Below, in pieces: positions 1 through 64,000 of a stretch of DNA of 64,000 nt; within the stretch, counting starts at the first letter, position 1, and every line of letters begins with the position of its first letter. The stretch covers positions 1 to 64,000 of the forward strand of contig JAPZAS010000015.1 in assembly GCA_027460525.1 (NCBI GenBank). Direction: 5' to 3'. This stretch comes from Candidatus Methanoperedens sp. (GTDB taxonomy: Archaea > Halobacteriota > Methanosarcinia > Methanosarcinales > Methanoperedenaceae). The notes under the pieces are model-generated. The model searched no databases and was not told where the DNA came from. It saw nothing but the letters and a program-made list of their open reading frames with translations. The translations under genes and the position numbers were made by a program.

Positions 1-11
1 GTGTCAGGTGG

Positions 12-1190
12 ATGATGTTTAAAAAAAGAATTAATGCAGATGAAGCAAGAGGATTTTTTTTAAATGCTTTCCAACCTCTTTCGTATACCGAAATTTTGCC
101 CATCGAAGATTGCGACAGCAGGATTATTGCTGAGGATATAATTGCAGCCGTTAACGTGCCCAATTACCGCCGCGCAGCCATGGACGGTTTTGCGGTCAGT
201 GCCTCGGATACAATGGGCGCAGGCACCGGTTCGCCACTGATTCTGAAACTGGGGAAACGCATTGAAAAAGGTGCTTGCGTGCAGGTACATACAGGCTCGC
301 CCATGCCTGAGGGTGCGGATGCGGTTGTGATGATTGAAGACACGGTTTTGCACGGCGGGAAAGTGGAGGTATTTACCCAGATCCATCCTTTCAAGAACAT
401 GGGGGATATAGGGGAGGATATCCAGAAAGGTGAGATTGTTCTGAAGGAAGGTCACAGGCTTCGTCCGTGCGACATTGCAGTTCTCGCCTCGCTTGGTATT
501 AAAAATATAGCGGTTTTCAGGAAGCCTCTCGTGGCAGTAATCCCCACGGGCGAGGAACTTGTTCCGAGGGGAATGGAAACAAAAGAAGGCGAGGTCTATG
601 AAACCAATGGATTGATGGCTTCGCTTTATGTAATGAAGTGGGGAGGCAATGCAAAACTTTTGGATATTGTGACCGACGACCCGGAAAAGATAAAAGAGGC
701 TGTTATGAATGCTCTCTATGCAGATATGATTCTCATCAGCGGGGGAACATCGGTGGGTAAAAGGGATTACGTCCCTGAGGTGATTGGCTCATCGGGAAAT
801 TTGCTTGTCCATGGCGTTGGCATCAGTCCAGGTAAGCCCACGGCGCTGGGTATGATAAAAGGCAAACCCGTGGTTTGCATGCCAGGCTATCCAGTCGCAG
901 GTATGGTAGCGCTTTACTTTTTTGCAAGAGCAGCACTGCGAAAGCTCGGGCACATACCTGATGAGCAGGACAGGACTGTTCGCGCAGTATTGTCTGAAAA
1001 AATACCCGGGAGAATCGGGTATAAAACATTTGCCAGGGTTAAGTTGAGCAACGGTAAAGCTGATCCCCTTGCCACATCTGGCGCTGGGATATTGAGTTCT
1101 GTTTCGAAAGCAGATGGTTTTGTTATTATACCTCCGAATGTTGAGGGGTACGGGAAAGGCGAAGAGGTTGAAGTGGTGCTGATCGAATGA
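12..1190 (+). CDS. moeA: Molybdopterin molybdenumtransferase MoeA
   Basis: Cytosolic enzyme that inserts molybdate (or tungstate) into adenylylated molybdopterin, the last step of molybdenum-cofactor synthesis. The 392-residue length fits the family. Visible motifs are the N-terminal VPNYRRAAMDGFAV block, GGTSVGKRDY near residue 245 (MoCF/MogA-like domain), GISPGKPTALG and MPGYPVAGMV, followed by the small C-terminal beta domain. An AGGTGG ribosome site at 6-11 abuts ATG 12; the adjacent ATG at 15 would give better spacing and is an equally good start. The left window edge hides any upstream operon partner. Its 3' end faces the end of the reverse-strand DUF1673-like operon. In an archaeon of this kind the cofactor would serve formylmethanofuran dehydrogenase or other Mo/W oxidoreductases (inference). 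Confidence 0.95.
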   Translation: MMFKKRINADEARGFFLNAFQPLSYTEILPIEDCDSRIIAEDIIAAVNVPNYRRAAMDGFAVSASDTMGAGTGSPLILKLGKRIEKGACVQVHTGSPMPEGADAVVMIEDTVLHGGKVEVFTQIHPFKNMGDIGEDIQKGEIVLKEGHRLRPCDIAVLASLGIKNIAVFRKPLVAVIPTGEELVPRGMETKEGEVYETNGLMASLYVMKWGGNAKLLDIVTDDPEKIKEAVMNALYADMILISGGTSVGKRDYVPEVIGSSGNLLVHGVGISPGKPTALGMIKGKPVVCMPGYPVAGMVALYFFARAALRKLGHIPDEQDRTVRAVLSEKIPGRIGYKTFARVKLSNGKADPLATSGAGILSSVSKADGFVIIPPNVEGYGKGEEVEVVLIE

Positions 1191-1194
1191 GACT

Positions 1195-1303
1195 TCCTCT
1201 TTCTGTCCAAGATCTTAGCATTCGGGCACCAGCCCATTAGCTTCTTTACTCTCTCGGTTATATTTACCAACAATTCAATCGCAGGACTCTTGTTTGCAGG
1301 CAC
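1195..1303 (-). pseudogene. Truncated sixth copy of the MGWCP-tag (DUF1673-like) family
   Basis: Reverse-strand reading gives VNITERVKKLMGWCPNAK followed by a short basic stretch, which matches the N-terminal tag of the five intact genes upstream in the same orientation. After about 30 residues the frame runs antisense into the 3' end of moeA, and no membrane domain follows. There is no ATG at the expected place; a GTG or TTG would be needed, and the ATG at 1303 adds an unrelated leader. I read it as the decayed tail copy of the array. The 1304-1451 stretch between it and the last intact gene holds short open frames on both strands, broken by stops, and no convincing gene. Confidence 0.6.
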
Positions 1304-1451
1304 TCCTCAACCAGTAATGCCTCAACAAGGCAAAAAACAGCTCGCAATTCCGAAAGATGATATCCAGTTGATCTTCCCGTCCATGAAGTAGCTAAAAAGC
1401 GATGAAAAAGTGAACGCCGCAATTGTCATCAGGATTCCTGTTTAATTAGAA

Positions 1452-2054
1452 TCACTTGCTTCCACCTGTATCCACTGCGTAAAAAGATGTTTTCTCCACT
1501 ATCAACGTCTTCCTGTTTTTCCGCTCCCAGTATGCCACCTCAAGGTACTGTGTCCAGACAAATAAAAATAAACCTGAGAGAAAGGCGTAATACCCGCTGA
1601 TGCGTGTCTCAGTTTTTACCAGCAAAAAGCCAGTTACAAAGGCAATTACAGCTATAAATCCACCTATTATTAGGTAGTTAATTACCTTCTTTCTTCGGGT
1701 AATTTGCAACCCCTTGAACTCTCCCGATGCAGCTTTATTGAGCCTGCGCCATTCGGCTATTCCAGTTACTATGCTGGAGAGAACTCCCACAATCAAGCCA
1801 GCCAAGAAAAGGTCCGTGTTATCTTTACCACCTAAAGTAAAAAAGTTGATTGCTAACAGCGTTAAAATAAATGAGTACAATAGAATCCTGTTGCGGTATT
1901 TGTTCCACCATCTTGCATTAGTAGGATTTAATTCCTCACCGCTATCAGGTGCATTTACCATCATGTCATCAAACTGAACGGATTTTCTTGTTTCTATCGT
2001 GCTCGCGTTCGGGCACCAGCCCAGCCATAACCTTAATTTCTGAAAAGCATTCAT
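1452..2054 (-). CDS. MGWCP-tag membrane protein (DUF1673-like), copy E
   Basis: Unknown function. The 200-residue protein starts with a short amphipathic segment and the tag LGWCPNA at residues 11-17, then a polar linker and four predicted membrane helices (about 56-75, 78-99, 124-146, 151-172) with a short tail. The tag is shared with the four genes upstream while the rest is not visibly similar, so the family appears held together by the N-terminus. I connect it to archaeal DUF1673 from memory of Methanosarcina proteins; this was not searched. Its ATG overlaps the stop of copy D by four bases, so it is translationally coupled and is the last intact gene of the operon. Confidence 0.7.
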   Translation of the reverse strand: MNAFQKLRLWLGWCPNASTIETRKSVQFDDMMVNAPDSGEELNPTNARWWNKYRNRILLYSFILTLLAINFFTLGGKDNTDLFLAGLIVGVLSSIVTGIAEWRRLNKAASGEFKGLQITRRKKVINYLIIGGFIAVIAFVTGFLLVKTETRISGYYAFLSGLFLFVWTQYLEVAYWERKNRKTLIVEKTSFYAVDTGGSK

Positions 2055-2650
2055 CCCATTTCCTCTTCTAACCTTTTAATAAATTCTTCAGGATTTTGGG
2101 TGGTCAGTATAAGTTTCCTGAAAAAACCACTCTTTTTTTCGATCAACACCGCGCTCTTACGCATGCTGATAAAGGCAAGTCTCCTTCCCCACAGGCGCAG
2201 ACCCCAACCGGCGTACCAGGGAACGTCTTCTATCGTTTTCATCTCTTTGATTTCGGAAAACGGGATGCTGTATTTAAAAGGAGGCATTACAGCCTCCACG
2301 CCATCGTTTGTAATCCTGAACTTGATGCTGAAAAAGCCCCACGTAACCAGAGCAGAGACTGATACTGTCAGAAGTAAAACGAATTCTGCCTGTTCAGGAG
2401 CTTTTCCAAAGACGGCTATGAAGCACAAAAAAGCCAGTGAGACTAAGCCGGACACCATTACCAGCTTTATCGTATTGCTGTAAGGCGCTTTTTCCTCATA
2501 GACCGTGGTTTTGTTTGCAAACACTCCACCTCCTTTTATCGCCGGCGCGTAAGCATATTCTATTCCTCTGCCCACAACTGTGTTTTTCATGCTCAACATA
2601 GGGCACAAGCCTTCTATTTTTTTAATAGTCTTAAATACGTTTATTGTCAT
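2051..2650 (-). CDS. MGWCP-tag membrane protein (DUF1673-like), copy D, divergent tag
   Basis: This 199-residue copy has a degenerate tag, EGLCPML at about residues 13-19, with Leu in place of the Trp but Cys-Pro kept. Two hydrophobic helices (about 62-82 and 88-108) are followed by a soluble C-terminal half with alternating strands and a terminal amphipathic helix (NPEEFIKRLEEEMG), a pattern like a bacterial PH-type domain. It lies 10 bases after copy C and overlaps copy E by four bases. A membrane-anchored PH-like domain is inferred from the strand and helix pattern only. Function unknown. Confidence 0.65.
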   Translation of the reverse strand: MTINVFKTIKKIEGLCPMLSMKNTVVGRGIEYAYAPAIKGGGVFANKTTVYEEKAPYSNTIKLVMVSGLVSLAFLCFIAVFGKAPEQAEFVLLLTVSVSALVTWGFFSIKFRITNDGVEAVMPPFKYSIPFSEIKEMKTIEDVPWYAGWGLRLWGRRLAFISMRKSAVLIEKKSGFFRKLILTTQNPEEFIKRLEEEMG

Positions 2651-2660
2651 AGCAACTTCC

Positions 2661-3389
2661 TTACCGGTTCAATATTTTATCTCTTGGATTCTTTTGTCTA
2701 ACCTTCTCTATCAAATCAGCTATTTGCCCTGCTTCAGTAGTGTGTATCGTAATCTTATTGACAAAAGGATACGGAGTAAACCGGATCCGGATATTGGATA
2801 CTGACCTGAATGCCTCATACGACTGAAGGCCAACACCAAAACTGAAAAATGTCCATAACAGACTTTGAGCAATATCTACTTGAGAAGCCCCTTCGATGAA
2901 ATACAAAAAAAACAGGAAAAGCCATAGAATCCCAATCAGAAATAAAAAAATATAAAGGAATCGTGGAACATTATTTTTTTGTACCTTTACTGAATCCACT
3001 GAAGACATGGCACGGGTAGTTGCTCCAAAAAGAGGGTTAAGCACTGTGGTTAATCTGATGCGCTTATCAGTAATTTCAACGCTTGTTTTTGAAAGAGTGA
3101 ATTGGAGCAACAATGCGGAAAGCATTATTAAAATAAGTAAATATGAATTAAAAAATGGACTAAACCATAGGATTGCAAAAATCAATGCCATTGTTATGTA
3201 AATAATAGTCACTTTTGTTATTCCAGCGGCATAGACATTCTTCAGTCGGATGGATATAAATAACGATGGTTTTGAATATGATCCCATTTCAAAAATCTCT
3301 TCCTCCTTTTGCAAGGTGATTTTTTTATTTAATGCCGCGTTCGGACACCAGCCCATCATTTTCCTGATATTTTCGATAAATGCAGTCAT
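2661..3389 (-). CDS. MGWCP-tag membrane protein (DUF1673-like), copy C
   Basis: A 242-residue protein beginning MTAFIENIRKMMGWCPNA, the clearest form of the shared N-terminal tag. Hydrophobic segments lie near residues 57-75, 79-98, 143-165 and a weaker one near 170-190. The loop after the second helix (SVEITDKRIRLTTVL) and the C-terminal stretch with its last helix again look like a split PH-like fold embedded between membrane pairs. Start ATG 3389 overlaps the stop of copy B by four bases. Sequence is AT-rich compared with moeA. Role unknown; being in an operon with a Cys-rich regulator suggests a regulated envelope function (inference). Confidence 0.7.
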   Translation of the reverse strand: MTAFIENIRKMMGWCPNAALNKKITLQKEEEIFEMGSYSKPSLFISIRLKNVYAAGITKVTIIYITMALIFAILWFSPFFNSYLLILIMLSALLLQFTLSKTSVEITDKRIRLTTVLNPLFGATTRAMSSVDSVKVQKNNVPRFLYIFLFLIGILWLFLFFLYFIEGASQVDIAQSLLWTFFSFGVGLQSYEAFRSVSNIRIRFTPYPFVNKITIHTTEAGQIADLIEKVRQKNPRDKILNR

Positions 3390-4120
3390 TTAACCCCAGC
3401 CAACTTATTTTCCATGTCCTGCGGATTATCAACATAAAGAGTGATTTCTTTGTTATTCTGTGCCGTTACTTTAAGCGCATCAGGGTAGTAGGACCTGATA
3501 TAGGCTTTATAGAAAAAAACCACAAACAATATCATTGTAGTCACCTCTAACAAAACAAATGAAATAATTACTGCAAGGGGGTCGTTCTGCGCAATATAAC
3601 GGGATACAGTATTTACAGCATCCATTATTAGAAATACCTGCACAAGTATCATCGGTGGCAGAAATATCAAACGCATCGTATGATTTATATTCTTTATAAC
3701 TTCTGTTTTCAGGATACTGTCTTTCGATATAACAATAGGGTGAAGGACCGGTCTTTTAATAATTATCGCGTTTGAAGTAAATATGACATGGGTTCTATCT
3801 TGGTACAATAATACTAGAGAGGCAAGAAGAAGTAGCAAAACAAGGAGCCAAGGAACGAGATTTCCGATTTCTGGAAAAACAAAACCTGCTGTAATTAAAA
3901 TGAGGAGACCAAAAAAAACTGAGAATAAAATAATCGCTATTGTCTCAAATCTCAAATATCTGTAATCTATAACTATCTTTGTACCCTTTTCTGAAAAATC
4001 ATCATTTTTATAAGGTGTAACTGAAACCGTTTCACAATTTCCCTTCATCGCATGCATTAGATTAAAGTCTTCTTGTGGGCACCAGCCCATCATTTTCCTG
4101 ACATATTCAAAAGAAAACAT
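3386..4120 (-). CDS. MGWCP-tag membrane protein (DUF1673-like), copy B
   Basis: I place the start at ATG 4118-4120 rather than the in-frame ATG at 4147: the inner start gives MFSFEYVRKMMGWCPQ, which aligns with the other tags, is preceded by an AGGAG ribosome site about nine bases away, and begins one base after the stop of copy A. The protein is then 244 residues. Four strong hydrophobic helices occur in two pairs, with a strand-rich domain between them (HVIFTSNAIIIKRPVL) and a C-terminal NPQDMENKLAG helix as expected of a PH-like fold. The tag here ends in Gln-Glu instead of Asn-Ala. Function unknown. Confidence 0.7.
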   Translation of the reverse strand: MFSFEYVRKMMGWCPQEDFNLMHAMKGNCETVSVTPYKNDDFSEKGTKIVIDYRYLRFETIAIILFSVFFGLLILITAGFVFPEIGNLVPWLLVLLLLLASLVLLYQDRTHVIFTSNAIIIKRPVLHPIVISKDSILKTEVIKNINHTMRLIFLPPMILVQVFLIMDAVNTVSRYIAQNDPLAVIISFVLLEVTTMILFVVFFYKAYIRSYYPDALKVTAQNNKEITLYVDNPQDMENKLAGVK

Positions 4121-4121
4121 T

Positions 4122-4853
4122 TCAATTTGCACTCCTGTAATGTTCAATGGCAGCCTGTATTCCAGATGCGGTCGTCTCGTCTGTTATGATTGAATAATAC
4201 GTTAGTTCATACCAACGTCGGTTTTTGTCTTCATACTGAATGTACAATTGTGTATTTAGATTATGATATGCCCTGTCTTGCTTATGTTTGGCTAGTAAAT
4301 ATAAGGGGAATAGTGGAGCAATTGATATAATCAAATTCCATTTTCCTGACATTATTGAGTCAGCAAGCAATGCAACAAGCATTGCAACAAGAATCAATAA
4401 CGCTATCGCAATTAGTCCGATTGGAGGATTTACGACTTTTTTTATAGTGATGGATTTAATGTCTCTATAATTTAGTATTACGTCTCTTAACTCGAAATAT
4501 CGTAAAAGCACACCGTTTTCATCAATTGAAATATGCGCCTTAAACGTTTTAGCCGCAATGAAATAAAGTAAGGAATATATTCCAACGAGAATTGGGATCA
4601 AGATTGCATAATCCAGATTTAGGGCAAAAGCCAATATCAGATTCAAGCTCATCGCAAAGCAAAGAGTGAACAAGATTGTGTTTGAAGAAAACATTACATT
4701 TTTAGATAGAAATTTTTCAACATTTGGTCTACCAGGGGGTTCCAGTGAAAGGTTTGCAAAATCGACAGATCGGATATATTTAGGTATCACTGGATTTGCA
4801 TTCGGGCACCAGCCCATCATTTTTCGTACCGTTTCCATTACATTCATCGTCAT
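4122..4853 (-). CDS. MGWCP-tag membrane protein (DUF1673-like), copy A
   Basis: First of five tandem membrane genes. The 243-residue product starts MTMNVMETVRKMMGWCPNA, has two helices around residues 57-98, a soluble insert with strands (HISIDENGVLLRYFEL), two further helices around 145-195, and ends with a helix GIQAAIEHYRSAN. Its ATG overlaps the stop of the HTH regulator gene by four bases, so regulator and membrane proteins form one coupled transcript. The repeated plan of tag, membrane pair, strand-rich insert, membrane pair, terminal helix across copies A-C supports common ancestry even where residues no longer match. Confidence 0.7.
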   Translation of the reverse strand: MTMNVMETVRKMMGWCPNANPVIPKYIRSVDFANLSLEPPGRPNVEKFLSKNVMFSSNTILFTLCFAMSLNLILAFALNLDYAILIPILVGIYSLLYFIAAKTFKAHISIDENGVLLRYFELRDVILNYRDIKSITIKKVVNPPIGLIAIALLILVAMLVALLADSIMSGKWNLIISIAPLFPLYLLAKHKQDRAYHNLNTQLYIQYEDKNRRWYELTYYSIITDETTASGIQAAIEHYRSAN

Positions 4854-5296
4854 GCCAAACTCCTCAGCTTCCCAAAAAGCTCATCCGCCAGCTTCGTCGG
4901 GTCATCTGTCTTTTCAAGCTTAATTTTCATCTCATCAGCGAAATCCCACAGCAGTTCAATGCATTGCGTATATCTCGCGCAAGCGCCGCAGTCACCTTCG
5001 TGCTCGTACCACACCTGCATCCCATGCTTTGCAGATACGAAAATAATGGCGCCGGCATTAAACGGCGCCGAGTGACCGAACAGGATACCGCACTCTGCGT
5101 TCATTTTCTCTACCTCTATCTGATTTGCCCCTGCCATCTCAAGCAGCGTTTTTTCTATCTTCTCATCCATAGAGATGAGCGCCCTGGATACTGCCTGTTT
5201 GGATATATTGAAGGAGCGCGCAATGTTTATGCTGGGAAGACCGCTGCGTCTTAGCCTCCAGAACTCAAACTGCTTATCATTTACAGGCAGGAACAT
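4850..5296 (-). CDS. HTH regulator with Cys cluster, head of the MGWCP operon
   Basis: A 148-residue predicted transcription factor. Residues 11-42 form a helix-turn-helix (WRLRRSGLPSINIARSFN then ISKQAVSRAL) of the kind that reads operator DNA. The C-terminal domain has a CxxC-x5-C group at C103, C106 and C112 plus C69, which could bind metal, an iron-sulfur cluster or sense redox state (inference). It is the first gene of the operon and overlaps copy A by four bases. A perfect inverted repeat sits just before its start codon, between TATA box and start, so autorepression is likely. The short distance from TATA to ATG suggests a leaderless mRNA. Start ATG 5296 is supported by this promoter spacing. 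Confidence 0.8.
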   Translation of the reverse strand: MFLPVNDKQFEFWRLRRSGLPSINIARSFNISKQAVSRALISMDEKIEKTLLEMAGANQIEVEKMNAECGILFGHSAPFNAGAIIFVSAKHGMQVWYEHEGDCGACARYTQCIELLWDFADEMKIKLEKTDDPTKLADELFGKLRSLA

Positions 5297-5297
5297 G

Positions 5298-5333
5298 AGT
5301 CAACGTATGCATGTTGACTATTTATATTTTTTG
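5298..5333 (-). promoter_or_regulatory. Promoter and operator of the HTH / MGWCP operon
   Basis: The arms AGTCAAC (5298-5304) and GTTGACT (5313-5319) are perfect 7-base inverted repeats around an 8-base spacer that contains ATGCAT. The reverse-strand TATA-like tract AAAAATATAAA follows at about 5321-5332. The palindrome therefore lies between TATA box and start codon, overlapping the expected transcription start, a classic place for an archaeal repressor to block RNA polymerase. Confidence 0.7.
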
Positions 5334-5441
5334 ATTTTGAAATTGTGAGCAAATTCCATAAATCTCAATTATCAGACCCGCTTACCTGATATTTCCCCCG
5401 TGAAATGTCTCTAATAGTTAGTATAACTGCGAATAAATTAA

Positions 5442-5457
5442 CGAAAAGTATATTTTA
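5442..5457 (+). promoter_or_regulatory. BRE/TATA promoter of the ion-channel gene
   Basis: CGAAAAG followed by TATATTTTA resembles an archaeal BRE plus TATA box, centred about 28 bases before ATG 5481, which implies a leaderless transcript. A 6-base inverted repeat, TATCAG (5370-5375) and CTGATA (5386-5391), lies farther upstream with no known role. Confidence 0.55.
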
Positions 5458-5480
5458 AGACACGGTATCACTGAACTCTC

Positions 5481-6407
5481 ATGTTCACCGGTCTAAATAG
5501 ATCCATTGTATTGATGGGGATACTGATCTCCTTGATTTTACTATCAACTCCAGGCTATGCAGAGTCCGTGCCATCCAGAATAAACGTCTCAATCTATGCC
5601 TATAACATACACGGTTTCGATGTATCCACAGGTTCATACGATGTAGATTTCTACATCCACTTTAAATGGAATGCAGATGAGGTACCAAAGAACACCTCTG
5701 ATCAAGTAACCTCATTTGACCTTATGAATGGACGCATTGACAGCCAGAAAACAATATCCAGTGCTCCTGGAGATATATGGCTTGGGGTTTCGGGAACATT
5801 TAACAAACGGGTTGATCTTAAAGATTACCCTGTGGACACGCAAACAATGACCATAGAATTAGAGAATTCAAACCTGAATAACTCCGACCTGATTTATGTC
5901 GCTGACACGAACGAAAGTTCACTGGATAAAGGTGTGGAGGTTCTGGGCTGGGTAATCAAGGGCTGGGATATTTATACTACAGACCATTTCTATCCAACCT
6001 TTAACGAAACCTATACGCGCCTTGTCTATAAGATGACTATAACCAGATATATCTCCATCCTGTTCAAAACAGTGCTGCCGGCTATGATTTTACTGGTAAT
6101 AGGTTTATTTGCCTTCCTCATACCTCCGGCTGACCTGTTCGAACGGCTTGGTCTTCTCATTGCAGTCGTTCTCGGCTCATTCCAGCACCATTTAGCTGTG
6201 AGCGGTACAATACCTCCTGCTCCCTACCTGACGCTGATCGATGCAATAATGGTCACCAATTACATCACACAGGGTTTTATTATCATAATATCGATTTATC
6301 TTTTCAGGCAAGAAGAGGAGCGGGGAATTAGATTGAATAAAATGATGCCGTTCGTCACCGTGGCACTGGCATTAATAATGTTTGTTTTATTATGGGAATT
6401 CCTTTGA
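5481..6407 (+). CDS. Pentameric ligand-gated ion channel homologue (Cys-loop-like)
   Basis: A 308-residue membrane protein with the architecture of prokaryotic pLGICs such as GLIC and ELIC. Residues 1-27 form a signal peptide ending in GYA; residues 28-190 are a beta-rich extracellular domain with the typical DFYIHFKW strand and VDLKDYPVDTQTMTIELEN, the counterpart of the Cys-loop strand. Four helices follow: M1 about 191-213, M2 219-242, M3 250-276 and M4 287-306. The M2-M3 linker TIPPAPYLTLIDAIM closely resembles the GLIC linker. The protein has no cysteine, as in other prokaryotic members. ATG 5481 is set by the promoter. Ligand and ion selectivity cannot be read; M2 lacks an obvious acidic ring apart from E221 at its inner end. 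Confidence 0.87.
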   Translation: MFTGLNRSIVLMGILISLILLSTPGYAESVPSRINVSIYAYNIHGFDVSTGSYDVDFYIHFKWNADEVPKNTSDQVTSFDLMNGRIDSQKTISSAPGDIWLGVSGTFNKRVDLKDYPVDTQTMTIELENSNLNNSDLIYVADTNESSLDKGVEVLGWVIKGWDIYTTDHFYPTFNETYTRLVYKMTITRYISILFKTVLPAMILLVIGLFAFLIPPADLFERLGLLIAVVLGSFQHHLAVSGTIPPAPYLTLIDAIMVTNYITQGFIIIISIYLFRQEEERGIRLNKMMPFVTVALALIMFVLLWEFL

Positions 6408-6428
6408 AAACATCTAATGAGCTTTATA

Positions 6429-6446
6429 CCGAAAAATATTTATTTA
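6429..6446 (+). promoter_or_regulatory. BRE/TATA promoter of the Hint-domain gene
   Basis: ACCGAAAAATATTTATTTAA just upstream of ATG 6466 matches an archaeal BRE-TATA arrangement with its centre about 27 bases before the start codon, again pointing to a leaderless mRNA and an expression unit separate from the ion-channel gene. Confidence 0.55.
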
Positions 6447-6465
6447 ATGCATCCAATAAAATATT

Positions 6466-7239
6466 ATGAAGAAAATCCTTTTTTTGGTTATTGTATTACT
6501 GCTGATCATCATATCTTCTATAACGGTTGTGCTGGTTCAGGAAAAAAAGATAAGCGAATTTGAAAAATTTAATAAATCCATAACTAACGAATCCATAGTA
6601 TTCCTTGCAGAAGGAGAGAGGGATGGTCCTCTACTTGTTCAGAAAATTTATTCCGACCATATAGAGGGTTTAAATTTCAGAGAATATCCGATTGCAACGA
6701 ATAAAGGAACCCCGATAAATCTGAGCATCGGACAGGCTGCAAGCAACGGCTGCACCATAACCCTTACCCTGATAGGGATAGAGAATACGATGGCTAAATT
6801 TTCAAAGAAAGTGGTATCAAACAGGCCATGTCCGATATGTCTTTCAGGAAATACCTACATCGATACCCCAAACGGAAGCGTCTATGTTAAAGATTTGCAG
6901 GAGGGCATGGGGGTCTGGACATCCGATAAGTCTGGTTCCAGGCATGCTGCCATAATTCTCAGGACTTCAAAAGCAGAAGTACCAAAAGATTTTCAGTTGG
7001 TTTATCTTGCGCTTGACGATGGGCGCGGACTTTTTGCGTCACCCGGGCATCCGTTAGCGGATGGCAGAGTTCTTGGCAGCATCAAAGAAGGCGATATTAT
7101 GGATGATCATATCGTGGTAATTGCCAGGCGTATTCCTTACGAGGGAACATACACGTATGATATTTTGCCATCCGGAGATACGGGGTCATACTGGGCAAAT
7201 GGCATTCCTGTCAGAAGTTCTCTTGCTGCATCAAAGTGA
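6466..7239 (+). CDS. Membrane-anchored or secreted protein with C-terminal Hint (intein/hedgehog-like) domain
   Basis: 257 residues. Residues 4-24 form an uncleaved anchor or signal peptide; residues 30-120 are a beta-rich domain I do not recognise. From C125 the sequence has Hint features: nucleophile position in ICLSGNTYI followed by VYVKDLQEGM, the block-B-like SPGHPL with H195, and the last strand TYDILPSGDTGSYWANGI. Hint domains cleave the backbone at their N-terminal Cys. The usual terminal His-Asn is missing (the end reads IPVRSSL), so C-terminal cleavage and splicing are unlikely; N-terminal autoproteolysis, hedgehog-like transfer, or an inert fold remain possible. It follows the ion channel by 58 bases but has its own promoter. 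Confidence 0.75.
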   Translation: MKKILFLVIVLLLIIISSITVVLVQEKKISEFEKFNKSITNESIVFLAEGERDGPLLVQKIYSDHIEGLNFREYPIATNKGTPINLSIGQAASNGCTITLTLIGIENTMAKFSKKVVSNRPCPICLSGNTYIDTPNGSVYVKDLQEGMGVWTSDKSGSRHAAIILRTSKAEVPKDFQLVYLALDDGRGLFASPGHPLADGRVLGSIKEGDIMDDHIVVIARRIPYEGTYTYDILPSGDTGSYWANGIPVRSSLAASK

Positions 7240-7253
7240 ATCAAAAAGAACCA

Positions 7254-7327
7254 TGCCCAGACCCGGACTTGAACCGGGGACATCTGCGTCTTCAGCGCAG
7301 CGCTCTCCCAGGCTGAGCTATCTGGGC
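7254..7327 (-). tRNA. tRNA-Phe (anticodon GAA)
   Basis: Reverse strand folds into a full cloverleaf of 74 nucleotides. The acceptor stem pairs GCCCAGA with TCTGGGC, discriminator A. The anticodon arm CTGCG-CTGAAGA-CGCAG carries GAA in a 7-base loop. The T arm has CCCGG-TTCAAGT-CCGGG. The 3' CCA is not encoded, as often in archaea. No intron is visible. Confidence 0.95.
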
Positions 7328-7443
7328 ACACAGGGAGCTAATAATTGCTGACCTCGTATATCTATCCTTCGCAAATGTCAGCAACCACCTCTTGATTGGA
7401 TTGGAAGAAATATGATTGAGGATAGAAAACTTTTCGCATAGTG

Positions 7444-7475
7444 AAGTCTTATCCCCAAGACTTAATATAATCAAT
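7444..7475 (+). promoter_or_regulatory. Promoter of the MoxR operon with adjoining inverted repeat
   Basis: AAGTCTT (7444-7450) and AAGACTT (7457-7463) form a perfect 7-base inverted repeat with a 6-base spacer. Its right arm runs into the TATA-like tract ACTTAATATAATC, about 35 bases before ATG 7502. The AAGGTGG at 7491-7497 is a good ribosome site for the first gene. The palindrome could be an operator; no regulator gene is next to it. Confidence 0.45.
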
Positions 7476-7501
7476 ACCAATAAAGCGTAGAAGGTGGCTG
7501 A

Positions 7502-8395
7502 ATGGACGAATTCATGGACAAGCTCTTAAAAATCCAGTCAGATTATTTTAGACGCAGGCAGTTTCTCTTTATTCTGGACTTGATCTCTGTTTTTAGCATT
7601 TTCTATGCAATTTTTATTATCTTTTCAGTTGACTTTTTCTTAGGGCATTCTTCTTCATTATCATTTATACCGAGTTCTATTATTGAAATCACGCCCCCGG
7701 TTTTGGCATTTATTATTGCCGTAATCGGCGCTTTCTTGCTGCACAGGAACGATCATAAAATAAATGTTAATTTATTGATTGAAAAGAAGTATCCTGAACT
7801 CAATGAAAAACTCAGAACCGCTTACGATAACAGAAATGAAACCAATGTTATTGTTGAAGCATTAAAAAGCCTTGTTTTGAGTGGACTGACTGTTGTTTCA
7901 TCTTCAAGACTTATAGCAACGAGTATTGTAGTAACTAGAATTGGAATAGTGATCATATTTGTATCTACCGCAGCTGTTATTCCATTTTGTCAGGACTGCA
8001 GATTCTCACCGGAAACTTTGACTAATACTTATACCAATATATCCAAAACCATAACTGGCAGCACAGGAGGAGTGAACGAAACGATTACGGCCGTGGGCCC
8101 CATTCAAAACATCCAGAATATAGGAACCCAGGGCAGCGGAGACATCATCGGCAAGCCCAAGATTGCATCCCTCCAGGGCAAGAATATAGACCTTTCCCTT
8201 ATTTCAGGCATTAGCACAGGTTTTGTGCCGAGTGCCGCAAGCCAGCAACAGAACCAGTTTATAAGGTCGGGAACGTACCCTGTGGATGTTCTGGGTTCCA
8301 ATGTTTCAGATGGAGGATACGGCATCCTGATGCAAAAAACAGAAGCTGAGAAGAAATTAATCCAGGATTATGCGGTTGAACGGAGTAAGATATGA
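7502..8395 (+). CDS. Membrane protein opening the MoxR/vWA operon
   Basis: 297 residues, function unknown. Hydrophobic helices lie near 21-47, 61-81 and 136-160; the segment between the second and third is charged and helical (INVNLLIEKKYPELNEKL), and the C-terminal 130 residues are polar, rich in Asn, Thr, Gln and Gly, suggesting an extracellular flexible tail. C163 and C166 sit just after the third helix. It is preceded by a strong AAGGTGG site and ends 12 bases before moxR. Its place at the head of a MoxR-DUF58-vWA operon suggests a membrane component or target of that chaperone set (inference). Confidence 0.75.
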   Translation: MDEFMDKLLKIQSDYFRRRQFLFILDLISVFSIFYAIFIIFSVDFFLGHSSSLSFIPSSIIEITPPVLAFIIAVIGAFLLHRNDHKINVNLLIEKKYPELNEKLRTAYDNRNETNVIVEALKSLVLSGLTVVSSSRLIATSIVVTRIGIVIIFVSTAAVIPFCQDCRFSPETLTNTYTNISKTITGSTGGVNETITAVGPIQNIQNIGTQGSGDIIGKPKIASLQGKNIDLSLISGISTGFVPSAASQQQNQFIRSGTYPVDVLGSNVSDGGYGILMQKTEAEKKLIQDYAVERSKI

Positions 8396-8407
8396 AAGAG
8401 GTAAAAC

Positions 8408-9355
8408 ATGAGTGATGAGACATTTAAAGGCTCAAAAGGCGTTTTCAAAGATCTTCTTGATGAGATCGGGAAGGTAATTGTAGGTCAGCATGAGGCGATT
8501 GAACATATATTGATAGCTATTCTCTGCAACAGCCATGCGCTTGTTGAGAGTAACCCCGGGCTTGCAAAAACCCTTACCATAAGCACCATATCAAAAGCAC
8601 TTGACCTGAAATTCAACAGGATACAATGTACTCCCGACCTTATGCCTTCGGACATCACAGGCACAAACATAATAGAGGATGTTGGTGGGAAGAAACAGTA
8701 CCGTTTTGAAGCCGGACCTGTTTTTTCAAACATCGTGCTTGCAGATGAGATAAACAGGGCGTCGCCCAAAACGCAGAGCGCGCTCCTTGAGGCAATGCAG
8801 GAAAAACAGGTAACAATCGGCAATAAAACTTATCCACTGGATAAACCATTTTTTATCCTTGCCACCCAGAATCCTATTGAAATGGAGGGTACTTATCCAT
8901 TGCCAGAAGCGCAGCTTGACAGGTTCCTTCTCAAGATTTTAATGGACTATCCCACGATTGAGGATGAGAGCGAGATTGTTAACAGATATACGAAAAATAT
9001 CATGCCCTCGGTAAGACAGATTGTTCCAAAGAGCGAGGTGCTTGAGCTCCAGAAACTCACGCGCGACGTCCCGATAGCAGATGATATCAAGAACCGCGCC
9101 ATCAAAATCGTGTTCGCAACGCGCGCCAAGAGCGAGCATATCGAATACGGCGCCTCACCGCGAGCCTCAATCGGAATAATCCTAGCCGCAAAAGCCAGGG
9201 CGCTTATGAGGGGACGGAATTACGTAAGCGCTGAAGATATCGACGCCATGGCTTATCCTGTGCTTCGTCATCGTGTAATTCTCACGTTTGAGTCAGAGCG
9301 CAAGGGCATGACCACAGACCAGGTGATTTCGGATATCCTGAAAACCGTGAAATAG
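8408..9355 (+). CDS. moxR: MoxR-family AAA+ ATPase
   Basis: 315-residue AAA+ ATPase. The Walker A is the SNPGLAKT form common in MoxR proteins, Walker B is VLADEINRASPKTQSALLEAM, sensor 1 is ILATQNPIEMEGTYPLPEAQ, and a sensor 2 region is near YGASPRASIG. MoxR ATPases act as chaperones that remodel or load cofactors into partner complexes together with vWA proteins. The neighbours fit that model: a DUF58 vWA protein and two BatA-like membrane vWA proteins downstream on the same strand. In this operon a HEPN-motif gene separates moxR from DUF58. Start ATG 8408 is 12 bases after the previous stop. Confidence 0.93.
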   Translation: MSDETFKGSKGVFKDLLDEIGKVIVGQHEAIEHILIAILCNSHALVESNPGLAKTLTISTISKALDLKFNRIQCTPDLMPSDITGTNIIEDVGGKKQYRFEAGPVFSNIVLADEINRASPKTQSALLEAMQEKQVTIGNKTYPLDKPFFILATQNPIEMEGTYPLPEAQLDRFLLKILMDYPTIEDESEIVNRYTKNIMPSVRQIVPKSEVLELQKLTRDVPIADDIKNRAIKIVFATRAKSEHIEYGASPRASIGIILAAKARALMRGRNYVSAEDIDAMAYPVLRHRVILTFESERKGMTTDQVISDILKTVK

Positions 9356-9391
9356 ATGCGTGTCTATTTGAAAGGTAGAGGGTGATTATTA

Positions 9392-9961
9392 ATGGATATA
9401 AAAGGAGAACTTCATTTTTCCCCAAAATATACTTTTAAACAAATTGAGATTGCTTTAAAGGGTAATGAAAAGTCTACTTTGATAGATGCATTCAAAGATA
9501 GAATTTGTGGGTTCTATTTAGGACCAGCACAAAAATTGTGCCAACTGAATAAATTTTATGCGTTTGCAGCAGGTGTATTATGTGTATCAACTATTGATTG
9601 CCTGGCGATGATTTCAATATCTCCAAATAGGGTGGGAGATAGATTTACACAGTGGACACAAAATAATATTGCTGAACTCAATCAATATAATCTTGCTTCA
9701 CGTTTTTACGATGATTTTCGTAACGGGCTCGTCCATGAAGGACGTATTAAAAATGGTGCACAGTTTTCATATAAATACACAAAATTAGTTGAGATGTTAA
9801 AAGGAGCAATGGTAGTTAATCCAGATATTCTGTTAAAAAAAATAAGTAAATCGTTTGAGGATTACATTGGTAAGGTTGAGAGGGACGACATTGAATATAA
9901 GAAGCTTACGGATTATTTGGAAAAGTTTGACAAGGAATTAGAGTATGCGAATAGTTGTTAA
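9392..9961 (+). CDS. HEPN-motif protein inserted in the MoxR operon
   Basis: 189 residues, mostly helical, function not established. The stretch FRNGLVHEG contains R110-N111 and H115, the R-N-x3-H pattern of HEPN-domain RNases or nucleic-acid binders seen in toxins and defence proteins. The gene is visibly AT-richer than moxR before it and DUF58 after it, and a palindromic intergenic repeat follows its stop. No nucleotidyltransferase partner is adjacent; the only one in the window lies at 43754. I infer an acquired gene that landed in a conserved operon; whether it is an active RNase cannot be told. Confidence 0.7.
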   Translation: MDIKGELHFSPKYTFKQIEIALKGNEKSTLIDAFKDRICGFYLGPAQKLCQLNKFYAFAAGVLCVSTIDCLAMISISPNRVGDRFTQWTQNNIAELNQYNLASRFYDDFRNGLVHEGRIKNGAQFSYKYTKLVEMLKGAMVVNPDILLKKISKSFEDYIGKVERDDIEYKKLTDYLEKFDKELEYANSC

Positions 9962-9978
9962 GGCTAAAAATTATAACA

Positions 9979-10051
9979 AACCGCAGATAAACGCAGATGA
10001 ACGCAGATTTGTTCATCGCGTATCAGCGTTTATCAGAGTTAATCCACGGTT
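9979..10051. repeat. Palindromic intergenic repeat of the CCGCAGATGAACGCAG type
   Basis: AACCG (9979-9983) with GATAAACGC (9986-9994) is mirrored by GCGTTTATC (10026-10034) and CGGTT (10047-10051). Inside are tandem ACGCAGAT units. It ends four bases before the DUF58 ATG. Related pieces occur at 24446, 29880 and 34262 in this window, so it is a dispersed MITE-like family. Confidence 0.75.
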
Positions 10052-10054
10052 AAT

Positions 10055-10924
10055 ATGATCGATACTTCGTTTTTCAAGGAGCTTGACCGCTTCTCGTTCA
10101 TGGTGCGCAAGCGCGTTTCCACCGCATACAGCGGGAGCAGGCGTTCCATCCTGAAAGGCCGCGGCATGGAGCCTGTGAGCTACCGTGAATACACACAGGG
10201 GGACGATTTTAAGATAATTGACTGGAAGGTGTACGGGCGCACCGAGAAGCTCTATGTCAAGGAATTCGAGGAAGAAAAGAGCCTGACAACGCATATACTG
10301 CTTGATACAAGCAAGAGCATGGATTTTCGCAACAAGTTCGAGTACGCTGCGATGCTGGCTCTGGGGTTTGCCTATCTTGTAACCAAGGATAACGAGAAGT
10401 TCGGGGTGTCCACCTTCGCAGAAGAAATCAATATCACAAAACCAAAACGAGGAAGGAAGTATCTCTCCCAGACAATCGACCTTCTCAATTCTACTTCGCT
10501 TCTTGGGAAAACGCGGTTTGATTACTGCATGGAAAAGTACGCCGCGATTATAAAGTCCAGGTCGCTTGTTTTCATCATTTCTGATTTCATGGCTGATATC
10601 AATGCTATCAAGAGCGCGATATTCAGGCTCGGGGACAATGAGCTTGTTCTAATCCAGGTGCTAGATCCTGTCGAGAAAAACCTTAACCTCGGAGGCGAGG
10701 CAAAACTAATCGACCTTGAGACAGACAGAAAAATGGATATATATACAAGCCCCCGCCTTCGCGCAGAATACGAAAAGCTGCTTGGCGATCACATCGCCGG
10801 CATAAAAGAGACCTGCATCGCTGTGGGGGCGGATTTCCATACCATAACCACCGATAGACCCGTATTCGATGCCATATTCGAGGTCGTAAACCAGAGACAG
10901 GTAAAGAAGGTACGAAAGAGGTAG
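10055..10924 (+). CDS. DUF58 protein (vWA-like partner of MoxR)
   Basis: 289 residues. The N-terminal part carries the DUF58 signature GRGMEPVSYREYTQGDDFKI then IDWKVYGRTEKLYVKEFEEE. A vWA-type MIDAS motif, LDTSKSM, follows at about residue 88, which would bind a divalent metal. DUF58 proteins nearly always accompany MoxR ATPases and are thought to recruit clients. No signal peptide or membrane helix is seen, so it should be cytosolic and face the membrane proteins encoded next. It ends four bases before the BatA-like gene. No ribosome site is evident because the palindromic repeat sits directly upstream; expression may now depend on read-through from moxR. Confidence 0.9.
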   Translation: MIDTSFFKELDRFSFMVRKRVSTAYSGSRRSILKGRGMEPVSYREYTQGDDFKIIDWKVYGRTEKLYVKEFEEEKSLTTHILLDTSKSMDFRNKFEYAAMLALGFAYLVTKDNEKFGVSTFAEEINITKPKRGRKYLSQTIDLLNSTSLLGKTRFDYCMEKYAAIIKSRSLVFIISDFMADINAIKSAIFRLGDNELVLIQVLDPVEKNLNLGGEAKLIDLETDRKMDIYTSPRLRAEYEKLLGDHIAGIKETCIAVGADFHTITTDRPVFDAIFEVVNQRQVKKVRKR

Positions 10925-10927
10925 AAA

Positions 10928-12814
10928 ATGAGTCTCCTGGATGTATTATACACCAATCCCGTACAGTTCGCCAATGAGGTCGGGCTCTACGCCCTTCTTT
11001 CCATAATACCGCTTATAATAATCTACCTCTTAAGACCAAGACCAAAGAAATTGAAAATACCCTCGCTCATGTTCCTTTTTGACCTTGAAAAGAAGAAAAG
11101 GCTCAATATCTTCAGGAAATTCCTCAAAGATCCTCTTTTCCTCATCCAGCTGCTTGTGCTTATTCTTGTCTCGCTTGCGGTTGCTGCGCCTTTCATTATG
11201 GCGAACGAGGAAGCAGGAGGCGGTTCAACCGTGATTATCCTCGATGCTTCGGGGAGCATGCAGGCTAAAACCGCTTCAGGCAATACCAAGTTTGAAAGTG
11301 CGGTTGATGAGGCGCAAAAATTCCTCTCGGCAAAGAACACCATTATTCTTGCTGAAAGCGTGCCTTTGATGGTGATGCAGGACGCACCTTCAAGCAGCGC
11401 ATCGGATGCGCTTAAAAAATTGAAGGCAAAAGCCACGAGTACCGACCTGTCAAGTGCCATCCTACTTGGCAGAAGGGTGCTTCCAGAAGGAGGCAGGATC
11501 GTTGTACTTTCTGATTTTACGAGCTGGATCGGCGATGACCCTTCGGTTGCGAAGGCACTTGCGCAAGCCAACGGCATCAACGTAGATTTCGTTACAATAA
11601 GCGGAAGGACGGATAACATTGGCATTGTGAACGGATGGTTCGAATCCAATGGTGATTATACGATTGTAATTAAAAACTTCAACACGCAAGTACAGGATGT
11701 AAAAATTGATGTTACCACTGATAACCAGAACGTGCTTTCAAGTACGCTTAACCTGAAAGGGCAGTCAAGCCAGAACTTTGCAATCAGCAGCCTGGCACCA
11801 GGAATAACGAAAATCTCACTCGGCGCCGATGATGCCCTTCCTCTTGATAACAATGCCTATGTGATAATACCAAGCTCGGTAAAACATGCCCTCCTTTACA
11901 TAACCGACAATGCAAAATCGCCTTCGGTCGTGGCTCTCGGTCTTACCCCTTTTACCACGGTTAAAAAAACAGATACCAAAAGCATCCCCTCAATGTCGGA
12001 TTATTCGATTGTATTTGTAAGCTCCCCCTTACCATCGGATGCAATAAAGAGCCTGTCCGATTATGTCAACGGAGGTGGGAATGCAGTGATAATCGCCTCA
12101 CCCGACCTGAAGGACATGGATCTCTTGCCGGTGACACTTGATTCCCTTTCGAACGGGACATCGCTGGATATAGTCCAGCCCAGCATGATAACCACCGGCA
12201 TAGACATTGATAAAATAGGGATAAAGAAACATTTCAAGGCACAAGCGAAACGCGGCGCAGTATCGCTTGTTGAAGGAGGGAATAAATCCGTGATGCTGGT
12301 TTACTGGAAGTTCGGGAAGGGAATGGTGATTTATTCCGGGCTTGCAGACCCGATGGGTGATAATATCTACGACCCGCTTAATGAGAATATATGGAACGAC
12401 TTCCATTCTCATCCGAGTTATCCGCTCTTCTGGAAGCAGATGCTGGAATGGATAAGCGGAAGCCTGGATGTAAGCGAATACAACGCAAATACGGGGCAGT
12501 TTATCAAACTCCCTGCCACGCAGACCGTAAAAACACCCACCGATACTGTTACCACAGACCTTTTGCTGCTGGATGAAGTGGGGATTTATGGACTGCCAGA
12601 TAAGAACGTGGCAGTAAATCTTTACGATGAAACAGAATCAAACCTCGCACCTGCGGGTCTTACCCCGGCTGCAAACCTGACAAGCGCAAACGCGATACCT
12701 TACAATGTCCAGACCATCCGGAAGCCGGAATACCTCGATGTTTATTTAATAATCGCGGGAATGTTCCTTGTTTTCCTTGAACTGTACTACCTGCGCTGGA
12801 GGGGTGAACTGTAA
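10928..12814 (+). CDS. BatA-like membrane protein with vWA domain
   Basis: 628 residues. The N-terminus has two membrane helices (about 18-38 and 70-92) around a basic loop, the plan of the BatA N-terminal domain. A vWA domain then begins with VIILDASGSMQAKT, an intact MIDAS DxSxS. A large extracellular beta-rich region follows, and the protein ends with a helix at about 602-622 and a short cytosolic RWRGEL tail. It fits the membrane vWA component of MoxR operons. It overlaps the next gene through a TAATG junction, so the two are probably made in fixed ratio. The client of this complex is not shown by the sequence. Confidence 0.88.
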   Translation: MSLLDVLYTNPVQFANEVGLYALLSIIPLIIIYLLRPRPKKLKIPSLMFLFDLEKKKRLNIFRKFLKDPLFLIQLLVLILVSLAVAAPFIMANEEAGGGSTVIILDASGSMQAKTASGNTKFESAVDEAQKFLSAKNTIILAESVPLMVMQDAPSSSASDALKKLKAKATSTDLSSAILLGRRVLPEGGRIVVLSDFTSWIGDDPSVAKALAQANGINVDFVTISGRTDNIGIVNGWFESNGDYTIVIKNFNTQVQDVKIDVTTDNQNVLSSTLNLKGQSSQNFAISSLAPGITKISLGADDALPLDNNAYVIIPSSVKHALLYITDNAKSPSVVALGLTPFTTVKKTDTKSIPSMSDYSIVFVSSPLPSDAIKSLSDYVNGGGNAVIIASPDLKDMDLLPVTLDSLSNGTSLDIVQPSMITTGIDIDKIGIKKHFKAQAKRGAVSLVEGGNKSVMLVYWKFGKGMVIYSGLADPMGDNIYDPLNENIWNDFHSHPSYPLFWKQMLEWISGSLDVSEYNANTGQFIKLPATQTVKTPTDTVTTDLLLLDEVGIYGLPDKNVAVNLYDETESNLAPAGLTPAANLTSANAIPYNVQTIRKPEYLDVYLIIAGMFLVFLELYYLRWRGEL

Positions 12815-15366
12815 TGGATTTCCCCCAGCTTGCGAATCCCCTGATGCTCCTGCTCATCAGCCCTGTTGTCCTTGCAGGATGGTATGCCGTCAGGAAAGGA
12901 ATCCCGAGGATGCTTATGATCTCGCGTATTATAATCCTGAGCCTTCTTATAATCGCGCTGGCTTCGCCTTTTACGCTTGGCACAAGCACAATAACGGATC
13001 AGGCGCCGAGGATTACACTGGTCGACGACCAGACAATGAGCATGGATTTATTCAATAAGGACACCGGGCAGAAGCTCTTCGAAGCCATAAAATCAAAAAC
13101 CCCAACCACATACAAGCAGTTTGCAGGGATTAAATCTCCTATAGGGGATGAGGTTATCCAGGATGCTGAAGGGAACAACAACATCGTGCTTGTGAGCGAC
13201 GGGAACAACAATTACGGCAAAGACCTGTCCGATGCCATCACCTTTGTCAACAATACAGGAACAAATGTGTTTGCTGTGAGGCAGGCGCCCATACATAACG
13301 ATGCCAGCGTGGAGATACAAAGCGCCAAGAACCTTATAATCGGAAATGAGAACACTTTTAATATCGTGGTGAGGCAGGCGGGAAATGAGACGTCTTACAG
13401 GCTCGATGTCCAGATAGACGGGACGCCTGTGAAAAGCGATACAATCACACAAACAGAGCGCACCCAGGTCATTCCGGTTTCTTATACCTTCACTTCACTT
13501 GGAACGCACAAGGTAACCGCCACCATAACGCCGGGCAGCGAGGACTGGAACCCGCTCAACAATGTCTTCTACAGGTCGGTGTTCGTGGTTCCGAAGCCGC
13601 AGGTGCTTGCGGTGACGGATGATACCACTTCGCCGCTTTATACAGTCGCAAGCAGCCTGTACCAGGGTACAACCTCAGGCGAAGTGCCTGATGACCTTGC
13701 AGCTTACAAGGCTGTGATTATTGACAATAAGGGCACGGCGCAGTTGAACGCAGATTCTTTGAGAAAATACGTCGGGAGCGGCGGGGGTCTTGTGGTGGTG
13801 GGCGGGGATGCCTCGTATGACAAGGGAAATTACAATAACACGCCTGTTGAGGCAATATTGCCAATAATATCGAGGGCTGCCGAGTTCAAAGGTGGAAGGA
13901 ACATTATGATTGTTATAGATGTCTCTGGAAGTACAATTGCTGGAGATGTGAATGCTGTAACTGGTGAAATTACAAATACGGCTATTGAACAGGAGGACAA
14001 TATTGCTGCAAATATAGCAGGTGCAATGACACCTGATAGTAATATAGGCGTTATTGGGTTTGGCGGAAAAGTAAAGACCCTGCCTTTCAAGCAAATGACC
14101 GCTGCAAATAAAGATACAATGAAAAAGGACATTTTAAGTTTCACTCCTAGCGGTGGAAATCCCACAAATTTGATCGATGCGCTAAAAGCAGCCGATGATG
14201 AGGTGAAAAAAGTTACAGGCTCAAAAGAGGTAATAGTGTTGTCTGATGGTAAAATAACGGGAAACGAAGAAGGCGGAGGGGGTACGCTAAACGATATAAT
14301 AAATGCTGCGAAAACACTTGCGGAAAATGGAGTTACAATGACATTCATTCAAGTTCGCAGTAACGAAAATGAATTAATTACAGATTACAAGACATTAGCC
14401 GGTTCTGTGGGAGGTAGAATTATAGCTGCTCCAATAGGTTATACCGGTGTGGATCAAATTTTAGAACAACCTTCTGCTTCTGCCACGCCAACCCCAACAA
14501 CCACTCCTGAAATCAGCCATGAATATCCTCTCGTGGCTATAGACACCACCAATTTCATTACACAATATCTCAACCTGACCGCCTCTGTGACAGGATACAA
14601 CGATATAACGCCAAAACTCGGTTCGGATGAGCTTGTCGCAACAACAGGCGGAAAACCTATCCTCACCACATGGGGTTTCGGGCTCGGAAGGGTTGTCGCT
14701 TTCACAACCGACAATGGCAATCCGTCCAACAGCGACCCATCCAGACCCTGGGCTTCGGAGGTTTACAGCGGCGAGAACTCGCGCCTCATATCCTCTATGA
14801 TAAACTGGGCAATCGGAGACCCCCGTCCCACCGGAGGCGTGGTGATACAGGCTGAGGATATCTGGGAGGGGACTCCCGGGAAGGTTGTTGTTACTTCAAA
14901 TACGCTGCCGCAGGTCAAACTTGACGGCGCGCCGTTTGACCTTTCAAGGACTGGACCCACAACTTACGAAGCCACCATAAATCTGGAGAAGGCAGGATGC
15001 GCGGGAGACAAGTGTTTCCACGACCTCTCAGGCTACGGGATAGCGGTCAATTATCCGCTTGAATACCGGGATGTGGGTTTCAATGATCAACTCACCTCAA
15101 TTATAGAATCAAACGGAGGGCGCGTTTATGAAGAGAGTGAAGTAGAAGGTCTGCTGCTCCTTGATATAAAAGCAAAGGCAGTCAGGACTGTAACCCAGCC
15201 GATAAGCCAGACTGAGCCCTTCCTTCTTGCAGCCCTTGGATTGTTTTTAGCCGAGGTGATAGCCAGGAGGCTGAAAGATTACAGGAAGGAGAGACCAGTA
15301 ATTGAGGATAATCCTACGAGAGTGGCGACTGCGACTCCTGTGGCTGAACCTGTGGCTGCTGAGTAG
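12814..15366 (+). CDS. Large membrane protein with two vWA-like domains
   Basis: 850 residues. Two helices at 8-26 and 36-54 precede a first vWA-like domain whose MIDAS is degenerate (VDDQTMSM). A CARDB-like beta region and a glutamine-amidotransferase-like Rossmann region (GGGLVVVGGDASY) follow. A second vWA domain at about residues 360-560 has a full MIDAS, VIDVSGST, and is joined by a Thr-Pro-rich linker. The protein closes with a helix near 808-825 and a basic tail. DNA of the second vWA domain (about 13890-14520) is near 38 percent GC on lines I counted, against about 57 percent in its flanks, so this domain looks recently inserted. It partners the BatA-like protein upstream. Confidence 0.85.
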   Translation: MDFPQLANPLMLLLISPVVLAGWYAVRKGIPRMLMISRIIILSLLIIALASPFTLGTSTITDQAPRITLVDDQTMSMDLFNKDTGQKLFEAIKSKTPTTYKQFAGIKSPIGDEVIQDAEGNNNIVLVSDGNNNYGKDLSDAITFVNNTGTNVFAVRQAPIHNDASVEIQSAKNLIIGNENTFNIVVRQAGNETSYRLDVQIDGTPVKSDTITQTERTQVIPVSYTFTSLGTHKVTATITPGSEDWNPLNNVFYRSVFVVPKPQVLAVTDDTTSPLYTVASSLYQGTTSGEVPDDLAAYKAVIIDNKGTAQLNADSLRKYVGSGGGLVVVGGDASYDKGNYNNTPVEAILPIISRAAEFKGGRNIMIVIDVSGSTIAGDVNAVTGEITNTAIEQEDNIAANIAGAMTPDSNIGVIGFGGKVKTLPFKQMTAANKDTMKKDILSFTPSGGNPTNLIDALKAADDEVKKVTGSKEVIVLSDGKITGNEEGGGGTLNDIINAAKTLAENGVTMTFIQVRSNENELITDYKTLAGSVGGRIIAAPIGYTGVDQILEQPSASATPTPTTTPEISHEYPLVAIDTTNFITQYLNLTASVTGYNDITPKLGSDELVATTGGKPILTTWGFGLGRVVAFTTDNGNPSNSDPSRPWASEVYSGENSRLISSMINWAIGDPRPTGGVVIQAEDIWEGTPGKVVVTSNTLPQVKLDGAPFDLSRTGPTTYEATINLEKAGCAGDKCFHDLSGYGIAVNYPLEYRDVGFNDQLTSIIESNGGRVYEESEVEGLLLLDIKAKAVRTVTQPISQTEPFLLAALGLFLAEVIARRLKDYRKERPVIEDNPTRVATATPVAEPVAAE

Positions 15367-15430
15367 AACTAATTTTAGCCTTCCCAAAGCCTTAAATAAA
15401 CCGCTTGCGAACATTAATCATGGTGCTGGT

Positions 15431-15958
15431 ATGAAAAAAGCGATCATCGTTGCAGATATGTTAAATGAATTCGTCACAGGAAGACTGGGCAGCGTTCGCG
15501 CCCGGAAGATAGTGCCTAAAATAAAAAACCTTCTGGAAAAAGCAAGAAAACAGGGCATTCCAATTATTTATCTACAAGATGCCCACTCTCCAACCGACAG
15601 GGAGATGGACTTATGGGGAGAACATGCTATGAAAGGTACAGAAGCTTCAGAGATAATACCTGAGCTTAAACCAGAAAAAAATGATATTGTAATCGAGAAG
15701 AAATGGTACGGAGGGTTTACAAATACCGATTTACCGGAAATTTTAAAAAAAATGGGAATCGATACCCTGATTTATACAGGTGTCAGTACTGATATCTGTG
15801 TCCAGAATGATGTATCTCTTGCCTATTTTTCTGGATATGATACCATTGTACTCAGCGACTGTACAGCCTCAATCGAAGAAGAAGCCCATGAATACGCCCT
15901 TAAGTACATGAAAAAAATCTACGGCACGGAAATAACAACATCGGATAAAGTTTTATAG
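15431..15958 (+). CDS. Isochorismatase-family cysteine hydrolase
   Basis: About 175 residues from ATG 15431. This start gives MKKAIIVADMLNEFV, placing the catalytic Asp of the family at residue 9; the longer open frame upstream only overlaps the previous gene. Further family marks are the GFTNTDLPEILKKMGIDTL segment and YTGVSTDICVQNDV with the nucleophilic Cys near 118, and a cis-peptide-type GVS turn. Members hydrolyse amides or enol ethers such as nicotinamide or isochorismate; the substrate here is not identifiable. A TATA-like CTTAAATAAACC at about 15389-15400 lies about 30 bases upstream. The gene is 10 bases before rnhB and likely cotranscribed. Confidence 0.87.
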   Translation: MKKAIIVADMLNEFVTGRLGSVRARKIVPKIKNLLEKARKQGIPIIYLQDAHSPTDREMDLWGEHAMKGTEASEIIPELKPEKNDIVIEKKWYGGFTNTDLPEILKKMGIDTLIYTGVSTDICVQNDVSLAYFSGYDTIVLSDCTASIEEEAHEYALKYMKKIYGTEITTSDKVL

Positions 15959-15968
15959 AATAATTTTT

Positions 15969-16625
15969 ATGATCTCCGGAATAGACGAAGCAGGGAAAGG
16001 TCCTGTGCTTGGTCCCATGTGCGTTGCAGGTGTGCTTCTCGACGAGGAAAAACTTGATGCTCTTTCGCAGATGGGGGTAAAGGACTCCAAACAATTGACT
16101 GCAAAACGGCGGGATGTTCTTGCAGTCGAGATAAAGGAGGTGGTTGATGAATATTATATCCTTGAGGTCAGCCCTTTCCAGATAGATGAGCTTCGGAAAA
16201 TAATGACCATGAATGAAATAATGGTGACATGCTATGCAAAAGTCCTTGAAGAACTAAAACCTCACCATGCCTTTGTGGATGCTGCAGATGTGATCGCATA
16301 CCGTTTTGGTGAGAATATCAAGAAAAAATATGCAGGAGAAATAGAAATTACCTCTGAGCACAACGCCGATGAAAAATATCCCATTGTTTCGGCAGCCTCC
16401 ATTCTCGCCAAAGTGCAAAGGGACGCGCTTGTAAAAACATTGGAAGAAAACGTGGGCGTTGAAATCGGAAGCGGTTATCCATCAGACCCAAAGACCATCA
16501 AATTCCTTGAAAACTGGATTCAGGGGCATGGGTCGCTCCCGGATTTTGCCCGAAGCTCATGGGAAACCGCAAGGAGGCTGCTTGAAAAATTTAACAAAAA
16601 CCAGAAAGTTCTCACCGATTATTGA
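15969..16625 (+). CDS. rnhB: Ribonuclease HII
   Basis: 218 residues, typical for the archaeal enzyme that removes RNA from RNA-DNA hybrids, including single ribonucleotides and Okazaki primers. The N-terminal GIDEAGKGPVLGPM gives the first two metal-binding acids, FVDAADV near residue 103 the third, and the SAASILAKVQRD region with a downstream Asp the rest of the active site, together with the conserved GSGYPSDPKT. It sits 10 bases after the isochorismatase-like gene. Nothing unusual. Confidence 0.96.
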   Translation: MISGIDEAGKGPVLGPMCVAGVLLDEEKLDALSQMGVKDSKQLTAKRRDVLAVEIKEVVDEYYILEVSPFQIDELRKIMTMNEIMVTCYAKVLEELKPHHAFVDAADVIAYRFGENIKKKYAGEIEITSEHNADEKYPIVSAASILAKVQRDALVKTLEENVGVEIGSGYPSDPKTIKFLENWIQGHGSLPDFARSSWETARRLLEKFNKNQKVLTDY

Positions 16626-16679
16626 TAATGAAATAAATTTAAATAAAAGGAAAAAATTGGTTCTCGGTTCGCGAGTCAC

Positions 16680-16928
16680 CTATTCTTTCTTAGGCTCTTC
16701 TTTTTTCTCTTCCTTTGCCATCTCTCTGTCCATCTTGTAGTCGTCGTAGCCCATCCAAGCGACGATCAATCCTACAAACAGAAGGATAAGACCGATTGTT
16801 GCTTTCAATAAACTAAGGAGCTCACTCCAATACCCAAGATAGCCTGACAATCCTGTGTACCATACGACACCGATAATTAAAATCACTATACCTACTAACA
16901 TCTTTAATATATTACTTGCCGAAGACAT
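16680..16928 (-). CDS. Small two-helix membrane protein
   Basis: 82 residues, two membrane helices (about 9-27 and 43-62) joined by a short Gly/Tyr loop, then a highly charged Lys/Glu tail ending KKEEPKKE, probably cytosolic. I know similar small proteins in Methanosarcinales but no function. ATG 16928 is preceded on the reverse strand by a GGGTGAT ribosome site and a TATA-like CTTAATATA about 30 bases upstream. It is a single-gene unit convergent with rnhB and divergent from the next gene. Confidence 0.75.
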   Translation of the reverse strand: MSSASNILKMLVGIVILIIGVVWYTGLSGYLGYWSELLSLLKATIGLILLFVGLIVAWMGYDDYKMDREMAKEEKKEEPKKE

Positions 16929-17020
16929 ATTATCACCCGTGCTTAATTCTTTTACCCTATATTAAGTTTTTTTATCCAACTATCGGAAAACTTATTACCC
17001 TACTCATTAATAGTACTGTA

Positions 17021-17473
17021 ATGAACGGCACAATCCTGCAGGTTACAATAAAAGGAGTATTCTTACTTGAGAAAACCGGAGGTCCGATACCGCTCGTGCT
17101 TCTGGAAGATGATACAAAACGCATAATGCCCATATACATCGGACTATCAGAAGCAATATCCATAAATGCAGCGTTAAATCGTGAAATCCCGCCAAGACCG
17201 ATGACCCATGACCTTTTCATATCATTGCTTGAGCGTGTGAGTTCAAGAATAGACAGCATCCTGATAGACGAGCTGAATGAGGGGGTTTATTATGCGAGGA
17301 TGTCTGTTTCGATGGATGGAAAGCATTTTGAACTGGATGCAAGACCGAGCGACTGCATAGCAATTGCTCTGCGCTGCGGCGCGCCCATTCATGTAAGGGA
17401 AAGCGTGCTTTCAGAAGCGGTAATCAATAAAGGAGAGCTTGAAAATATCCTGCCTCTTGATAACTATTTCTAA
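17021..17473 (+). CDS. Bifunctional nuclease (BFN, DUF151) domain protein
   Basis: 150 residues from ATG 17021, which begins MNGTILQVTIKGVF as in the family; the open frame extends farther upstream but only through the promoter region of the divergent gene. Core DUF151 marks are MPIYIGLSEAISI, RPMTHDLF, and SRIDSILIDELNEGVYYARM with ARPSDCIAIALRCGAPI. The name comes from plant proteins with RNase and DNase activity; bacterial and archaeal members are mostly uncharacterised. A TATA-like stretch lies near 16988-16998. It ends just before a perfect 20-base palindrome that may act as terminator. Confidence 0.88.
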   Translation: MNGTILQVTIKGVFLLEKTGGPIPLVLLEDDTKRIMPIYIGLSEAISINAALNREIPPRPMTHDLFISLLERVSSRIDSILIDELNEGVYYARMSVSMDGKHFELDARPSDCIAIALRCGAPIHVRESVLSEAVINKGELENILPLDNYF

Positions 17474-17476
17474 AGA

Positions 17477-17496
17477 CCCCGTATTTAAATACGGGG
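17477..17496 (+). terminator. Perfect 20-base palindrome after the DUF151 gene
   Basis: CCCCGTATTTAAATACGGGG is a perfect inverted repeat three bases after the stop codon, followed by an AT-rich run. A hairpin terminator or mRNA 3'-end stabiliser is the natural reading. Being self-complementary it could also bind a dimeric protein. Confidence 0.55.
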
Positions 17497-17558
17497 ATTA
17501 ATATTACTTTCACATCGCTTCCGCAAAGCAGATACATATCAGGATATAATCAAGAAGT

Positions 17559-18776
17559 ATGGTTTTTGAAGAGAAAGGCATCTATACCGTGCGCGAGTTC
17601 ACACTTGCTGTAAAGAGTATTCTCACCGCAGGTCAATTTAATGATGTCTGGATAAGGGGGGAGCTCTCAAACCTCACAAACCACAGCTCAGGTCACCGCT
17701 ATTTTACGCTGAAGGACAAAAACAGCTCATTGCAGTGCGTCATGTTTAAATGGTACGGCAAGAACCTGAGGTTTGAACCCGAACACGGTATGAAGGTGCT
17801 GGTTCTGGGGGATCTGGATGTTTATGAGCAAAAAGGGGTTTACCAGTTAAAGGTCAGGGCGATTCGACCCGACGGCATAGGAGAACTCTATAAAGCGTAC
17901 GAGTTATTAAAAAACAAACTGGCATTGGAAGGTTTGTTCTCCCCCGAGCGCAAAAAACCGCTGCCCAGATTCCCGAAGAAAATAGGCGTGGCGACATCCG
18001 AAACAGGAGCGGTTCTTCATGACATATTGACTGTTATAAAACGCCGCTATCCTGTTGACATACTCTTTATCCCCACGGTGGTGCAGGGCGAATACGCGGC
18101 GCATAGCATTATCAGCTCAATTGAAGCTCTGAATAAGACGGAGGTTGATCTGATAATTCTCGGAAGGGGAGGTGGTTCGATAGAGGACCTCTGGGCTTTC
18201 AATGAAGAGCCTGTTGCCCGGGCGATTTTTAATTCAAGAATCCCGATTATTTCGGCTGTGGGGCATGAAACCGACTACACGATTGCCGATTTTGTGGCTG
18301 ATGTTCGAGCCCCCACGCCTTCGGCTGCTGCGGAGATTGCGGTTCCCGACAGGCTGGAGCTTGTCAATCATATAAGCCGGCTGGGCGATCGATTAACCGA
18401 GAACCAGAGGCGTAGTATCAGTGACATGATGTCCCATATTTCTGAATTAAGACAAGGTGTCGAGCCGCGCCTATTCCTGGAGAGATTGGCTGATTATATG
18501 CAATTTATTGACGAGCTGACACAGCGGCAGGCGCAGAGTGTACAGAGGCTCCTGGAGGTTAAATCGTCTTTGCTTAATGCACATGCAGGCAAACTTGATG
18601 CCGTCAGCCCGCTTGGTACGCTTTTGCGGGGTTATAGCATTGCAATGAAATTATCGGATAAGACACTCGTTCGAAGTGTAGCAGACGTTGAAAAAGAGGA
18701 TGAGCTTTCGATAACGGTGAACGATGGAAAAATCAAATGCGGTGTAACTGATAAAGAGGTATGCAAATGGAAATGA
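17559..18776 (+). CDS. xseA: Exodeoxyribonuclease VII large subunit
   Basis: 405 residues. An N-terminal OB fold (WIRGELSNLTNHSSGHRYFTLKDK region, residues about 20-100) precedes the catalytic core with EKIGVATSETGAVLHDIL-like sequence, LGRGGGSIEDLWAFNEE and SAVGHETDYTIADFVADVRAPTPSAAAE, followed by a helical arm and a C-terminal LRGYSI motif. With XseB it degrades single-stranded DNA to oligonucleotides. It is a bacterial-type enzyme, so its presence in an archaeon suggests old transfer. It overlaps xseB by ten bases. The start ATG 17559 lies about 25 bases after a TATA-like AGGATATAATC. Confidence 0.95.
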   Translation: MVFEEKGIYTVREFTLAVKSILTAGQFNDVWIRGELSNLTNHSSGHRYFTLKDKNSSLQCVMFKWYGKNLRFEPEHGMKVLVLGDLDVYEQKGVYQLKVRAIRPDGIGELYKAYELLKNKLALEGLFSPERKKPLPRFPKKIGVATSETGAVLHDILTVIKRRYPVDILFIPTVVQGEYAAHSIISSIEALNKTEVDLIILGRGGGSIEDLWAFNEEPVARAIFNSRIPIISAVGHETDYTIADFVADVRAPTPSAAAEIAVPDRLELVNHISRLGDRLTENQRRSISDMMSHISELRQGVEPRLFLERLADYMQFIDELTQRQAQSVQRLLEVKSSLLNAHAGKLDAVSPLGTLLRGYSIAMKLSDKTLVRSVADVEKEDELSITVNDGKIKCGVTDKEVCKWK

Positions 18777-18988
18777 GTTTTGAGGAAGCAATTGCTGAGC
18801 TTGAGAATATTGTGGATAAACTTGAAAAAGGACAGATTTCACTTGATGAGAGCCTTCTGCTTTTCGAGAAGGGGATAAAGCTTGTGAGGGAATGCAACGA
18901 TAAGCTGAAGAGCTCCCAGCAGAAAGTGGAGAAATTAATTGAGGAGAATGATGAGCTGAGGACGGAGAAGTTTGAGGTGCAGGAATAA
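18767..18988 (+). CDS. xseB: Exodeoxyribonuclease VII small subunit
   Basis: About 73 residues forming the small helical subunit (SFEEAIAELENIVDKLEKGQ, then SLDESLLLFEKGIKLVREC). It wraps around the helical arm of XseA. Three ATGs in frame (18761, 18767, 18773) are possible; the GAGGT at 18755-18759 gives best spacing to 18767, and 18773 would overlap the xseA stop as ATGA. The two genes are translationally coupled. A 17-19 codon open frame beginning at 18994 follows but has no support as a gene. Confidence 0.94.
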   Translation: MEMSFEEAIAELENIVDKLEKGQISLDESLLLFEKGIKLVRECNDKLKSSQQKVEKLIEENDELRTEKFEVQE

Positions 18989-19072
18989 TCCTAAATGCCA
19001 AAAGAATATCTTGTGATTGTGCCCCACGCGCTGCACATTCCCCGCTTTAAGTAAAACGGTTTTTCAACGTGA

Positions 19073-19444
19073 TTATGGCACCAATGTTTTACGTATAAAA
19101 TCCATGAACTTTTTCATCTGCATTTCAGGCTTTGAAGGCAAGTCGCTTTCAATCACAGTTTTTTCATATTTATCATGAAAATGGTGCGGAAATGTAGTCA
19201 AACGTGCCCAGACCTTATGAGGGGCATTATCGTAACGATATATTGTTCCATCAACTTCAGACCTGTCCCAATGATATGAATATTTTCCAGAAATCGAAAC
19301 CCAGACATCTGCAAAGCTGCCATCAATCAGCTCGATTCTCAATTTAGCAGGTTCGCCGGAGGGAAGTTTAATTATTTTTGTTTCCAGAACAACTTCTCTG
19401 AATTGTCTCGCGATTGATTCAAGAAAAAGATATGTTTCCAACAT
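19073..19444 (-). CDS. DUF6516-like protein, second gene of a toxin-antitoxin-like pair
   Basis: 123 residues. The YRYDNAPH and FPHHFHD motifs around residues 68-90 and an N-terminal strand-rich half match the pattern I associate with DUF6516, a family usually coded next to a small HTH-like protein in putative toxin-antitoxin modules. Conserved Tyr, Asp, His residues hint at a catalytic site but no reaction is known. It overlaps its upstream partner by 26 bases on the reverse strand, a toxin-antitoxin type arrangement. No targeting signal. Confidence 0.65.
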   Translation of the reverse strand: MLETYLFLESIARQFREVVLETKIIKLPSGEPAKLRIELIDGSFADVWVSISGKYSYHWDRSEVDGTIYRYDNAPHKVWARLTTFPHHFHDKYEKTVIESDLPSKPEMQMKKFMDFIRKTLVP

Positions 19445-19724
19445 GCGAGAGTTCCTTTTTCAGTTTCTTGATGGTATTTTCAAGATTTTCAAGAATGATC
19501 AAATCTTCCCAACCTGGATGTTCAGGAATGCTGCCTTCCCGCACTTTTTTTTCAAATTCATCCAGAGAGGATATCTTATATCTGGATATAATTTCCAGCC
19601 TATCCCTCATACAACCTTTGATTCTGGATTTTATAAATTCGATGATGCCTTCACGTATGAGAACGTCTTCGTTTATTCCAAGGTCTTTTGAGAGATGCTT
19701 AACTGCTTCAATAGAGCTGCCCAT
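19419..19724 (-). CDS. Small helical protein, likely partner of the DUF6516-like gene
   Basis: 101 residues, all helical and charged, with an N-terminal segment (SIEAVKHLSKDLGINEDVLIREGIIEFI) that looks like a ribbon-helix-helix or helix-turn-helix DNA-binding region. It is the first gene of the pair and overlaps the DUF6516-like gene. By position it would be the antitoxin or autoregulator. The ATG at 19724 begins MGSSIEAV. Not a family I can name with confidence. Confidence 0.6.
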   Translation of the reverse strand: MGSSIEAVKHLSKDLGINEDVLIREGIIEFIKSRIKGCMRDRLEIISRYKISSLDEFEKKVREGSIPEHPGWEDLIILENLENTIKKLKKELSHVGNISFS

Positions 19725-19805
19725 GGAAAATTCCTTCTAATGATATTCTAAAATTCTTTTGTCAGGTATTTAAGGTTGTTGCATTTCGATATACAGGTTT
19801 CTCCG

Positions 19806-21596
19806 TCATCTCTTTAGAAGGCACTTCCATTCATTCCCAATCAAATCAGTTCTTCCAGCCGTCTTCAGCCCTTCATACACCAGCCCATAATTCCTGCTGT
19901 CCCTATACCGTAGCAAGGCGCGCTGTATCCTTTTCTCCCTGCCTTTCGCCACATGCACCTCTTTCATGGTGAAAGGATTGATTCCTGTGTAATACATGCA
20001 CGTAGAGGCTGTCATCGGCGTGGGCGTGAAATCCTGCACCTGTTCGGTATACAGGTTATTATCACGAATGAACTCGGCAAGTTCGATCATGTCCTCGACT
20101 GTGCTGCCGGGATGACCTGACATGAAATAGGGAAGGAGATACTGTTTTTTCCCAAGTTCTTTATTTAGAGCGCTGAATCTCTTTTTGAATTCCTCAAAAA
20201 CTTCCTTTGATGGCTTATGCATAATATCAGTAACATGCTTTGCTATATGTTCTGGTGCAACTTTGAGCTGACCGCTGACATGATGCTCACAAATCTGCAA
20301 AAGATAATCCGATGAATCAGCAAGCACGAGGTCGTAACGTATTCCTGAGCCTATGAACACCTTTTTCACGCCAGGTATCCCGAGCAAGCGTTGTAGAAGT
20401 TCAACCTGTTTTTGATGCGATACTTCAAGGCTCCTGCATAATGGATGTGTGCATATCTTATCCGGACATGCGCCCTGCGTATCCCATCGTTCGCAGTGCA
20501 AGGAATACATATTGGCTGTAGGTCCTCCCACGTCCTGCACGATGCCCTTAAAATCAGGCATCTTCGTCATTCTTTTTACTTCCCGCACCATGGATTCTAT
20601 GCTTCGGCTCTGCACAATCCTGCCCTGATGATGCGTCAGGGCGCAGAAAGAACAGGAGGCGAAGCATCCGCGGTGGCTTACGATTGAGAACTTAACAGGA
20701 ACAAGCGCGGGTATGGGTTTTTTATAAGAAGGATGAGGCATCCTTGTATATGGCAGTTCATACACACGGTCCAATTCTTTAGAATTTAAAGGCATGGCTG
20801 GCTTGTTCTGGATGATTATGGTTTTCGGATGCGCCTGTGCCACTGGTCTTCCTCGAACAGGGTCTTGCTCCTGATAATGGAGCTTGAACGCCTCGGCGTA
20901 ATGTCTTTTATCCCGGGAGACTTCTGTAAATCCGGGTATTTCAACATAATCTTCGTGGCATGCCGAACGCCACCTGCTTATTTCCAGTTTGATTGCAGTG
21001 CCGGGAATATCGGTGATGTTATTAATGTCCTCGCCTTTTGAAAGACGTGCAGCAATCTCTGTCACCTGCCGCTCCCCCATCCCGAACACAAGCATATCGG
21101 CAGGCGCATCCGCAAGAATGGACTGGCGCACGGAGTCCTGCCAGTAATCATAATGAGCAAACCGCCTGAGACTTGCCTCGATGCCTCCAAGCACTATGGG
21201 AGTATCTGGAAAAATCGAATGAAGTTTATCAGCATATACTATCGTTGCGCGATTAGGTCGCTGTGGAATCCCGCCGGGTGAATAAACATCGCCGCTTCGG
21301 ATTTTCAGGTTGGCAGTATAATTATTCACCATGGAATCCACATTCCCTGAGGTAACGCCAAAGAATAATCCGGGTTTTCCGAGTTTCTTAAAGTCATCCT
21401 CGTTTTTCCAGTCGGGCTGGGCTATGACGCCCACGCTGTAGCCTGCATCCCACAGCACACGTCCTATTATCGCTGCGCCGAATGAGGGATGGTCAACATA
21501 GGCATCGCCTGTTACGAGGATTATATCGAATTCCTGAATTCCCAGCTCTTTTGCTTCGCGCAGGGACATCGGGAGAAAACGGGGTTGGGGTTTCAT
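19806..21596 (-). CDS. YgiQ-family radical SAM protein
   Basis: 596 residues, normal length. The N-terminal domain (residues 1-210) has the family's DIILVTGDAYVDHPSFG and VLGGIEASLRRFAHYDYW blocks and resembles a cobalamin-binding fold. The radical SAM core starts at about residue 300 with C311, C315 and C318 in SHRGCFASCSFC, the CxxxCxxC that holds the 4Fe-4S cluster. Near 375 a second Cys group (GACPDKICTHPLC) may bind another cluster. The C-terminal region has HPGSTVEDMIELAEF. The reaction of YgiQ proteins is unknown. Single gene, ATG 21596. Confidence 0.93.
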   Translation of the reverse strand: MKPQPRFLPMSLREAKELGIQEFDIILVTGDAYVDHPSFGAAIIGRVLWDAGYSVGVIAQPDWKNEDDFKKLGKPGLFFGVTSGNVDSMVNNYTANLKIRSGDVYSPGGIPQRPNRATIVYADKLHSIFPDTPIVLGGIEASLRRFAHYDYWQDSVRQSILADAPADMLVFGMGERQVTEIAARLSKGEDINNITDIPGTAIKLEISRWRSACHEDYVEIPGFTEVSRDKRHYAEAFKLHYQEQDPVRGRPVAQAHPKTIIIQNKPAMPLNSKELDRVYELPYTRMPHPSYKKPIPALVPVKFSIVSHRGCFASCSFCALTHHQGRIVQSRSIESMVREVKRMTKMPDFKGIVQDVGGPTANMYSLHCERWDTQGACPDKICTHPLCRSLEVSHQKQVELLQRLLGIPGVKKVFIGSGIRYDLVLADSSDYLLQICEHHVSGQLKVAPEHIAKHVTDIMHKPSKEVFEEFKKRFSALNKELGKKQYLLPYFMSGHPGSTVEDMIELAEFIRDNNLYTEQVQDFTPTPMTASTCMYYTGINPFTMKEVHVAKGREKRIQRALLRYRDSRNYGLVYEGLKTAGRTDLIGNEWKCLLKR

Positions 21597-21702
21597 ATAG
21601 TACTATAAAATCGATACTGAAAAATGAATTTAGATTTCTTTAAGCATTTCAAGAAAGAAATCATCACAATCAGGTGGCAATACTTGGATATAATATCGAA
21701 AA

Positions 21703-23061
21703 TCATTTTTTCCTTTCAAACTTCCTCTTTAAAGCAATGAAAAGTAAGCCGATTATCAGAAAGCCAAGTATTCTTTCTCCGATATATGCGCTATATGTGC
21801 TATCCATCTGGAAAAAAGAAGAGGCACTTGTTCTTAGATATGTGTATAAGAAATCATCAGATTGAGGCAAAGAAACATTGAATAACCAGTTCATTAATAT
21901 TGGATAGGAAACAATAACAATAAAAGCCCAAATAATAGGAAGTTTATAACTTTCACCGTAAAGGCTCAGAAGTTTATAGAGACCTAAAAGAGAAAAATTC
22001 CTCTTTAACCGTAAAACAATATTCCTTATTCTTTCACTCTTGACACTTGTATTAACATCACGCCTACGCATCTCCATCTCACCGATGAAAAACTCTCCTG
22101 CTTCGGCAAATCTGTAATTGATTTCATAATTCCGTCTGAGCCTGCGATATAATTGAGCCACCGCACCATAAGTTGTTGAACCATATCTTCCGATATTAGT
22201 TTCATCCACAACTGCAAGTCGTCCATTTTTTCTTGCCCATTTCTCATCCAAGAATTCAACTTCTGTTACGTCTGTGTTTAAGAAAGAAACATTACTTAAG
22301 TCGATATTCTGAAATATTGTATGCTTTGGATCGAGAAATTTGACATTATTTAAGTAAATGATACCTTTACCACTTGAAGAAAATTTTATACAATAAAAAA
22401 AAACCTCATCTTGAAATTCCGATAATTCAAATGATGCAATATTATTGAATTCAGTTCCTGAGAAATATGCTTTATTATTGAATTTTGTAGACTGAAAAAC
22501 TGCTTCATTATTGAATTTAGCGATATCGAAACAGACTTTATTATTGAATTGAGCACGTAGGAAATCAGCTCTATTATTGAATTCAGCATGTAGGAAATCA
22601 GCTTCATTATTGAATTGAGCCCCCACGAAAGACGTTACATTATTGAATTTGGTATCAAGGAAATAGACTATATTATTGAACTGAGTACCCCAGAAGGAGA
22701 CCTCATTATCGAATTTAGCAGAAGAAAAAGCTGCGTCATTATTGAATTTAGCATGAATGAAAGAGACTTTATTATTGAATTGAGCCCCTTCGAATATTAC
22801 AGATTTTTCAAAGAAATGACCATCAAAATTTATTGAGTTATTAAAGATAAAATCTTTAAAATCTAATTCTTTGATATCATTATCCTTTTCCATCTTATTC
22901 AATTCTTCCCAGAATACTATTTCAAATATCTTGGCTTCTTCATCTGATTTATTTTCGAGGTGAAGAATACATTTTTTATTATCTTTATATTTCCGCCTTC
23001 CACACGGTTTTCCATTACTCATCAGGACTTGGCATATTTCATCGGCAATCAAGGTAATCAC
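21703..23061 (-). CDS. Pentapeptide-repeat membrane protein with N-terminal Cys/His motif
   Basis: 452 residues. Residues 10-34 hold CQ-x8-C-x8-C-x2-H, a possible zinc knuckle. From about 75 to 220 there are at least twelve 11-residue repeats of the type FNNxxxFxxAx, which build a right-handed quadrilateral beta-helix (PF13576-like). A helical region with many Arg follows, then two membrane helices (about 375-397 and 425-445). The DNA repeats every 33 bases with a nearly constant ATTATTGAATT core. Similar proteins with a C-terminal two-helix unit are sometimes annotated as ion-channel-like. Function unknown; AT-rich and probably acquired. Confidence 0.8.
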   Translation of the reverse strand: MITLIADEICQVLMSNGKPCGRRKYKDNKKCILHLENKSDEEAKIFEIVFWEELNKMEKDNDIKELDFKDFIFNNSINFDGHFFEKSVIFEGAQFNNKVSFIHAKFNNDAAFSSAKFDNEVSFWGTQFNNIVYFLDTKFNNVTSFVGAQFNNEADFLHAEFNNRADFLRAQFNNKVCFDIAKFNNEAVFQSTKFNNKAYFSGTEFNNIASFELSEFQDEVFFYCIKFSSSGKGIIYLNNVKFLDPKHTIFQNIDLSNVSFLNTDVTEVEFLDEKWARKNGRLAVVDETNIGRYGSTTYGAVAQLYRRLRRNYEINYRFAEAGEFFIGEMEMRRRDVNTSVKSERIRNIVLRLKRNFSLLGLYKLLSLYGESYKLPIIWAFIVIVSYPILMNWLFNVSLPQSDDFLYTYLRTSASSFFQMDSTYSAYIGERILGFLIIGLLFIALKRKFERKK

Positions 23062-23164
23062 TTCAGAATATATAATGTTATGACTTATAAATTACCATAC
23101 CCCAAGTGTCTTTGTTATACTGAACAATGAGGAGGCGCAATATTCTTATATTTCACCTATTGCC

Positions 23165-23371
23165 TCAAACAGCCACTTCCATCATAGCAAGGATAGATGA
23201 ATCTTGCAAACCATAATCAACCTCATCTTCCAGATACAAAGCTACTGCTTCCTTTAGATTTTTCACAGCTTCATCCAGGGTTTTACCCTGAGTAAAAACA
23301 TCAATATCAAGTGTTCTGGCACAGTAGTATTCTCCATCAAAATAAATTTCGGCTTTGATTATCTTTTGCAT
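23165..23371 (-). CDS. HicB-like protein
   Basis: 68 residues from ATG 23371 (MQKIIKAEIYFDGEYYCARTL); a GTG at 23389 in the same frame would overlap the upstream stop. The sequence fits the RNase H-like half fold of HicB antitoxins: FDGEYYCARTLDIDVFTQGKTLDEAVKNLKEAVALYL. There is no C-terminal DNA-binding helix region and no HicA toxin gene next to it, so it may be an orphan antitoxin, or a subunit with another role. It follows a small gene of unknown function with a 4-base overlap or 14-base gap, depending on the start. Confidence 0.72.
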   Translation of the reverse strand: MQKIIKAEIYFDGEYYCARTLDIDVFTQGKTLDEAVKNLKEAVALYLEDEVDYGLQDSSILAMMEVAV

Positions 23372-23385
23372 ATTTATTTCTTTAA

Positions 23386-23604
23386 TCACACTAAATGCGC
23401 TTTTTGCTTATAGCTATTGTTTCGCCACTTTCTAATCTCAACTGTACCCTTCCAACCTCCGGATTTGCTCCGCAATTTGTCCTGTACCTCAATTGCATGC
23501 AACATTCGATCCTCATCTCTAACCCTGGCGCCGAACATAATCTCAAGCCTTTTTTTTACAATATCCAGAGTATCCATATCATCTTTAAATCTTTGCTTCT
23601 GCAT
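23386..23604 (-). CDS. Small unknown protein upstream of the HicB-like gene
   Basis: 72 residues, charged, with a helical first half (FKDDMDTLDIVKKRLEIMFG) and a basic second half ending WKGTVEIRKWRNNSYKQ. I do not recognise it. Its position just upstream of and abutting the HicB-like gene suggests a two-gene module. HicA features (the conserved His in a GSHxxY motif) are absent. Confidence 0.5.
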   Translation of the reverse strand: MQKQRFKDDMDTLDIVKKRLEIMFGARVRDEDRMLHAIEVQDKLRSKSGGWKGTVEIRKWRNNSYKQKAHLV

Positions 23605-23757
23605 TAGTAATGGAATTGTTAATGATACTATCTAAACTTTATCGTGGCTTTTAAGGTACTGTCAAGTCTACGGTTGATTAACTAACCTGTCAAAAATCGG
23701 TGGCAGATGATATAATTAAAATAGTTACAACCGATTCGCTTTCAAAATTAAAATGTA

Positions 23758-24084
23758 TTATTTTTCTTTTTCAATATTTGCTTTTTCGATAAATTCTTTC
23801 AAAGAAATTATTGTGAATAAAATCAACACAAAACCAATTATAAATGAATACGACGGGTCATCAAAAATCCTATTATCAACTATGATATTTAAGGGTCTAA
23901 GAATCCATAATAGCCCCGCATAAAATACACTTCCGCTTAATAATGAGACTATAACTATTGGAATGTAACTATAATCCAATTTCTTTTTGCGTCTAAAGAA
24001 TAATATGCTACTGACAATAAGGAATAATATCATTACGAAAAATTGCAATCCATTATTCAGTTCGATATTAGTCATAATATTCAA
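23758..24084 (-). CDS. Small membrane protein, unknown
   Basis: 108 residues with three predicted membrane helices (about 11-28, 38-60 and 78-96) and a charged C-terminus. Strongly AT-rich. Its start overlaps the end of the next small membrane gene by 17 bases on the reverse strand. No recognisable family; no ribosome site stands out. Confidence 0.5.
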   Translation of the reverse strand: MNIMTNIELNNGLQFFVMILFLIVSSILFFRRKKKLDYSYIPIVIVSLLSGSVFYAGLLWILRPLNIIVDNRIFDDPSYSFIIGFVLILFTIISLKEFIEKANIEKEK

Positions 24085-24268
24085 AATATTTTACTGTATA
24101 TGTTAAAATAAAGCTAATAATAATTGAACTATATAATTTATCTTCAATTCTTGGGAAAAAATTCCATAGAATCATAAATGAACCCATAGAAAGTATTAAA
24201 AAAATAGCTAATGTTTGAAGACTAAATAGCCTAAAAAACGTTCTGCTTAATTTAACAAAAAGATTCAT
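24068..24268 (-). CDS. Very small membrane protein, unknown
   Basis: 66 residues with an amphipathic N-terminus and two hydrophobic helices (about 16-35 and 44-60). It lies upstream of, and overlaps, the 108-residue membrane protein gene. No family recognised; short length and AT-rich composition make this a tentative gene. Confidence 0.42.
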   Translation of the reverse strand: MNLFVKLSRTFFRLFSLQTLAIFLILSMGSFMILWNFFPRIEDKLYSSIIISFILTYTVKYFEYYD

Positions 24269-24445
24269 ATTGCTCTTAAGTTCTTGTTATTTATTATCAT
24301 TTAAAGATTCGATTTTAATTTCATTACCCATATGAATCACTTCCGTTTATAGTTTTTTGAGAAATAATAGAAATCAACCGGAATTTGACGTCGCAATCAG
24401 CCTAAGGGTTTACCAAAAAATAAGATAGCAGTATTTTGGAAATCA

Positions 24446-24470
24446 AACCGCAGATGAACGCAGATTTGTT
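24446..24470 (+). repeat. Half copy of the CCGCAGATGAACGCAG repeat
   Basis: AACCGCAGATGAACGCAG plus ATTTGTT matches the left half of the 9979-10051 element. It lies in the 310-base gap 24269-24578, which otherwise holds only AT-rich sequence and, at about 24538-24548, a TATA-like CTTTTATGTG for the following gene. Confidence 0.7.
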
Positions 24471-24578
24471 GTCGGGGATTATGAATAAAATTGGATAAGT
24501 TATTTTTCGTGACCCTTAAGAATTGACAAACGCTGTAGAAACTTTTATGTGTATGTAAATTAATGAGCGAATTTAATT

Positions 24579-25115
24579 ATGATGATAAATGGATATTTTT
24601 CGTTAACAGCGCGCGCCATTGCGATATGTATGGTTGCAGTACTGACGCTTATGGGAACTGCTTTAAGTGATAGCGGAAATAACATCAATAGTTCTCCAAA
24701 GCTTGTCCTTAACAAATCTGTCTCTCCGTCCAACATAACTATGGACGATACCACCACTATAATAATTAGAGTTGAGAACACAGGCAGTGATGTCAAATCT
24801 GTAAAAATTACTGATACAATTCCGGAAGGCTTTAATCTTGTTAGCGGCTCAACCTCTCAGGAATATAGTACACTAAAGACAACAGAATCGAGAATATTCC
24901 AGTACACAATGAAAGCAACAAGTGCAGGTCAGTTTGTAATAGATCCAGCAAAAGAGACATATGAGGACGATAAAGGCATTCCCTATACAGGATATTCCAA
25001 CAAGGTGAATATCACGGTACAGATTCAGCCAAAAACACCAGCCTTTGAAGGCATAACAGCTTTGGTGAGCCTAATTTCAGTTCTGCTGATTCTGAAGCTA
25101 AGAAGATTTAGATGA
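24579..25115 (+). CDS. Secreted DUF11-type protein with PGF-CTERM-like tail
   Basis: 178 residues. A signal peptide spans about 1-30, then one DUF11/CARDB-like beta domain (LVLNKSVSPSNITMDDTTTI through NKVNITVQI). The C-terminus reads TPAFEGITALVSLIS followed by a hydrophobic helix and a basic KLRRFR end, the three-part layout of PGF-CTERM archaeosortase signals, with Ala at the Gly position. The protein would be exported, processed by an archaeosortase and attached to the cell envelope through a lipid. Single-gene unit. The same style of tail ends the protein at 37460. Confidence 0.75.
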   Translation: MMINGYFSLTARAIAICMVAVLTLMGTALSDSGNNINSSPKLVLNKSVSPSNITMDDTTTIIIRVENTGSDVKSVKITDTIPEGFNLVSGSTSQEYSTLKTTESRIFQYTMKATSAGQFVIDPAKETYEDDKGIPYTGYSNKVNITVQIQPKTPAFEGITALVSLISVLLILKLRRFR

Positions 25116-25172
25116 TGCAGGACATTTTGAAAAATTTTTAAAATAACAGCCTGCTTCCATCATAGTAAAGAT

Positions 25173-25943
25173 CTAACAATCATGCTTCTTGCATTCCAGA
25201 AGCAGTTCCTCAAAAGTATATTGCTTCGGCATAACCTTAACCCTGACCCCGAATTCAGATAAAATATCAGCCGTAGGCTTTCCGATAGCGGCAACTGTCT
25301 TTTCATTCATTATCCTTATCAGTTCGTCCTTCACCCCCATTTCATCCGCAAGCGCCATGAAATTCCTGACCATCATCGAGCTTGTGAATGCAAATATATC
25401 CACTTCCCCTGCAAGCGCCCGATTTACAAGCGCAGCATGCCTTTCATCCCTCGGATTTATTAGATGGTACACCTGCGTTTCATGCACAAAAGCCCCTTTT
25501 TTCTTGAGTCCTTCTACCAGCTCGGGCGACCCGTGGCTGCTCCGTGCTATCTCGATAACAGCTCCGGTTATCTCGCTAATGCCTTCCACCAGCCCCTGCG
25601 AACTGTAGGATTCTGGCACAATACTCACATTTATTCCCATTTTCAAAAGGGCGTTTTTCGTCTTCGGACCAATTGCAACCACCCTGCATTTATTCAGCTG
25701 CTCAATAAACAACTCAGGCTCATTTAGCTTTAATAACGTGAACTCAACACCATTTGCACTTGTGAATATCACATAATCCACCTCCCCTTCCATGACGCGC
25801 TCCACGAACCCCTTAAAATTGGCATCGGTCTTGTCTACAACATCAATCATGGGCGCAGTAATCGCATCGAACCCCATGGAATTTGCAAGTTTAACCGACT
25901 CGGCAAGATAGCCTGCAGGTCGCATTATAGCTATTACTTTCAT
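25173..25943 (-). CDS. hemD: Uroporphyrinogen-III synthase
   Basis: 256 residues. Cyclises hydroxymethylbilane with ring-D inversion to give uroporphyrinogen III. The family is poorly conserved; visible marks are the N-terminal IMRPAGYLAESVKLA, VIFTSANGVEFTLLKL, VVAIGPKTKNALLKMGI, and the C-terminal FTSSMMVRNFMALA and VAAIGKPTADIL. Two-domain alternating fold. It is the last gene of the hemL-hemC-cobA-hemD operon, 10 bases after cobA. Confidence 0.93.
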   Translation of the reverse strand: MKVIAIMRPAGYLAESVKLANSMGFDAITAPMIDVVDKTDANFKGFVERVMEGEVDYVIFTSANGVEFTLLKLNEPELFIEQLNKCRVVAIGPKTKNALLKMGINVSIVPESYSSQGLVEGISEITGAVIEIARSSHGSPELVEGLKKKGAFVHETQVYHLINPRDERHAALVNRALAGEVDIFAFTSSMMVRNFMALADEMGVKDELIRIMNEKTVAAIGKPTADILSEFGVRVKVMPKQYTFEELLLECKKHDC

Positions 25944-25953
25944 TATTATCTTT

Positions 25954-26715
25954 TTAATCCCTTGACAATTCCCAGTGGAGTTTTACCACGTCGCCTATAA
26001 CTGTAATCGCCGGGGCTTTGACTTTGCGCTGTTTGCACAGCCCGACTATATCCGCCAGTGTCCCGATAGTGACCCGCTGGTCAGGACGCGTGCCTCTCTC
26101 GATAACAGCCACTGGAGTGTCGATGGATTTTCCATGATTTATTAACTCCTTTACATTCCGCTCAAGCATGCTCGCACCCATCAGGATAACAAGCGTGCCG
26201 GGAAACCGCGCAAGAAGTTCCCAGTCAAGAGCAGTATCCTCTTTAGTAGGGTCCTCATGCCCCGTGATAAAGGTCACCATGGAAGCGTAGTCGCGATGCG
26301 TGATCGGGATTCCTGCATAAGCAGGAACTGCAATGGCTGAAGTGATTCCCGGTACAATCTCCACTTCGATGCCTTCCCCTGCAAGTGCCTGGGCTTCCTC
26401 TCCACCGCGCCCGAAAAGATAAGGGTCTCCGCCCTTGAGGCGCACCACGATTTTCCCTTCCTTTGCACGCTTGACAAGCAATTCATTGATCTGCCACTGG
26501 GAAAGCTTGTGATTCCCTGCGTACTTCCCCACATCTATTTTTTCTGTCTGCTCCGGCAGCATGCTGAGAATCGCCTCTCCTGGAAGCTGGTCGTAAAGGA
26601 TAACATCTGCGCTCTCTATAAGGCGCCTGGCTTTTATTGTCAATAGTTCGGGGTCGCCAGGACCTGAGCCCACAAGATAGACTTTGCCTTTCGGTTGGAT
26701 TTTCAAATTAACCAT
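25954..26715 (-). CDS. cobA: Uroporphyrinogen-III C-methyltransferase (SUMT)
   Basis: 253 residues, single-domain CobA type. Uses two SAM molecules to turn uroporphyrinogen III into precorrin-2, the branch compound for siroheme, cobamides, coenzyme F430 and the archaeal alternative heme route. Motifs: VYLVGSGPGDPELLTIKA near the start, VRLKGGDPYLFGRGGEEA, VPGITSAIAVPAYAGIPITHR, and TLVILMGASMLERN. It overlaps hemC by eight bases and is followed by hemD. Confidence 0.96.
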   Translation of the reverse strand: MVNLKIQPKGKVYLVGSGPGDPELLTIKARRLIESADVILYDQLPGEAILSMLPEQTEKIDVGKYAGNHKLSQWQINELLVKRAKEGKIVVRLKGGDPYLFGRGGEEAQALAGEGIEVEIVPGITSAIAVPAYAGIPITHRDYASMVTFITGHEDPTKEDTALDWELLARFPGTLVILMGASMLERNVKELINHGKSIDTPVAVIERGTRPDQRVTIGTLADIVGLCKQRKVKAPAITVIGDVVKLHWELSRD

Positions 26716-27664
26716 GATTTCTTCTTTTTGCCGAGAATATTTTCACTGCCTCGTCAACGAGCTCGCCTCCGCCTTTTTGTTTCAGCTCGTTCCCGATGCG
26801 TGCTGCTTCCTGCTCATATTCGGCAGGGTTTATAAATTCATCTATTTTAACGCAGCGTTTTCCATCCACCGATAGCACCTCCGCGCGCACATGTATCCTG
26901 TTCCCCTGCGTTTGCGCAAAAGCCCCGACTGGCACTAGGCAGCCTCCTCCAAGGATTGCGATGATAATGCGTTCAATTCCTGTCTCTATTCTTGTTTTTT
27001 CATCGTCCAGTATTTTTACCGCCTGCTCGGCATAGGAATTCTTTTTAGTAACAATAACTATTGTACCCTGGTTTGCCGAGGGCACGAAATCATCTGGATT
27101 CAAGCGCTCACCTTTTATGTCCCATTTCATACGCTCAAGTCCGGCTTCGGCAAGGAGAATCCCGTCGTACTGCCCCTCTTTGAGCTTCCGAAGACGCGTA
27201 TCGATGTTCCCTCGCAGGTCTTTTATGTCCAGGTCGTTCCTGAATCTCAAAAGCTGCGCACACCGCCGAAGACTTGTGGTTCCTATAACTGCCCCTTTTG
27301 TCAGGTCTTTTAATCTTGTCTCGTCGCGCGTGAGAAGCAAATCATAAGGAGAATCGCGTTTCATCACGGCGGCGATTGTAAGTTCAGGGGGTCGCTCGGT
27401 CGGGACGTCCTTCATGCTGTGAACACCTATATCAATCTCCCCAGCCTGCATCCTTTCATCAATCTCGCGCACGAAAGCCCCGACACCCATTCCCATGCCG
27501 AGCACCTGGTAGAGCGGTCTGTCTGTGAAGGTATCCCCGCTTGTCTTGATGATGTTGAGTTCGGTTTTCACGCCGTTTTTTGAAAGTAAGTCTTTTACAA
27601 GGTTTGCCTGGGTAAGGGCAAGTTTGCTTCCCCTTGTCCCTATCCAGAGTCGCGCAGAGCTCAT
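26708..27664 (-). CDS. hemC: Porphobilinogen deaminase (hydroxymethylbilane synthase)
   Basis: 318 residues, normal length. Joins four porphobilinogens into hydroxymethylbilane on a dipyrromethane cofactor. Motifs are [16 protein letters not shown] at the start, [36 protein letters not shown], and the cofactor-binding Cys in [14 protein letters not shown]. Overlaps hemL by four bases (ATGA) and cobA by eight, so the operon is tightly coupled. Confidence 0.97.
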
Positions 27665-28926
27665 TTCAGGTTCCTTTGATAAGCCTCGATTGTTTTATCT
27701 ATGTCATCCTTTGAATGAGCCAGCGACAGAAAGTTGGTTTCGTATTGCGATGGCGGGAGAAATATGCCCTCTGAAAGCATTTTCCCGAAGAATACATTGA
27801 ACTTCTCTTTGTCGCATTTTAACGCATCCTGGTAATTATAAGGCATATCCCCGAAGAATACCTTGAACATGCTGCCTGTGCCGCTCACGCTGTAATCCAG
27901 CCCGAGGTCGCTGATGACGTCCGAAAGTGCGCTTCGCAATGAGTCGCCTGCTTTATTCACTTTTTCGTGCAGCTTTTCTTTCTTCAGCGTGTTGATGACC
28001 GCAAGCCCTGCTGCCATTGAGACCGGGCTGCCGTTGAATGTGCCTGCCTGATAAACCTTTCCTGCCGGTGAGATGTTCTCCATGATCTCGCGCTTTCCTC
28101 CGATGACGCCGATGTGAAAGCCGCCGCCTAATACCTTGCCAAGCGTGGTCATGTCGGGTGTAACTTCGTAATACTCCTGCGCCCCGCCCATGGCAAGACG
28201 GAAACCTGTAATCACCTCATCGAAAATCAGCACCACGTCGTTTTCTTTCGTAACAGCGCGGACATCATCGAGGTATCCTTTCTTGGGGAGGATGGGACCG
28301 ATATTCCCAAGTACAGGTTCGATGATAACCGCTGCAACGTCCTCTTTATAAGATTCTATCGCTTCGGTCATTGCTTCAATATCGTTATACGGTACCTGCA
28401 ACGTGTTTTTCGTGAAGTCCGACGGTACTCCCGCCGAGTCTGGCGTGCCGAGCGTAGTGGCTCCAGAACCTGCTTTCACCAGTGCTGCATCGTGTGCGCC
28501 GTGGAACCCTCCTTCTATCTTGATGAACTTGTTCTTCCCTGTGAAACCTCTTGCCGCCCGAAGCGCCCCCATGGTGGCTTCTGTTCCTGTGGAGACAAAT
28601 CGCACCATGTCTATGCTGGCGTAGAGTTTGATTATCTCTTTTGCGAGCATTACCTCAAGTTCGGTTGGTGTGCCGTAAAGCCAGCCATCCGATAGCTGTC
28701 TGATTACCGCTTCCTTGATTGCAGGGTGGTTGTGCCCGAGCAGCAGGGGACCATAACCCATGACATAATCGATGTACTCGTTGCCGTCAATATCTGTTAT
28801 TTTTGAGCCGTTTGCGCGCTTCGCATAAAATGGATAAGGTTTTATGGCTCGGACCGGGCTGCTCACGCCTCCCGGAAGGACTTTTTTTGCTTCCTCGAAC
28901 AGTTTCCTTGATTTCTCTGTGTCCAT
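27661..28926 (-). CDS. hemL: Glutamate-1-semialdehyde 2,1-aminomutase
   Basis: 421 residues from ATG 28926 ([20 protein letters not shown]), chosen because family members start here and a GGAG lies about ten bases upstream; the open frame extends 15 codons farther without support. PLP enzyme that forms 5-aminolevulinate in the C5 pathway. Motifs: [43 protein letters not shown] and [13 protein letters not shown] with the PLP lysine near residue 260. First gene of the tetrapyrrole operon; hemA and hemB are not in this window. Confidence 0.96.
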
Positions 28927-29063
28927 AAGCCGATACTCCAGCTTGCGTAGTGTTGGGGGTATGCTTCGCATACCCCGGCGTTTGAAAAACCTTTTTCAAA
29001 GGTTTTTCATTGGATACTGGAATTAGAAGATGAAGTAATATAATTTGTGATTTTGTTATAAAA

Positions 29064-29582
29064 TCAGCCCATTTTCTTCGCTGCAAGTTCGATTGCCTCG
29101 ATAAGGCTGTTCTTTGGCATAATCGTAGCAACAGGGATGCGCAGCACCTTTTCAATTGTAGTGCTCACTATCGGGGCACACACCACTGCTTTGGCGCCGT
29201 CCCTTTCAGCCCTGATTGCCGCGATGATTGCCTCTTCCATCGAGGTGGCTGAGTATTCCCTGATGGTCAGAAGCTTACCCTTTACTTTCAGTTTTTTCTC
29301 CGTGATATAGTCAAGCACAGGGCGGGCTGCTATCACAGCAATGAACTCGGTTTTTTCGGTTCCCTCCATTTTACGAAGGACATAGACTATCTGCCTGAGT
29401 GTTTTGATATTGGGCTCGCGGTGACCTGAGAGCAACTTATAGATGGTGCTTGCAGGTATGTGCGAGCTTTCGCTGAATTCTGCTGCGCTAATGTGCAGTT
29501 CTTCTTTAAGTATCCTTGAAAAGGCTTTGATGAATGCTTCATCCGATTCCAATGCTGCCCTTATCAGTTCATCTGAGGTCAT
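29064..29582 (-). CDS. HTH regulator with PrpR_N-like C-terminal domain
   Basis: 172 residues from ATG 29582; a GTG at 29591 is an alternative. Residues about 20-75 are an XRE-type helix-turn-helix (ISAAEFSESSHIPASTIYKLLSG). The C-terminal half, with IREYSATSMEEAIIAAIRAERDGAKAVVCAPIV and IPVATIMPKNSLIEAIELA, resembles the ligand-sensing PrpR_N fold. It lies just upstream of hemL on the same strand but 138 bases apart, and divergent from the DUF1858/oxidase-like pair, so it may regulate either. AT-rich TATA candidates lie in the 29583-29668 gap for both directions. Confidence 0.78.
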   Translation of the reverse strand: MTSDELIRAALESDEAFIKAFSRILKEELHISAAEFSESSHIPASTIYKLLSGHREPNIKTLRQIVYVLRKMEGTEKTEFIAVIAARPVLDYITEKKLKVKGKLLTIREYSATSMEEAIIAAIRAERDGAKAVVCAPIVSTTIEKVLRIPVATIMPKNSLIEAIELAAKKMG

Positions 29583-29668
29583 CTTTATCACGATTGTATA
29601 TATATCAGTGGTTATTAATACGTTTGGAAGAACCTATATACAGATAAAATAAGATGACTGTGAGGATT

Positions 29669-29872
29669 ATGTCAGAGAAAATAACCAGGGACAATAAACT
29701 GAACGAAGTAATAACAAAGTACCCGGCGACAAGGGATGTGTTCATCAAGCACGGCATGCCAAAATATGTGGGCAGGCTGCCTTCCGAGACTCTGGAGTTT
29801 TTCTGCAGGATGCACAGGGTGGACATGAACCAGTTGCTTGATGAGCTGAACAAGGCTGCCGGGCTGGCATAA
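29669..29872 (+). CDS. DUF1858-like small protein
   Basis: 67 residues from ATG 29669. The pattern VITKYPATRDVFIKHGMPKYVGRLPSE-type helix followed by MHRVDMNQLLDELNKA fits the DUF1858/ScdA N-terminal fold that accompanies di-iron or hybrid-cluster proteins linked to nitric-oxide and redox stress. The Cys pair usual in many members is absent. A TATA-like CCTATATAC at about 29633-29642 would start transcription near the ATG. It ends 24 bases before a heme-copper-oxidase-like gene and probably shares its transcript. Confidence 0.78.
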   Translation: MSEKITRDNKLNEVITKYPATRDVFIKHGMPKYVGRLPSETLEFFCRMHRVDMNQLLDELNKAAGLA

Positions 29873-29896
29873 AAAAGGAACCGCAGATGAGGATGT

Positions 29897-30298
29897 ATGG
29901 AAATTCCCCTTAAGTTTGCATGGGCAAGCCTGATTTACCTGCTCATAGGGAGCACATTGGGATTTGTTATGGTGCTTAATTCAATGCCGCTTACGCCCGC
30001 GCATGCACACGTGCTTTTGATTGGCTTCGTCTCCATGATGATATTCGGCGTGGGCTACCACCTGCTGCCGGTGTTTGCAGGTACAGACTTGTACAGCCCC
30101 CGCCTTGCGGAGGTACAGTTCTGGCTCCAGAACATCGGCATTGTGGGGCTTGCTTTCACCATGCCGTACAGGTACGCAGGCAGCGACTACAGGCTCGGGA
30201 CTATTCTGTTCGGGGCGATTTCGCTTCTGGGTATTTACATCTTTGTTTATAATGTGGCAAGGTCGATCATACCGCCGAAGGAAGTAAAGAAGGGCTGA
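29897..30298 (+). CDS. Four-helix membrane protein resembling a heme-copper oxidase subunit I fragment
   Basis: 133 residues with four membrane helices (about 8-28, 38-60, 74-92 and 103-123). The second begins with H36 and H38 (PLTPAHAHVLLIGF) and contains H55 in GVGYHLLPVF, a layout seen in cbb3/NorB-type oxidase subunits where such His bind heme. It is far too short for a catalytic oxidase. Paired with the DUF1858 gene it may bind heme for NO or redox sensing (inference). The GAGG that serves as ribosome site appears to be part of a CCGCAGATGAGG repeat fragment at 29880-29891. Confidence 0.72.
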   Translation: MEIPLKFAWASLIYLLIGSTLGFVMVLNSMPLTPAHAHVLLIGFVSMMIFGVGYHLLPVFAGTDLYSPRLAEVQFWLQNIGIVGLAFTMPYRYAGSDYRLGTILFGAISLLGIYIFVYNVARSIIPPKEVKKG

Positions 30299-30311
30299 AT
30301 TCACTGGAGAA

Positions 30312-30341
30312 TTCACTGCAGAGGCGCGAAGGGCGCAAAGT
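30312..30341 (+). repeat. Copy of the GCAGAG-CGCGAAG-GCGCAAAG intergenic repeat
   Basis: TTCACTGCAGAGGCGCGAAG and GGCGCAAAGTG closely resemble ACCGCAGAGACGCAAAG at 34263. It lies between the oxidase-like gene and VapBC. No open frame. Confidence 0.6.
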
Positions 30342-30366
30342 GGGTAAGGAGGTTAGTATTCAGCAA

Positions 30367-30398
30367 TGTTTATATGTGCATGCATCATAATGTAAACA
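30367..30398 (+). promoter_or_regulatory. Promoter/operator of the VapBC module
   Basis: TGTTTATAT (30367-30375) and ATGTAAACA (30390-30398) are inverted repeats matching at 8 of 9 bases, with TGCATGCA between them. The left arm doubles as TATA box and the right arm ends four bases before ATG 30403. This is the expected place for VapB or VapBC autorepression. Confidence 0.55.
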
Positions 30399-30402
30399 TG
30401 TT

Positions 30403-30639
30403 ATGTCCACAAAAACTGTTTACAGTATTAGAATACCTGCGGAATTGCGCAAGATAATGCAGGAGATGGCAGAGATAAATTGGCAGGAAGAGATACGGTG
30501 CTTGCTGGAAGAATTTGTCCAAAATAAGAGAAAAGAGAGATTGCTTGCTAAGGCAAAGGCGCTAAGGAAAGAGATGAAAGCTGAAACGAGTGCTTCCATT
30601 TTGATAAGAGAGGATAGGGATGCCAGGGCAAGAGCGTGA
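30403..30639 (+). CDS. vapB: VapB-like antitoxin
   Basis: 78 residues. The N-terminal ribbon-helix-helix-like part (TVYSIRIPAELRKIMQEMAEINW) should bind the operator, and the charged helical tail rich in Arg, Lys and Glu should wrap the toxin. It overlaps the PIN toxin gene by 20 bases, the normal VapBC order. Close TATA and start suggest a leaderless mRNA. Confidence 0.85.
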   Translation: MSTKTVYSIRIPAELRKIMQEMAEINWQEEIRCLLEEFVQNKRKERLLAKAKALRKEMKAETSASILIREDRDARARA

Positions 30640-31042
30640 TAAAGTAATACTGGATTCGGGTGTTATTGCGGCGATATTCTTCAAGGAAGCAGCATCCGAG
30701 AGGGCTGAGAGGGCGGCAGAGACTCATAGCCTGATAACTCTTGACCTTGCATATATTGAAGTTGCGAATGTTGCATGGAAGAGGGTTGCGATTTTCAAGG
30801 AGTCGACGGAACTCATGCTGAAGGCTCTTAAGAACAGTTCTGATTTTATTACTGGCGCATGTGATGTTCTCGCTTCAAAGGAACTGCTGGATGATGCTTT
30901 TAAAATCGCTGTTTCTGAGAAGATTACTATTTATGATTCGCTTTTCGTGGCTGCTTCGGAGATGGAAAAAGTGCCTCTATTGACAACAGATGGGAAATTA
31001 CATGAGAAACTGAATAAGAAGTGGGCTATAAGGCTGATTTGA
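30620..31042 (+). CDS. vapC: VapC-like PIN-domain toxin
   Basis: 140 residues. PIN fold with acids at VILDSGVIAAIF (Asp 11 of the first strand), the E in DLAYIEVANVAWKR, and the D in YDSLFVAAS, the usual RNase metal site of VapC enzymes, which cut tRNA or rRNA. Partner of the VapB gene that it overlaps. The last strand ends GLYTTD-like as TTDGKL. Likely an active toxin. Confidence 0.88.
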   Translation: MPGQERDKVILDSGVIAAIFFKEAASERAERAAETHSLITLDLAYIEVANVAWKRVAIFKESTELMLKALKNSSDFITGACDVLASKELLDDAFKIAVSEKITIYDSLFVAASEMEKVPLLTTDGKLHEKLNKKWAIRLI

Positions 31043-31076
31043 AATATAAGCAGAAAAAGAAAAGTGCTACAATGAC

Positions 31077-31544
31077 TCACTGCAAAGGGTAAATCTTTCT
31101 TCCAACACGTTTGAAATATGAAATCGATAGGTCACGCCGTTCTTGCTTTTCTATTTTTGGATTCAATTTAGCATAATCAGCGCGCCAGACCTCGTGGAGT
31201 TGGTAAGCTGGATCGAGTAAGACAAGAAGTGCATAATCAAATGGATGTTTAGAAAAACGACCAGTACGACCACTGTTTCGAGGTAATTCTTGAGATTCAC
31301 TTCGACGGGTTTTGATTTGTACTTTTAAACCGTCTTTGTCGATAGCATCATATCCTTCAGAACGAGAATCCAGCACTAGTTGAAGCCCAAGACGGCCGCA
31401 AACTAATATCTCACCAACTTCTCCAGTAATGCCAAGTTTTCGCTTACCATGGGTTTGAGCTTCATATGCCAGTTCAGCTTCAATAGCTAAGTTCACTTTC
31501 TTAATTATACTGCCATCAATGGTAATTTTTTCTACTGTTTTCAT
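31077..31544 (-). CDS. PD-(D/E)XK-like nuclease domain protein coupled to mutS
   Basis: 155 residues. The segment TGEVGEILVCGRLGLQLV, then YDAIDKDGLKVQIKTRR, shows the restriction-endonuclease fold pattern: helix with Glu, Asp in the second strand, and Q-x-K in the third. Such proteins (DUF6998-like, from memory) are seen near defence or repair genes. Its start ATG overlaps the mutS stop by four bases, so it is translated after mutS. MutL or MutH is not encoded nearby, which makes a nuclease partner for MutS attractive (inference). It could also be an accidental neighbour. Confidence 0.72.
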   Translation of the reverse strand: MKTVEKITIDGSIIKKVNLAIEAELAYEAQTHGKRKLGITGEVGEILVCGRLGLQLVLDSRSEGYDAIDKDGLKVQIKTRRSESQELPRNSGRTGRFSKHPFDYALLVLLDPAYQLHEVWRADYAKLNPKIEKQERRDLSISYFKRVGRKIYPLQ

Positions 31545-34150
31545 TTATTATCACCCGCTTTCCTCCTCAACTCCGCCAGGGCATTCAGCGCCTCAAGCGG
31601 CGTCATTGCATCCACATTGAGCTTTTTTAACTCCTCGATCAGCGGCGAATCCTTCTGGGCTTCCGGCTCGAAAAGCACAAGCTGCGTATATCTTGCGCTC
31701 CCCATTCCCCTGATAGCGCTGCCGTTTTCCACCTCCTTCAATATCTCCTTCGCCCTCTGCGTCACCTTCAGAGGCACGCCAGCGAGCCTTGCAACGTGGA
31801 TGCCGTAGCTCTTATCCGTGGCGCCCGGAATGATTTTGCGAAGGAAAACAAGATCATTTCCTTCTTCTTTCACAGCGATATGATAATTCTTCATGCGCTT
31901 CAGAGTCCCTTCAAGAGCCGTAAGCTGATGATAATGCGTGGCAAAAAGCGACCTCACACCCACGCGGTCTTTGTTGTGGATGAACTCGACAACAGCCTTG
32001 GCGATGCTGTACCCGTCGTATGTGCTCGTGCCCCTTCCGATTTCATCCAGCAGCACAAGGCTCTTCGGGGTTGCATTGTTCAGGATGTTCGCCAGTTCAA
32101 CCATTTCTATCATGAACGTGCTCTGTCCGCTTGCAAGGTCGTCAAAAGCCCCTACGCGTGTGAATATCCTGTCCACGATTCCAACTGAGGTGTAGGAAGC
32201 CGGCACGAAACCCCCCATCTGCGCCATTATAATTATCAAAGCGGTCTGTCTCATGTAGGTTGATTTTCCCGCCATGTTAGGACCTGTCAGAAGCAGGAAC
32301 TGGTGCTCCTGGCAGTCCATGTGTGTATCGTTGGGAACAAAACCTCCCGGGATAGAATGCTCAACGACCGGATGCCTTCCGTCTCGAATGAGGATATTGC
32401 AGCTATCATTTATTTCAGGTCTTACATACCTGTTGTTTACAGCAATCTCAGCAAGGTTAACAATCACGTCAAGTTCTGCCATAGCCTGGGCAGTGGTTTG
32501 TAATTCCTTTGATCTGGCTGCAATGAGTGAGTTAATTTCTGTGAAGAGTTCGAATTCAAGCGCCATCCTTTTTTCATCCGCAGAAAGAATCATCACTTCT
32601 TTTTCCTTAAGCTCTGGAGTGTAGAAGCGCTCCCCGTTCGTTGTTGTCTGCTTTCTTATATAATCCGCAGGTACCTGCGAAATGTTTGCCTTTGTGACCT
32701 CTATGTAATATCCGAAAACAGAATTATAACCAATCTTCAGGGATTTTATGCCCGTGCGCTCCCTTTCCTTCTGCTGCATCTGTGCTATCCAGTCCTTGCC
32801 GTGAAGTGCCAGTTTCTTGAGCTCATCCAGCTTTTCGTTATAACCCTCTTTAATCATCCCGCCTTCGCGAACGCTTACAGGCGGGTCTTCCACGAGGGCG
32901 CGCGAGAGTAGTGCAGAAATATCGGTATAATCTCCCAGCTTCGCCATCATTCCTGATAAAAGCCCTGACTTAATCTCGCTTTCTTTAAGGGATTTTGCTA
33001 TTTCAGGTATCGCAGCCAGGGATAATTTCAGGGCAATAAGGTCTCTTGCATTTGAATTGCCGTACACGATGCGCCCGATAAGGCGCTCGATGTCCCGGAT
33101 GCCGGAGAACTGCTGCCGCAGGTCATAACGCAGCAATGTCTTTTTCACAATCTCATCCACAGCATCAAGCCTTTCTGCTATTTTATTAACAGAGATTAAG
33201 GGTGCAAGCAGCCATTTCCTGATCAAACGCCCGCCCATAGGGGTCTTTGTCCGGTCAATAATCGATAAAAGAGAACCCGCTGCCTCGCCTCTGATGCCCT
33301 GTACTATCTCAAGGTTTCTGAGTGTGATTGAATCAAGCACCATGAACTCGCTCTCGAAATACGTCGTCATCGTCTGGATGTGTTTTAAATCCCTCATCTG
33401 GGTAGTTTTCGCATATTCAAGTGCGGCGCCTGATGCCAGGATGGCAAATCCGAGTTTTTCACATCCCATGCCTTCAAGCGTTAGGACACCAAAATGTTTT
33501 AGCAGGGTATCTCGTGCAGTCTTCTGGTCAAACGCAACAGCGTCGAATTTATTGAGCGCAATACCGATGTTTTTCAGGCGTTCTGTGAGTTTTTTGTTTT
33601 CAAAAAGAGAAGGTGGAAGTATGCACTCGACAGGTTTCATCCGCGCTGCTTCGCTTATTATCCTGTCGTACGAATGATTGTCTGTAAACTGCGTGGTCAG
33701 GAATTCGCCAGTGCTCACATCCAGGAATGATGATCCGAACTCCAGGCCTTCCCCCGAAACCGACATGAGGTAATTATTGGATTGATCCTGAACCATGGAC
33801 GAATCGATAACTGTCCCGGGAGTGATAACCCTTACAACGCCCCTTTTAACAACGCCTTTAGCGCTTTTTGGGTCTTCCAGCTGCTCGCAGATAGCCACTT
33901 TGTAGCCCTTTTTTATGAGACGGGGAAGGTACGAATCCACTGCATGGTAGGGAATTCCCGCAAGAGGCATATCACCGCCCTCCTTATCCCTGCCTCTTGA
34001 AGTGAGCGTTATATCAAGCTCCTTTGCGATTATTTTTGCATCATCTCCGAATGACTCGTAGAAATCGCCCATCCTGAAGAAGATCAGTGCGTCGCTGTGC
34101 TTTTCTTTTGCCTCATAGTACTGGCGCATCGCAGGTGTCATCTTGTCCAT
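31541..34150 (-). CDS. mutS: DNA mismatch repair protein MutS
   Basis: 869 residues, full-length bacterial MutS1. The mismatch-reading domain starts TPAMRQYYEAKEKHSDALIFFRMGDFYESF, containing the Phe-x-Glu wedge (FYE). Later come the connector, the lever and clamp, and the ATPase with LLTGPNMAGKSTYMRQ, the SQSTFMIEM-like GQSTFMIEM signature, and LVLLDEIGRGTSTYDG. The C-terminal helix-turn-helix completes the dimer interface. In archaea this gene is limited to a few lineages such as Methanosarcinales and came from bacteria. mutL is not in the window. The leader folds the ribosome site into a hairpin (see 34157). Followed by a coupled nuclease-like gene. Confidence 0.97.
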   Translation of the reverse strand: MDKMTPAMRQYYEAKEKHSDALIFFRMGDFYESFGDDAKIIAKELDITLTSRGRDKEGGDMPLAGIPYHAVDSYLPRLIKKGYKVAICEQLEDPKSAKGVVKRGVVRVITPGTVIDSSMVQDQSNNYLMSVSGEGLEFGSSFLDVSTGEFLTTQFTDNHSYDRIISEAARMKPVECILPPSLFENKKLTERLKNIGIALNKFDAVAFDQKTARDTLLKHFGVLTLEGMGCEKLGFAILASGAALEYAKTTQMRDLKHIQTMTTYFESEFMVLDSITLRNLEIVQGIRGEAAGSLLSIIDRTKTPMGGRLIRKWLLAPLISVNKIAERLDAVDEIVKKTLLRYDLRQQFSGIRDIERLIGRIVYGNSNARDLIALKLSLAAIPEIAKSLKESEIKSGLLSGMMAKLGDYTDISALLSRALVEDPPVSVREGGMIKEGYNEKLDELKKLALHGKDWIAQMQQKERERTGIKSLKIGYNSVFGYYIEVTKANISQVPADYIRKQTTTNGERFYTPELKEKEVMILSADEKRMALEFELFTEINSLIAARSKELQTTAQAMAELDVIVNLAEIAVNNRYVRPEINDSCNILIRDGRHPVVEHSIPGGFVPNDTHMDCQEHQFLLLTGPNMAGKSTYMRQTALIIIMAQMGGFVPASYTSVGIVDRIFTRVGAFDDLASGQSTFMIEMVELANILNNATPKSLVLLDEIGRGTSTYDGYSIAKAVVEFIHNKDRVGVRSLFATHYHQLTALEGTLKRMKNYHIAVKEEGNDLVFLRKIIPGATDKSYGIHVARLAGVPLKVTQRAKEILKEVENGSAIRGMGSARYTQLVLFEPEAQKDSPLIEELKKLNVDAMTPLEALNALAELRRKAGDNK

Positions 34151-34156
34151 TCAGGT

Positions 34157-34171
34157 TTCTCCGCTGGAGAA
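34157..34171 (-). promoter_or_regulatory. Hairpin covering the mutS ribosome site
   Basis: On the reverse strand TTCTCC-AGC-GGAGAA forms a perfect 6-base-pair hairpin. Its 3' arm contains GGAG, the only Shine-Dalgarno candidate, eight bases before ATG 34150. If transcription starts upstream of the 5' arm this hairpin would lower MutS translation. Confidence 0.5.
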
Positions 34172-34261
34172 GATATTTGTTTATTCCTATTTTTGCTTTT
34201 GCATGCATTTGTTGGCGGTGTTGACTTAATGTAAATTTATAGCGGCATGGGTTTGGGCGCA

Positions 34262-34334
34262 CACCGCAGAGACGCAAAGTTCGCAAAGACATTATTCTCT
34301 GCTTTGCGATGGATTTATCTAATCATCTGCGGTT
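34262..34334. repeat. Palindromic repeat overlapping the APC permease 3' end
   Basis: CACCGCAGAGACGCAAAG (34262-) and the far arm ATCTGCGGTT (34325-34334) are inverted, with a further TTCGCAAAG...CTTTGCGA pair inside. Read on the reverse strand the far arm is AACCGCAGATGA and supplies the last codons and stop of the permease gene. It belongs to the same family as 9979, 24446 and 30312. Confidence 0.72.
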
Positions 34335-35606
34335 TTTTTTATCCATATCCACAAAAGATAAAACCAGGCCAATAACCACAAGCACCGCGCCCACAAGCAG
34401 AACCTTCCACTCAAGCTGAAAAAGCATAAACACGCAAAATACAATACCGAATAACGGCAGTACCGGGAATTTTCCTATCGCAAGAGGGACTTTAAAAGAC
34501 CTTCTCATTTGCGGTTCCCTGTATCTTAACAGTATCAGGGCACCATTTATCACAAAAAAGGTCACAAAAAGCGTGAAGTTATCCACATTAGCCACAAAAG
34601 CGATATCACCGGCAAAAACGAAAAGCATTGACAGCAGCATCGCAGCGAATATGGCAACCCATGGTGTTCTTCTCGTAATATGCACACTTCCGAGGATACC
34701 CGGAAGAGTGAAAGAATCCGCCATGCCATAGATTATCCTCGATGCACCAAGCAGCATCATAAGAACAGTATTTGCAGTTGCAAAAAGAGCTATGACGGCT
34801 AATAGAATGAACGCATCGCCTCCAAAAGCGCTGAATGCAAGGTCTGCAAAGGGGGCATCCGATGCCGCAAGTTTTTCCCATCCTGTTACACTGACTGCGG
34901 AGATTGCTACTGAAATGTAAAGGACAATACTGATTAAGATCGCCAGCATCAATCCTTTCGGAATTGTTTTTTCAGGGTTTTTGGTCTCTTCCGAGAGCTT
35001 TACAATACTTTCAAACCCGGTATATGCAAAAAATACAAGCGCGGAAGCCTGGAAAACTCCCGTCAAACCCTGCGGCATCTCAAAATAATCCACTTTTCCA
35101 AGATAGGGAAGCCCGATGAAAATTATCAGAATAAGACCTGCGCTTTCTATGAGGGTGGATATTATCGCAAACCATACAGACTCTTTTATTCCCCGGAAAA
35201 GTAGGATGGAGAGGGCGATTATAAGAAGGAGGGCGGAAGTTATGATAGGCACTCCGGAAAGCGCTTTGAAATAACCCCCGAAACCCAGGGCTACAGTTGA
35301 TGCGCCGATTACGGCGCTCAGGATAATCAACCAGCCGATAATGAACGCCAGCCTTTTCCCAAAAGCATTTGAAGTATATTCATACTCGGCGCTCGCTCTT
35401 GGGAACATGGAAGAGAGTTCTGCATAACTCAATCCTGTAAAAACGGCTACGAGAGCCGAGAGGGCAAATGAGAGCCAGATAGAGTTCCCGGCGAGCCCAG
35501 CCGCCTTTCCTATAAGGGCGTATATACCCGCCCCGAGAATAATCCCCACGCCTGAGAGCGTAACCTCAAGGAGTCCAAGTTCGCGTTTCAATGCTACCTT
35601 TTTCAT
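34323..35606 (-). CDS. APC-superfamily amino acid permease
   Basis: 427 residues from ATG 35606 (MKKVALKRELGLLEVTLSG). AGGTG lies five bases upstream and a TATA-like AAATTTATACC at 35630-35640; the open frame continues 25 codons farther without support. About twelve membrane helices; the first carries the GVGIILGAGIYALIG substrate and ion motif, and EYEYTSNAFG and GFESIVKLSEETKNP match the APC/YjeH-like family. Likely proton- or sodium-driven uptake of amino acids or related amines; substrate unknown. Its last codons come from a dispersed repeat. Confidence 0.88.
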   Translation of the reverse strand: MKKVALKRELGLLEVTLSGVGIILGAGIYALIGKAAGLAGNSIWLSFALSALVAVFTGLSYAELSSMFPRASAEYEYTSNAFGKRLAFIIGWLIILSAVIGASTVALGFGGYFKALSGVPIITSALLLIIALSILLFRGIKESVWFAIISTLIESAGLILIIFIGLPYLGKVDYFEMPQGLTGVFQASALVFFAYTGFESIVKLSEETKNPEKTIPKGLMLAILISIVLYISVAISAVSVTGWEKLAASDAPFADLAFSAFGGDAFILLAVIALFATANTVLMMLLGASRIIYGMADSFTLPGILGSVHITRRTPWVAIFAAMLLSMLFVFAGDIAFVANVDNFTLFVTFFVINGALILLRYREPQMRRSFKVPLAIGKFPVLPLFGIVFCVFMLFQLEWKVLLVGAVLVVIGLVLSFVDMDKKNRR

Positions 35607-35691
35607 GCCGCACCTGTATTGCCCAAAATAGGTATAAATTTGGGTATAATCTTGGAAAATAGATTTAAATAGCCAATCCAATGTATGGTCA

Positions 35692-35806
35692 GAGGAACCG
35701 AGATTCCTATCCTATCCACAAAATCTTTTTTTTGGTTCCTCAAACCTATCCGATTAAAGTTAATCTTTTGATTTATAAATTCTTCGGTTTCGTTCGGTTT
35801 GAGGAA
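35692..35806 (-). other. Three-segment alternative pairing element between ccmE and the permease
   Basis: Segment A GAGGAACC (35692-35699), segment B GGTTCCTCAAACC (35734-35746) and segment C GGTTTGAGGAA (35796-35806). A pairs with the left of B over 8 bases; C pairs with TTCCTCAAACC in B over 11 bases; all matches are perfect and mutually exclusive. Read on the reverse strand it begins four bases after the ccmE stop. It could be a 3' end structure or an attenuator-like switch ahead of the permease. Coordinates are exact, function is inference. Confidence 0.45.
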
Positions 35807-35809
35807 ATA

Positions 35810-36241
35810 TCATTTACCCTGCGTACCGGAAGTGGCAGTCGCTGTCGCATATACCGAATCTCCACTTTCGTATTTGGAGGGGCATTTTGTCAGCATCCTG
35901 AAGGCTTCGAACACATTGTTGTTGAACTGCCCTGTCACCACTGCCTGGATGTTTGTAGCCTCTGGCGGAAGGTTGGGCTTCTCGCCTGTATAAACTACAT
36001 CTATTGTTGCCTTGCCATCGGTCAGTTTAAAGGCGAGCGTTCGGTTGAGAGCATCCCAATGGTCTGTACCCGGCACCATGCTTCCATTGACTATAATGAT
36101 CTTCCCGGTCAGTGTATCCTGGGCTGCAGCCGCTTCACCGACCTCGTACTGGTTCGTTGCCACTCCTGATGAAAGCACCAGATATCCTAATAATACAGCA
36201 ATAATGGAAACTCCCAACAACAACCTGTTCTTCTTATTCAT
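35810..36241 (-). CDS. ccmE: CcmE-type heme chaperone with CxxxY motif
   Basis: 143 residues. An N-terminal membrane anchor (about 8-28) is followed by an OB-fold domain: LTGKIIIVNGSMVPG, LAFKLTDGKATIDVVYTGEKPNLPPE, VVTGQFNNNVFEAFRML. The heme-binding segment is TKCPSKYES, with C120 and Y124, the CxxxY form found in archaea and some bacteria in place of the HxxxY of E. coli. It carries heme covalently and hands it to CcmF for c-type cytochrome synthesis outside the membrane. It is a single gene here, the other ccm genes being outside the window. Divergent from the TauE/SafE gene. Confidence 0.88.
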   Translation of the reverse strand: MNKKNRLLLGVSIIAVLLGYLVLSSGVATNQYEVGEAAAAQDTLTGKIIIVNGSMVPGTDHWDALNRTLAFKLTDGKATIDVVYTGEKPNLPPEATNIQAVVTGQFNNNVFEAFRMLTKCPSKYESGDSVYATATATSGTQGK

Positions 36242-36328
36242 TTGTATCCCTACGAACTATAATGGAGCGCTTATCCTTAAATGTTTCTCCATAGCATTAT
36301 TAATCCTTCTATGTATTAAGATGCAGCT

Positions 36329-37075
36329 ATGGAGTTATTGCCCATAACATTCATCGCATTCCTGGTTTCCGCTCTTTTCTCGATGCTCGGGCTTGGAGGA
36401 GCGATTATCTATACCCCACTTTTTTTCTGGCTTGGCGTTCCTCTCCTTGCTGCTATCCCGATGGCGCTTTTGCTGAATACCATAACCACAGCCTCAGCCT
36501 CCATGACTTATCTGAAGCAGCGTTTGGTGGATAGAAGAGTTGCTTTTCCCATAATCCTGACTTCCGTCCTCGGCGCACTTACAGGCTCGTATCTTGCGCC
36601 CAGGATGGACACCAAAATCATAATTCTTTTGCTTTCGCTAATCCTTTTTCTGGCAAGCATAAGGATACTTTTTTTTAACAGCCTTGGCTTTTCGGCTGGA
36701 AGAATTGACAGGAAAAAATTAGCAATTGGAGCAGGCGCAGGGCTTTTTATCGGTATTATATCCTCGCTCGTGGGCATAGGCGGAGGCACTTTTATCGTCC
36801 CGCTGCTCCTTGTCCTCGGTTTTAAAACTAAAAATGCCGTTGCGACTTCGGCATTTATAATCACGTTTATGTCCCTGTCAGGATTTATCGGGCATTTGAA
36901 TTTCGGGCAGCAGCAACTGGATATGAGATTATTGCTCTATGCAGGTGCGGCGGCGTTTGTGGGTGCGCAGGCGGGTTCAAGAATATTCAAGCGCACCTCT
37001 CCCAGGACGATCGAAAGGATGTTCGCGGTGGTGTTATTGTTTATGGTGGGCAAACTTTTGTACGGGTTGATGTAA
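36329..37075 (+). CDS. TauE/SafE-family anion exporter
   Basis: 248 residues, about eight membrane helices with an internal duplication: FLVSALFSMLGLGGAIIYTPLF at the start and GLFIGIISSLVGIGGGTFIVPLLL at the middle are the paired signature. Family members export sulfite, sulfoacetate or other small anions. A TATA-like ATTATTAATCC at 36296-36306 sits about 28 bases before the ATG. It stands divergent from ccmE. Confidence 0.88.
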   Translation: MELLPITFIAFLVSALFSMLGLGGAIIYTPLFFWLGVPLLAAIPMALLLNTITTASASMTYLKQRLVDRRVAFPIILTSVLGALTGSYLAPRMDTKIIILLLSLILFLASIRILFFNSLGFSAGRIDRKKLAIGAGAGLFIGIISSLVGIGGGTFIVPLLLVLGFKTKNAVATSAFIITFMSLSGFIGHLNFGQQQLDMRLLLYAGAAAFVGAQAGSRIFKRTSPRTIERMFAVVLLFMVGKLLYGLM

Positions 37076-37086
37076 TTTTAATATGT

Positions 37087-37349
37087 TTATAATAATTCTT
37101 CGGCTGCCTCTAACGCTTTTATTGCTTCAATAAGCAGGGTAGCCATTTTATTTCCCTTTCCAGTAAGCTTGTATCTTACTCTTTTTCTTTTTCCTCTTCT
37201 GTAATTGAGGCTTCAATAACGCCAAAATCAAATTCTTTAATCCTTCTTGATGGCGTATCTGAGTAAATTTTAAGTTTGTTTTGAATTTCATTAAACGCAA
37301 GACGCTCGTCTTTTAAGGCTATTATTATATCGATAAGGAATTTTTTATC
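37087..37349 (-). pseudogene. Frameshifted winged-helix (HxlR/PadR-like) regulator remnant
   Basis: Reverse strand reads KKFLIDIIIALKDERLAFNEIQ through IKEFDFGVIEASITEEEKEKE and stops, while the next frame continues KRVRYKLTGKGNKMATLLIE and ALEAAEELL to a stop at 37087. Joined at the A-rich tract near 37190 they form one short winged-helix protein with the typical YKLTGKG wing. No start codon is present at the front; a TAG precedes the first codons. I call it a decayed gene, although an error in the A tract of the assembly could explain the frameshift. It fills most of the 354-base gap 37076-37429. Confidence 0.65.
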
Positions 37350-37364
37350 CTAATAAATACATGC

Positions 37365-37384
37365 AGACTTGGGAAGTCTTTTTA
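37365..37384 (+). terminator. Short hairpin with T tract
   Basis: AGACTT-GGG-AAGTCT (37365-37379) is a perfect 6-base-pair stem followed by TTTTT, the shape of an intrinsic terminator on the forward strand. It may end transcription from the TauE/SafE gene before the next promoter (TATA-like GATTTATAAG near 37412-37421). Confidence 0.5.
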
Positions 37385-37459
37385 ACACAATGAAAAATAA
37401 AATGGGATAAGAAAGATTTATAAGAGTTAATGCGCATAGTAATGATGATGGTGGTAAAA

Positions 37460-39196
37460 ATGATTACTCTGAGAAAAACATTATTGGCTCTAATAACTAT
37501 TTTAACATTATCTGGAACTGCGCTTGCAGCTATATCTTATACTCTAAGCACAATACCAAATCCTTCTTCAATATACACTGGAGATAGCACTACTGTTTCA
37601 TTTTCAGTTACAAATAATAATCTTTGGTATAATGGTGTGTGCGCTGTTATGGTGGATTCTGGCTCTTGGTCAACCGAATACGTAGTCAAATCAGGAGCGG
37701 CAGTAAGTTTCTCTGCAACTGTATATGCTCCACCTTGGGGAAATGGTGCAGGAAGCGCACAACACACAGTTAATTCTTATTGCTACGATACGAGTGACCC
37801 TGCAAAAATTTATAAAAGTACTTCTTTTACTCTAACCTATACTGAAAATCCAAAATACATTGCAAATCAAGCAATAAACTCGGCGCAGAGTTCTATTAAC
37901 TCAGCACAAACCAGCATAAACAACGCTCAAAATGCGATTACTGATGCAAAAAATCTGGGTGCAGATGTTAGCCTTGCAGAGAGTAAGTTATCCAGTGCCC
38001 TTAATTCTATGCAAACTGTACAAAGTAAACAGTCCTCTGCAAATTCGTTTTATTCCTCCTCAAACTATAACCAAGCAACTAATACCGCTAATGACGTTAA
38101 ACCCTATGCAGATTCAGCGAAGACCGATGCTGATACTGTATATTCTATAGCCATTCAAGCAAAGGAAACAGCGCAGGCTGCAAAAGATAGTGCACAGGCT
38201 GCTATAACAAGTGCTAAAAATGTTATAAATTCAGCCAGTACTACCAAAGCAGATGCGCAGAATACAGTAAATGATGCAAAAAATATTGGTGCCGATGTAG
38301 GTTCAGCCCAGACATTTTTAGATACTGCTATTTCTAAATTAGATTCAGCAAATACAAAATATACCGAAGCTAACTCATATTTTACTAACTTAAAATGGAA
38401 TGACGCAAAGACAAGTGCAAATCAAGCTGAATCTTACGCCAATGATGCTCTTACAAATGCTGGTAATGCCAAGTCAACTGCTAACAAAGCTAAAGAAGAT
38501 TATGCCGCCGAAGGCGGACAAACAAAATCAAAGTTAGATACAGCACAATCAACTTATAATAACGTAGTCGATACAGCAGATAAAACTAAAGAGGCAATAA
38601 CTGCACTCTCAAATATTGGTGTTGAAACCACAGAGTTTACTAAAGAATTAGAAACAGTTTCTTCAACACTCGTCGATGCAAAAGCAGAATTAGATCAGGC
38701 AAACACCAGATATGAAAACAAAGAACTCAGCGAGAGCAAATCTTATTCTGAGAAATCATTAGATATAACTGAGAAAGATATTACCATTTTAAAGGATACA
38801 CAAAACAAGATGGCATCCGCTGCTATTGATAAAATTGCTAATAAATATTCTTCTATCAGCAATAATTATGATGTTGCAGTAAAAACGCTGGAAGATTCAA
38901 AAACAAAAATAACTGGTGACGTTTATGTTGCAGAAAAAGAAAAATTAGATAACGCAAAGAAAAGTTTAGATAATGCATCTAACTTAATGGCTCAAGCAAA
39001 ATCATACGCCGATAATAATAAATATTCTGATGCAGTAATTTCTTTGAAGGGTGCGCTCATAGAACTTGACAAAGCTAATTCGTTGTCTGGAGAAATTAAA
39101 CCTGCATCCCCAATCCCTTCATTTGAAACGATATTTGCTTTAACAGGGTTATCCATTGCATATTTGGTAATTTTAAGAAGGAAAAATATTTTTTAA
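37460..39196 (+). CDS. Large secreted Ala/Ser/Asn-rich helical protein with PGF-CTERM-like tail
   Basis: 578 residues from ATG 37460 (MITLRKTLLALITIL), picked because a GGTGG lies just upstream and a normal signal peptide begins there; ATGs at 37430, 37442 and nearby are in frame. After the signal (to about residue 24) comes a CARDB-like beta domain with two Cys (about 60 and 108), then roughly 400 residues of low-complexity helix, full of Ala, Ser, Asn, Lys and Asp with repeats such as AQNAITDAKNLGADVSLAES and AQNTVNDAKNIGADVGSAQ. It closes with IPSFETIFALTGLSIAYLVIL and RRK, a PGF-CTERM-like sorting tail. Probably a rod-like surface protein bound to the envelope. Confidence 0.82.
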   Translation: MITLRKTLLALITILTLSGTALAAISYTLSTIPNPSSIYTGDSTTVSFSVTNNNLWYNGVCAVMVDSGSWSTEYVVKSGAAVSFSATVYAPPWGNGAGSAQHTVNSYCYDTSDPAKIYKSTSFTLTYTENPKYIANQAINSAQSSINSAQTSINNAQNAITDAKNLGADVSLAESKLSSALNSMQTVQSKQSSANSFYSSSNYNQATNTANDVKPYADSAKTDADTVYSIAIQAKETAQAAKDSAQAAITSAKNVINSASTTKADAQNTVNDAKNIGADVGSAQTFLDTAISKLDSANTKYTEANSYFTNLKWNDAKTSANQAESYANDALTNAGNAKSTANKAKEDYAAEGGQTKSKLDTAQSTYNNVVDTADKTKEAITALSNIGVETTEFTKELETVSSTLVDAKAELDQANTRYENKELSESKSYSEKSLDITEKDITILKDTQNKMASAAIDKIANKYSSISNNYDVAVKTLEDSKTKITGDVYVAEKEKLDNAKKSLDNASNLMAQAKSYADNNKYSDAVISLKGALIELDKANSLSGEIKPASPIPSFETIFALTGLSIAYLVILRRKNIF

Positions 39197-39220
39197 ATTT
39201 ATTTATATTGCATATATCCT

Positions 39221-39973
39221 TCAATGGTAGCCTTTCATCTCCCGTTCTATCATCTTCGGGTACGTCATCCCGATGAGCTTCTCGAGATTTTCCACATCCT
39301 CCCTGTTGTACTTGATCAGTACTTCCAGCGCTTCATCATTTCCGCGCTCATGCCTCTTCCATAATCTCACAGCATCAAGACCTGTTATTCCTGCCGTTTC
39401 CTCGCTCCTCTCCAATCCAAGTGAGCGCTCGATATTTTTAAGACCCCCGCAAAAGCCAAGTTTTTTCAGAGGGTACATAAGGTCTATATGAAGGTGATTG
39501 AAAAATCCCGGGAATTCATGCTCGATGAAGGGCAGGTCAAACCTCGCGCCATTGAAGGTTACAAGCTGTTTGTACTTTGCCAGCTCTGCAGGCGCTTCCT
39601 GAAGATTGATGCCCCGGATGTATGTTTTCGTCTCTTTTCCGTTGTATATGCCGATAACTGTTATTTTGGAGTAGCTGGGTGACAGCCCTGTGGTCTCAAT
39701 ATCGACATAGGCTGTTTTATCCCTGAAATGCCGATACGCCCTCCACTGGTGGCTGGGTGCGAGCCGCTTTGCGAAATAAATGTGGCTCCCGCTGGCTAAC
39801 CGTTCAATCGACTCCACAACCCCCGACAGCAATAGGCGCTTCCTGTTTTTAACCATTTTTATCATACTGTGGTTTTCGAGCAGCTCTTCCCAGTTTCTTA
39901 TGCCGCATCTCCATATCCTCTGTTCTATTGTAGAGCCAATCCCTGATATGTGGATGTAGGTATTATCCAGCAT
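39221..39973 (-). CDS. RNase H-fold exonuclease domain protein
   Basis: 250 residues from ATG 39973 (MLDNTYIHISGIGSTIEQ), which overlaps the upstream polymerase gene by 11 bases; a longer open frame to 40018 lies wholly inside that gene. The N-terminal part has a helix-hairpin-helix-like ISGIGSTIEQRIW. The exonuclease core shows YVDIETTGLS (DxE), LVTFNGARFDLPFIEH (ND), and YNREDVENLEKL with the last Asp, the DEDD pattern of PF13482 / YprB-type RNase H-like enzymes. Coupling to PolD small subunit suggests a DNA replication or repair role (inference). Confidence 0.85.
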   Translation of the reverse strand: MLDNTYIHISGIGSTIEQRIWRCGIRNWEELLENHSMIKMVKNRKRLLLSGVVESIERLASGSHIYFAKRLAPSHQWRAYRHFRDKTAYVDIETTGLSPSYSKITVIGIYNGKETKTYIRGINLQEAPAELAKYKQLVTFNGARFDLPFIEHEFPGFFNHLHIDLMYPLKKLGFCGGLKNIERSLGLERSEETAGITGLDAVRLWKRHERGNDEALEVLIKYNREDVENLEKLIGMTYPKMIEREMKGYH

Positions 39974-41426
39974 AATCAAACTCCACAATTCTGTATTCCA
40001 TACTTGCGAGGTCAACAAGTGTAGCTTTAGCCGGGTTGGGCATGAGGTTCATTCTTTTCTGGAATTCCGTCTGGCTCTGCCATGTGCCACTGTTAACGGT
40101 CAGCACATCCTTGTAGCGCGATACGCCCACTGTGTGCACATGCCCGCAGTGCAATATATCAGGTATCTGGTCGATCACGAAATGATCCTTTTGTTCGGGC
40201 GCGATGGATACGCGGCCTCCATATATGGGTGAAAGGTGGCGAAGTTTCAGCATTTCAACCATGGGTTTTACAGGGTCTGCATAAGAAAATCCAGGTATGC
40301 TTGTAATAATGTCATCCATCGACCTGCCGTGGTAGATCAAGACCTTGGCTCCGATATCCACCATGGCAGGGTTTCCCACAAAGGTAATATCGCTCCTGAA
40401 CATCCTGGTTATTCTCTCTGGAAAGCGCGGCTGGGGTTCAGCCTGCCTCACTGCATCATGGTTTCCTGGCGAGATTATAATTTTAATATGTTTTGGCACT
40501 GCGTTTATGTACTCCGCGGCTTTTTCATACTGCTCGTAGATATCAGAAATCGCAAGTTCCTTGTCCTGGTTGGGGAACACACCAATGCCGTCAACCACAT
40601 CACCCGCAATAACAAGGTAATTGATCTCATCCCCGAGCCATTCTGAAAACTTAAGCCAGGCATCCTCAAGAAAAGTCTTGCTCCCCACATGTATATCAGA
40701 AATAAATACCGCTTTTCCTGCAGCTTTTCTTCCGTTCAGGGTGTTTTTCTGTACATTGGGAATATCTGGCCAGGTTATTCTATTGGCAAACATAAGATTA
40801 CCGTCAGGAGAAAGTGTGCCAGTAATCCCTATTACCTCATCCAGAAGAACCTTCCTTGCAGAGTCGAAGAGCTCTTTATCTTTTTCTTTGTGGATTAAAA
40901 CAGGCATCGTTCCTGTTTTATCCTCTACCTCGATGAGTTTGTGCCCATTGGCGGTTGCCCTTATATCCAGCACCATGCCTATTATGGAAAGAGGCTCTCG
41001 TGTATCCAGATTTCTTTTCTTTATGCTCTCAATCGGTCTTGCGCTTATTCTTTTCCGGAGCATCTCAGCAAGCGAATCGTAGCGATCTTTGAAATACTGC
41101 ACAAACTCGGTGTATTCCCCGATGCATGTGGATTGGTTTGTTATGTCTTTTAATACGGTAACTGGACTTTGAATTTTGTTTTCTGGAACTGCCTTTTGCG
41201 GCTCTTTAGTATGCTGCATCTGGCCGGGAAAAACCCTGGCTTTAAGTGTTAAGTTCTGGGCAAGAGGTTTTATATGCTCTATTCCCACAACCATCACCGA
41301 GTCATCGATTGATTTTAAAACACGGTTTATTAACTCAGGCGGGCCTGTCTTAATCAGATCAAGCGCCTGAGGATCAATCTGGAATCCAGACTCGGCAAAA
41401 ATCTGGATTATCTCGCTCGTCTCCAT
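39963..41426 (-). CDS. polD1: DNA polymerase D small subunit (DP1)
   Basis: 487 residues from ATG 41426 (METSEIIQIFAESGFQIDPQALDLI), the usual DP1 beginning; the open frame reaches 41513 but that leaves only 12 bases to the divergent gene and no room for a promoter. An N-terminal helical domain and OB fold (about 165-255) precede the calcineurin-like phosphoesterase domain with VFISDIHVGS, VIAGDVVDGIGVF, ISPGNHDAVRQ and LHCGHVHTVGVS, which gives the 3'-5' proofreading exonuclease. All metal-binding His and Asp are present, as in active DP1. The large subunit is not in the window. Confidence 0.95.
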   Translation of the reverse strand: METSEIIQIFAESGFQIDPQALDLIKTGPPELINRVLKSIDDSVMVVGIEHIKPLAQNLTLKARVFPGQMQHTKEPQKAVPENKIQSPVTVLKDITNQSTCIGEYTEFVQYFKDRYDSLAEMLRKRISARPIESIKKRNLDTREPLSIIGMVLDIRATANGHKLIEVEDKTGTMPVLIHKEKDKELFDSARKVLLDEVIGITGTLSPDGNLMFANRITWPDIPNVQKNTLNGRKAAGKAVFISDIHVGSKTFLEDAWLKFSEWLGDEINYLVIAGDVVDGIGVFPNQDKELAISDIYEQYEKAAEYINAVPKHIKIIISPGNHDAVRQAEPQPRFPERITRMFRSDITFVGNPAMVDIGAKVLIYHGRSMDDIITSIPGFSYADPVKPMVEMLKLRHLSPIYGGRVSIAPEQKDHFVIDQIPDILHCGHVHTVGVSRYKDVLTVNSGTWQSQTEFQKRMNLMPNPAKATLVDLASMEYRIVEFDYAG

Positions 41427-41525
41427 CTCCTGAACATATATCACTGTATTGGGATAAGATTTTTCCTCGATTCTTATATCGATGCTTTTATTTACTTTTG
41501 CCCTAATTAACAATCTGGTGGAAAT

Positions 41526-42269
41526 ATGGCAGCGGAATTAGAAGAACATTTCGTGAAAATCATAAATAAACCTCTGAAATCAAAGAATCCATTGGTTATT
41601 GTAGGGTTTCCTGGCATCGGTCTTGTGGGGAACATAACGTGCCAGCACATCATTGAGGAATTGGGAATGATATACAGGGGTTCTATCGATTCGAGGTACT
41701 TCCCGCCGCTTGCAGTGCTTTTTAATGGTATGGTATATCTGCCAGTGCGCATCTATGAGGCGCCGGATAAGGAGGTTGTTATAGTAATTTCAGATATACC
41801 CATACATCCCACTGCATCGTACGATATCAGCAAGGTGCTGGCAGACTGGATGCAGTCCATCAACGCCAAGAATATTGTTTCAATTGCAGGGATAGCGACA
41901 ACGACAGGAGAGCGCCGTGTCTTTGGGGGTGCAACAAGCCAGGAGTTGCTGGAAAAGATTAAGGATAAAACCGAAATATTCCAGGTGGGGACTATTTCAG
42001 GCATTTCGGGCAGTATCATGACAGAGTGTTATCTCCGCGGCATGCCAGCTGTAAGCCTGCTGGGCGAGACGCCCGGACCCAATCCTGATCCGAAAGCTGC
42101 AGTCGAGGTAATAAATGTTCTCAATAACATATTCGGCTTATCCATAGATACCACTAAATTGTCAAGTCAGGCTGAGCAGATCGAACTTGAACTTTCCAAA
42201 CTTGCGGAGCAGGTCAGGACCACAGAAACGCAATCGCTCCCCAAAAAAGAATTCCCGATGTACGGGTGA
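41526..42269 (+). CDS. PAC2-family protein (proteasome assembly chaperone-like)
   Basis: 247 residues. PAC2 (COG2047) marks include PLVIVGFPGIGLVGNITCQHIIEE, YFPPLAVLFNGM and SIAGIATTTG, and the C-terminal stretch EIFQVGTISGISGSIMTECYLRGMPAVSLLGETPG with the Asp-Pro-rich block NPDPKAA. Archaeal members are related to the eukaryotic proteasome assembly chaperone 2. GGTGG at 41516-41520 is the ribosome site. It is followed four bases later by a DUF473 gene in the same operon. Confidence 0.9.
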   Translation: MAAELEEHFVKIINKPLKSKNPLVIVGFPGIGLVGNITCQHIIEELGMIYRGSIDSRYFPPLAVLFNGMVYLPVRIYEAPDKEVVIVISDIPIHPTASYDISKVLADWMQSINAKNIVSIAGIATTTGERRVFGGATSQELLEKIKDKTEIFQVGTISGISGSIMTECYLRGMPAVSLLGETPGPNPDPKAAVEVINVLNNIFGLSIDTTKLSSQAEQIELELSKLAEQVRTTETQSLPKKEFPMYG

Positions 42270-42273
42270 TTTT

Positions 42274-42663
42274 ATGCGCCATGTAGTGTTGAGCGGAATT
42301 GCACCTCAGGCCTTAAAGGAACTAGAGCTTGAGAAGATTAAGACCATCGAGATCAGAAGCCCCCATAATTTTCTCTCTGCGCTTGAAACCGATGTTGGGG
42401 ATGTAATCTTTCTTACATCAACAAGCCTGGGAGATGTAAGACCCGGCACCACGGGCATTATTGCAAAGATACGTGAAAAACAGATTTCAATGCACAGGGT
42501 AATTCAAAGAACAGAGATGTTTTACGAGGAGGCAGAGGTGCAGATGGCGCGCCTCCAGCTTGAGATAAAAGGACATGCAAGGGTCAGGCGAGCGGAATGC
42601 AGTGCGCTGGGGGAAGCAACCGTGGTCGAGGCTGACGAAGTGCAGTTTTTTGAAGGACGATGA
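42274..42663 (+). CDS. DUF473 protein
   Basis: 129 residues from ATG 42274 (MRHVVLSGIAPQALKEL); the longer open frame overlaps the PAC2 gene out of frame. The sequence VGDVIFLTSTSLGDVRPGTTGIIAKI and the C-terminal ECSALGEATVVEADEVQFF match the archaeal DUF473 family as I know it. No motif reveals an activity. It is the second gene of a PAC2-DUF473 unit, so a link to the proteasome is possible (inference). Confidence 0.82.
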   Translation: MRHVVLSGIAPQALKELELEKIKTIEIRSPHNFLSALETDVGDVIFLTSTSLGDVRPGTTGIIAKIREKQISMHRVIQRTEMFYEEAEVQMARLQLEIKGHARVRRAECSALGEATVVEADEVQFFEGR

Positions 42664-42671
42664 GCTGCTGG

Positions 42672-43055
42672 CTAAAATGAGTCAAGATTCTTATCCTTTA
42701 TTAGTTTAAAAAATATCCAGGAAACAGGGAATAGAATCATAAAGTGGAGTATTAAAAATAAGAAAACAAAATTAAAAGGGTACCCTTCAAGGAAATACCG
42801 GGTTTGTAACGAAACATCAACTATAAGGGAAAAAAGGAAGGATTTCATGAAAGGATTCTGTTTCCTGACAAGTAAAAAGATAAAAAATCCATAAATTGTT
42901 CCATAAATTATCTTGTTCGGGAAATATCTTGGAGGCACGGCGTATGTCTCGCTCAGGGAATGGAGCAAAAAGTCCACAAAAGCGAATAATAAAATTACTG
43001 CAAATATTATAAGGAATATTAAAAATAAGTTCTTGATTTTTTCTTTTGGTATCAC
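42672..43055 (-). CDS. Four-helix membrane protein, unknown
   Basis: 127 residues with four predicted membrane helices (about 9-30, 49-63, 68-85, 93-115). The loop between the first two contains Pro-rich PPRYFPNK. No family recognised. It is AT-rich and follows the 119-residue gene by 25 bases, so the three reverse-strand genes 43666 to 42672 may form one unit. Confidence 0.55.
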   Translation of the reverse strand: MIPKEKIKNLFLIFLIIFAVILLFAFVDFLLHSLSETYAVPPRYFPNKIIYGTIYGFFIFLLVRKQNPFMKSFLFSLIVDVSLQTRYFLEGYPFNFVFLFLILHFMILFPVSWIFFKLIKDKNLDSF

Positions 43056-43080
43056 AATAATTTCCTCATCTTCGATGTTA

Positions 43081-43440
43081 TCAATACATACGCGTGGAAT
43101 CCCCTTCTGCTATAAGCCCGGCTACTTCTTCTACGAATTCCATCATGTATTTATCCAGTTGATGCTTTCTTTTTTCGAGGGTCTTCTCATCTACGGGATA
43201 TTTATCAATAAGTGCTAAGAACTCCTTGTATATTTCATCGGTTTTATCCATCATCGCCTCTTTTGTTTCGCCCATCTCTGCCATGTGAACGATATAGCGG
43301 CGCAGGCGGATGCAGCCTCTATTTTTTTTGAAACTTTTGTCGAAGAAGAGAGGAATCCTCCACAGTCCGCGCTCGACTGCGCCGCTTTTAACAGACGGGA
43401 AAAGCCTGACAATCTCGGGGTCGATGGAATCCGGAGGCAT
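43081..43440 (-). CDS. Helical protein, unknown
   Basis: 119 residues. The first 50 residues are basic and mixed; the rest is helical and acidic (TDEIYKEFLALIDKYPVDEKTLEKRKHQLDKYMMEFVEEVAGLI). No metal or catalytic motif stands out. Middle gene of three small reverse-strand genes. Function not identified. Confidence 0.55.
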   Translation of the reverse strand: MPPDSIDPEIVRLFPSVKSGAVERGLWRIPLFFDKSFKKNRGCIRLRRYIVHMAEMGETKEAMMDKTDEIYKEFLALIDKYPVDEKTLEKRKHQLDKYMMEFVEEVAGLIAEGDSTRMY

Positions 43441-43474
43441 TATGATACTTCAAGAAGGTCGTGTTTAGATCGTG

Positions 43475-43666
43475 TTAGAACTCTTCTGCTACATCAAGCT
43501 CGTGTTCGAAGCGCTGGGGGATGCACTTTGGTCTATTCTTGTCCCTTTCCCTTATTTTGTCCTGCAGGGCTTTGTAAGCCACATGATACTCTTTATCACG
43601 CGCAGGGTCGTGCTTTGCTTCTTTCTTCAGTTCTTCTGTAATGTCCTGCAACTGCCTTATGGACAT
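43475..43666 (-). CDS. Small charged protein, unknown; start uncertain
   Basis: 63 residues from ATG 43666 (MSIRQLQDITEELKKEAK), helical and charged. A strong GGAGGG (43703-43708) has no ATG, GTG or TTG at proper spacing; in-frame ATC at 43699 and ATT at 43696 do sit there and would add 10-11 residues (NSSADRYKY before the ATG). Either the ribosome site serves a non-standard start or it is chance. First gene of the small reverse-strand cluster. Confidence 0.5.
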   Translation of the reverse strand: MSIRQLQDITEELKKEAKHDPARDKEYHVAYKALQDKIRERDKNRPKCIPQRFEHELDVAEEF

Positions 43667-43753
43667 GTACTTGTAGCGGTCGGCGCTTGAATTAATGATA
43701 ATCCCTCCTATTACCTTTTTTGAAAGGGATATATAAGGTTATGGTGGCGATTT

Positions 43754-44242
43754 GTGGAAAGGCTTTTAATTCCAAAAACAAAGGGAAAGAATATGGAGCA
43801 GGTTTTTGATATTTTGATGGAATATTCAAAGGCTGTATCTTCCAAGCTTGGTAAATTCACAGGTGTGCTTTACGGCTCAATGGCAAGGGGAGACTATAAT
43901 GTGTGGAGCGATATCGATTTTCTCGTGATTTCTGATAAGCTTCCAGAGAATCCTCTTGAAAGGCTTGAGTTTCTTTACTCGCTCACAGACACGCCTATTG
44001 AGGTTAAGGGATATACAAGGAACGAGTTCCTTAAAATGATTGAGCAAAGAAATCCTATCGCTCTGGATGCGCTTGTGGAGGGGAAGGTCATTGTGGATGA
44101 CGGCTTCTGGGAAGTTGCCAAGAATAAGTTTGAAGATGTTAAAAAGAGGTACGAGCTTGTGAAGGAACCGAAGCGGTGGGTGTCGATGAGGATGAAGAGG
44201 GGGTTTTTGGAAGAGAACAAAAAAGTACATACGAAAAGTTGA
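43754..44242 (+). CDS. MNT-type nucleotidyltransferase
   Basis: 162 residues from GTG 43754, which has GGTGG seven bases before it; ATG 43793 is an alternative giving a 149-residue protein. The catalytic pattern is complete: LYGSMARGDYNVWSDIDFLV with Gly-Ser and Asp 53, Asp 55, and a third acid in IEVKGY near 83. Minimal nucleotidyltransferases add nucleotides to a HEPN toxin in MNT-HEPN toxin-antitoxin modules; no HEPN gene is next to it. The C-terminal tail is basic. Opens the accessory zone that continues with the AIPR gene. Confidence 0.82.
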   Translation: MERLLIPKTKGKNMEQVFDILMEYSKAVSSKLGKFTGVLYGSMARGDYNVWSDIDFLVISDKLPENPLERLEFLYSLTDTPIEVKGYTRNEFLKMIEQRNPIALDALVEGKVIVDDGFWEVAKNKFEDVKKRYELVKEPKRWVSMRMKRGFLEENKKVHTKS

Positions 44243-44336
44243 TAATAAGCTATCTGAATATGGAATCATAAAATATTTAACCAAATATAGTATAAATAAA
44301 GAATTAGTTGAAATGAAATGAGACGCTGGCTAAAAT

Positions 44337-46121
44337 ATGGATGAAAAGGATTTTTTTGATAGGTTAAAAGGATTACTTGAAAATATTAAAAAGAGATATG
44401 AATTAGATACAATCCACGATGCACTAATTATGTGGTTTGGAGAGAATTTTTTAACTCACGATCCAACTGAAATAGCTGAACGAATCATAAATGATAAACA
44501 TGCTGAGGGAGTCGACTCTGTTTTGACTGACCAAATAAATTACAAGTTGCTCTTTATCCAAGCAAAAACCGTAGAAACCTTTGATAATACAAAAAATAAT
44601 TTTTCAGAGATTGATGTAAAATCTACCTTAGATGGTATTAGGTTTCTTATAAAAGGCGATTACAAAGGAAAAATAACTCCTGAATTAGAAAACTTAGTTG
44701 ACGAGTATCACGAATTGGATAAAACTGGCAATTATAAAACTGAAATTTTATTTGTAACTTTAAAAAAGAAACCAATTGACGATAAATTCATAACGAGTTT
44801 CAACCAAGAATTTAGAGAGATTAACGTTATTTTTTACGATTTTGACGCGTTATTTGATTTTTATGTAAACAAATATTTAAATATAAGAGCTTCAGCACCC
44901 GAAAGAATTTCTTTTGAGGTATTAACCAATCTTCTTTTCAAAGATACGCCCAATAAATCAAGAGTCTTCACATGTAAAGGCAAGGAGCTCGCTAAAATAT
45001 ATAACGATTATAGAGAAAGAATATTCCAACAAAATGTAAGATATTCCTTAGGAGTCAGGTCAAAAAGCATCAATAGACAAATTTTGGAGACGGCTATTGA
45101 TGATGAAACAAGTACTTCTTTTTGGTATTTTAATAATGGTATTACAATAGTCTGTAAGAAAATAAGTGAAACCACATCAGGAAAAGTGATTAATCTTGAT
45201 TATGCTCAAATAATAAATGGGGCGCAAACAACTTATGCATTGCATGAAGCGTATAAGAATGGGCAGTTAAAGGACAACGTAGAGGTTCTAATCAAGGCGA
45301 TAGAAACTGATGACAGGAATTTTATAGAAAGCGTTACATTATATACAAACTCACAAAATGCAATAAGATTGAGAGATTTATGCTCCAATGATGAAATCCA
45401 ACTTAAAATACAAAAAATAATAGATTCTTACCAATACTTCTATGAAAGAAAAAGGGGAGAATTTGATTCATTATACCCGACGCTTGAAGCAAAAAGAAAA
45501 CTGTTGGGGGACAACTACAAAAATAAGGTAATTAGTAATGAGAGCGCTGCGCAATCATTCTTAGCAATGTATTTAAACAAACCTGCCCAAGCAAAAAGTG
45601 AGAAAGGAAGAATTTTCATGAAAGACGGTGGGTTTTATGATGAGATTTTTAATAAAAAAGACGACACGCTTGCCGAAAAAATTTTAATGTCTTGGAAATT
45701 ATTAAATTACATTGAAATGGAAAAAAATGAATACAAAAAGAAATATAGAGAAGCAGAGGCTGAAGTTATATCAGTGAGTGAGAGGATTGAGATTTATAAT
45801 TATGATTTTCTACTGCATAGCGAATATTTCATATTGAACATTTTTAGAGATTTCCTACAAAATAAAAATTTTGATGATAAAAAAATTGATATAAATGGTA
45901 ATAAAGATGATCTATTGAAAATAATTTCTAAAATTGATAGTAAGAATGAGCAAATACGGAATGATTATCTTACCATTAAAAATGAATTTGCAGAGTGCAT
46001 TAATGAGTTAAAAAAACAACCAGGTTATTACCATAATAAATTCTTTAAAAATGAAAAGAGTATTGGTCTTATCAGAACCCTATTTAATAAAAAATTTAAT
46101 TTTATAAATATATTTGAATAA
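44337..46121 (+). CDS. AIPR-family phage-resistance protein with N-terminal nuclease-like domain
   Basis: 594 residues. The central block FWYFNNGITIVCKKI, DYAQIINGAQTTYALHEAY and VTLYTNSQNAIRLRDL is the AIPR (abortive infection phage resistance, PF10592) signature. Near residues 50-75, GVDSVLTDQINYKLLFIQAKTVETF has the Asp then Q-x-K spacing of a PD-(D/E)XK nuclease. The C-terminal 150 residues are helical and Lys/Asn-rich. Strongly AT-rich compared with neighbours, as in transferred defence genes. TATA-like GTATAAATAAAG at 44289-44300. Likely kills or stalls the host on phage attack; target unknown. Confidence 0.85.
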   Translation: MDEKDFFDRLKGLLENIKKRYELDTIHDALIMWFGENFLTHDPTEIAERIINDKHAEGVDSVLTDQINYKLLFIQAKTVETFDNTKNNFSEIDVKSTLDGIRFLIKGDYKGKITPELENLVDEYHELDKTGNYKTEILFVTLKKKPIDDKFITSFNQEFREINVIFYDFDALFDFYVNKYLNIRASAPERISFEVLTNLLFKDTPNKSRVFTCKGKELAKIYNDYRERIFQQNVRYSLGVRSKSINRQILETAIDDETSTSFWYFNNGITIVCKKISETTSGKVINLDYAQIINGAQTTYALHEAYKNGQLKDNVEVLIKAIETDDRNFIESVTLYTNSQNAIRLRDLCSNDEIQLKIQKIIDSYQYFYERKRGEFDSLYPTLEAKRKLLGDNYKNKVISNESAAQSFLAMYLNKPAQAKSEKGRIFMKDGGFYDEIFNKKDDTLAEKILMSWKLLNYIEMEKNEYKKKYREAEAEVISVSERIEIYNYDFLLHSEYFILNIFRDFLQNKNFDDKKIDINGNKDDLLKIISKIDSKNEQIRNDYLTIKNEFAECINELKKQPGYYHNKFFKNEKSIGLIRTLFNKKFNFINIFE

Positions 46122-46159
46122 GCTCCGAATGATCATCGCAGGGCTTTAGTTGTCATCAT

Positions 46160-46177
46160 TTACCAATCAATTGGTAA
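46160..46177. repeat. 18-base inverted repeat between AIPR and the RelE-like gene
   Basis: TTACCAA (46160-46166) and TTGGTAA (46171-46177) are perfect arms around TCAA. Related half sites follow (GGTAAATAATTGGCAAATA and GGTAACAC). Could be a terminator for the AIPR gene or an operator for the toxin gene 140 bases away. Confidence 0.4.
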
Positions 46178-46316
46178 ATAATTGGCAAATAATGTGGTAA
46201 CACAATCAATTATGTTGTATTCAAATATGGTTTGAAAAACTATTATAACCCTTGAAATGTACTTCTATGCTGTAGTAACCAATCTGGTATAAAACCAAAC
46301 ATAGAGTGTACTAAAT

Positions 46317-46571
46317 ATGACCTTCACGATTAAAATCAGAGAACCCGCAGAAAAAAAGCTCCGAAAATACAACAAGGAGATTCAGAGACGCTTCGCCATC
46401 AAAATCCGAAAATTACAGGAGCATCCTGACCTGCACGGCAAACCTCTAAGGGGAGTGCTTCATGGAACTTGGGAGTTATATTTTGAGAATAAATTTAGAA
46501 TACTATATACGATTGATTATAACGAACAAACCGTCACGATCGAAGCTATAAAACACAAAGACGAGTTCTAA
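46317..46571 (+). CDS. RelE/ParE-like toxin
   Basis: 84 residues. The fold pattern of RelE-type mRNA interferases is visible: FTIKIREPAEKKLRKYNKEIQRRF, LHGKPLRGVLHGTWELYF, then FRILYTIDYNEQTVTIEAIKHKDEF with the Arg and His usually near the active site. TATA-like GGTATAAAACC (46288-46298) lies about 24 bases before the ATG, suggesting a leaderless mRNA. No antitoxin gene precedes it on the same strand; an antitoxin-like gene converges with it and overlaps by four bases, an unusual layout. Confidence 0.85.
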   Translation: MTFTIKIREPAEKKLRKYNKEIQRRFAIKIRKLQEHPDLHGKPLRGVLHGTWELYFENKFRILYTIDYNEQTVTIEAIKHKDEF

Positions 46572-46759
46572 ATCCCAAGTTCTTTAGCTAACTCTTCAAA
46601 GTCCCTAACTTTAACACCTTTTTTCTTGCCTTCGTCAAGCTGTTCCATTATATCAATATCAGATAGAACATCTATAGTGTCCTTCATTGATTCGTATTCG
46701 TCTGTTGATATTGTAATCCAGCCTGCTTGATGTTTTCCAGTTGTTGCTGCGCTAGCCAT
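46568..46759 (-). CDS. Antitoxin-like protein convergent with the RelE-like toxin
   Basis: 63 residues from ATG 46759 (MASAATTGKHQAGWITISTDEY); ATG 46774 is in frame but lies too close to the reverse-strand TATA-like GTTTTAAATAG (about 46785-46796). The plan is antitoxin-like: an N-terminal strand region followed by helices SMKDTIDVLSDIDIMEQLDEG and FEELAKELGI, which would clamp the toxin. It is on the opposite strand to the RelE-like gene with a four-base tail-to-tail overlap, so it cannot be cotranscribed with it. Confidence 0.7.
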   Translation of the reverse strand: MASAATTGKHQAGWITISTDEYESMKDTIDVLSDIDIMEQLDEGKKKGVKVRDFEELAKELGI

Positions 46760-46821
46760 TTGATCAATCTTCATTGGAGTAGCATCTATTTAAAACTTAA
46801 GATAGGATTTTATCCGCTCCC

Positions 46822-46887
46822 CCCACCACAGCCTTCCTCACCATCACATGCGGCGCCCCGTCACTCACAGGCACCAGTTGCCCTGCT
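46822..46887 (-). pseudogene. Duplicated 3' end of tldD
   Basis: 66 bases match 47706-47771 at 61 positions. On the reverse strand they encode AGQLVPVSDGAPHVMVRKAV, the C-terminus of TldD, then run on without the tldD stop. The AbrB/PIN pair lies between this copy and the real tldD end, which looks like the scar of an integration that duplicated the gene end. Confidence 0.8.
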
Positions 46888-46952
46888 CTTGAAGTTTTTC
46901 TACAAAATTATCTTCACCAATTGATTTTTCAGTAAATTGGGGCATTTTTAGT

Positions 46953-47357
46953 TTATCTTATAAGACCAAGGGCTACTTTCGGTGTAATGATTTTAATTTT
47001 GCCATATTTTTTTAACTCGAGAAGATGCCTGTCTCCTGAAACAATATAAGATGCGCCGCATGCGACTGCGCATTCCAGTATTTTGTTATCATCAGGATCT
47101 GATTTTATAACGTCCAATTTAATTTCAGGATTTATGACCTCAGAGAAGGATATAATTGCTTCGATGATTGTATTTACTTCCTCTTCTTTAAATCCAAATT
47201 TATCTCTTGAAATTACAGCCTCTAATTCAGTAAGTATGTCCTTTGAAATGAAAAGCGTATAATTTTTTCCAGCCTTATCCAGCAATAAGGCAGGATTGCC
47301 CATAGTCGATATTAAAGCTGAAACCAGTACGTTTGTATCGAATACAAAATTCAGCAT
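46953..47357 (-). CDS. PIN-domain toxin (COG1569 type)
   Basis: 134 residues. PIN acids at FVFDTNVLVSALIS, the Glu in ILTELEAVIS, and SDPDDNKILECAVACGASYIVSGDRHLLELKKYG, the standard layout of this subfamily. Likely a metal-dependent RNase toxin. It follows the AbrB-type antitoxin gene by two bases on the reverse strand. Confidence 0.87.
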   Translation of the reverse strand: MLNFVFDTNVLVSALISTMGNPALLLDKAGKNYTLFISKDILTELEAVISRDKFGFKEEEVNTIIEAIISFSEVINPEIKLDVIKSDPDDNKILECAVACGASYIVSGDRHLLELKKYGKIKIITPKVALGLIR

Positions 47358-47359
47358 TA

Positions 47360-47632
47360 TTACCTTTTTTGCGCTCTGTGGGCTTTTAGCTCTTTTTCCA
47401 CGTCTTCATCCGTGAGACCTCTGGTTTCTGCTTTTTCTCGCAGTGGCATCAGTATATCCCTTACACTTTTCTCGTAAATCTCGGGTTTAACTTTCTTAAA
47501 AAGTATGTTTTCTCCCACACTGAAAACGAGTAGCTTATCCTGTTCTTTCAGCCCGAGCATTTTCATTATTTTTTTTGGTATCACTATCTGCCCTTTAGAC
47601 GAGATAGTAACCATATCGATTGTTGCATGCAT
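47360..47632 (-). CDS. AbrB/SpoVT-type antitoxin
   Basis: 90 residues. The swapped-hairpin DNA-binding domain is clear (TISSKGQIVIPKKIMKMLGL then DKLLVFSVGENILFKK). The C-terminal half is charged helix ending KAHRAQKR and should bind the PIN partner. Two bases separate the genes. ATG 47614 (MVTISSKGQ) is an alternative start. The module sits between the tldD end and a duplicate of that end. Confidence 0.86.
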   Translation of the reverse strand: MHATIDMVTISSKGQIVIPKKIMKMLGLKEQDKLLVFSVGENILFKKVKPEIYEKSVRDILMPLREKAETRGLTDEDVEKELKAHRAQKR

Positions 47633-47692
47633 AGTAAGATATATCTTGTTTGTAAGACATAAAACTTTTGGGTTAAATTTATTCCCTCAATC

Positions 47693-49018
47693 TCACCCCG
47701 CCCCTCCCACCATTGCCTTCCTCACCATCACATGCGGCGCGCCATCGCTCACAGGCACCAGTTGCCCTGCTTTCCCGCACCTTCCAGAGTTCATCTCAAG
47801 GTCGTTCCCCACCGCAGCCACGTTATTCAGGATTTCAAGCGTATTCCCGGATAGAGAAACATCCCGCAGCGGCGTGGTAATCTCCCCATTCTCCACCATG
47901 AACCCGCGCTCGGCATTGAACTGGAACACACCCTCGCCCGGGTTCACCTGCCCCCCGCGCGAGCCTATGAGATATATGCCGTTCTTTAATTCACCCAGCA
48001 TCTCCTCGAATTTCATTCCGTCTGGAGCTATGAAGGTATTGCTCATCCTGATCACGGGTCGGGTATATCCCTGGGCGCGGGAATTCCTGCTCGTTCCACC
48101 TAACAAACCTGCCGTCTCCCTTGAATGGAGAAACGCCTTCAGAACCCCGTCCTGTATTACGGTCGTCCTCTTTGATTCAGCACCTTCATCATCAAAAGGG
48201 TAGTAACCGAACTCATGAAGCGACGGGTCATCATATACCGTGATAAGGGGCGACGCTATCTCCTCGCCTATTTTACCTGCAAGGATGGAATTTCCCTCAA
48301 TCACATGGTCAGCTTCCACCGCATGCCCCACGGCTTCATGAATGAAGACCCCGGCCAGCTCCTGGTCAAGTATCACAGGATATGTCCCAGCCTTTGGCGC
48401 CTTTGCCGAGAGCAATTGAAGTGCAGTAGAAGCTGCTTTTCTCGCAAGCGCAAATGCATCATGCTTTTTAAAAAACTCAAAACCAGACACACCGAACCTG
48501 CTCTCCCTTCCAATCTGATAAGTGCCCTCGTCGTGCGCAATTGCACTTATGGAAAAACCAATCCTGTTCAGGGTATATTCGCAATCAAGCCCCTCTGAAC
48601 TTGAATACCTGACATTTATAAAAGATTCTGAATAAACAGCATTCGTGCTTTTTATCCCCTCCATGCGGGCATTTTTTTCGATGTCTGCAAGCAATTTTAC
48701 TTTATCATCAACAGGAATATCCAAAGGATTCTCCCTCACCCTGGGAAGATTCTGCAAACCCGGCTTTTCTATCGGGGCGAGTTTAATAGGACTTCGTGGG
48801 CACCTGTTTCGTGCAGCCTCTGCAAGCCTTTCTGCAGAGTGAAGCGCACCATCCAGATTTTCAGGATTGTCCTGCGATACGAATCCCCACGAGCCAGAGC
48901 TCAGAACTCTTACGGCTGCGCCGCTTGAAAAATTATTTGAAATCTCCCTAATTTCGCCGTTATCCAGAATGACAGCCGTACTTACACTCTTTATAATACG
49001 GGTATCATAATAATCCAT
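47693..49018 (-). CDS. tldD: TldD-type metalloprotease
   Basis: 441 residues. TldD/TldE proteins form a zinc protease that trims unfolded or modified peptides. The active-site helix is FIHEAVGHAVEADHV (HExxxH), followed by the metal-ligand region TAGLLGGTSRNSRAQGYTRPVIRMSNT. The C-terminal domain ends VPVSDGAPHVMVRKAMVGGAG. A TldE/PmbA gene is not adjacent on the visible side. It follows lonB by seven bases, so two proteases share one operon. Its last 66 bases are duplicated at 46822. Confidence 0.93.
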   Translation of the reverse strand: MDYYDTRIIKSVSTAVILDNGEIREISNNFSSGAAVRVLSSGSWGFVSQDNPENLDGALHSAERLAEAARNRCPRSPIKLAPIEKPGLQNLPRVRENPLDIPVDDKVKLLADIEKNARMEGIKSTNAVYSESFINVRYSSSEGLDCEYTLNRIGFSISAIAHDEGTYQIGRESRFGVSGFEFFKKHDAFALARKAASTALQLLSAKAPKAGTYPVILDQELAGVFIHEAVGHAVEADHVIEGNSILAGKIGEEIASPLITVYDDPSLHEFGYYPFDDEGAESKRTTVIQDGVLKAFLHSRETAGLLGGTSRNSRAQGYTRPVIRMSNTFIAPDGMKFEEMLGELKNGIYLIGSRGGQVNPGEGVFQFNAERGFMVENGEITTPLRDVSLSGNTLEILNNVAAVGNDLEMNSGRCGKAGQLVPVSDGAPHVMVRKAMVGGAG

Positions 49019-49025
49019 GCATTGC

Positions 49026-50939
49026 TCACAGAATAGTTACAGGCGTGGGTTCGGGCAGGGGTATATTGAATTTAGTTCTGGAGGCGAGTTTTTTCAGCGT
49101 GGCGATAAGCCCTTCCTTCTCTCTTCCAACAAGACTGTACTCCAGCACCTCTTCGATATCAGTCACCGGGATTATCTTGATAATGTCCTTGAATTCATCC
49201 TCGATCAACACATCCCCAAGATTTGATTTTGGAATTATCACGGTCTTTATACCAGCCCTTGCGGCGGCTTCAATCTTGTATGTGACGCCTCCAACGGGCA
49301 GCACATCGCCCCTTACCGAAAGCGAGCCGGTCATTGCAACGCTCTGGTCAACAGGAATGCTTTGGATTGCGGAGAGAACGGCAGTAGCGATAGAGATACT
49401 GGCAGAGTCCCCTTCCACGCCTTCATACGTTCCTACGAACTGGATGTGCACGTCCATGCCTGATATATCCTTGCCTGTGGTCTTTTTAATAAGCGCTGAC
49501 ACGTTCTGCACGGCTTCCTTTGCAATATTTTTCAGCATGCCTGTGGCTATGATATGCCCCTCGGACATGGACTGCGTGGGTGTGACCTCTGCTATTATGG
49601 GAAGCACAATGCCAGAATCCTCCCCCATCACTGCAAGACCGTTGACCCTGCCTATCTGCGCACCTTCCTTCACATAAAGCTTGTAATCCTTCCTGCGCTC
49701 AAGATACTGGTTGGCGAGCTGCTGTTCAACCGATCTTGCAATGCTCTTGGCTTTTAATACATGCTGGGCAGTGGTAAGCGGTGCATTTTCCCCGTGCGCT
49801 ATGTCACCCGCCACGCGCACAAGACCACCGAGGTCCCTGAGCTTAAGTGTGAGATGTCCCTTTCTGCCTGCTCTGCGCCTTGCCTCACGGATAATTTCTT
49901 CAACCGCGCCGCGGTCAAAATGCGGTATCTTGCCGTCCCTCACCACTTCCTGGGCAACAAAGCGGACAAGCTTCTGCCTGTTTTCAGGGGTATCTGGAAT
50001 GGTGTCACTCATATACACTTCATACCCGTATCCTTTGATACGCGAGCGAAGAGCCGGATGCATGCCCTTGATAGCATCAAGGTTTCCCGCAGCAACCATG
50101 ATAAAATCGCAGGGCACGGGGTCTGTTTTTACCATAGCCCCGCTTGAACGCTCAGACTGTCCTGTAATTGCGAATTCCTTTTCCTGCAGTGCAGTCAGAA
50201 GATTCTGCTGCGATTCGATCCTGAGTGTATTGATCTCGTCGATAAACAGCACTCCTTTATGAGCTTTATGTATCGCCCCGCTCTCAACGCGGTCATGGGC
50301 AGGTGTTTCAAGCCCTCCTGACTGGAAGGGGTCGTGGCGGACATCGCCAAGAAGCGCTCCGGCATGCGCCCCTGTTGCATCGATATAAGACGCTGTCTCC
50401 TTGCCGGTATTTGAAACAAGGAGTTTCGGTATTAAAGCCATTTCCTTAGGCATGAACTGGCGCATCATTATGGCAATCAATACGGCTGCTATTATTCCCA
50501 GGAGGTACTCTCTTATAAAAAATGAATATCCCACTATACCCAGGACAAGGAGCATGATGAACATGTTCCGTGCCTGCATTCTTTTTTGTGCCTCGAGCTT
50601 GTGGGCATCGGTTATCTCCTTACCTTTACCTGCTGGAACGATGCGTATCTTGGGGTTATTCGGGTCGTCAGGATTGTTGTACACCAGTACATCCTGCAAT
50701 TCTTCTTTCGGAAGCAATTCAGCCATTGCTTTTGCAAGCATCGATTTACCCGTGCCTGGAGTACCCAGCATCATCACATGCCTTCGCTGGTTGGCTGCTT
50801 TTCTTACTACTTCTACTGCATGTTCCTGACCTATAACCTGTTCAATTAGCTTTTTAGGAACCTCGATATCCTTTGTGGATGTTATCTCTATACCGCCGAG
50901 AAGATCTTGGTTCTTTAAATCATTTTCAGTATTTTCCAT
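49026..50939 (-). CDS. lonB: Membrane-anchored ATP-dependent protease LonB
   Basis: 637 residues. AAA+ domain with Walker A LGTPGTGKSMLAKAM (about 59-66), a two-helix membrane insert at about 130-168 typical of archaeal LonB, Walker B GVLFIDEINTLRIESQQNLL, and the C-terminal Lon protease domain with the Ser in EGDSASISIATAVLSAI and Lys in GGVTYKIEAAARAG. It degrades misfolded and regulatory proteins at the membrane. First gene of the lonB-tldD pair, facing away from the S2P gene across a 170-base gap. The gap holds TATA-like stretches for both directions but I could not assign them with certainty. Confidence 0.97.
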   Translation of the reverse strand: MENTENDLKNQDLLGGIEITSTKDIEVPKKLIEQVIGQEHAVEVVRKAANQRRHVMMLGTPGTGKSMLAKAMAELLPKEELQDVLVYNNPDDPNNPKIRIVPAGKGKEITDAHKLEAQKRMQARNMFIMLLVLGIVGYSFFIREYLLGIIAAVLIAIMMRQFMPKEMALIPKLLVSNTGKETASYIDATGAHAGALLGDVRHDPFQSGGLETPAHDRVESGAIHKAHKGVLFIDEINTLRIESQQNLLTALQEKEFAITGQSERSSGAMVKTDPVPCDFIMVAAGNLDAIKGMHPALRSRIKGYGYEVYMSDTIPDTPENRQKLVRFVAQEVVRDGKIPHFDRGAVEEIIREARRRAGRKGHLTLKLRDLGGLVRVAGDIAHGENAPLTTAQHVLKAKSIARSVEQQLANQYLERRKDYKLYVKEGAQIGRVNGLAVMGEDSGIVLPIIAEVTPTQSMSEGHIIATGMLKNIAKEAVQNVSALIKKTTGKDISGMDVHIQFVGTYEGVEGDSASISIATAVLSAIQSIPVDQSVAMTGSLSVRGDVLPVGGVTYKIEAAARAGIKTVIIPKSNLGDVLIEDEFKDIIKIIPVTDIEEVLEYSLVGREKEGLIATLKKLASRTKFNIPLPEPTPVTIL

Positions 50940-51109
50940 ATAGTACCTTAATAAATAATATGTTATTCACCTTAACATTATCGTACGTTAAGGGAGCTAA
51001 TACCTATAAAAATGTCCTCTTATATCTTTTTCGCTGATTTTTCGCGGCATCCACAAAGTCTATACGATTTAACTCCTATTAAGCAGTATCATAATATGCG
51101 AGGAATTTC

Positions 51110-52246
51110 ATGGCAGCTTCAATCCAGATAGGCAAAATAATGGGTATCCCGATTAGATTACATATAACATTTCTTCTTATATTACCGGTTTTTGGATGGA
51201 TTTTTGCAAATAATCCGCCACCTTTCGGTTTCAATGACCCCGGGATACCCACAGCACTTCAATATGCTCTGGGGATGTCTGCTGCGCTCTTCCTTTTCAT
51301 CGGGGTACTACTGCACGAGCTCGGACATTCGTATGTGGCTAAAAGACATGGGACTAATATACAGAGTATAACACTTTTCCTCTTCGGAGGCGTTTCTTCC
51401 CTTGAAGAGATTCCGAGAAACCCAAAAGTAGAGTTCAAGATGGCTGCGACAGGTCCGGGTGTCAGCTTTTTAATCGGTCTAGTGCTCGCACTAGCCTATT
51501 CGCTTACTAAACCTAGTGATTTATCCTACTTTTCTTATTTATTTCTAGATATAAGTAAAAATCCTTATCTTCGCCTTGTGTGGCTGGTGGGGTACATTAA
51601 CATAATTCTCGGTATCTTCAATCTCATTCCAGCATTCCCCATGGACGGAGGCAGGGTGCTGAGAGCATGGCTTGCCGGCAGGATGTCATATATCAGGGCT
51701 ACGCACGCTGCTGCAAATATAGGCAAGATGTTTGCAATCTTCATGGGTATTTTTGGATTTTTGAACATAGCGTTTGGTGGTTTCTGGCTCCTCCTCATTG
51801 CGTTCTTTATATACATCGGCGCATCAGAGGAAGAAAAAGCCACAGAGGTGAGCGTCGTACTCGAAGGCGTGAAAATAAAAGACATTATGTCAACAGATAT
51901 TCACAGCGTACCGTCAGGAATGTCTGCTGAAGGGCTTGTGGAACATATGTTCAAGTTCAAACACATGGGATATCCCGTTGTGGATGATGGGCGTCTGGAA
52001 GGCATAGTAACTTTTACAGACGTTCAAAAAGTCCATAGGGGAGAAAGAAAAAACGTTAAAATCTCGCAGATAATGACCAAAGAGATTATCAGCCTACCTG
52101 AGGATGAAGATGCCGTAAACGCCATAAAACTCATGACAATCAATAACATCGGACGAATTATTATTACAAAAGATAAAAAGATGGTAGGCATTGTATCAAG
52201 AACCGACCTTTTGCGATCTGTGCAATTATTAGAACAGCATGAATAA
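51110..52246 (+). CDS. Site-2-protease (M50) membrane metalloprotease with two CBS domains
   Basis: 378 residues. The zinc site HELGHS (H69, E70, H73) lies in a membrane helix, with the third ligand in [12 protein letters not shown] near residue 180. Six membrane helices, then two CBS domains from about residue 255 ([15 protein letters not shown] and [18 protein letters not shown]), which bind adenosine nucleotides. Such proteases cut membrane-bound substrates within the bilayer; the target is unknown. It overlaps the TraB-family gene by eight bases, so they are coupled. Confidence 0.93.
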
Positions 52247-53507
52247 CGGTACTTACACTGTAAGCTGCAATTTCAATTACAGGAATCCTGCGGCACCCTC
52301 TGGCTCTAAAATTATCCTTGTCGGGACTGCCCATGTTTCTGATAAAAGCGTAGCCCTTGTCAACGAGGTAATTGAAAGAGAAAAACCTGACATTGTTGCT
52401 GTTGAACTCGATAAGGCACGATATCAGGCATTAAAAGGGGAAGAGGAAGTTCATGAAATCAATGTCAAAGAGATGCTCAGCGGGGGCAAGTTTTACTACT
52501 TTTTACTGCAGTGGCTTCTTGCCTACATCCAGAAAAAAATAGGTGCGGATACAGGTGTCAAGCCAGGGGCAGAGATGCTTTCTGCCATTGAAAAAGCTGA
52601 AAAAACAGGCGCGCGGGTGGCACTTATAGACAGGGATATCCAGCTCACGCTGGGGCGCTTCTGGAACAAAATGTCCTTTTTTGAGAAACTGAAGCTTTTT
52701 GTCTCTTTAATCGGCGCAACCGTCGGTTTTGGGGGAAAGGAAATCGATATGGAGACGGTTACAGATGAGGATGTTGTAACGCAGTTGGTGGCTGAATTGC
52801 GGAAGATGGCTCCGAGCGCCGCATCTGTCCTGATAGATGAGAGAGATGCATTCATGGCTAAGAACCTTCTTGAAATATCGAAGGAAGGAAGTGTTGTGGC
52901 AGTTGTGGGCGCAGGTCACAGGGAAGGAATCCAGAGATATCTTGACGCTCCCGAAACCATCCCTCCGATAGAGGAATTGACAACGCTCTCAAAAAAGGGT
53001 TTTAGCTGGTTTAAAGCTGCAACTATAGCCTTCATAGCAATGGTCGTGGGAATGCTGGCTCTTCTGGTTTTAGGTGGATATCCCCTTGAGAAGCTTCTTA
53101 CAGCAATGCTATACCTTTTTGTGGCACAGGGCATACTTTCTGCCGTTGGGGTCATTATCGCAAGAGGACATCCCCTTTCAGCATTGACTGCCTTTAGTCT
53201 TGCCTGGTTCGCATTCCTGCATCCCTTCCTAGCCATTGGCTGGCTTGTGGGGGTTGTTGAAGCGCATTTTCGCCCGCCGACCACGGAGGATTTCATGATA
53301 ATAATGAAAATTGAAACAATGAAGGAATTGATGCAGAATAGGTTGTTCCGCATAATACTTGTTGCAGGACTGGCGAATCTCGGCAGCATGGTCGGGACGT
53401 TTGTTGCAATTCCTTTTATGGTTCATTATCTTGGTATCACCAATCCGCTTGATATTCTTAAGACCGCACTGGCGACAGGATTCCATACACTGAGAGGATT
53501 GATTTAA
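52239..53507 (+). CDS. TraB-family protein
   Basis: 422 residues. The soluble N-terminal domain has [36 protein letters not shown] and [18 protein letters not shown], the TraB/GumN (COG1916) pattern with GTAHVS and ExD/ERD clusters also seen in some proteases. From about residue 255 there are four or five membrane helices and [18 protein letters not shown]. Archaeal homologues are known by sequence only. Its overlap with the S2P gene suggests work in membrane protein turnover (inference). Confidence 0.9.
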
Positions 53508-53578
53508 AATTCGGGTTCATTGCAAGAGCAGTTTTTGAAATAGAACTTGCGGATTAATGCGATGAGAAGAATTGGACA

Positions 53579-56029
53579 TTACCCCTCCATTCTCTCCCTC
53601 AACCCCCTCGCCTTCTCACCCAGCTCCTTCTTCCCATAAATCCCTGCAATCAACTCCACAGCCTCAAGAGTTCTCGCAGCCCCGTCAAGGTAGCCAAGCA
53701 CATCCCCGGCATAAGCATAAACCCCGTACTGCTTCTCAAGCTCCGCAATAATCCCATCAGGCGAGAGTCCCTCAGCGCAAAGCTCAATCACCCTTGCCGA
53801 GAACTTCCTCTCGGCGCAGCCGCAGTACGGTGAGTCCCTGCATGTGCATGTCATGAACTCCCGCGCAAGCTCAAGCATGGTGCGGCGCAGGTTCTCTTTC
53901 AGCTTTGCGAAGCCGTCAGCCGAAAAAACGATATCAAGCCCGGCGCCGAAAACTCTTGTCGGGATGTCGGTTCCAAGGGCATCCGACAACTGCGAAGCAA
54001 ACCTGAAATACACGGCATCCATGGTCTCAAGCTCCGTAACTATATCCATCGGCTCGCGCCCGGAAACGACGGCGTTCTTAATCAAAAAGGTCTGCTCCAC
54101 GCTCAGGAAATGCGAAGCCACAATGCTTCCAAGTCCCGTGGGATAAAAGCCCGCATTTGTTTTCTCAATAAATTTGTATTCTGCGAGTTTGCCAAGCAGG
54201 TAATCAAGGTCGCCCTCGCCAAGCAGCAATCCATTTATCTTCCTTATGTCCTGAAGTTTATGAGCTACCACGATGTCGGAAAGAGTCTCTTCAAGCATTT
54301 CATCGTCTCCATAGTCCACGCCAAAATGCTCCAGTTCGCCTCTCAGAAGCCGAAAAGCGATCTCATCCTCTGAATCCCCTTTCCCGAATCTCCGCTCAGG
54401 GTCAGCCAGAAGCACAACCACGCCGCGGTCATGGTAATCCGGCCTCCCGGCGCGCCCAAGCATCTGCTGGAACTCCCTCACGTTTAACCATTCGATGCCC
54501 ATTGCAAGTGATTCAAAAATCACCTGCGATGCAGGGAAATCCACACCTGCTGCAAGCGCCGCCGTTGTCACAATTACGGGCAGCTCTCCTTTCCCGAATT
54601 TCTCTTCCACTTTTTTCCGTTCGCTATAAGAAAGTCCTGCATGGTAAGGCATCGCTTTTATAGAAAGACCATCAGCAAGCAAATGGCAGTTCCGGCGCGA
54701 GTTGGTAAATACAATGGTCTGACCGCGAAACCCCTTTGAGGACTTCATATTGTATTCCTGCCAGGCAAGCCGCTCGATCAATCTCTTCTTCTCATATTCG
54801 GGCGCAAAAATAAGATGCCTTTCAATTGGAACCGGGCGCTCCTCGAACTCGATTAATTCTGCACCAAGTTTACGAGCAAGCCATTGCGGTTTTCCCACGG
54901 TAGCCGAGAGGTATATATACTGCGCATCAGGTGCAATGAATTTCAAGCGTGCGATAAGACCATCAAGCCTGTGCCCCCTCTCTGTGTCTTCGAGCATGTG
55001 CACCTCGTCAATAACTACCGTCCCTATGTTGCCGAGCGATTTTGTACTGCCTGACCTGATGACAAAGTCGATGCCTTCGTAGGTCCCAACGATTATATCC
55101 GAGGAAAGCGAGGTCCGCATACCTTTTGTGCCTTTTATTATGCGGCTCGTACCCACCCGCAGGGAGGTCGTTGCCATGGAAGAATAGCGCTTGTTGAATT
55201 GTCCATATTTCTGGTTAGCAAGCGCTACAAGTGGCACAAGGAATAACATCTTCCCTTTTTTGTTCAGGATGTTCTGGATGCCTGCAAGCTCGCCCACCAG
55301 CGTCTTGCCTGTGGCAGTAGCCGAAACGATTAACTGGTTTTTTCCCTCGAGGAGTCCTGCCTCTACTGAAAGTGCCTGGACAGGCATCAGTTCTTCAAGC
55401 TGGTTAAGTAGTATCTTTTTGAGTTCTGAATGCACAGCCAGGTCTTTTACTTTTATCGAGCGCTCAACCCTGCTGGCTTCTATTGTATCGAATCTTGTCA
55501 ATCCCGAATCCAGTTTTTCTGGACTGAGCATGGCAAGCACCCTATCGAGATTTCTTGCTTTAAGTAATATATGGACAAGCCTTTCCTGTCCATGAGCGCC
55601 TATTTTCAAAGATTTAGCCTCTCTCGTCAGTTCTTTTTTTGCGCACTCTTCGCAAATCGATTCGTTGTTAAAGCGGATAGAGTTATTATTCACTGTGGTA
55701 TATTTTCCTGCCAGAAGACACAGGCGGCATGTGGTTGTATACCCATAATCGAGTTGATATGCACTGAGCAGTTCCTTGAATCCTGCCTCAGAGACCTCAT
55801 TTCCTTCAGCGATAAGTATCTTATCTGCAAGCCTCAGAAGTTCGATGAGTTCATCCGGCGCCCTGAACTCTTCTTTTTCTCCCTGTTTTATCCTGAATTT
55901 ACCAGCGCGTGCTCCTTTTGAAGTATTTTTTAATATCAGAATCCCTTGAAAAATGGGCTCTATATCATTATTTTTAATTGGTAGAACGAGGATTTTTGAT
56001 TCCTGCGGATGGATTATGAGAGAAAGCAT
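53579..56029 (-). CDS. DEAD/DEAH helicase with DUF5814-type ends
   Basis: 816 residues. The N-terminus carries a zinc-ribbon pair (CRLC near 97 and CEEC near 122). Superfamily 2 motifs follow: Walker A VSATATGKTLVGELAG, DEVH in VVIDEVHMLEDTERGHRLDG, LSATVGKPQWLARKLG, TIVFTNSRRNCHLLADGL and QMLGRAGRPDYHDRG. The C-terminal domain has a second Cys group (CTCRDSPYCGC) and a helical tail. The arrangement matches an archaeal Hel308-like family I know as DUF5814-containing. Probable DNA or RNA unwinding in repair; substrate not known. Single gene. Confidence 0.9.
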   Translation of the reverse strand: MLSLIIHPQESKILVLPIKNNDIEPIFQGILILKNTSKGARAGKFRIKQGEKEEFRAPDELIELLRLADKILIAEGNEVSEAGFKELLSAYQLDYGYTTTCRLCLLAGKYTTVNNNSIRFNNESICEECAKKELTREAKSLKIGAHGQERLVHILLKARNLDRVLAMLSPEKLDSGLTRFDTIEASRVERSIKVKDLAVHSELKKILLNQLEELMPVQALSVEAGLLEGKNQLIVSATATGKTLVGELAGIQNILNKKGKMLFLVPLVALANQKYGQFNKRYSSMATTSLRVGTSRIIKGTKGMRTSLSSDIIVGTYEGIDFVIRSGSTKSLGNIGTVVIDEVHMLEDTERGHRLDGLIARLKFIAPDAQYIYLSATVGKPQWLARKLGAELIEFEERPVPIERHLIFAPEYEKKRLIERLAWQEYNMKSSKGFRGQTIVFTNSRRNCHLLADGLSIKAMPYHAGLSYSERKKVEEKFGKGELPVIVTTAALAAGVDFPASQVIFESLAMGIEWLNVREFQQMLGRAGRPDYHDRGVVVLLADPERRFGKGDSEDEIAFRLLRGELEHFGVDYGDDEMLEETLSDIVVAHKLQDIRKINGLLLGEGDLDYLLGKLAEYKFIEKTNAGFYPTGLGSIVASHFLSVEQTFLIKNAVVSGREPMDIVTELETMDAVYFRFASQLSDALGTDIPTRVFGAGLDIVFSADGFAKLKENLRRTMLELAREFMTCTCRDSPYCGCAERKFSARVIELCAEGLSPDGIIAELEKQYGVYAYAGDVLGYLDGAARTLEAVELIAGIYGKKELGEKARGLRERMEG

Positions 56030-56109
56030 TTACAATACTGAATATACGCCTCATGTTATTAATTTTGGCGTAGCTTTAGGCCTGAGTAGTTTACTTATTG
56101 TTGTTGATA

Positions 56110-56270
56110 AAAAGGGCTTAATCACATCTATGCTACAAACCTCACTCGAATAATGCAGATTATTTAAAGAATTAATTAATGAAGGAAAGACTATTATTAT
56201 TGTATTACATGATAAGGAGCTGGCGTAGAACTGCGATCGAATCATAAAACTGAAGGATGGAAAAATTGAA
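56110..56270 (+). pseudogene. C-terminal fragment of an ABC transporter ATPase
   Basis: Forward-strand frame reads LFKELINEGKTIIIVLHDKELA, a TAG at 56226-56228, then NCDRIIKLKDGKIE, which is the D-loop to H-loop end of a MacB/LolD-type ABC ATPase. The His of the H-loop is in VLHDKE. A TAA at 56151 and loss of everything before it (Walker A and signature) show it is broken. The frame continues directly into the ATG of the intact ABC ATPase, which was either placed next to it or replaced its front end. Confidence 0.7.
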
Positions 56271-57152
56271 ATGGAAAATACAGTTGAAGTTTCGCGAATA
56301 TCGAAATCATTTAATGGTAAATTTGTAGTTAACGAAATATCTTTTGATATCTTACCTGGCGAGATATTCGGTTTAATAGGACCAAATGGTTCCGGGAAAA
56401 CTACAATTATACGCATGCTTCTTGATATAATGAGACCGGATTCGGGGATGATAAGAATGCGGGATAGCAAGCTATCTGAAGAAATGAAAGATAAGATAGG
56501 CTATCTTCCTGAAGAACGGGGTTTGTATCGAAAGCTAACAGTCATGGACACTCTCATGTACCTTAGTGCATTGAAAAATAAACCGAATAAAGAAAGGGCC
56601 GAAGAACTCCTCGAGATTATGGGCATGTTGTCACATAAGGATAAGAAAATTTCTGAGCTGAGTAAGGGTATGCAGCAGAAAATCCAGATCATTGCGGCGA
56701 TTATACACGATCCTGATATAATAATCCTTGATGAGCCTTTCTCAGGGCTTGACCCTGTTAACATGAAGCTTGTGCAAGACATGATGCTTGATCTAAAGAA
56801 AGAAGGGAAAACCATACTCATAAGCACTCACATGATGGATAAGGTAGAGCATATGTGCGATAGGATATTCATGATACACAGGGGGGCAATGGTACTGTAC
56901 GGCAGCATGGAAGAAATAAAAGCCAGATATAGGAAAAACACAATATTCCTTGAGTATGAGGGAGAACTGAAAAGAATACAGGGGATTAAAAAAATCAATG
57001 ATTCCGGAAAGTATGCCGAAATGGTTCTCGATGAAGGCGCTGATGCCCGGCAGGTATTAAGGACCTTACTGGATGAGGTCAGGGTCAACAAATTCGAGAT
57101 AGCAGCCCCATCGCTCAACGAGATATTCATTGAACTGGCAGAGGGAATATGA
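56271..57152 (+). CDS. ABC transporter ATP-binding protein (NatA/DrrA type)
   Basis: 293 residues. Walker A GLIGPNGSGKTTIIRML, signature ELSKGMQQKIQI, Walker B IIILDEPFSGLDPVNM, and H-loop ISTHMMDKVEHM are intact. The C-terminal extension (from about 220) is the DUF4162-like domain of NatA-type exporters. It pairs with the ABC-2 permease, overlapping by four bases. The start ATG follows the dead ABC fragment in frame without its own promoter signal that I can see. Confidence 0.94.
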   Translation: MENTVEVSRISKSFNGKFVVNEISFDILPGEIFGLIGPNGSGKTTIIRMLLDIMRPDSGMIRMRDSKLSEEMKDKIGYLPEERGLYRKLTVMDTLMYLSALKNKPNKERAEELLEIMGMLSHKDKKISELSKGMQQKIQIIAAIIHDPDIIILDEPFSGLDPVNMKLVQDMMLDLKKEGKTILISTHMMDKVEHMCDRIFMIHRGAMVLYGSMEEIKARYRKNTIFLEYEGELKRIQGIKKINDSGKYAEMVLDEGADARQVLRTLLDEVRVNKFEIAAPSLNEIFIELAEGI

Positions 57153-58336
57153 AAAAATACATGCTCATTGCCAAACATGAGTTCATGACTCAGATAAAAA
57201 GAAAAGAATTCATTCTGATGACCCTCGGGATACCGCTTTTCATCCTTATTATATCTACTATTCCTGTACTTTTTTTTGGTATCGAAGGACTCAAAGGCGA
57301 GGAAGTCAAGGTCGGCTATATAAATAAGATCAGTACCTTCCAGTCATCTAATTTTACAGAATATCAGGATGAAAGCTCTGCGAAATTGGCTCTTGAGAAC
57401 GGGGCTATAACTCATTTTTTTATTATTCCGGCTGATTACCTCAATACCGGAAAGATTTACATCTATTCGACAAAAAAAACATCCCCTGCATCCACGACAA
57501 AGGTGGAAGAAAAAATCAGGGATTTCTTGATAGATAATCTGTTAAAGGGACAACCTGAGAATATTATTCAGCGAGTAAAGCAGCCGATAAATAGCGAAAT
57601 TTTTACAATAGATAAGAACGAAGAAAGCAAAGAAGGATTCGGCACATTTATAATTCCTTTAGGCTTTGCTTTGCTTTTTATTATAGCGATATTCTCTTCT
57701 TCGGGTTTCCTTCTCCAGGGCATAGTCGAAGAAAAAGAGAACAGGGTAATAGAGATACTCCTTTCCTCTGTTTCCCACAGAGATCTTTTCATCGGTAAAA
57801 TCCTTGGTCTTGGCGCCCTGGGGCTTTCGCAGTTGCTCATATGGCTTTTGTGCGGTATCGCGCTCCTCTCGGCTTCCTTGCCGTTTATCGCAGGTTTCCT
57901 GGGCGGCATTAAACTATCCCTTATGGTCGTTGTCCTTGCGCCCATATACTTTATTTTGGGTTATCTGGTATTTGCAAGCATAATGGCTGGTGTGGGCGCG
58001 ATATCGACATCCTCACAGGAAGGGCAGCAACTGGCAGGGATATTTTCTATCACTGGTATGATACCAATATTCTTTCTGATGTTCATAGTTGACACTCCTA
58101 ACAATCTTTTTTCAAGGTTCCTGAGTTTCTTTCCGCTTACATCGTCTGTGACCATGATCCTCCGCCTTTCCATTTCCGAAGTGCCGGTTAGCGATATTGT
58201 CATAAGTCTAATCATTCTTATTGCTGCTGTGATCGGAATTATTGAATTGTCAAGCAGGATTTTCAGAGCCACCTTGCTGATGTATGGAAAAAAACCAACC
58301 CTCAAAGAGGTGATAAAGTATGTACGAGAAAACTAA
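57149..58336 (+). CDS. ABC-2 type permease (NatB type)
   Basis: 395 residues. One helix at about 22-44, a large extracellular domain (about 50-165), then five or six helices, with the coupling region EEKENRVIEILLSSVSHRDLFIGKILGLG that marks ABC-2/NatB permeases. NatAB systems export sodium or small molecules; here the cargo is unknown. Coupled to the ATPase by a four-base overlap. After the stop, 214 bases without a gene precede the reverse-strand decarboxylase gene. Confidence 0.9.
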   Translation: MKKYMLIAKHEFMTQIKRKEFILMTLGIPLFILIISTIPVLFFGIEGLKGEEVKVGYINKISTFQSSNFTEYQDESSAKLALENGAITHFFIIPADYLNTGKIYIYSTKKTSPASTTKVEEKIRDFLIDNLLKGQPENIIQRVKQPINSEIFTIDKNEESKEGFGTFIIPLGFALLFIIAIFSSSGFLLQGIVEEKENRVIEILLSSVSHRDLFIGKILGLGALGLSQLLIWLLCGIALLSASLPFIAGFLGGIKLSLMVVVLAPIYFILGYLVFASIMAGVGAISTSSQEGQQLAGIFSITGMIPIFFLMFIVDTPNNLFSRFLSFFPLTSSVTMILRLSISEVPVSDIVISLIILIAAVIGIIELSSRIFRATLLMYGKKPTLKEVIKYVREN

Positions 58337-58550
58337 GGAGGATTTTGATTAACTTTTTGTTTTCATCCATATAAACGCAATGTCAACACTTTTTCTGTTT
58401 TTTTAGACATACTGCATGAACGGAGCTAGGACAGGTGCAGAGAACGTATCGCGATCAAGTGCGGTGCGCCCAACATGAAAGGGTTGCCTTTCGGAAGAGG
58501 TTAACGCATGTTAAACTATGGAGGGCATATAAAATTATCATTGATGAACG

Positions 58551-59729
58551 TTATTTATTCAAATGCACAACTTTTGGAGGCGGGAAACCATTAAAATAAG
58601 TGGTTGAAGCGATCGTATAGGCACCAATATTTTCAGCATAAAGCAAATCGTCAATTTGCAGATCTTCCGGCAGCTCATCGGCCAGTGAAATAGTGTCGAA
58701 AGCGTCGCAGGTGGGGCCAAACGTAGCGCAAACTTTTTTCTCTCCCCCCTTGAAGGAATGCAGTGGATAGTGCTGATGATCAAAAACCTGTCCGGAAAAA
58801 GTATGATAAACACCGTCGTTCAGATAATAGCATGTTTTTCCATCACGAACAGCCTTACCAATAATTTTCGTGATCAAGGTACAGGCCGTTGCCACCATAA
58901 ATCTCCCCGGTTCGGCAATTACCTGAATATCATCATTGGGGAACAAACGCCTTATTTCCGAATTCAAAATTTCAGACAGGGCGGAAAAAGATTTTACGTC
59001 CGGCGTATACTTTACCGGAAAGCCGCCACCGATATCCAAAACCTTTCTTTTTTTACCTTCTCTGTCAACAAACCCAATTTGATAGTTTCTCAATTCTGCT
59101 TCCTTGAAAATCGAGGAGGCGAAATTCAAAGCTTGCGAATAGTTATCAAAATTATTGCACTGGCTGCCTACGTGGAAACTAATGCCTTCAACCCCAAGCC
59201 CTAAATTCACAGCTTCGGCGATAAGATCAACCGCTTCTCCAGGATGGGCTCCAAATTTTGAAGAAAGCTCAACCATAGAACCGGTATTAGGTACGCGGAT
59301 CCTTAAAACAAGACCAACATCCGGGGCATGTTTTTTTATCTTTCTCAATTCTTCAACATTGTCAAAAGTAACTAATATTTTATATTCATTTAACTTAGCC
59401 AGGACTTCGGCAGGCTTGATGGTATTAGCATAAATAATCTTATCCCAGATAAAATCCTGCCGTTCTTTTTCTGGCAAATGCTTGATATTATCATGGACCA
59501 GCATAAATTCAGGGAAAGAAGCCACGTCAAAACTTGCACCCATATCATACATAGTTTTGATAATTTCAGGATTGGAATTGGCTTTAACAGCAAAATATGC
59601 CTGCACATCAGGCAATTTTTCCCTGAATTCACGATAATTCTCCCTGATTTTTTCATGATCTATGATAAAAACCGGCGTACTGTGTTCCCGGGCAATTTTT
59701 TCTAGAATTTTATGTTGTTTTTCGATCAT
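58551..59729 (-). CDS. Ornithine/lysine decarboxylase, alanine-racemase fold
   Basis: 392 residues from ATG 59729 (MIEKQHKILEKIAREHSTP). PLP enzyme of the eukaryotic-type ornithine decarboxylase group. Motifs: AYFAVKANSNPEIIKTM with the PLP lysine, SFHVGSQCNNFDNY, KVLDIGGGFPVKYTPD, VIAEPGRFMVA, and FGPTCDAFDTISLADELP whose GPTCD holds the catalytic Cys. This makes putrescine from ornithine. It lies 33 bases after the homospermidine synthase gene (10 bases before the longer open frame), so the two probably share a transcript. Lysine or carboxynorspermidine are other possible substrates in this fold, but the TCD motif favours ornithine or lysine. Confidence 0.87.
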   Translation of the reverse strand: MIEKQHKILEKIAREHSTPVFIIDHEKIRENYREFREKLPDVQAYFAVKANSNPEIIKTMYDMGASFDVASFPEFMLVHDNIKHLPEKERQDFIWDKIIYANTIKPAEVLAKLNEYKILVTFDNVEELRKIKKHAPDVGLVLRIRVPNTGSMVELSSKFGAHPGEAVDLIAEAVNLGLGVEGISFHVGSQCNNFDNYSQALNFASSIFKEAELRNYQIGFVDREGKKRKVLDIGGGFPVKYTPDVKSFSALSEILNSEIRRLFPNDDIQVIAEPGRFMVATACTLITKIIGKAVRDGKTCYYLNDGVYHTFSGQVFDHQHYPLHSFKGGEKKVCATFGPTCDAFDTISLADELPEDLQIDDLLYAENIGAYTIASTTYFNGFPPPKVVHLNK

Positions 59730-59762
59730 TATTGTATCCGATATTATTAACAATTATTCTTA

Positions 59763-61220
59763 TTAATCTATAAAAAGAAAATTTTCAAATTGCCAGGGAT
59801 CAGGATTGGATTTCGCTGCCGGATTTTCTTTAAAAAATATTTTGCGATTTTTGAGCGGCGTCCAGTCCGACGGAGTAGAAATAAATTTTCCGAGATACGG
59901 TTTAGCAATATCCAGAATAAAATCATGAGGCAGGTCGTCGGGCAATTTAATACCTTCCCGTGGATTTTCAAGCATCCAGAGTACGGCAGCAACAATACCC
60001 GCAGCTACTTGAAGGGTGGTAGCGTTTTGGCCCGGAACGAGAGATCTGGCTTCGTCAATGCTTAAAGAGCTGCCCGTCCACCAGGAATTATAATAATGCC
60101 CCATTAAGAGCGCTCCCAAAGTGTCATCGCCAGATGTAATTTCATCTGTCATAATTCTGATCTTTGGCTGGAGTTCGTAATTCCGGCAGCGCAATTCGTG
60201 AAGCGAAGAAAGCGTTTCATGGCAGGGCATATAAGCATAATTTACGGTAGGCCGGTAGATCGCCTTACCATTTTCCCAAACAGTCAACCGGTCTGAAAGG
60301 CCGAATGCTTCACCGTGGCGGATCATCATACCGACAATTTCTTCATCCGGTATCCACGATCTGACCCATGTATTGATGCCCATTTGAGGCAAAAAAATTT
60401 GATTTTTAGGTCCGCACGGAGGTATATTGGCCAAAGAAGGCAGCTTCCTCTCATGCGTGCCCCAGCCCATTTCAGCCGGCGCCGTCCCTTCTTCCCTCAA
60501 TCCTTCAATGCTCCACGTCCCTACAAATTCGTTAACTAATTTTGGCTTGTTGGTAATTTGAGTATCTCGCTCACTACAATGGATTACCTTAATTCCTAAT
60601 TTTTCCGATAGTTGGGCAAAATCCCTGTTTTTTGCAAGATGGGCAATTTCTTCTTCATCTCCCTGAGAAACTTTCTTATCAGCACAGATACGAGCAGCAA
60701 TATCCAATAGGCCTTGCTTGACGAAGTGAGAAATGAGGCCGGGATTAGCGCCATGGTCAACAACAGCCGTCGGCGCATGTTTCCAATCACGGGAAAGATC
60801 CCGCAACTGCATTTGCCGCCAATAAAGCGATTTTTCAAACGGGCTCTTCGTATAAATTCCCTCAGAAGGATCCCAGAGTTCAATCGAAGTATTAACGTAC
60901 AATACATTGTGTTCATGGCACCACTTAATAATATCATTGGCGCCTATATTCCACGCTAAATCAATGAGCAAACCTTCATTATCCACATATTTTGACAAAA
61001 CTTGATCTAGATTTTCCGGGGTAATTTTTTCGTGAAAATACTTTATTCCCCGATCAGTATATTTTTTCAGAGCTTTTGATTTGTCTTCAAAATCAATTAA
61101 GGTAATGTTTTCTAACGGAACATCGAGCTTGTCCAATAAAACAGGAAGGGTGCATTGTGAAACTGAGCCATAACCGATAATAAGGATTTCATTGTTAAAT
61201 TTTTTTTTCATTTTTTCCAT
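59763..61220 (-). CDS. hss: Homospermidine synthase
   Basis: 485 residues, the size of bacterial homospermidine synthase. An N-terminal Rossmann domain with IIGYGSVSQCTLPVLLDKL binds NAD; LIDLAWNIGANDIIKWC and VVDHGANPGLISHFVKQGL, EMGWGTHERKLP and the C-terminal TGSSLSIDEARSLVPGQNATTLQVAAGI are characteristic. It joins two putrescines (or putrescine and spermidine) into sym-homospermidine with ammonia release. With the decarboxylase downstream it makes a full polyamine route from ornithine. Both genes are AT-richer than nearby housekeeping genes, consistent with transfer from bacteria. No ribosome site; a TATA-like AAATTTAAAAACTATG at about 61243-61258 implies a nearly leaderless transcript. 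Confidence 0.92.
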   Translation of the reverse strand: MEKMKKKFNNEILIIGYGSVSQCTLPVLLDKLDVPLENITLIDFEDKSKALKKYTDRGIKYFHEKITPENLDQVLSKYVDNEGLLIDLAWNIGANDIIKWCHEHNVLYVNTSIELWDPSEGIYTKSPFEKSLYWRQMQLRDLSRDWKHAPTAVVDHGANPGLISHFVKQGLLDIAARICADKKVSQGDEEEIAHLAKNRDFAQLSEKLGIKVIHCSERDTQITNKPKLVNEFVGTWSIEGLREEGTAPAEMGWGTHERKLPSLANIPPCGPKNQIFLPQMGINTWVRSWIPDEEIVGMMIRHGEAFGLSDRLTVWENGKAIYRPTVNYAYMPCHETLSSLHELRCRNYELQPKIRIMTDEITSGDDTLGALLMGHYYNSWWTGSSLSIDEARSLVPGQNATTLQVAAGIVAAVLWMLENPREGIKLPDDLPHDFILDIAKPYLGKFISTPSDWTPLKNRKIFFKENPAAKSNPDPWQFENFLFID

Positions 61221-61443
61221 TCCGCAGGAGGTCTAATAATTATTCATAGTTTTTAAATTTTTCCTTAATCGAAAAAATCATTGCTCCTTCAGCATAATTG
61301 ATATATCCATTTCTTTCTTTGCTCGCGACGTAAACGTAACACAAAGATATAATTCTTCGTATTGAATACCACCTGACGACCGGGTTTCAAATTATTCACT
61401 TTCAATAAAGACCACTTTGATGGTTTGAAGAACTGGAAATGTT

Positions 61444-61746
61444 TTAACGTAAGTTAATCTCAGAAAAAGATGATATACAGACCGATTCATTTTGCCGTGA
61501 ACCGCCCCCTTGCAGCACAAGCCTCCAGCTATGCCTGCAGCTGACTGTGTACTCGCGCCTTTGATATTTATTTCCAGAGGTCATTCCTGAAATACCTTTA
61601 ATAGTCGAATCTATTTTATCCTTATTACGTATTGCTTTAAGGTCTTGAGCTTCCAGTTCTTCTCCCGGAATCAGCCTATCAAAAAGTCTTGAATATAAAT
61701 TCGTAATCATATCAAGATCGGTTCGAGTCTTTTTCAATTCAAACAT
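61444..61746 (-). CDS. Small unknown protein, doubtful
   Basis: 100 residues from ATG 61746 (MFELKKTRTDLDMITNLY). The first 55 residues are charged helix and plausible; the end is Cys/Ser/Arg-rich and looks less like a folded protein, so the frame may be broken. A TATA-like AAATATTAAATGATAT lies upstream on the reverse strand. The gap 61221-61443 before it holds nothing I can name. Confidence 0.35.
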   Translation of the reverse strand: MFELKKTRTDLDMITNLYSRLFDRLIPGEELEAQDLKAIRNKDKIDSTIKGISGMTSGNKYQRREYTVSCRHSWRLVLQGGGSRQNESVCISSFSEINLR

Positions 61747-61912
61747 TGTTCCCATTCAATATCATTTAATATTTTAAACCTTATTTGGATTTTCCATAGC
61801 AGCCTCTTTAGGCCGCAGCATTTCCGCCCAAGATCGATACATACAAAATAAAGAGTTGTCAAAGGGTCAAAATCCACTCAAACCTTTGATTTAGCCCTTT
61901 GATCAACCGAAT

Positions 61913-63040
61913 TCAAGCCACGTATTCCAAGTATCCCGTAGTTATATAGGAAACCGGCTTTCCATTTACGTAACCACTGACTTCATACACTCCTGTTAAT
62001 TCCCAGATGATCCGATAGCCACCACCTTCAAGGCCTATCGGGATCGGGGTCATGTGTCCTGTGGTGAAAACCATGTTCAACTTGTTTTCTCCGGAATTTG
62101 CGTTCAGAACAGTAACTAACGGGAAAGGGGCATCTGGCAGTATTGGTACAGTATTCATTATTTCATGTCGGATCTGTATTTCGTTATCTTTAAACCCGGC
62201 TATTATTTTTTTGTTCTTCCAGAATTCAAGGACTGTACTCTTTGATCCTGTGTGGTTCATATTGGTGATGTTGCCAAAGGAGAATGTGTATGTCCCGGTC
62301 TCGTCTCCACCTTTCACCTGGGTTGCCTGCCCCCAGTCCCATCCCAGGTCATCCTGCCAGAGCCAGTAACCCCAGTTGTGGTCATGATACCCTCTTACGT
62401 TTTTAAATGTGTATGTCTTTTCCTCTGCAGTCCCTCTATTGACGGTGAATTTACCGTTCACTTTCATCTTTGGCGATGCTGAAAGCCAGTTGATTATCCT
62501 GCCTTCCCCAAGAGGAACACTGAAAACAGGGGCATGCTCAGCCTCTGGTTTGAATATCGCATCAAAAACCGACCGGGTATCTGCAGATACAACATGCAGG
62601 TGATATCCTTCTTTGGTCAGTCTTACACTACTTCCAGCTATCCTCATGTCAGGCGTCATGTCCGACCATTCTGCAAGGGTAACAGGATATACATCCGCGG
62701 TAAGATTCTCCTTGACTAGGGTGAAGTAACTCATAAGGACTACGGCAGCGCTCATCCCCGGGTCTGAAACATTTCCATTCAGGGTCAATGTTGTTATGAA
62801 TGAAAGGTTTTGCTCATCATCAAGGATATTGAAATAGTGCCATTCTTTATACATGAGGACCCCTGGATAGCCTCTGGTTGGGGGATGGAAAGCGTCTATT
62901 TCAGATAATTTATTTTTAAGGCTTCCACTTTCCATTGCAGCTCCTGTTCCATATTCAGCAATTACAGGCGATGCAACAGATAGAAATCCGGCGCATGTTA
63001 ATGCTATTACGCAAAGCAAATTGATTGTTCTCTTGTTCAT
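61913..63040 (-). CDS. Secreted CrtC/AttH-like lipocalin-fold protein
   Basis: 375 residues. A signal peptide covers about 1-28 (cleavage near VIAEY). The rest is beta-rich with FHPPTRGYPGVLMYKEWHYFNIL near the start and YHDHNWGYWLWQDDLGWDWGQA near residue 218, the conserved His/Asp/Trp core of the AttH / CrtC (hydroxyneurosporene synthase-like) family. In that family these residues line a lipid-binding or hydration site. Secretion is unusual for a carotenoid enzyme, so a lipid or terpenoid ligand outside the cell is more likely (inference). Single gene. Confidence 0.72.
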   Translation of the reverse strand: MNKRTINLLCVIALTCAGFLSVASPVIAEYGTGAAMESGSLKNKLSEIDAFHPPTRGYPGVLMYKEWHYFNILDDEQNLSFITTLTLNGNVSDPGMSAAVVLMSYFTLVKENLTADVYPVTLAEWSDMTPDMRIAGSSVRLTKEGYHLHVVSADTRSVFDAIFKPEAEHAPVFSVPLGEGRIINWLSASPKMKVNGKFTVNRGTAEEKTYTFKNVRGYHDHNWGYWLWQDDLGWDWGQATQVKGGDETGTYTFSFGNITNMNHTGSKSTVLEFWKNKKIIAGFKDNEIQIRHEIMNTVPILPDAPFPLVTVLNANSGENKLNMVFTTGHMTPIPIGLEGGGYRIIWELTGVYEVSGYVNGKPVSYITTGYLEYVA

Positions 63041-63291
63041 GTTTTAGACTCCTCTTTATATTTTATTTTTCAGGCCAATTGGCTGTATCTTTGTTCTGAG
63101 ATGTTAAAATAAGATGAATAGCAGGAATACATTTTGCTGATTTTTCACCGTAATCCCTCATCTCCCGTTTATTATGACAAGACAGCAGTCTATAATAATA
63201 TCAATTATAAATTTAAATGTTTCGTTGCGCAGAGTTTATGTGCTTACCTGACATAGAACCGCTGGTTTTGAGGCAACAGGAGTCTTCCATT

Positions 63292-64000
63292 ATGGACAAA
63301 TTAGCGCTTATCACCAGAAATACCGAAGAGGTAGTTACAAAAGAGGAACTTGAAGCACTTGTCAATTCAGACAAACAATGTTCCGCTTACGTGGGCTACG
63401 AACCCAGCGGCAAGATCCACATGGGTCATGTGCTCACCGTTAACAAGCTCCTCGACCTCCAGCAGGCAGGCTTCAAAATCACCGTGCTGCTTGCGGATAT
63501 CCATGCCTATCTCAACGAAAAGGGAACCATGGATGAAGTGAAAAAGATTGCCGACTACAACAAGAGATGTTTCATAGCGCTCGGTCTTGATGAGAAAAAT
63601 ACCAATTTCGTGCTCGGCTCTTCGTACCAGTTGGAGCCTGATTACATGCTGGATGTGCTCAAACTGGCGCGCACCACCACGCTGAACCGCGCACGCCGCA
63701 GCATGGACGAGGTGAGCAGGGATGCAGAGAACCCCAAGGTCTCCCAGATGATTTACCCACTGATGCAGGCGCTGGATATCGCTCATCTGGGAGTTGACGT
63801 GGCTGTGGGAGGCATCGACCAGAGAAAGATTCATATGCTGGCGCGGGAAGGACTGCCCGAGTTCGGATACAGGGCGCCGATATGCATCCATACACCTATC
63901 CTTCTCGGGCTTGATGGCAAGAAGATGTCCTCAAGCAAGGGGAATTACATCTCTGTGGATGACACGCCTGAGGATATAAAAAAGAAACTGAAAGGGGCGT
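63292..64000 (+). CDS. tyrS: Tyrosyl-tRNA synthetase, N-terminal part (runs off the window)
   Basis: First 236 codons; the gene continues past 64000. ATG 63292 has AGGAG at 63278-63282. Class I synthetase marks are GYEPSGKIHMGHVL (HIGH motif at residues 43-46), LADIHAYLNEKGTM, VSQMIYPLMQALDI, VGGIDQRKIHMLARE (tyrosine-specific) and KKMSSSKGNYIS (KMSKS). The tRNA-Tyr and adenylate chemistry need no inference. A TATA-like AATTATAAATTTAAA stretch lies near 63203-63217, leaving a leader of about 60 bases. Confidence 0.96.
   Translation, partial: MDKLALITRNTEEVVTKEELEALVNSDKQCSAYVGYEPSGKIHMGHVLTVNKLLDLQQAGFKITVLLADIHAYLNEKGTMDEVKKIADYNKRCFIALGLDEKNTNFVLGSSYQLEPDYMLDVLKLARTTTLNRARRSMDEVSRDAENPKVSQMIYPLMQALDIAHLGVDVAVGGIDQRKIHMLAREGLPEFGYRAPICIHTPILLGLDGKKMSSSKGNYISVDDTPEDIKKKLKGA

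Follow-up and report, generated by a model that had tools for sequence, protein, structure and literature searches.

A portable N-terminal G-W-C-P tag on unrelated archaeal membrane proteins encoded behind a predicted autorepressor

Introduction

In Bacillus subtilis, the membrane-bound immunity protein SdpI captures SdpR, the autorepressor of the operon that encodes both, and sequesters it there upon arrival of a toxin (PMC1626106); YknW is placed with the SDP efflux pump (PMC4887032). A second point of comparison is the archaeal Tfx/EnfR regulator family (TIGR00721; EnfR structure, PDB 8hno). EnfR is a repressor that protects positions -44 to +3, a footprint with its centre at -21 relative to the start codon; the paper describing it mentions neither cysteine nor metal and reports no membrane partners (PMC10570040). 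The membrane protein family DUF1673 (PF07895; arCOG06827, supercluster SC.00027) is entered in a table of Makarova et al. 2014 as 'Membrane protein expansion in Methanosarcina, MGWCP motif, DUF1673' (PMC4158269), and its supercluster is listed in PMC4390880. A full-text literature search, in which subscription journals were thinly covered, revealed no other mention of DUF1673 or MGWCP.

Here we analyse a locus in a 64,000-nt stretch of a Candidatus Methanoperedens contig (JAPZAS010000015.1, positions 1 to 64,000; hereafter the window); the closest named relatives are likewise Candidatus Methanoperedens. An earlier note on this DNA, made from the sequence alone, had called the system undescribed. 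In the literature covered, this holds for the regulator, the operator and the system as such, and not for the MGWCP motif and its expansion, which were already on record (PMC4158269).

Results

Organisation of the locus

The minus strand of the window carries the whole block at 1195-5333, with a TATA box, a palindrome, a regulator gene, five membrane protein genes (copies A to E) and a remnant (F):

5319-5332, minus strand: TATA-box-like element, minus-strand sequence AAAAAATATAAATA, immediately 5' of the operator
5299-5318, palindromic, no strand assigned: candidate operator GTCAACATGCATACGTTGAC, between the TATA box and the start codon
4850-5296, minus strand: regulator, 148 aa; HTH, long helix and alpha/beta domain; predicted autorepressor, distant Tfx/EnfR relative
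4122-4853, minus strand: copy A, tagged membrane protein, MGWCPNA; PH-like by inspection
3386-4147, minus strand: copy B, tagged membrane protein, MGWCPQE; probable start ATG at 4120
2661-3389, minus strand: copy C, tagged membrane protein, MGWCPNA
2051-2650, minus strand: copy D, tagged membrane protein, EGLCPML; weak bPH_4 match
1452-2054, minus strand: copy E, tagged membrane protein, LGWCPNA; true DUF1673 body (PF07895, E 1.5e-31)
1195-1303 (upper end approximate), minus strand: remnant F, N-terminal helix and MGWCPNA only, body lost; adjoins the end of moeA
4804-4817 (A), 4077-4090 (B) and 3343-3356 (C), minus strand: tag codons, from codon pattern and sequence
2600-2611 (D), 2010-2021 (E) and 1224-1237 (F), minus strand: tag codons, from codon pattern and sequence

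All gene positions given in the earlier note were confirmed. The genes lie tightly spaced on the same strand behind a single predicted promoter, in agreement with the proposed one-operon arrangement, and the start of copy A overlaps the stop of the regulator gene (ATGA). The count of six membrane proteins applies only if it is read as five complete proteins plus one 5' remnant, the latter being the fragment that had been noticed beside moeA. The deviating GLCP-type tag of copy D was found as described, and the Cys cluster ascribed to the regulator reads CGACARYTQC in the window copy.

Membrane bodies joined by the tag

Analysis by BLAST placed the membrane bodies of the window in five sequence clusters, so that their designation as paralogues does not hold. 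Their assignment to DUF1673 was tenable only in part. At a PF07895 gathering cut-off of 30.4, copies E (110.4) and B (37.2) scored above and F (28.2), C (22.5) and A (19.1) below, while copy D gave no match. F, A and C match mainly through the first ~27 profile positions; these positions are the tag, which is why the cut-off was passed by B and E only. Judged by the BLAST clusters, there is no one homologous DUF1673 body common to all members.

Beyond the window, about 130 regulator-centred loci were taken from Methanosarcinales and the wider phylum, and the regions downstream of the tag were clustered, yielding 14 clusters in the order and 24 in the phylum set, a few being chance ORFs. The tag does occur apart from DUF1673 domains, on SdpI plus DUF1648 (E 6e-17 and 2.5e-16; loci L185 and L211), Yip1 (E 1.3e-19), a polysaccharide flippase (E 1.4e-20), PLDc_N (E 7e-7), DUF6159 (E 2e-6 to 4e-7), the C-terminal domain of the AglB/STT3 oligosaccharyltransferase (profile match to 3vgp, E 3.6e-7) and PH-like proteins. 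From its presence on unrelated bodies we conclude that the tag is a portable N-terminal module.

The model of copy B (pLDDT 82) contains two pairs of TM helices, the first followed by four strands and the second by two strands and one helix, and can be read as two TM hairpins plus a PH-like domain in split form. Every top Foldseek match included PH domains, e.g., GRK2 (prob 1.0, E 0.04); given this E value, the likeness is stated at the level of the fold only. Profile searching of the window proteins gave no member of the SdpI/YfhL family. PADLOC returned no match for the regulator, for the five tagged proteins of the window or for four further bodies, by which a known anti-phage defence family was ruled out.

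Retention of the tag

In a tag-blind census by body HMMs, G[WL]C[PR] was intact in 329 of 370 array-located homologues, and in a further 11 the Cys was kept next to a changed residue. The tag Cys was missing from 30 (about 8%), many of them 5' fragments; clear substitutions of the Cys numbered four, and a few appear to be full-length. With ~92% of the array members retaining it, the tag is neither freely lost nor is its Cys often replaced. Among copy-B-type proteins (cluster 1; n = 48; 15-38% identity to copy B), G-W-C-P were the only invariant columns; the rows had been gathered via the tag, and the comparison shows how little besides it stays.

At the nucleotide level, lists of 150 genomes of the order were compared by hand. 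The tag codon pattern ATGGGNTGGTGYCC was present in 60 of the 70 genomes with the regulator and in 5 of the 80 without, and a reversed control pattern matched in about 15 of the 150, once or twice per genome; the tag is thus not a chance occurrence. Most of the ten regulator genomes without ATGGGNTGGTGYCC carry LGWCP instead of MGWCP and were therefore missed by the pattern. Matches in three regulator-less genomes (G111, G113, G146) lie inside no tagged ORF and were discarded as chance, and one in G010 belongs to a real array in a fragmented assembly, where the regulator was not found.

The residues preceding the tag follow the position of the gene. In family f8, the loci with Methanoculleus-like regulators, first genes whose bodies differ had 84% identity over the 11 residues before the tag, against 37% for genes that share a body but not a position; the trend was the same in family f1 (0.49 vs. 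0.33). Going by these identities, the N-terminal head stays with the regulator or the array position, and it is the bodies that are swapped. Such cassette swapping would agree with remnant F and with the decay of distal array members.

The regulator

Across the phylum, about 120 loci have the regulator as the leading gene of the array, in most cases with an overlap into the first tagged gene, and the gene after it is tagged in nearly every locus. With start codons approximated, the median gap was -4 nt between regulator and first gene (≤60 nt in 111 of 120) and 0 nt between tagged genes; the unfiltered locus lists held no tagged array gene on the opposite strand. Regulator identity ranges from 55 to 90% over the phylum, and all 126 aligned sequences that span C103-X2-C106-X5-C112 have its three cysteines.

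The Tfx profile (TIGR00721) scored 14.7 bits (E 0.022), far below its curated cut-off of 60.25 bits, and the protein is therefore named Tfx/EnfR-like rather than a Tfx member. AlphaFold modelling revealed helices at 8-17, 22-29 and 33-57, four strands, and helices at 109-122 and 133-151, with pLDDT mostly >90. This corresponds to HTH helices, a long stem helix and an alpha/beta head bearing the Cys cluster, the order of elements being that of Tfx/EnfR. EnfR structures were the best Foldseek matches (prob 0.90, E 0.1), at a TM of only 0.27-0.37. A PDB sequence search with a single regulator query found nothing, a search with the regulator profile matched the HTH alone, and no relative was found in the viral contigs searched.

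The model was built on a natural read-through of the regulator and the first tagged gene (L101; TGA as Gly). MGWC was assigned as a strand within the sole appended part with pLDDT >50. As the underlying alignment held three fused rows and confidence was low, docking of the tag on the regulator in this model is taken as a hint only.

Operator and promoter

The motif GT[CA]AA[CT]-N8-[AG]TT[GT]AC was found upstream of 123 of 128 regulators, in 119 cases exactly 22 nt before the start codon, with a rate of 1.6e-4 in shuffled upstream sequences. In the form GTCAAC-N8-GTTGAC, it is a 20-bp palindrome between the TATA box and the start codon, directly abutted by an A/T-rich TATA-like box in ~120 loci. 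The window's genome contains GTCAAC-N8-[AG]TTGAC once, at 5299-5318.

The regulon extends to unlinked tagged genes in three related genomes (L226, L230, L231), which carry the operator at the usual distance and open with VFLPLN, the residues with which the regulator itself begins, as would follow from capture of the promoter together with the first codons.

Covariation of regulator, operator and tag

The regulators preceding GLC[RP] tags group in a single clade (100/100), which comprises 13 rows, one of them with VLCPK, and has an operator of its own, GTAAA[TC]..ATTTAC (12/12), e.g., GTAAAT-N8-ATTTAC. Several genomes contain both the GWC and the GLC class, with a separate tag type for each. 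Within the same genomes, DUF6159 bodies carry GWCP behind GWC regulators (7) and GLC[RP] behind GLC regulators (23). Since these bodies switch the tag together with regulator clade and operator, the tag follows the regulator and not the body.

The regulators of the two classes differ at residues 32, 35 and 38, which lie in the recognition helix, and near the Cys cluster at 84 (I>Y), 115 (L>F) and 116 (L>I). The size change near the Cys cluster is opposite in direction to the W>L change in the tag, and a larger socket residue facing a smaller tag residue is what direct contact would predict. Co-inheritance of the operon alone could account for part of the covariation.

Discussion

With moderate confidence, we consider capture of a local autorepressor by variable membrane proteins, via their shared tag, to be the best explanation of these observations. 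The regulator, probably a dimer, would bind the palindrome between its own TATA box and start codon and shut off transcription. Each membrane protein would present the same cytosolic N-terminal peptide, in which a short amphipathic helix leads up to G-W-C-P. Upon a disturbance sensed by the membrane or envelope part, the tag would capture the regulator through its Cys-containing domain, and with the regulator held at the membrane, the operon would be induced and more array proteins be made. As the tag alone would be needed for the connection to the regulator, unrelated membrane proteins could plug in by recombination downstream of it. The roughly 8% of homologues that lack the tag Cys and the operator sites close to some untagged Yip1 genes speak against this scheme. 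The proposal of the earlier note that the tag recruits a shared partner while the bodies give diverse outputs fits; the partner to which the evidence points is the regulator at the head of the operon.

Sequestration of the repressor by tagged membrane proteins may thus proceed as in SdpR/SdpI. There, too, regulator and membrane protein share one operon; here, the operator lies inside the promoter of the regulator-headed operon, with autorepression being predicted, and in two loci the tagged body is itself SdpI/DUF1648. The present system differs in being archaeal, in its Tfx/EnfR-like regulator with a Cys cluster and in joining one regulator to up to about 12-15 unrelated membrane proteins by the tag; the window itself contains no SdpI. 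With EnfR, the regulator shares a palindromic site near the start codon besides the architecture, whereas the invariant cysteines and the membrane partners set it apart. Copies B and E score above the DUF1673 cut-off, but the tag extends beyond this family, whose name lumps unrelated bodies via the tag. Anti-sigma factors likewise have a short conserved cytosolic module that controls a transcription factor and is joined to variable membrane sensors; the module here, in contrast, is a ~16-residue peptide with many receptors per regulator, and the target is a repressor.

Among the alternatives, the operon might be an ordinary autorepressed one in which the tag recruits a third partner, such as a chaperone, protease, insertase or scaffold, for assembly or localisation. 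An N-terminal, amphipathic and invariant peptide on unrelated membrane proteins could suit any common partner. We regard this as unlikely, since no gene apart from the regulator, which is nearly always present, was found to recur in the loci, and since tag variant, regulator clade and operator variant shift together within single genomes.

That the tag Cys serves as a redox, metal or heme site inside each membrane protein, independent of the regulator, appears distinctly improbable. The Cys is indeed the least variable tag residue, being retained in GLCR, SWCP, GRCP and AWCP variants, and even the divergent loci L213 and L220 keep an N-terminal Cys. A single Cys, however, is unlikely to bind metal alone, and the linkage to the regulator would be left unexplained. 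The heme-regulatory site that the earlier note had considered needs Cys-Pro, yet the Cys is followed by Arg in 18 of the 23 GLC-class tags of the DUF6159 cluster. For the thiol modification also mentioned there, taken as one of lipid type, no lipobox was found in the tagged proteins; a lipoprotein reading was rejected, as Trp or Leu rather than a small residue precedes the Cys and no signal peptide was seen by inspection. Judging from these residues, heme or lipid modification of the tag is unlikely.

Alternatively, the regulator could be an activator or a global regulator, with the tagged genes as mere neighbours in an envelope-stress regulon. Some untagged Yip1 genes do have the operator nearby, and second operators stand before a secreted protein in GLC loci and before untagged Yip1 in Methanoregula-like genomes. 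Against this very improbable reading speak the single site in the window's genome and the location of the operator, as archaeal sites between TATA box and start codon usually repress.

Conservation of the tag as DNA, whether as a site at which cassettes recombine or as an operator or RNA element, is scarcely credible and was rejected. Despite a small inverted repeat (GGGC-TGGT-GCCC) and heads that follow position with bodies swapped behind them, its codons for Gly (GGA/C/G/T) and Cys (TGC/TGT) show free variation both between genomes and inside single ones, and non-first genes with diverged heads keep GWCP as protein. On this codon evidence, selection is on the peptide, i.e., at the protein level.

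Returning to capture of the repressor by the tag, its input can be named with low confidence only: the presence of SdpI among the bodies and the parallel with YknW, which we take to be a Yip1 family member, lead us to guess at immunity to membrane-active toxins or general envelope stress. A still more specific and doubtful reading is that the tag Cys and the regulator's CX2CX5C form one metal, Fe-S or disulfide site, so that a ~16-residue plug controls the repressor, with an orthogonal GLC[R/P] pair in Methanomicrobiales-type genomes. If so, archaea would evolve new membrane sensors by cassette swaps behind a fixed plug.

The occurrence of two regulator-operator-tag classes in single genomes makes the specificity between regulator and tag directly testable, and the name DUF1673 should be used with caution, as it rests on the tag and not on a common body. 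If the proposed capture is true, it would define a complete regulon of regulator, operator and targets, and its parts may be usable as membrane-sensor modules in archaeal genetics. It would also constitute a modular route by which arbitrary membrane sensors are linked to one transcription switch, and it would give a function to a large 'dark matter' membrane family of methanogens and anaerobic methane oxidisers.

Members and neighbours of the array

Tagged bodies, i.e. the membrane-protein parts downstream of the N-terminal MGWCP tag, included a polysaccharide flippase in two Methanosarcina-type genomes, located 3' of a second regulator copy. In distal array members of two further loci, the body was intact and the tag Cys was gone. 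A large untagged multi-transmembrane protein, judged by eye to be possibly glycosyltransferase-like, was encoded within or adjoining the array in two Methanoperedens genomes.

L113:4671-6377; L112:10127-11803, flippase bearing the MGWCP tag
L084 11827 and 12614; L107 8784, decayed tags (MRWHP, MGWFT)
L073:5808-7535; L085:1-764, large untagged protein

Divergent to the array in the window lies a gene for a pentameric ligand-gated ion channel homologue, which is uncommon for an archaeon and was not conserved beside the array among the loci seen. The second part of the Hint-domain protein listed with it is apparently absent.

5481-6407, +, channel gene, matching TIGR00860 (E 4e-13) and Neur_chan_LBD (E 4e-6)
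6466-7239, +, Hint-domain (intein-like) protein, either secreted or anchored; its PF13403 match (E 6e-5) falls short of the cut-off

Operators and tagged genes apart from the regulator

Nine GLC-class loci carried a second GTAAAT-type operator palindrome at -22 of a secreted-protein gene, close to the tagged genes and, where checked, on their strand. In L232, L233 and L234, a GTCAAC-type palindrome was found 52-64 nt 5' of untagged Yip1-like genes distant from the array.

L186 13667, L193 10357, L196 1872, L201 5823, L203 6248, L215 4652, L216 5755, L218 5753, L221 7841, second operators
L226 2873-4157; L230 1814-3098; L231 from 994, unlinked AglB-C-terminal-type tagged genes, each with its own operator

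The first residues of these unlinked tagged genes are those of the regulator (VFLPLN), as if promoter and first codons had been captured from a regulator gene.

Distant relatives

Two distant regulators, 38% identical, were followed by a bPH_5 protein (L213, additionally with GTAAAC..GTTTAC upstream) or a short N-terminal stretch (L220).

L213:867-1839; L220:3910-4455, distant regulators together with what follows them

The stretches after them read FCRIPPDG or LLCKIPPDG, with the Cys present and GWCP absent; this arrangement is possibly an older form of the regulator-tag system.
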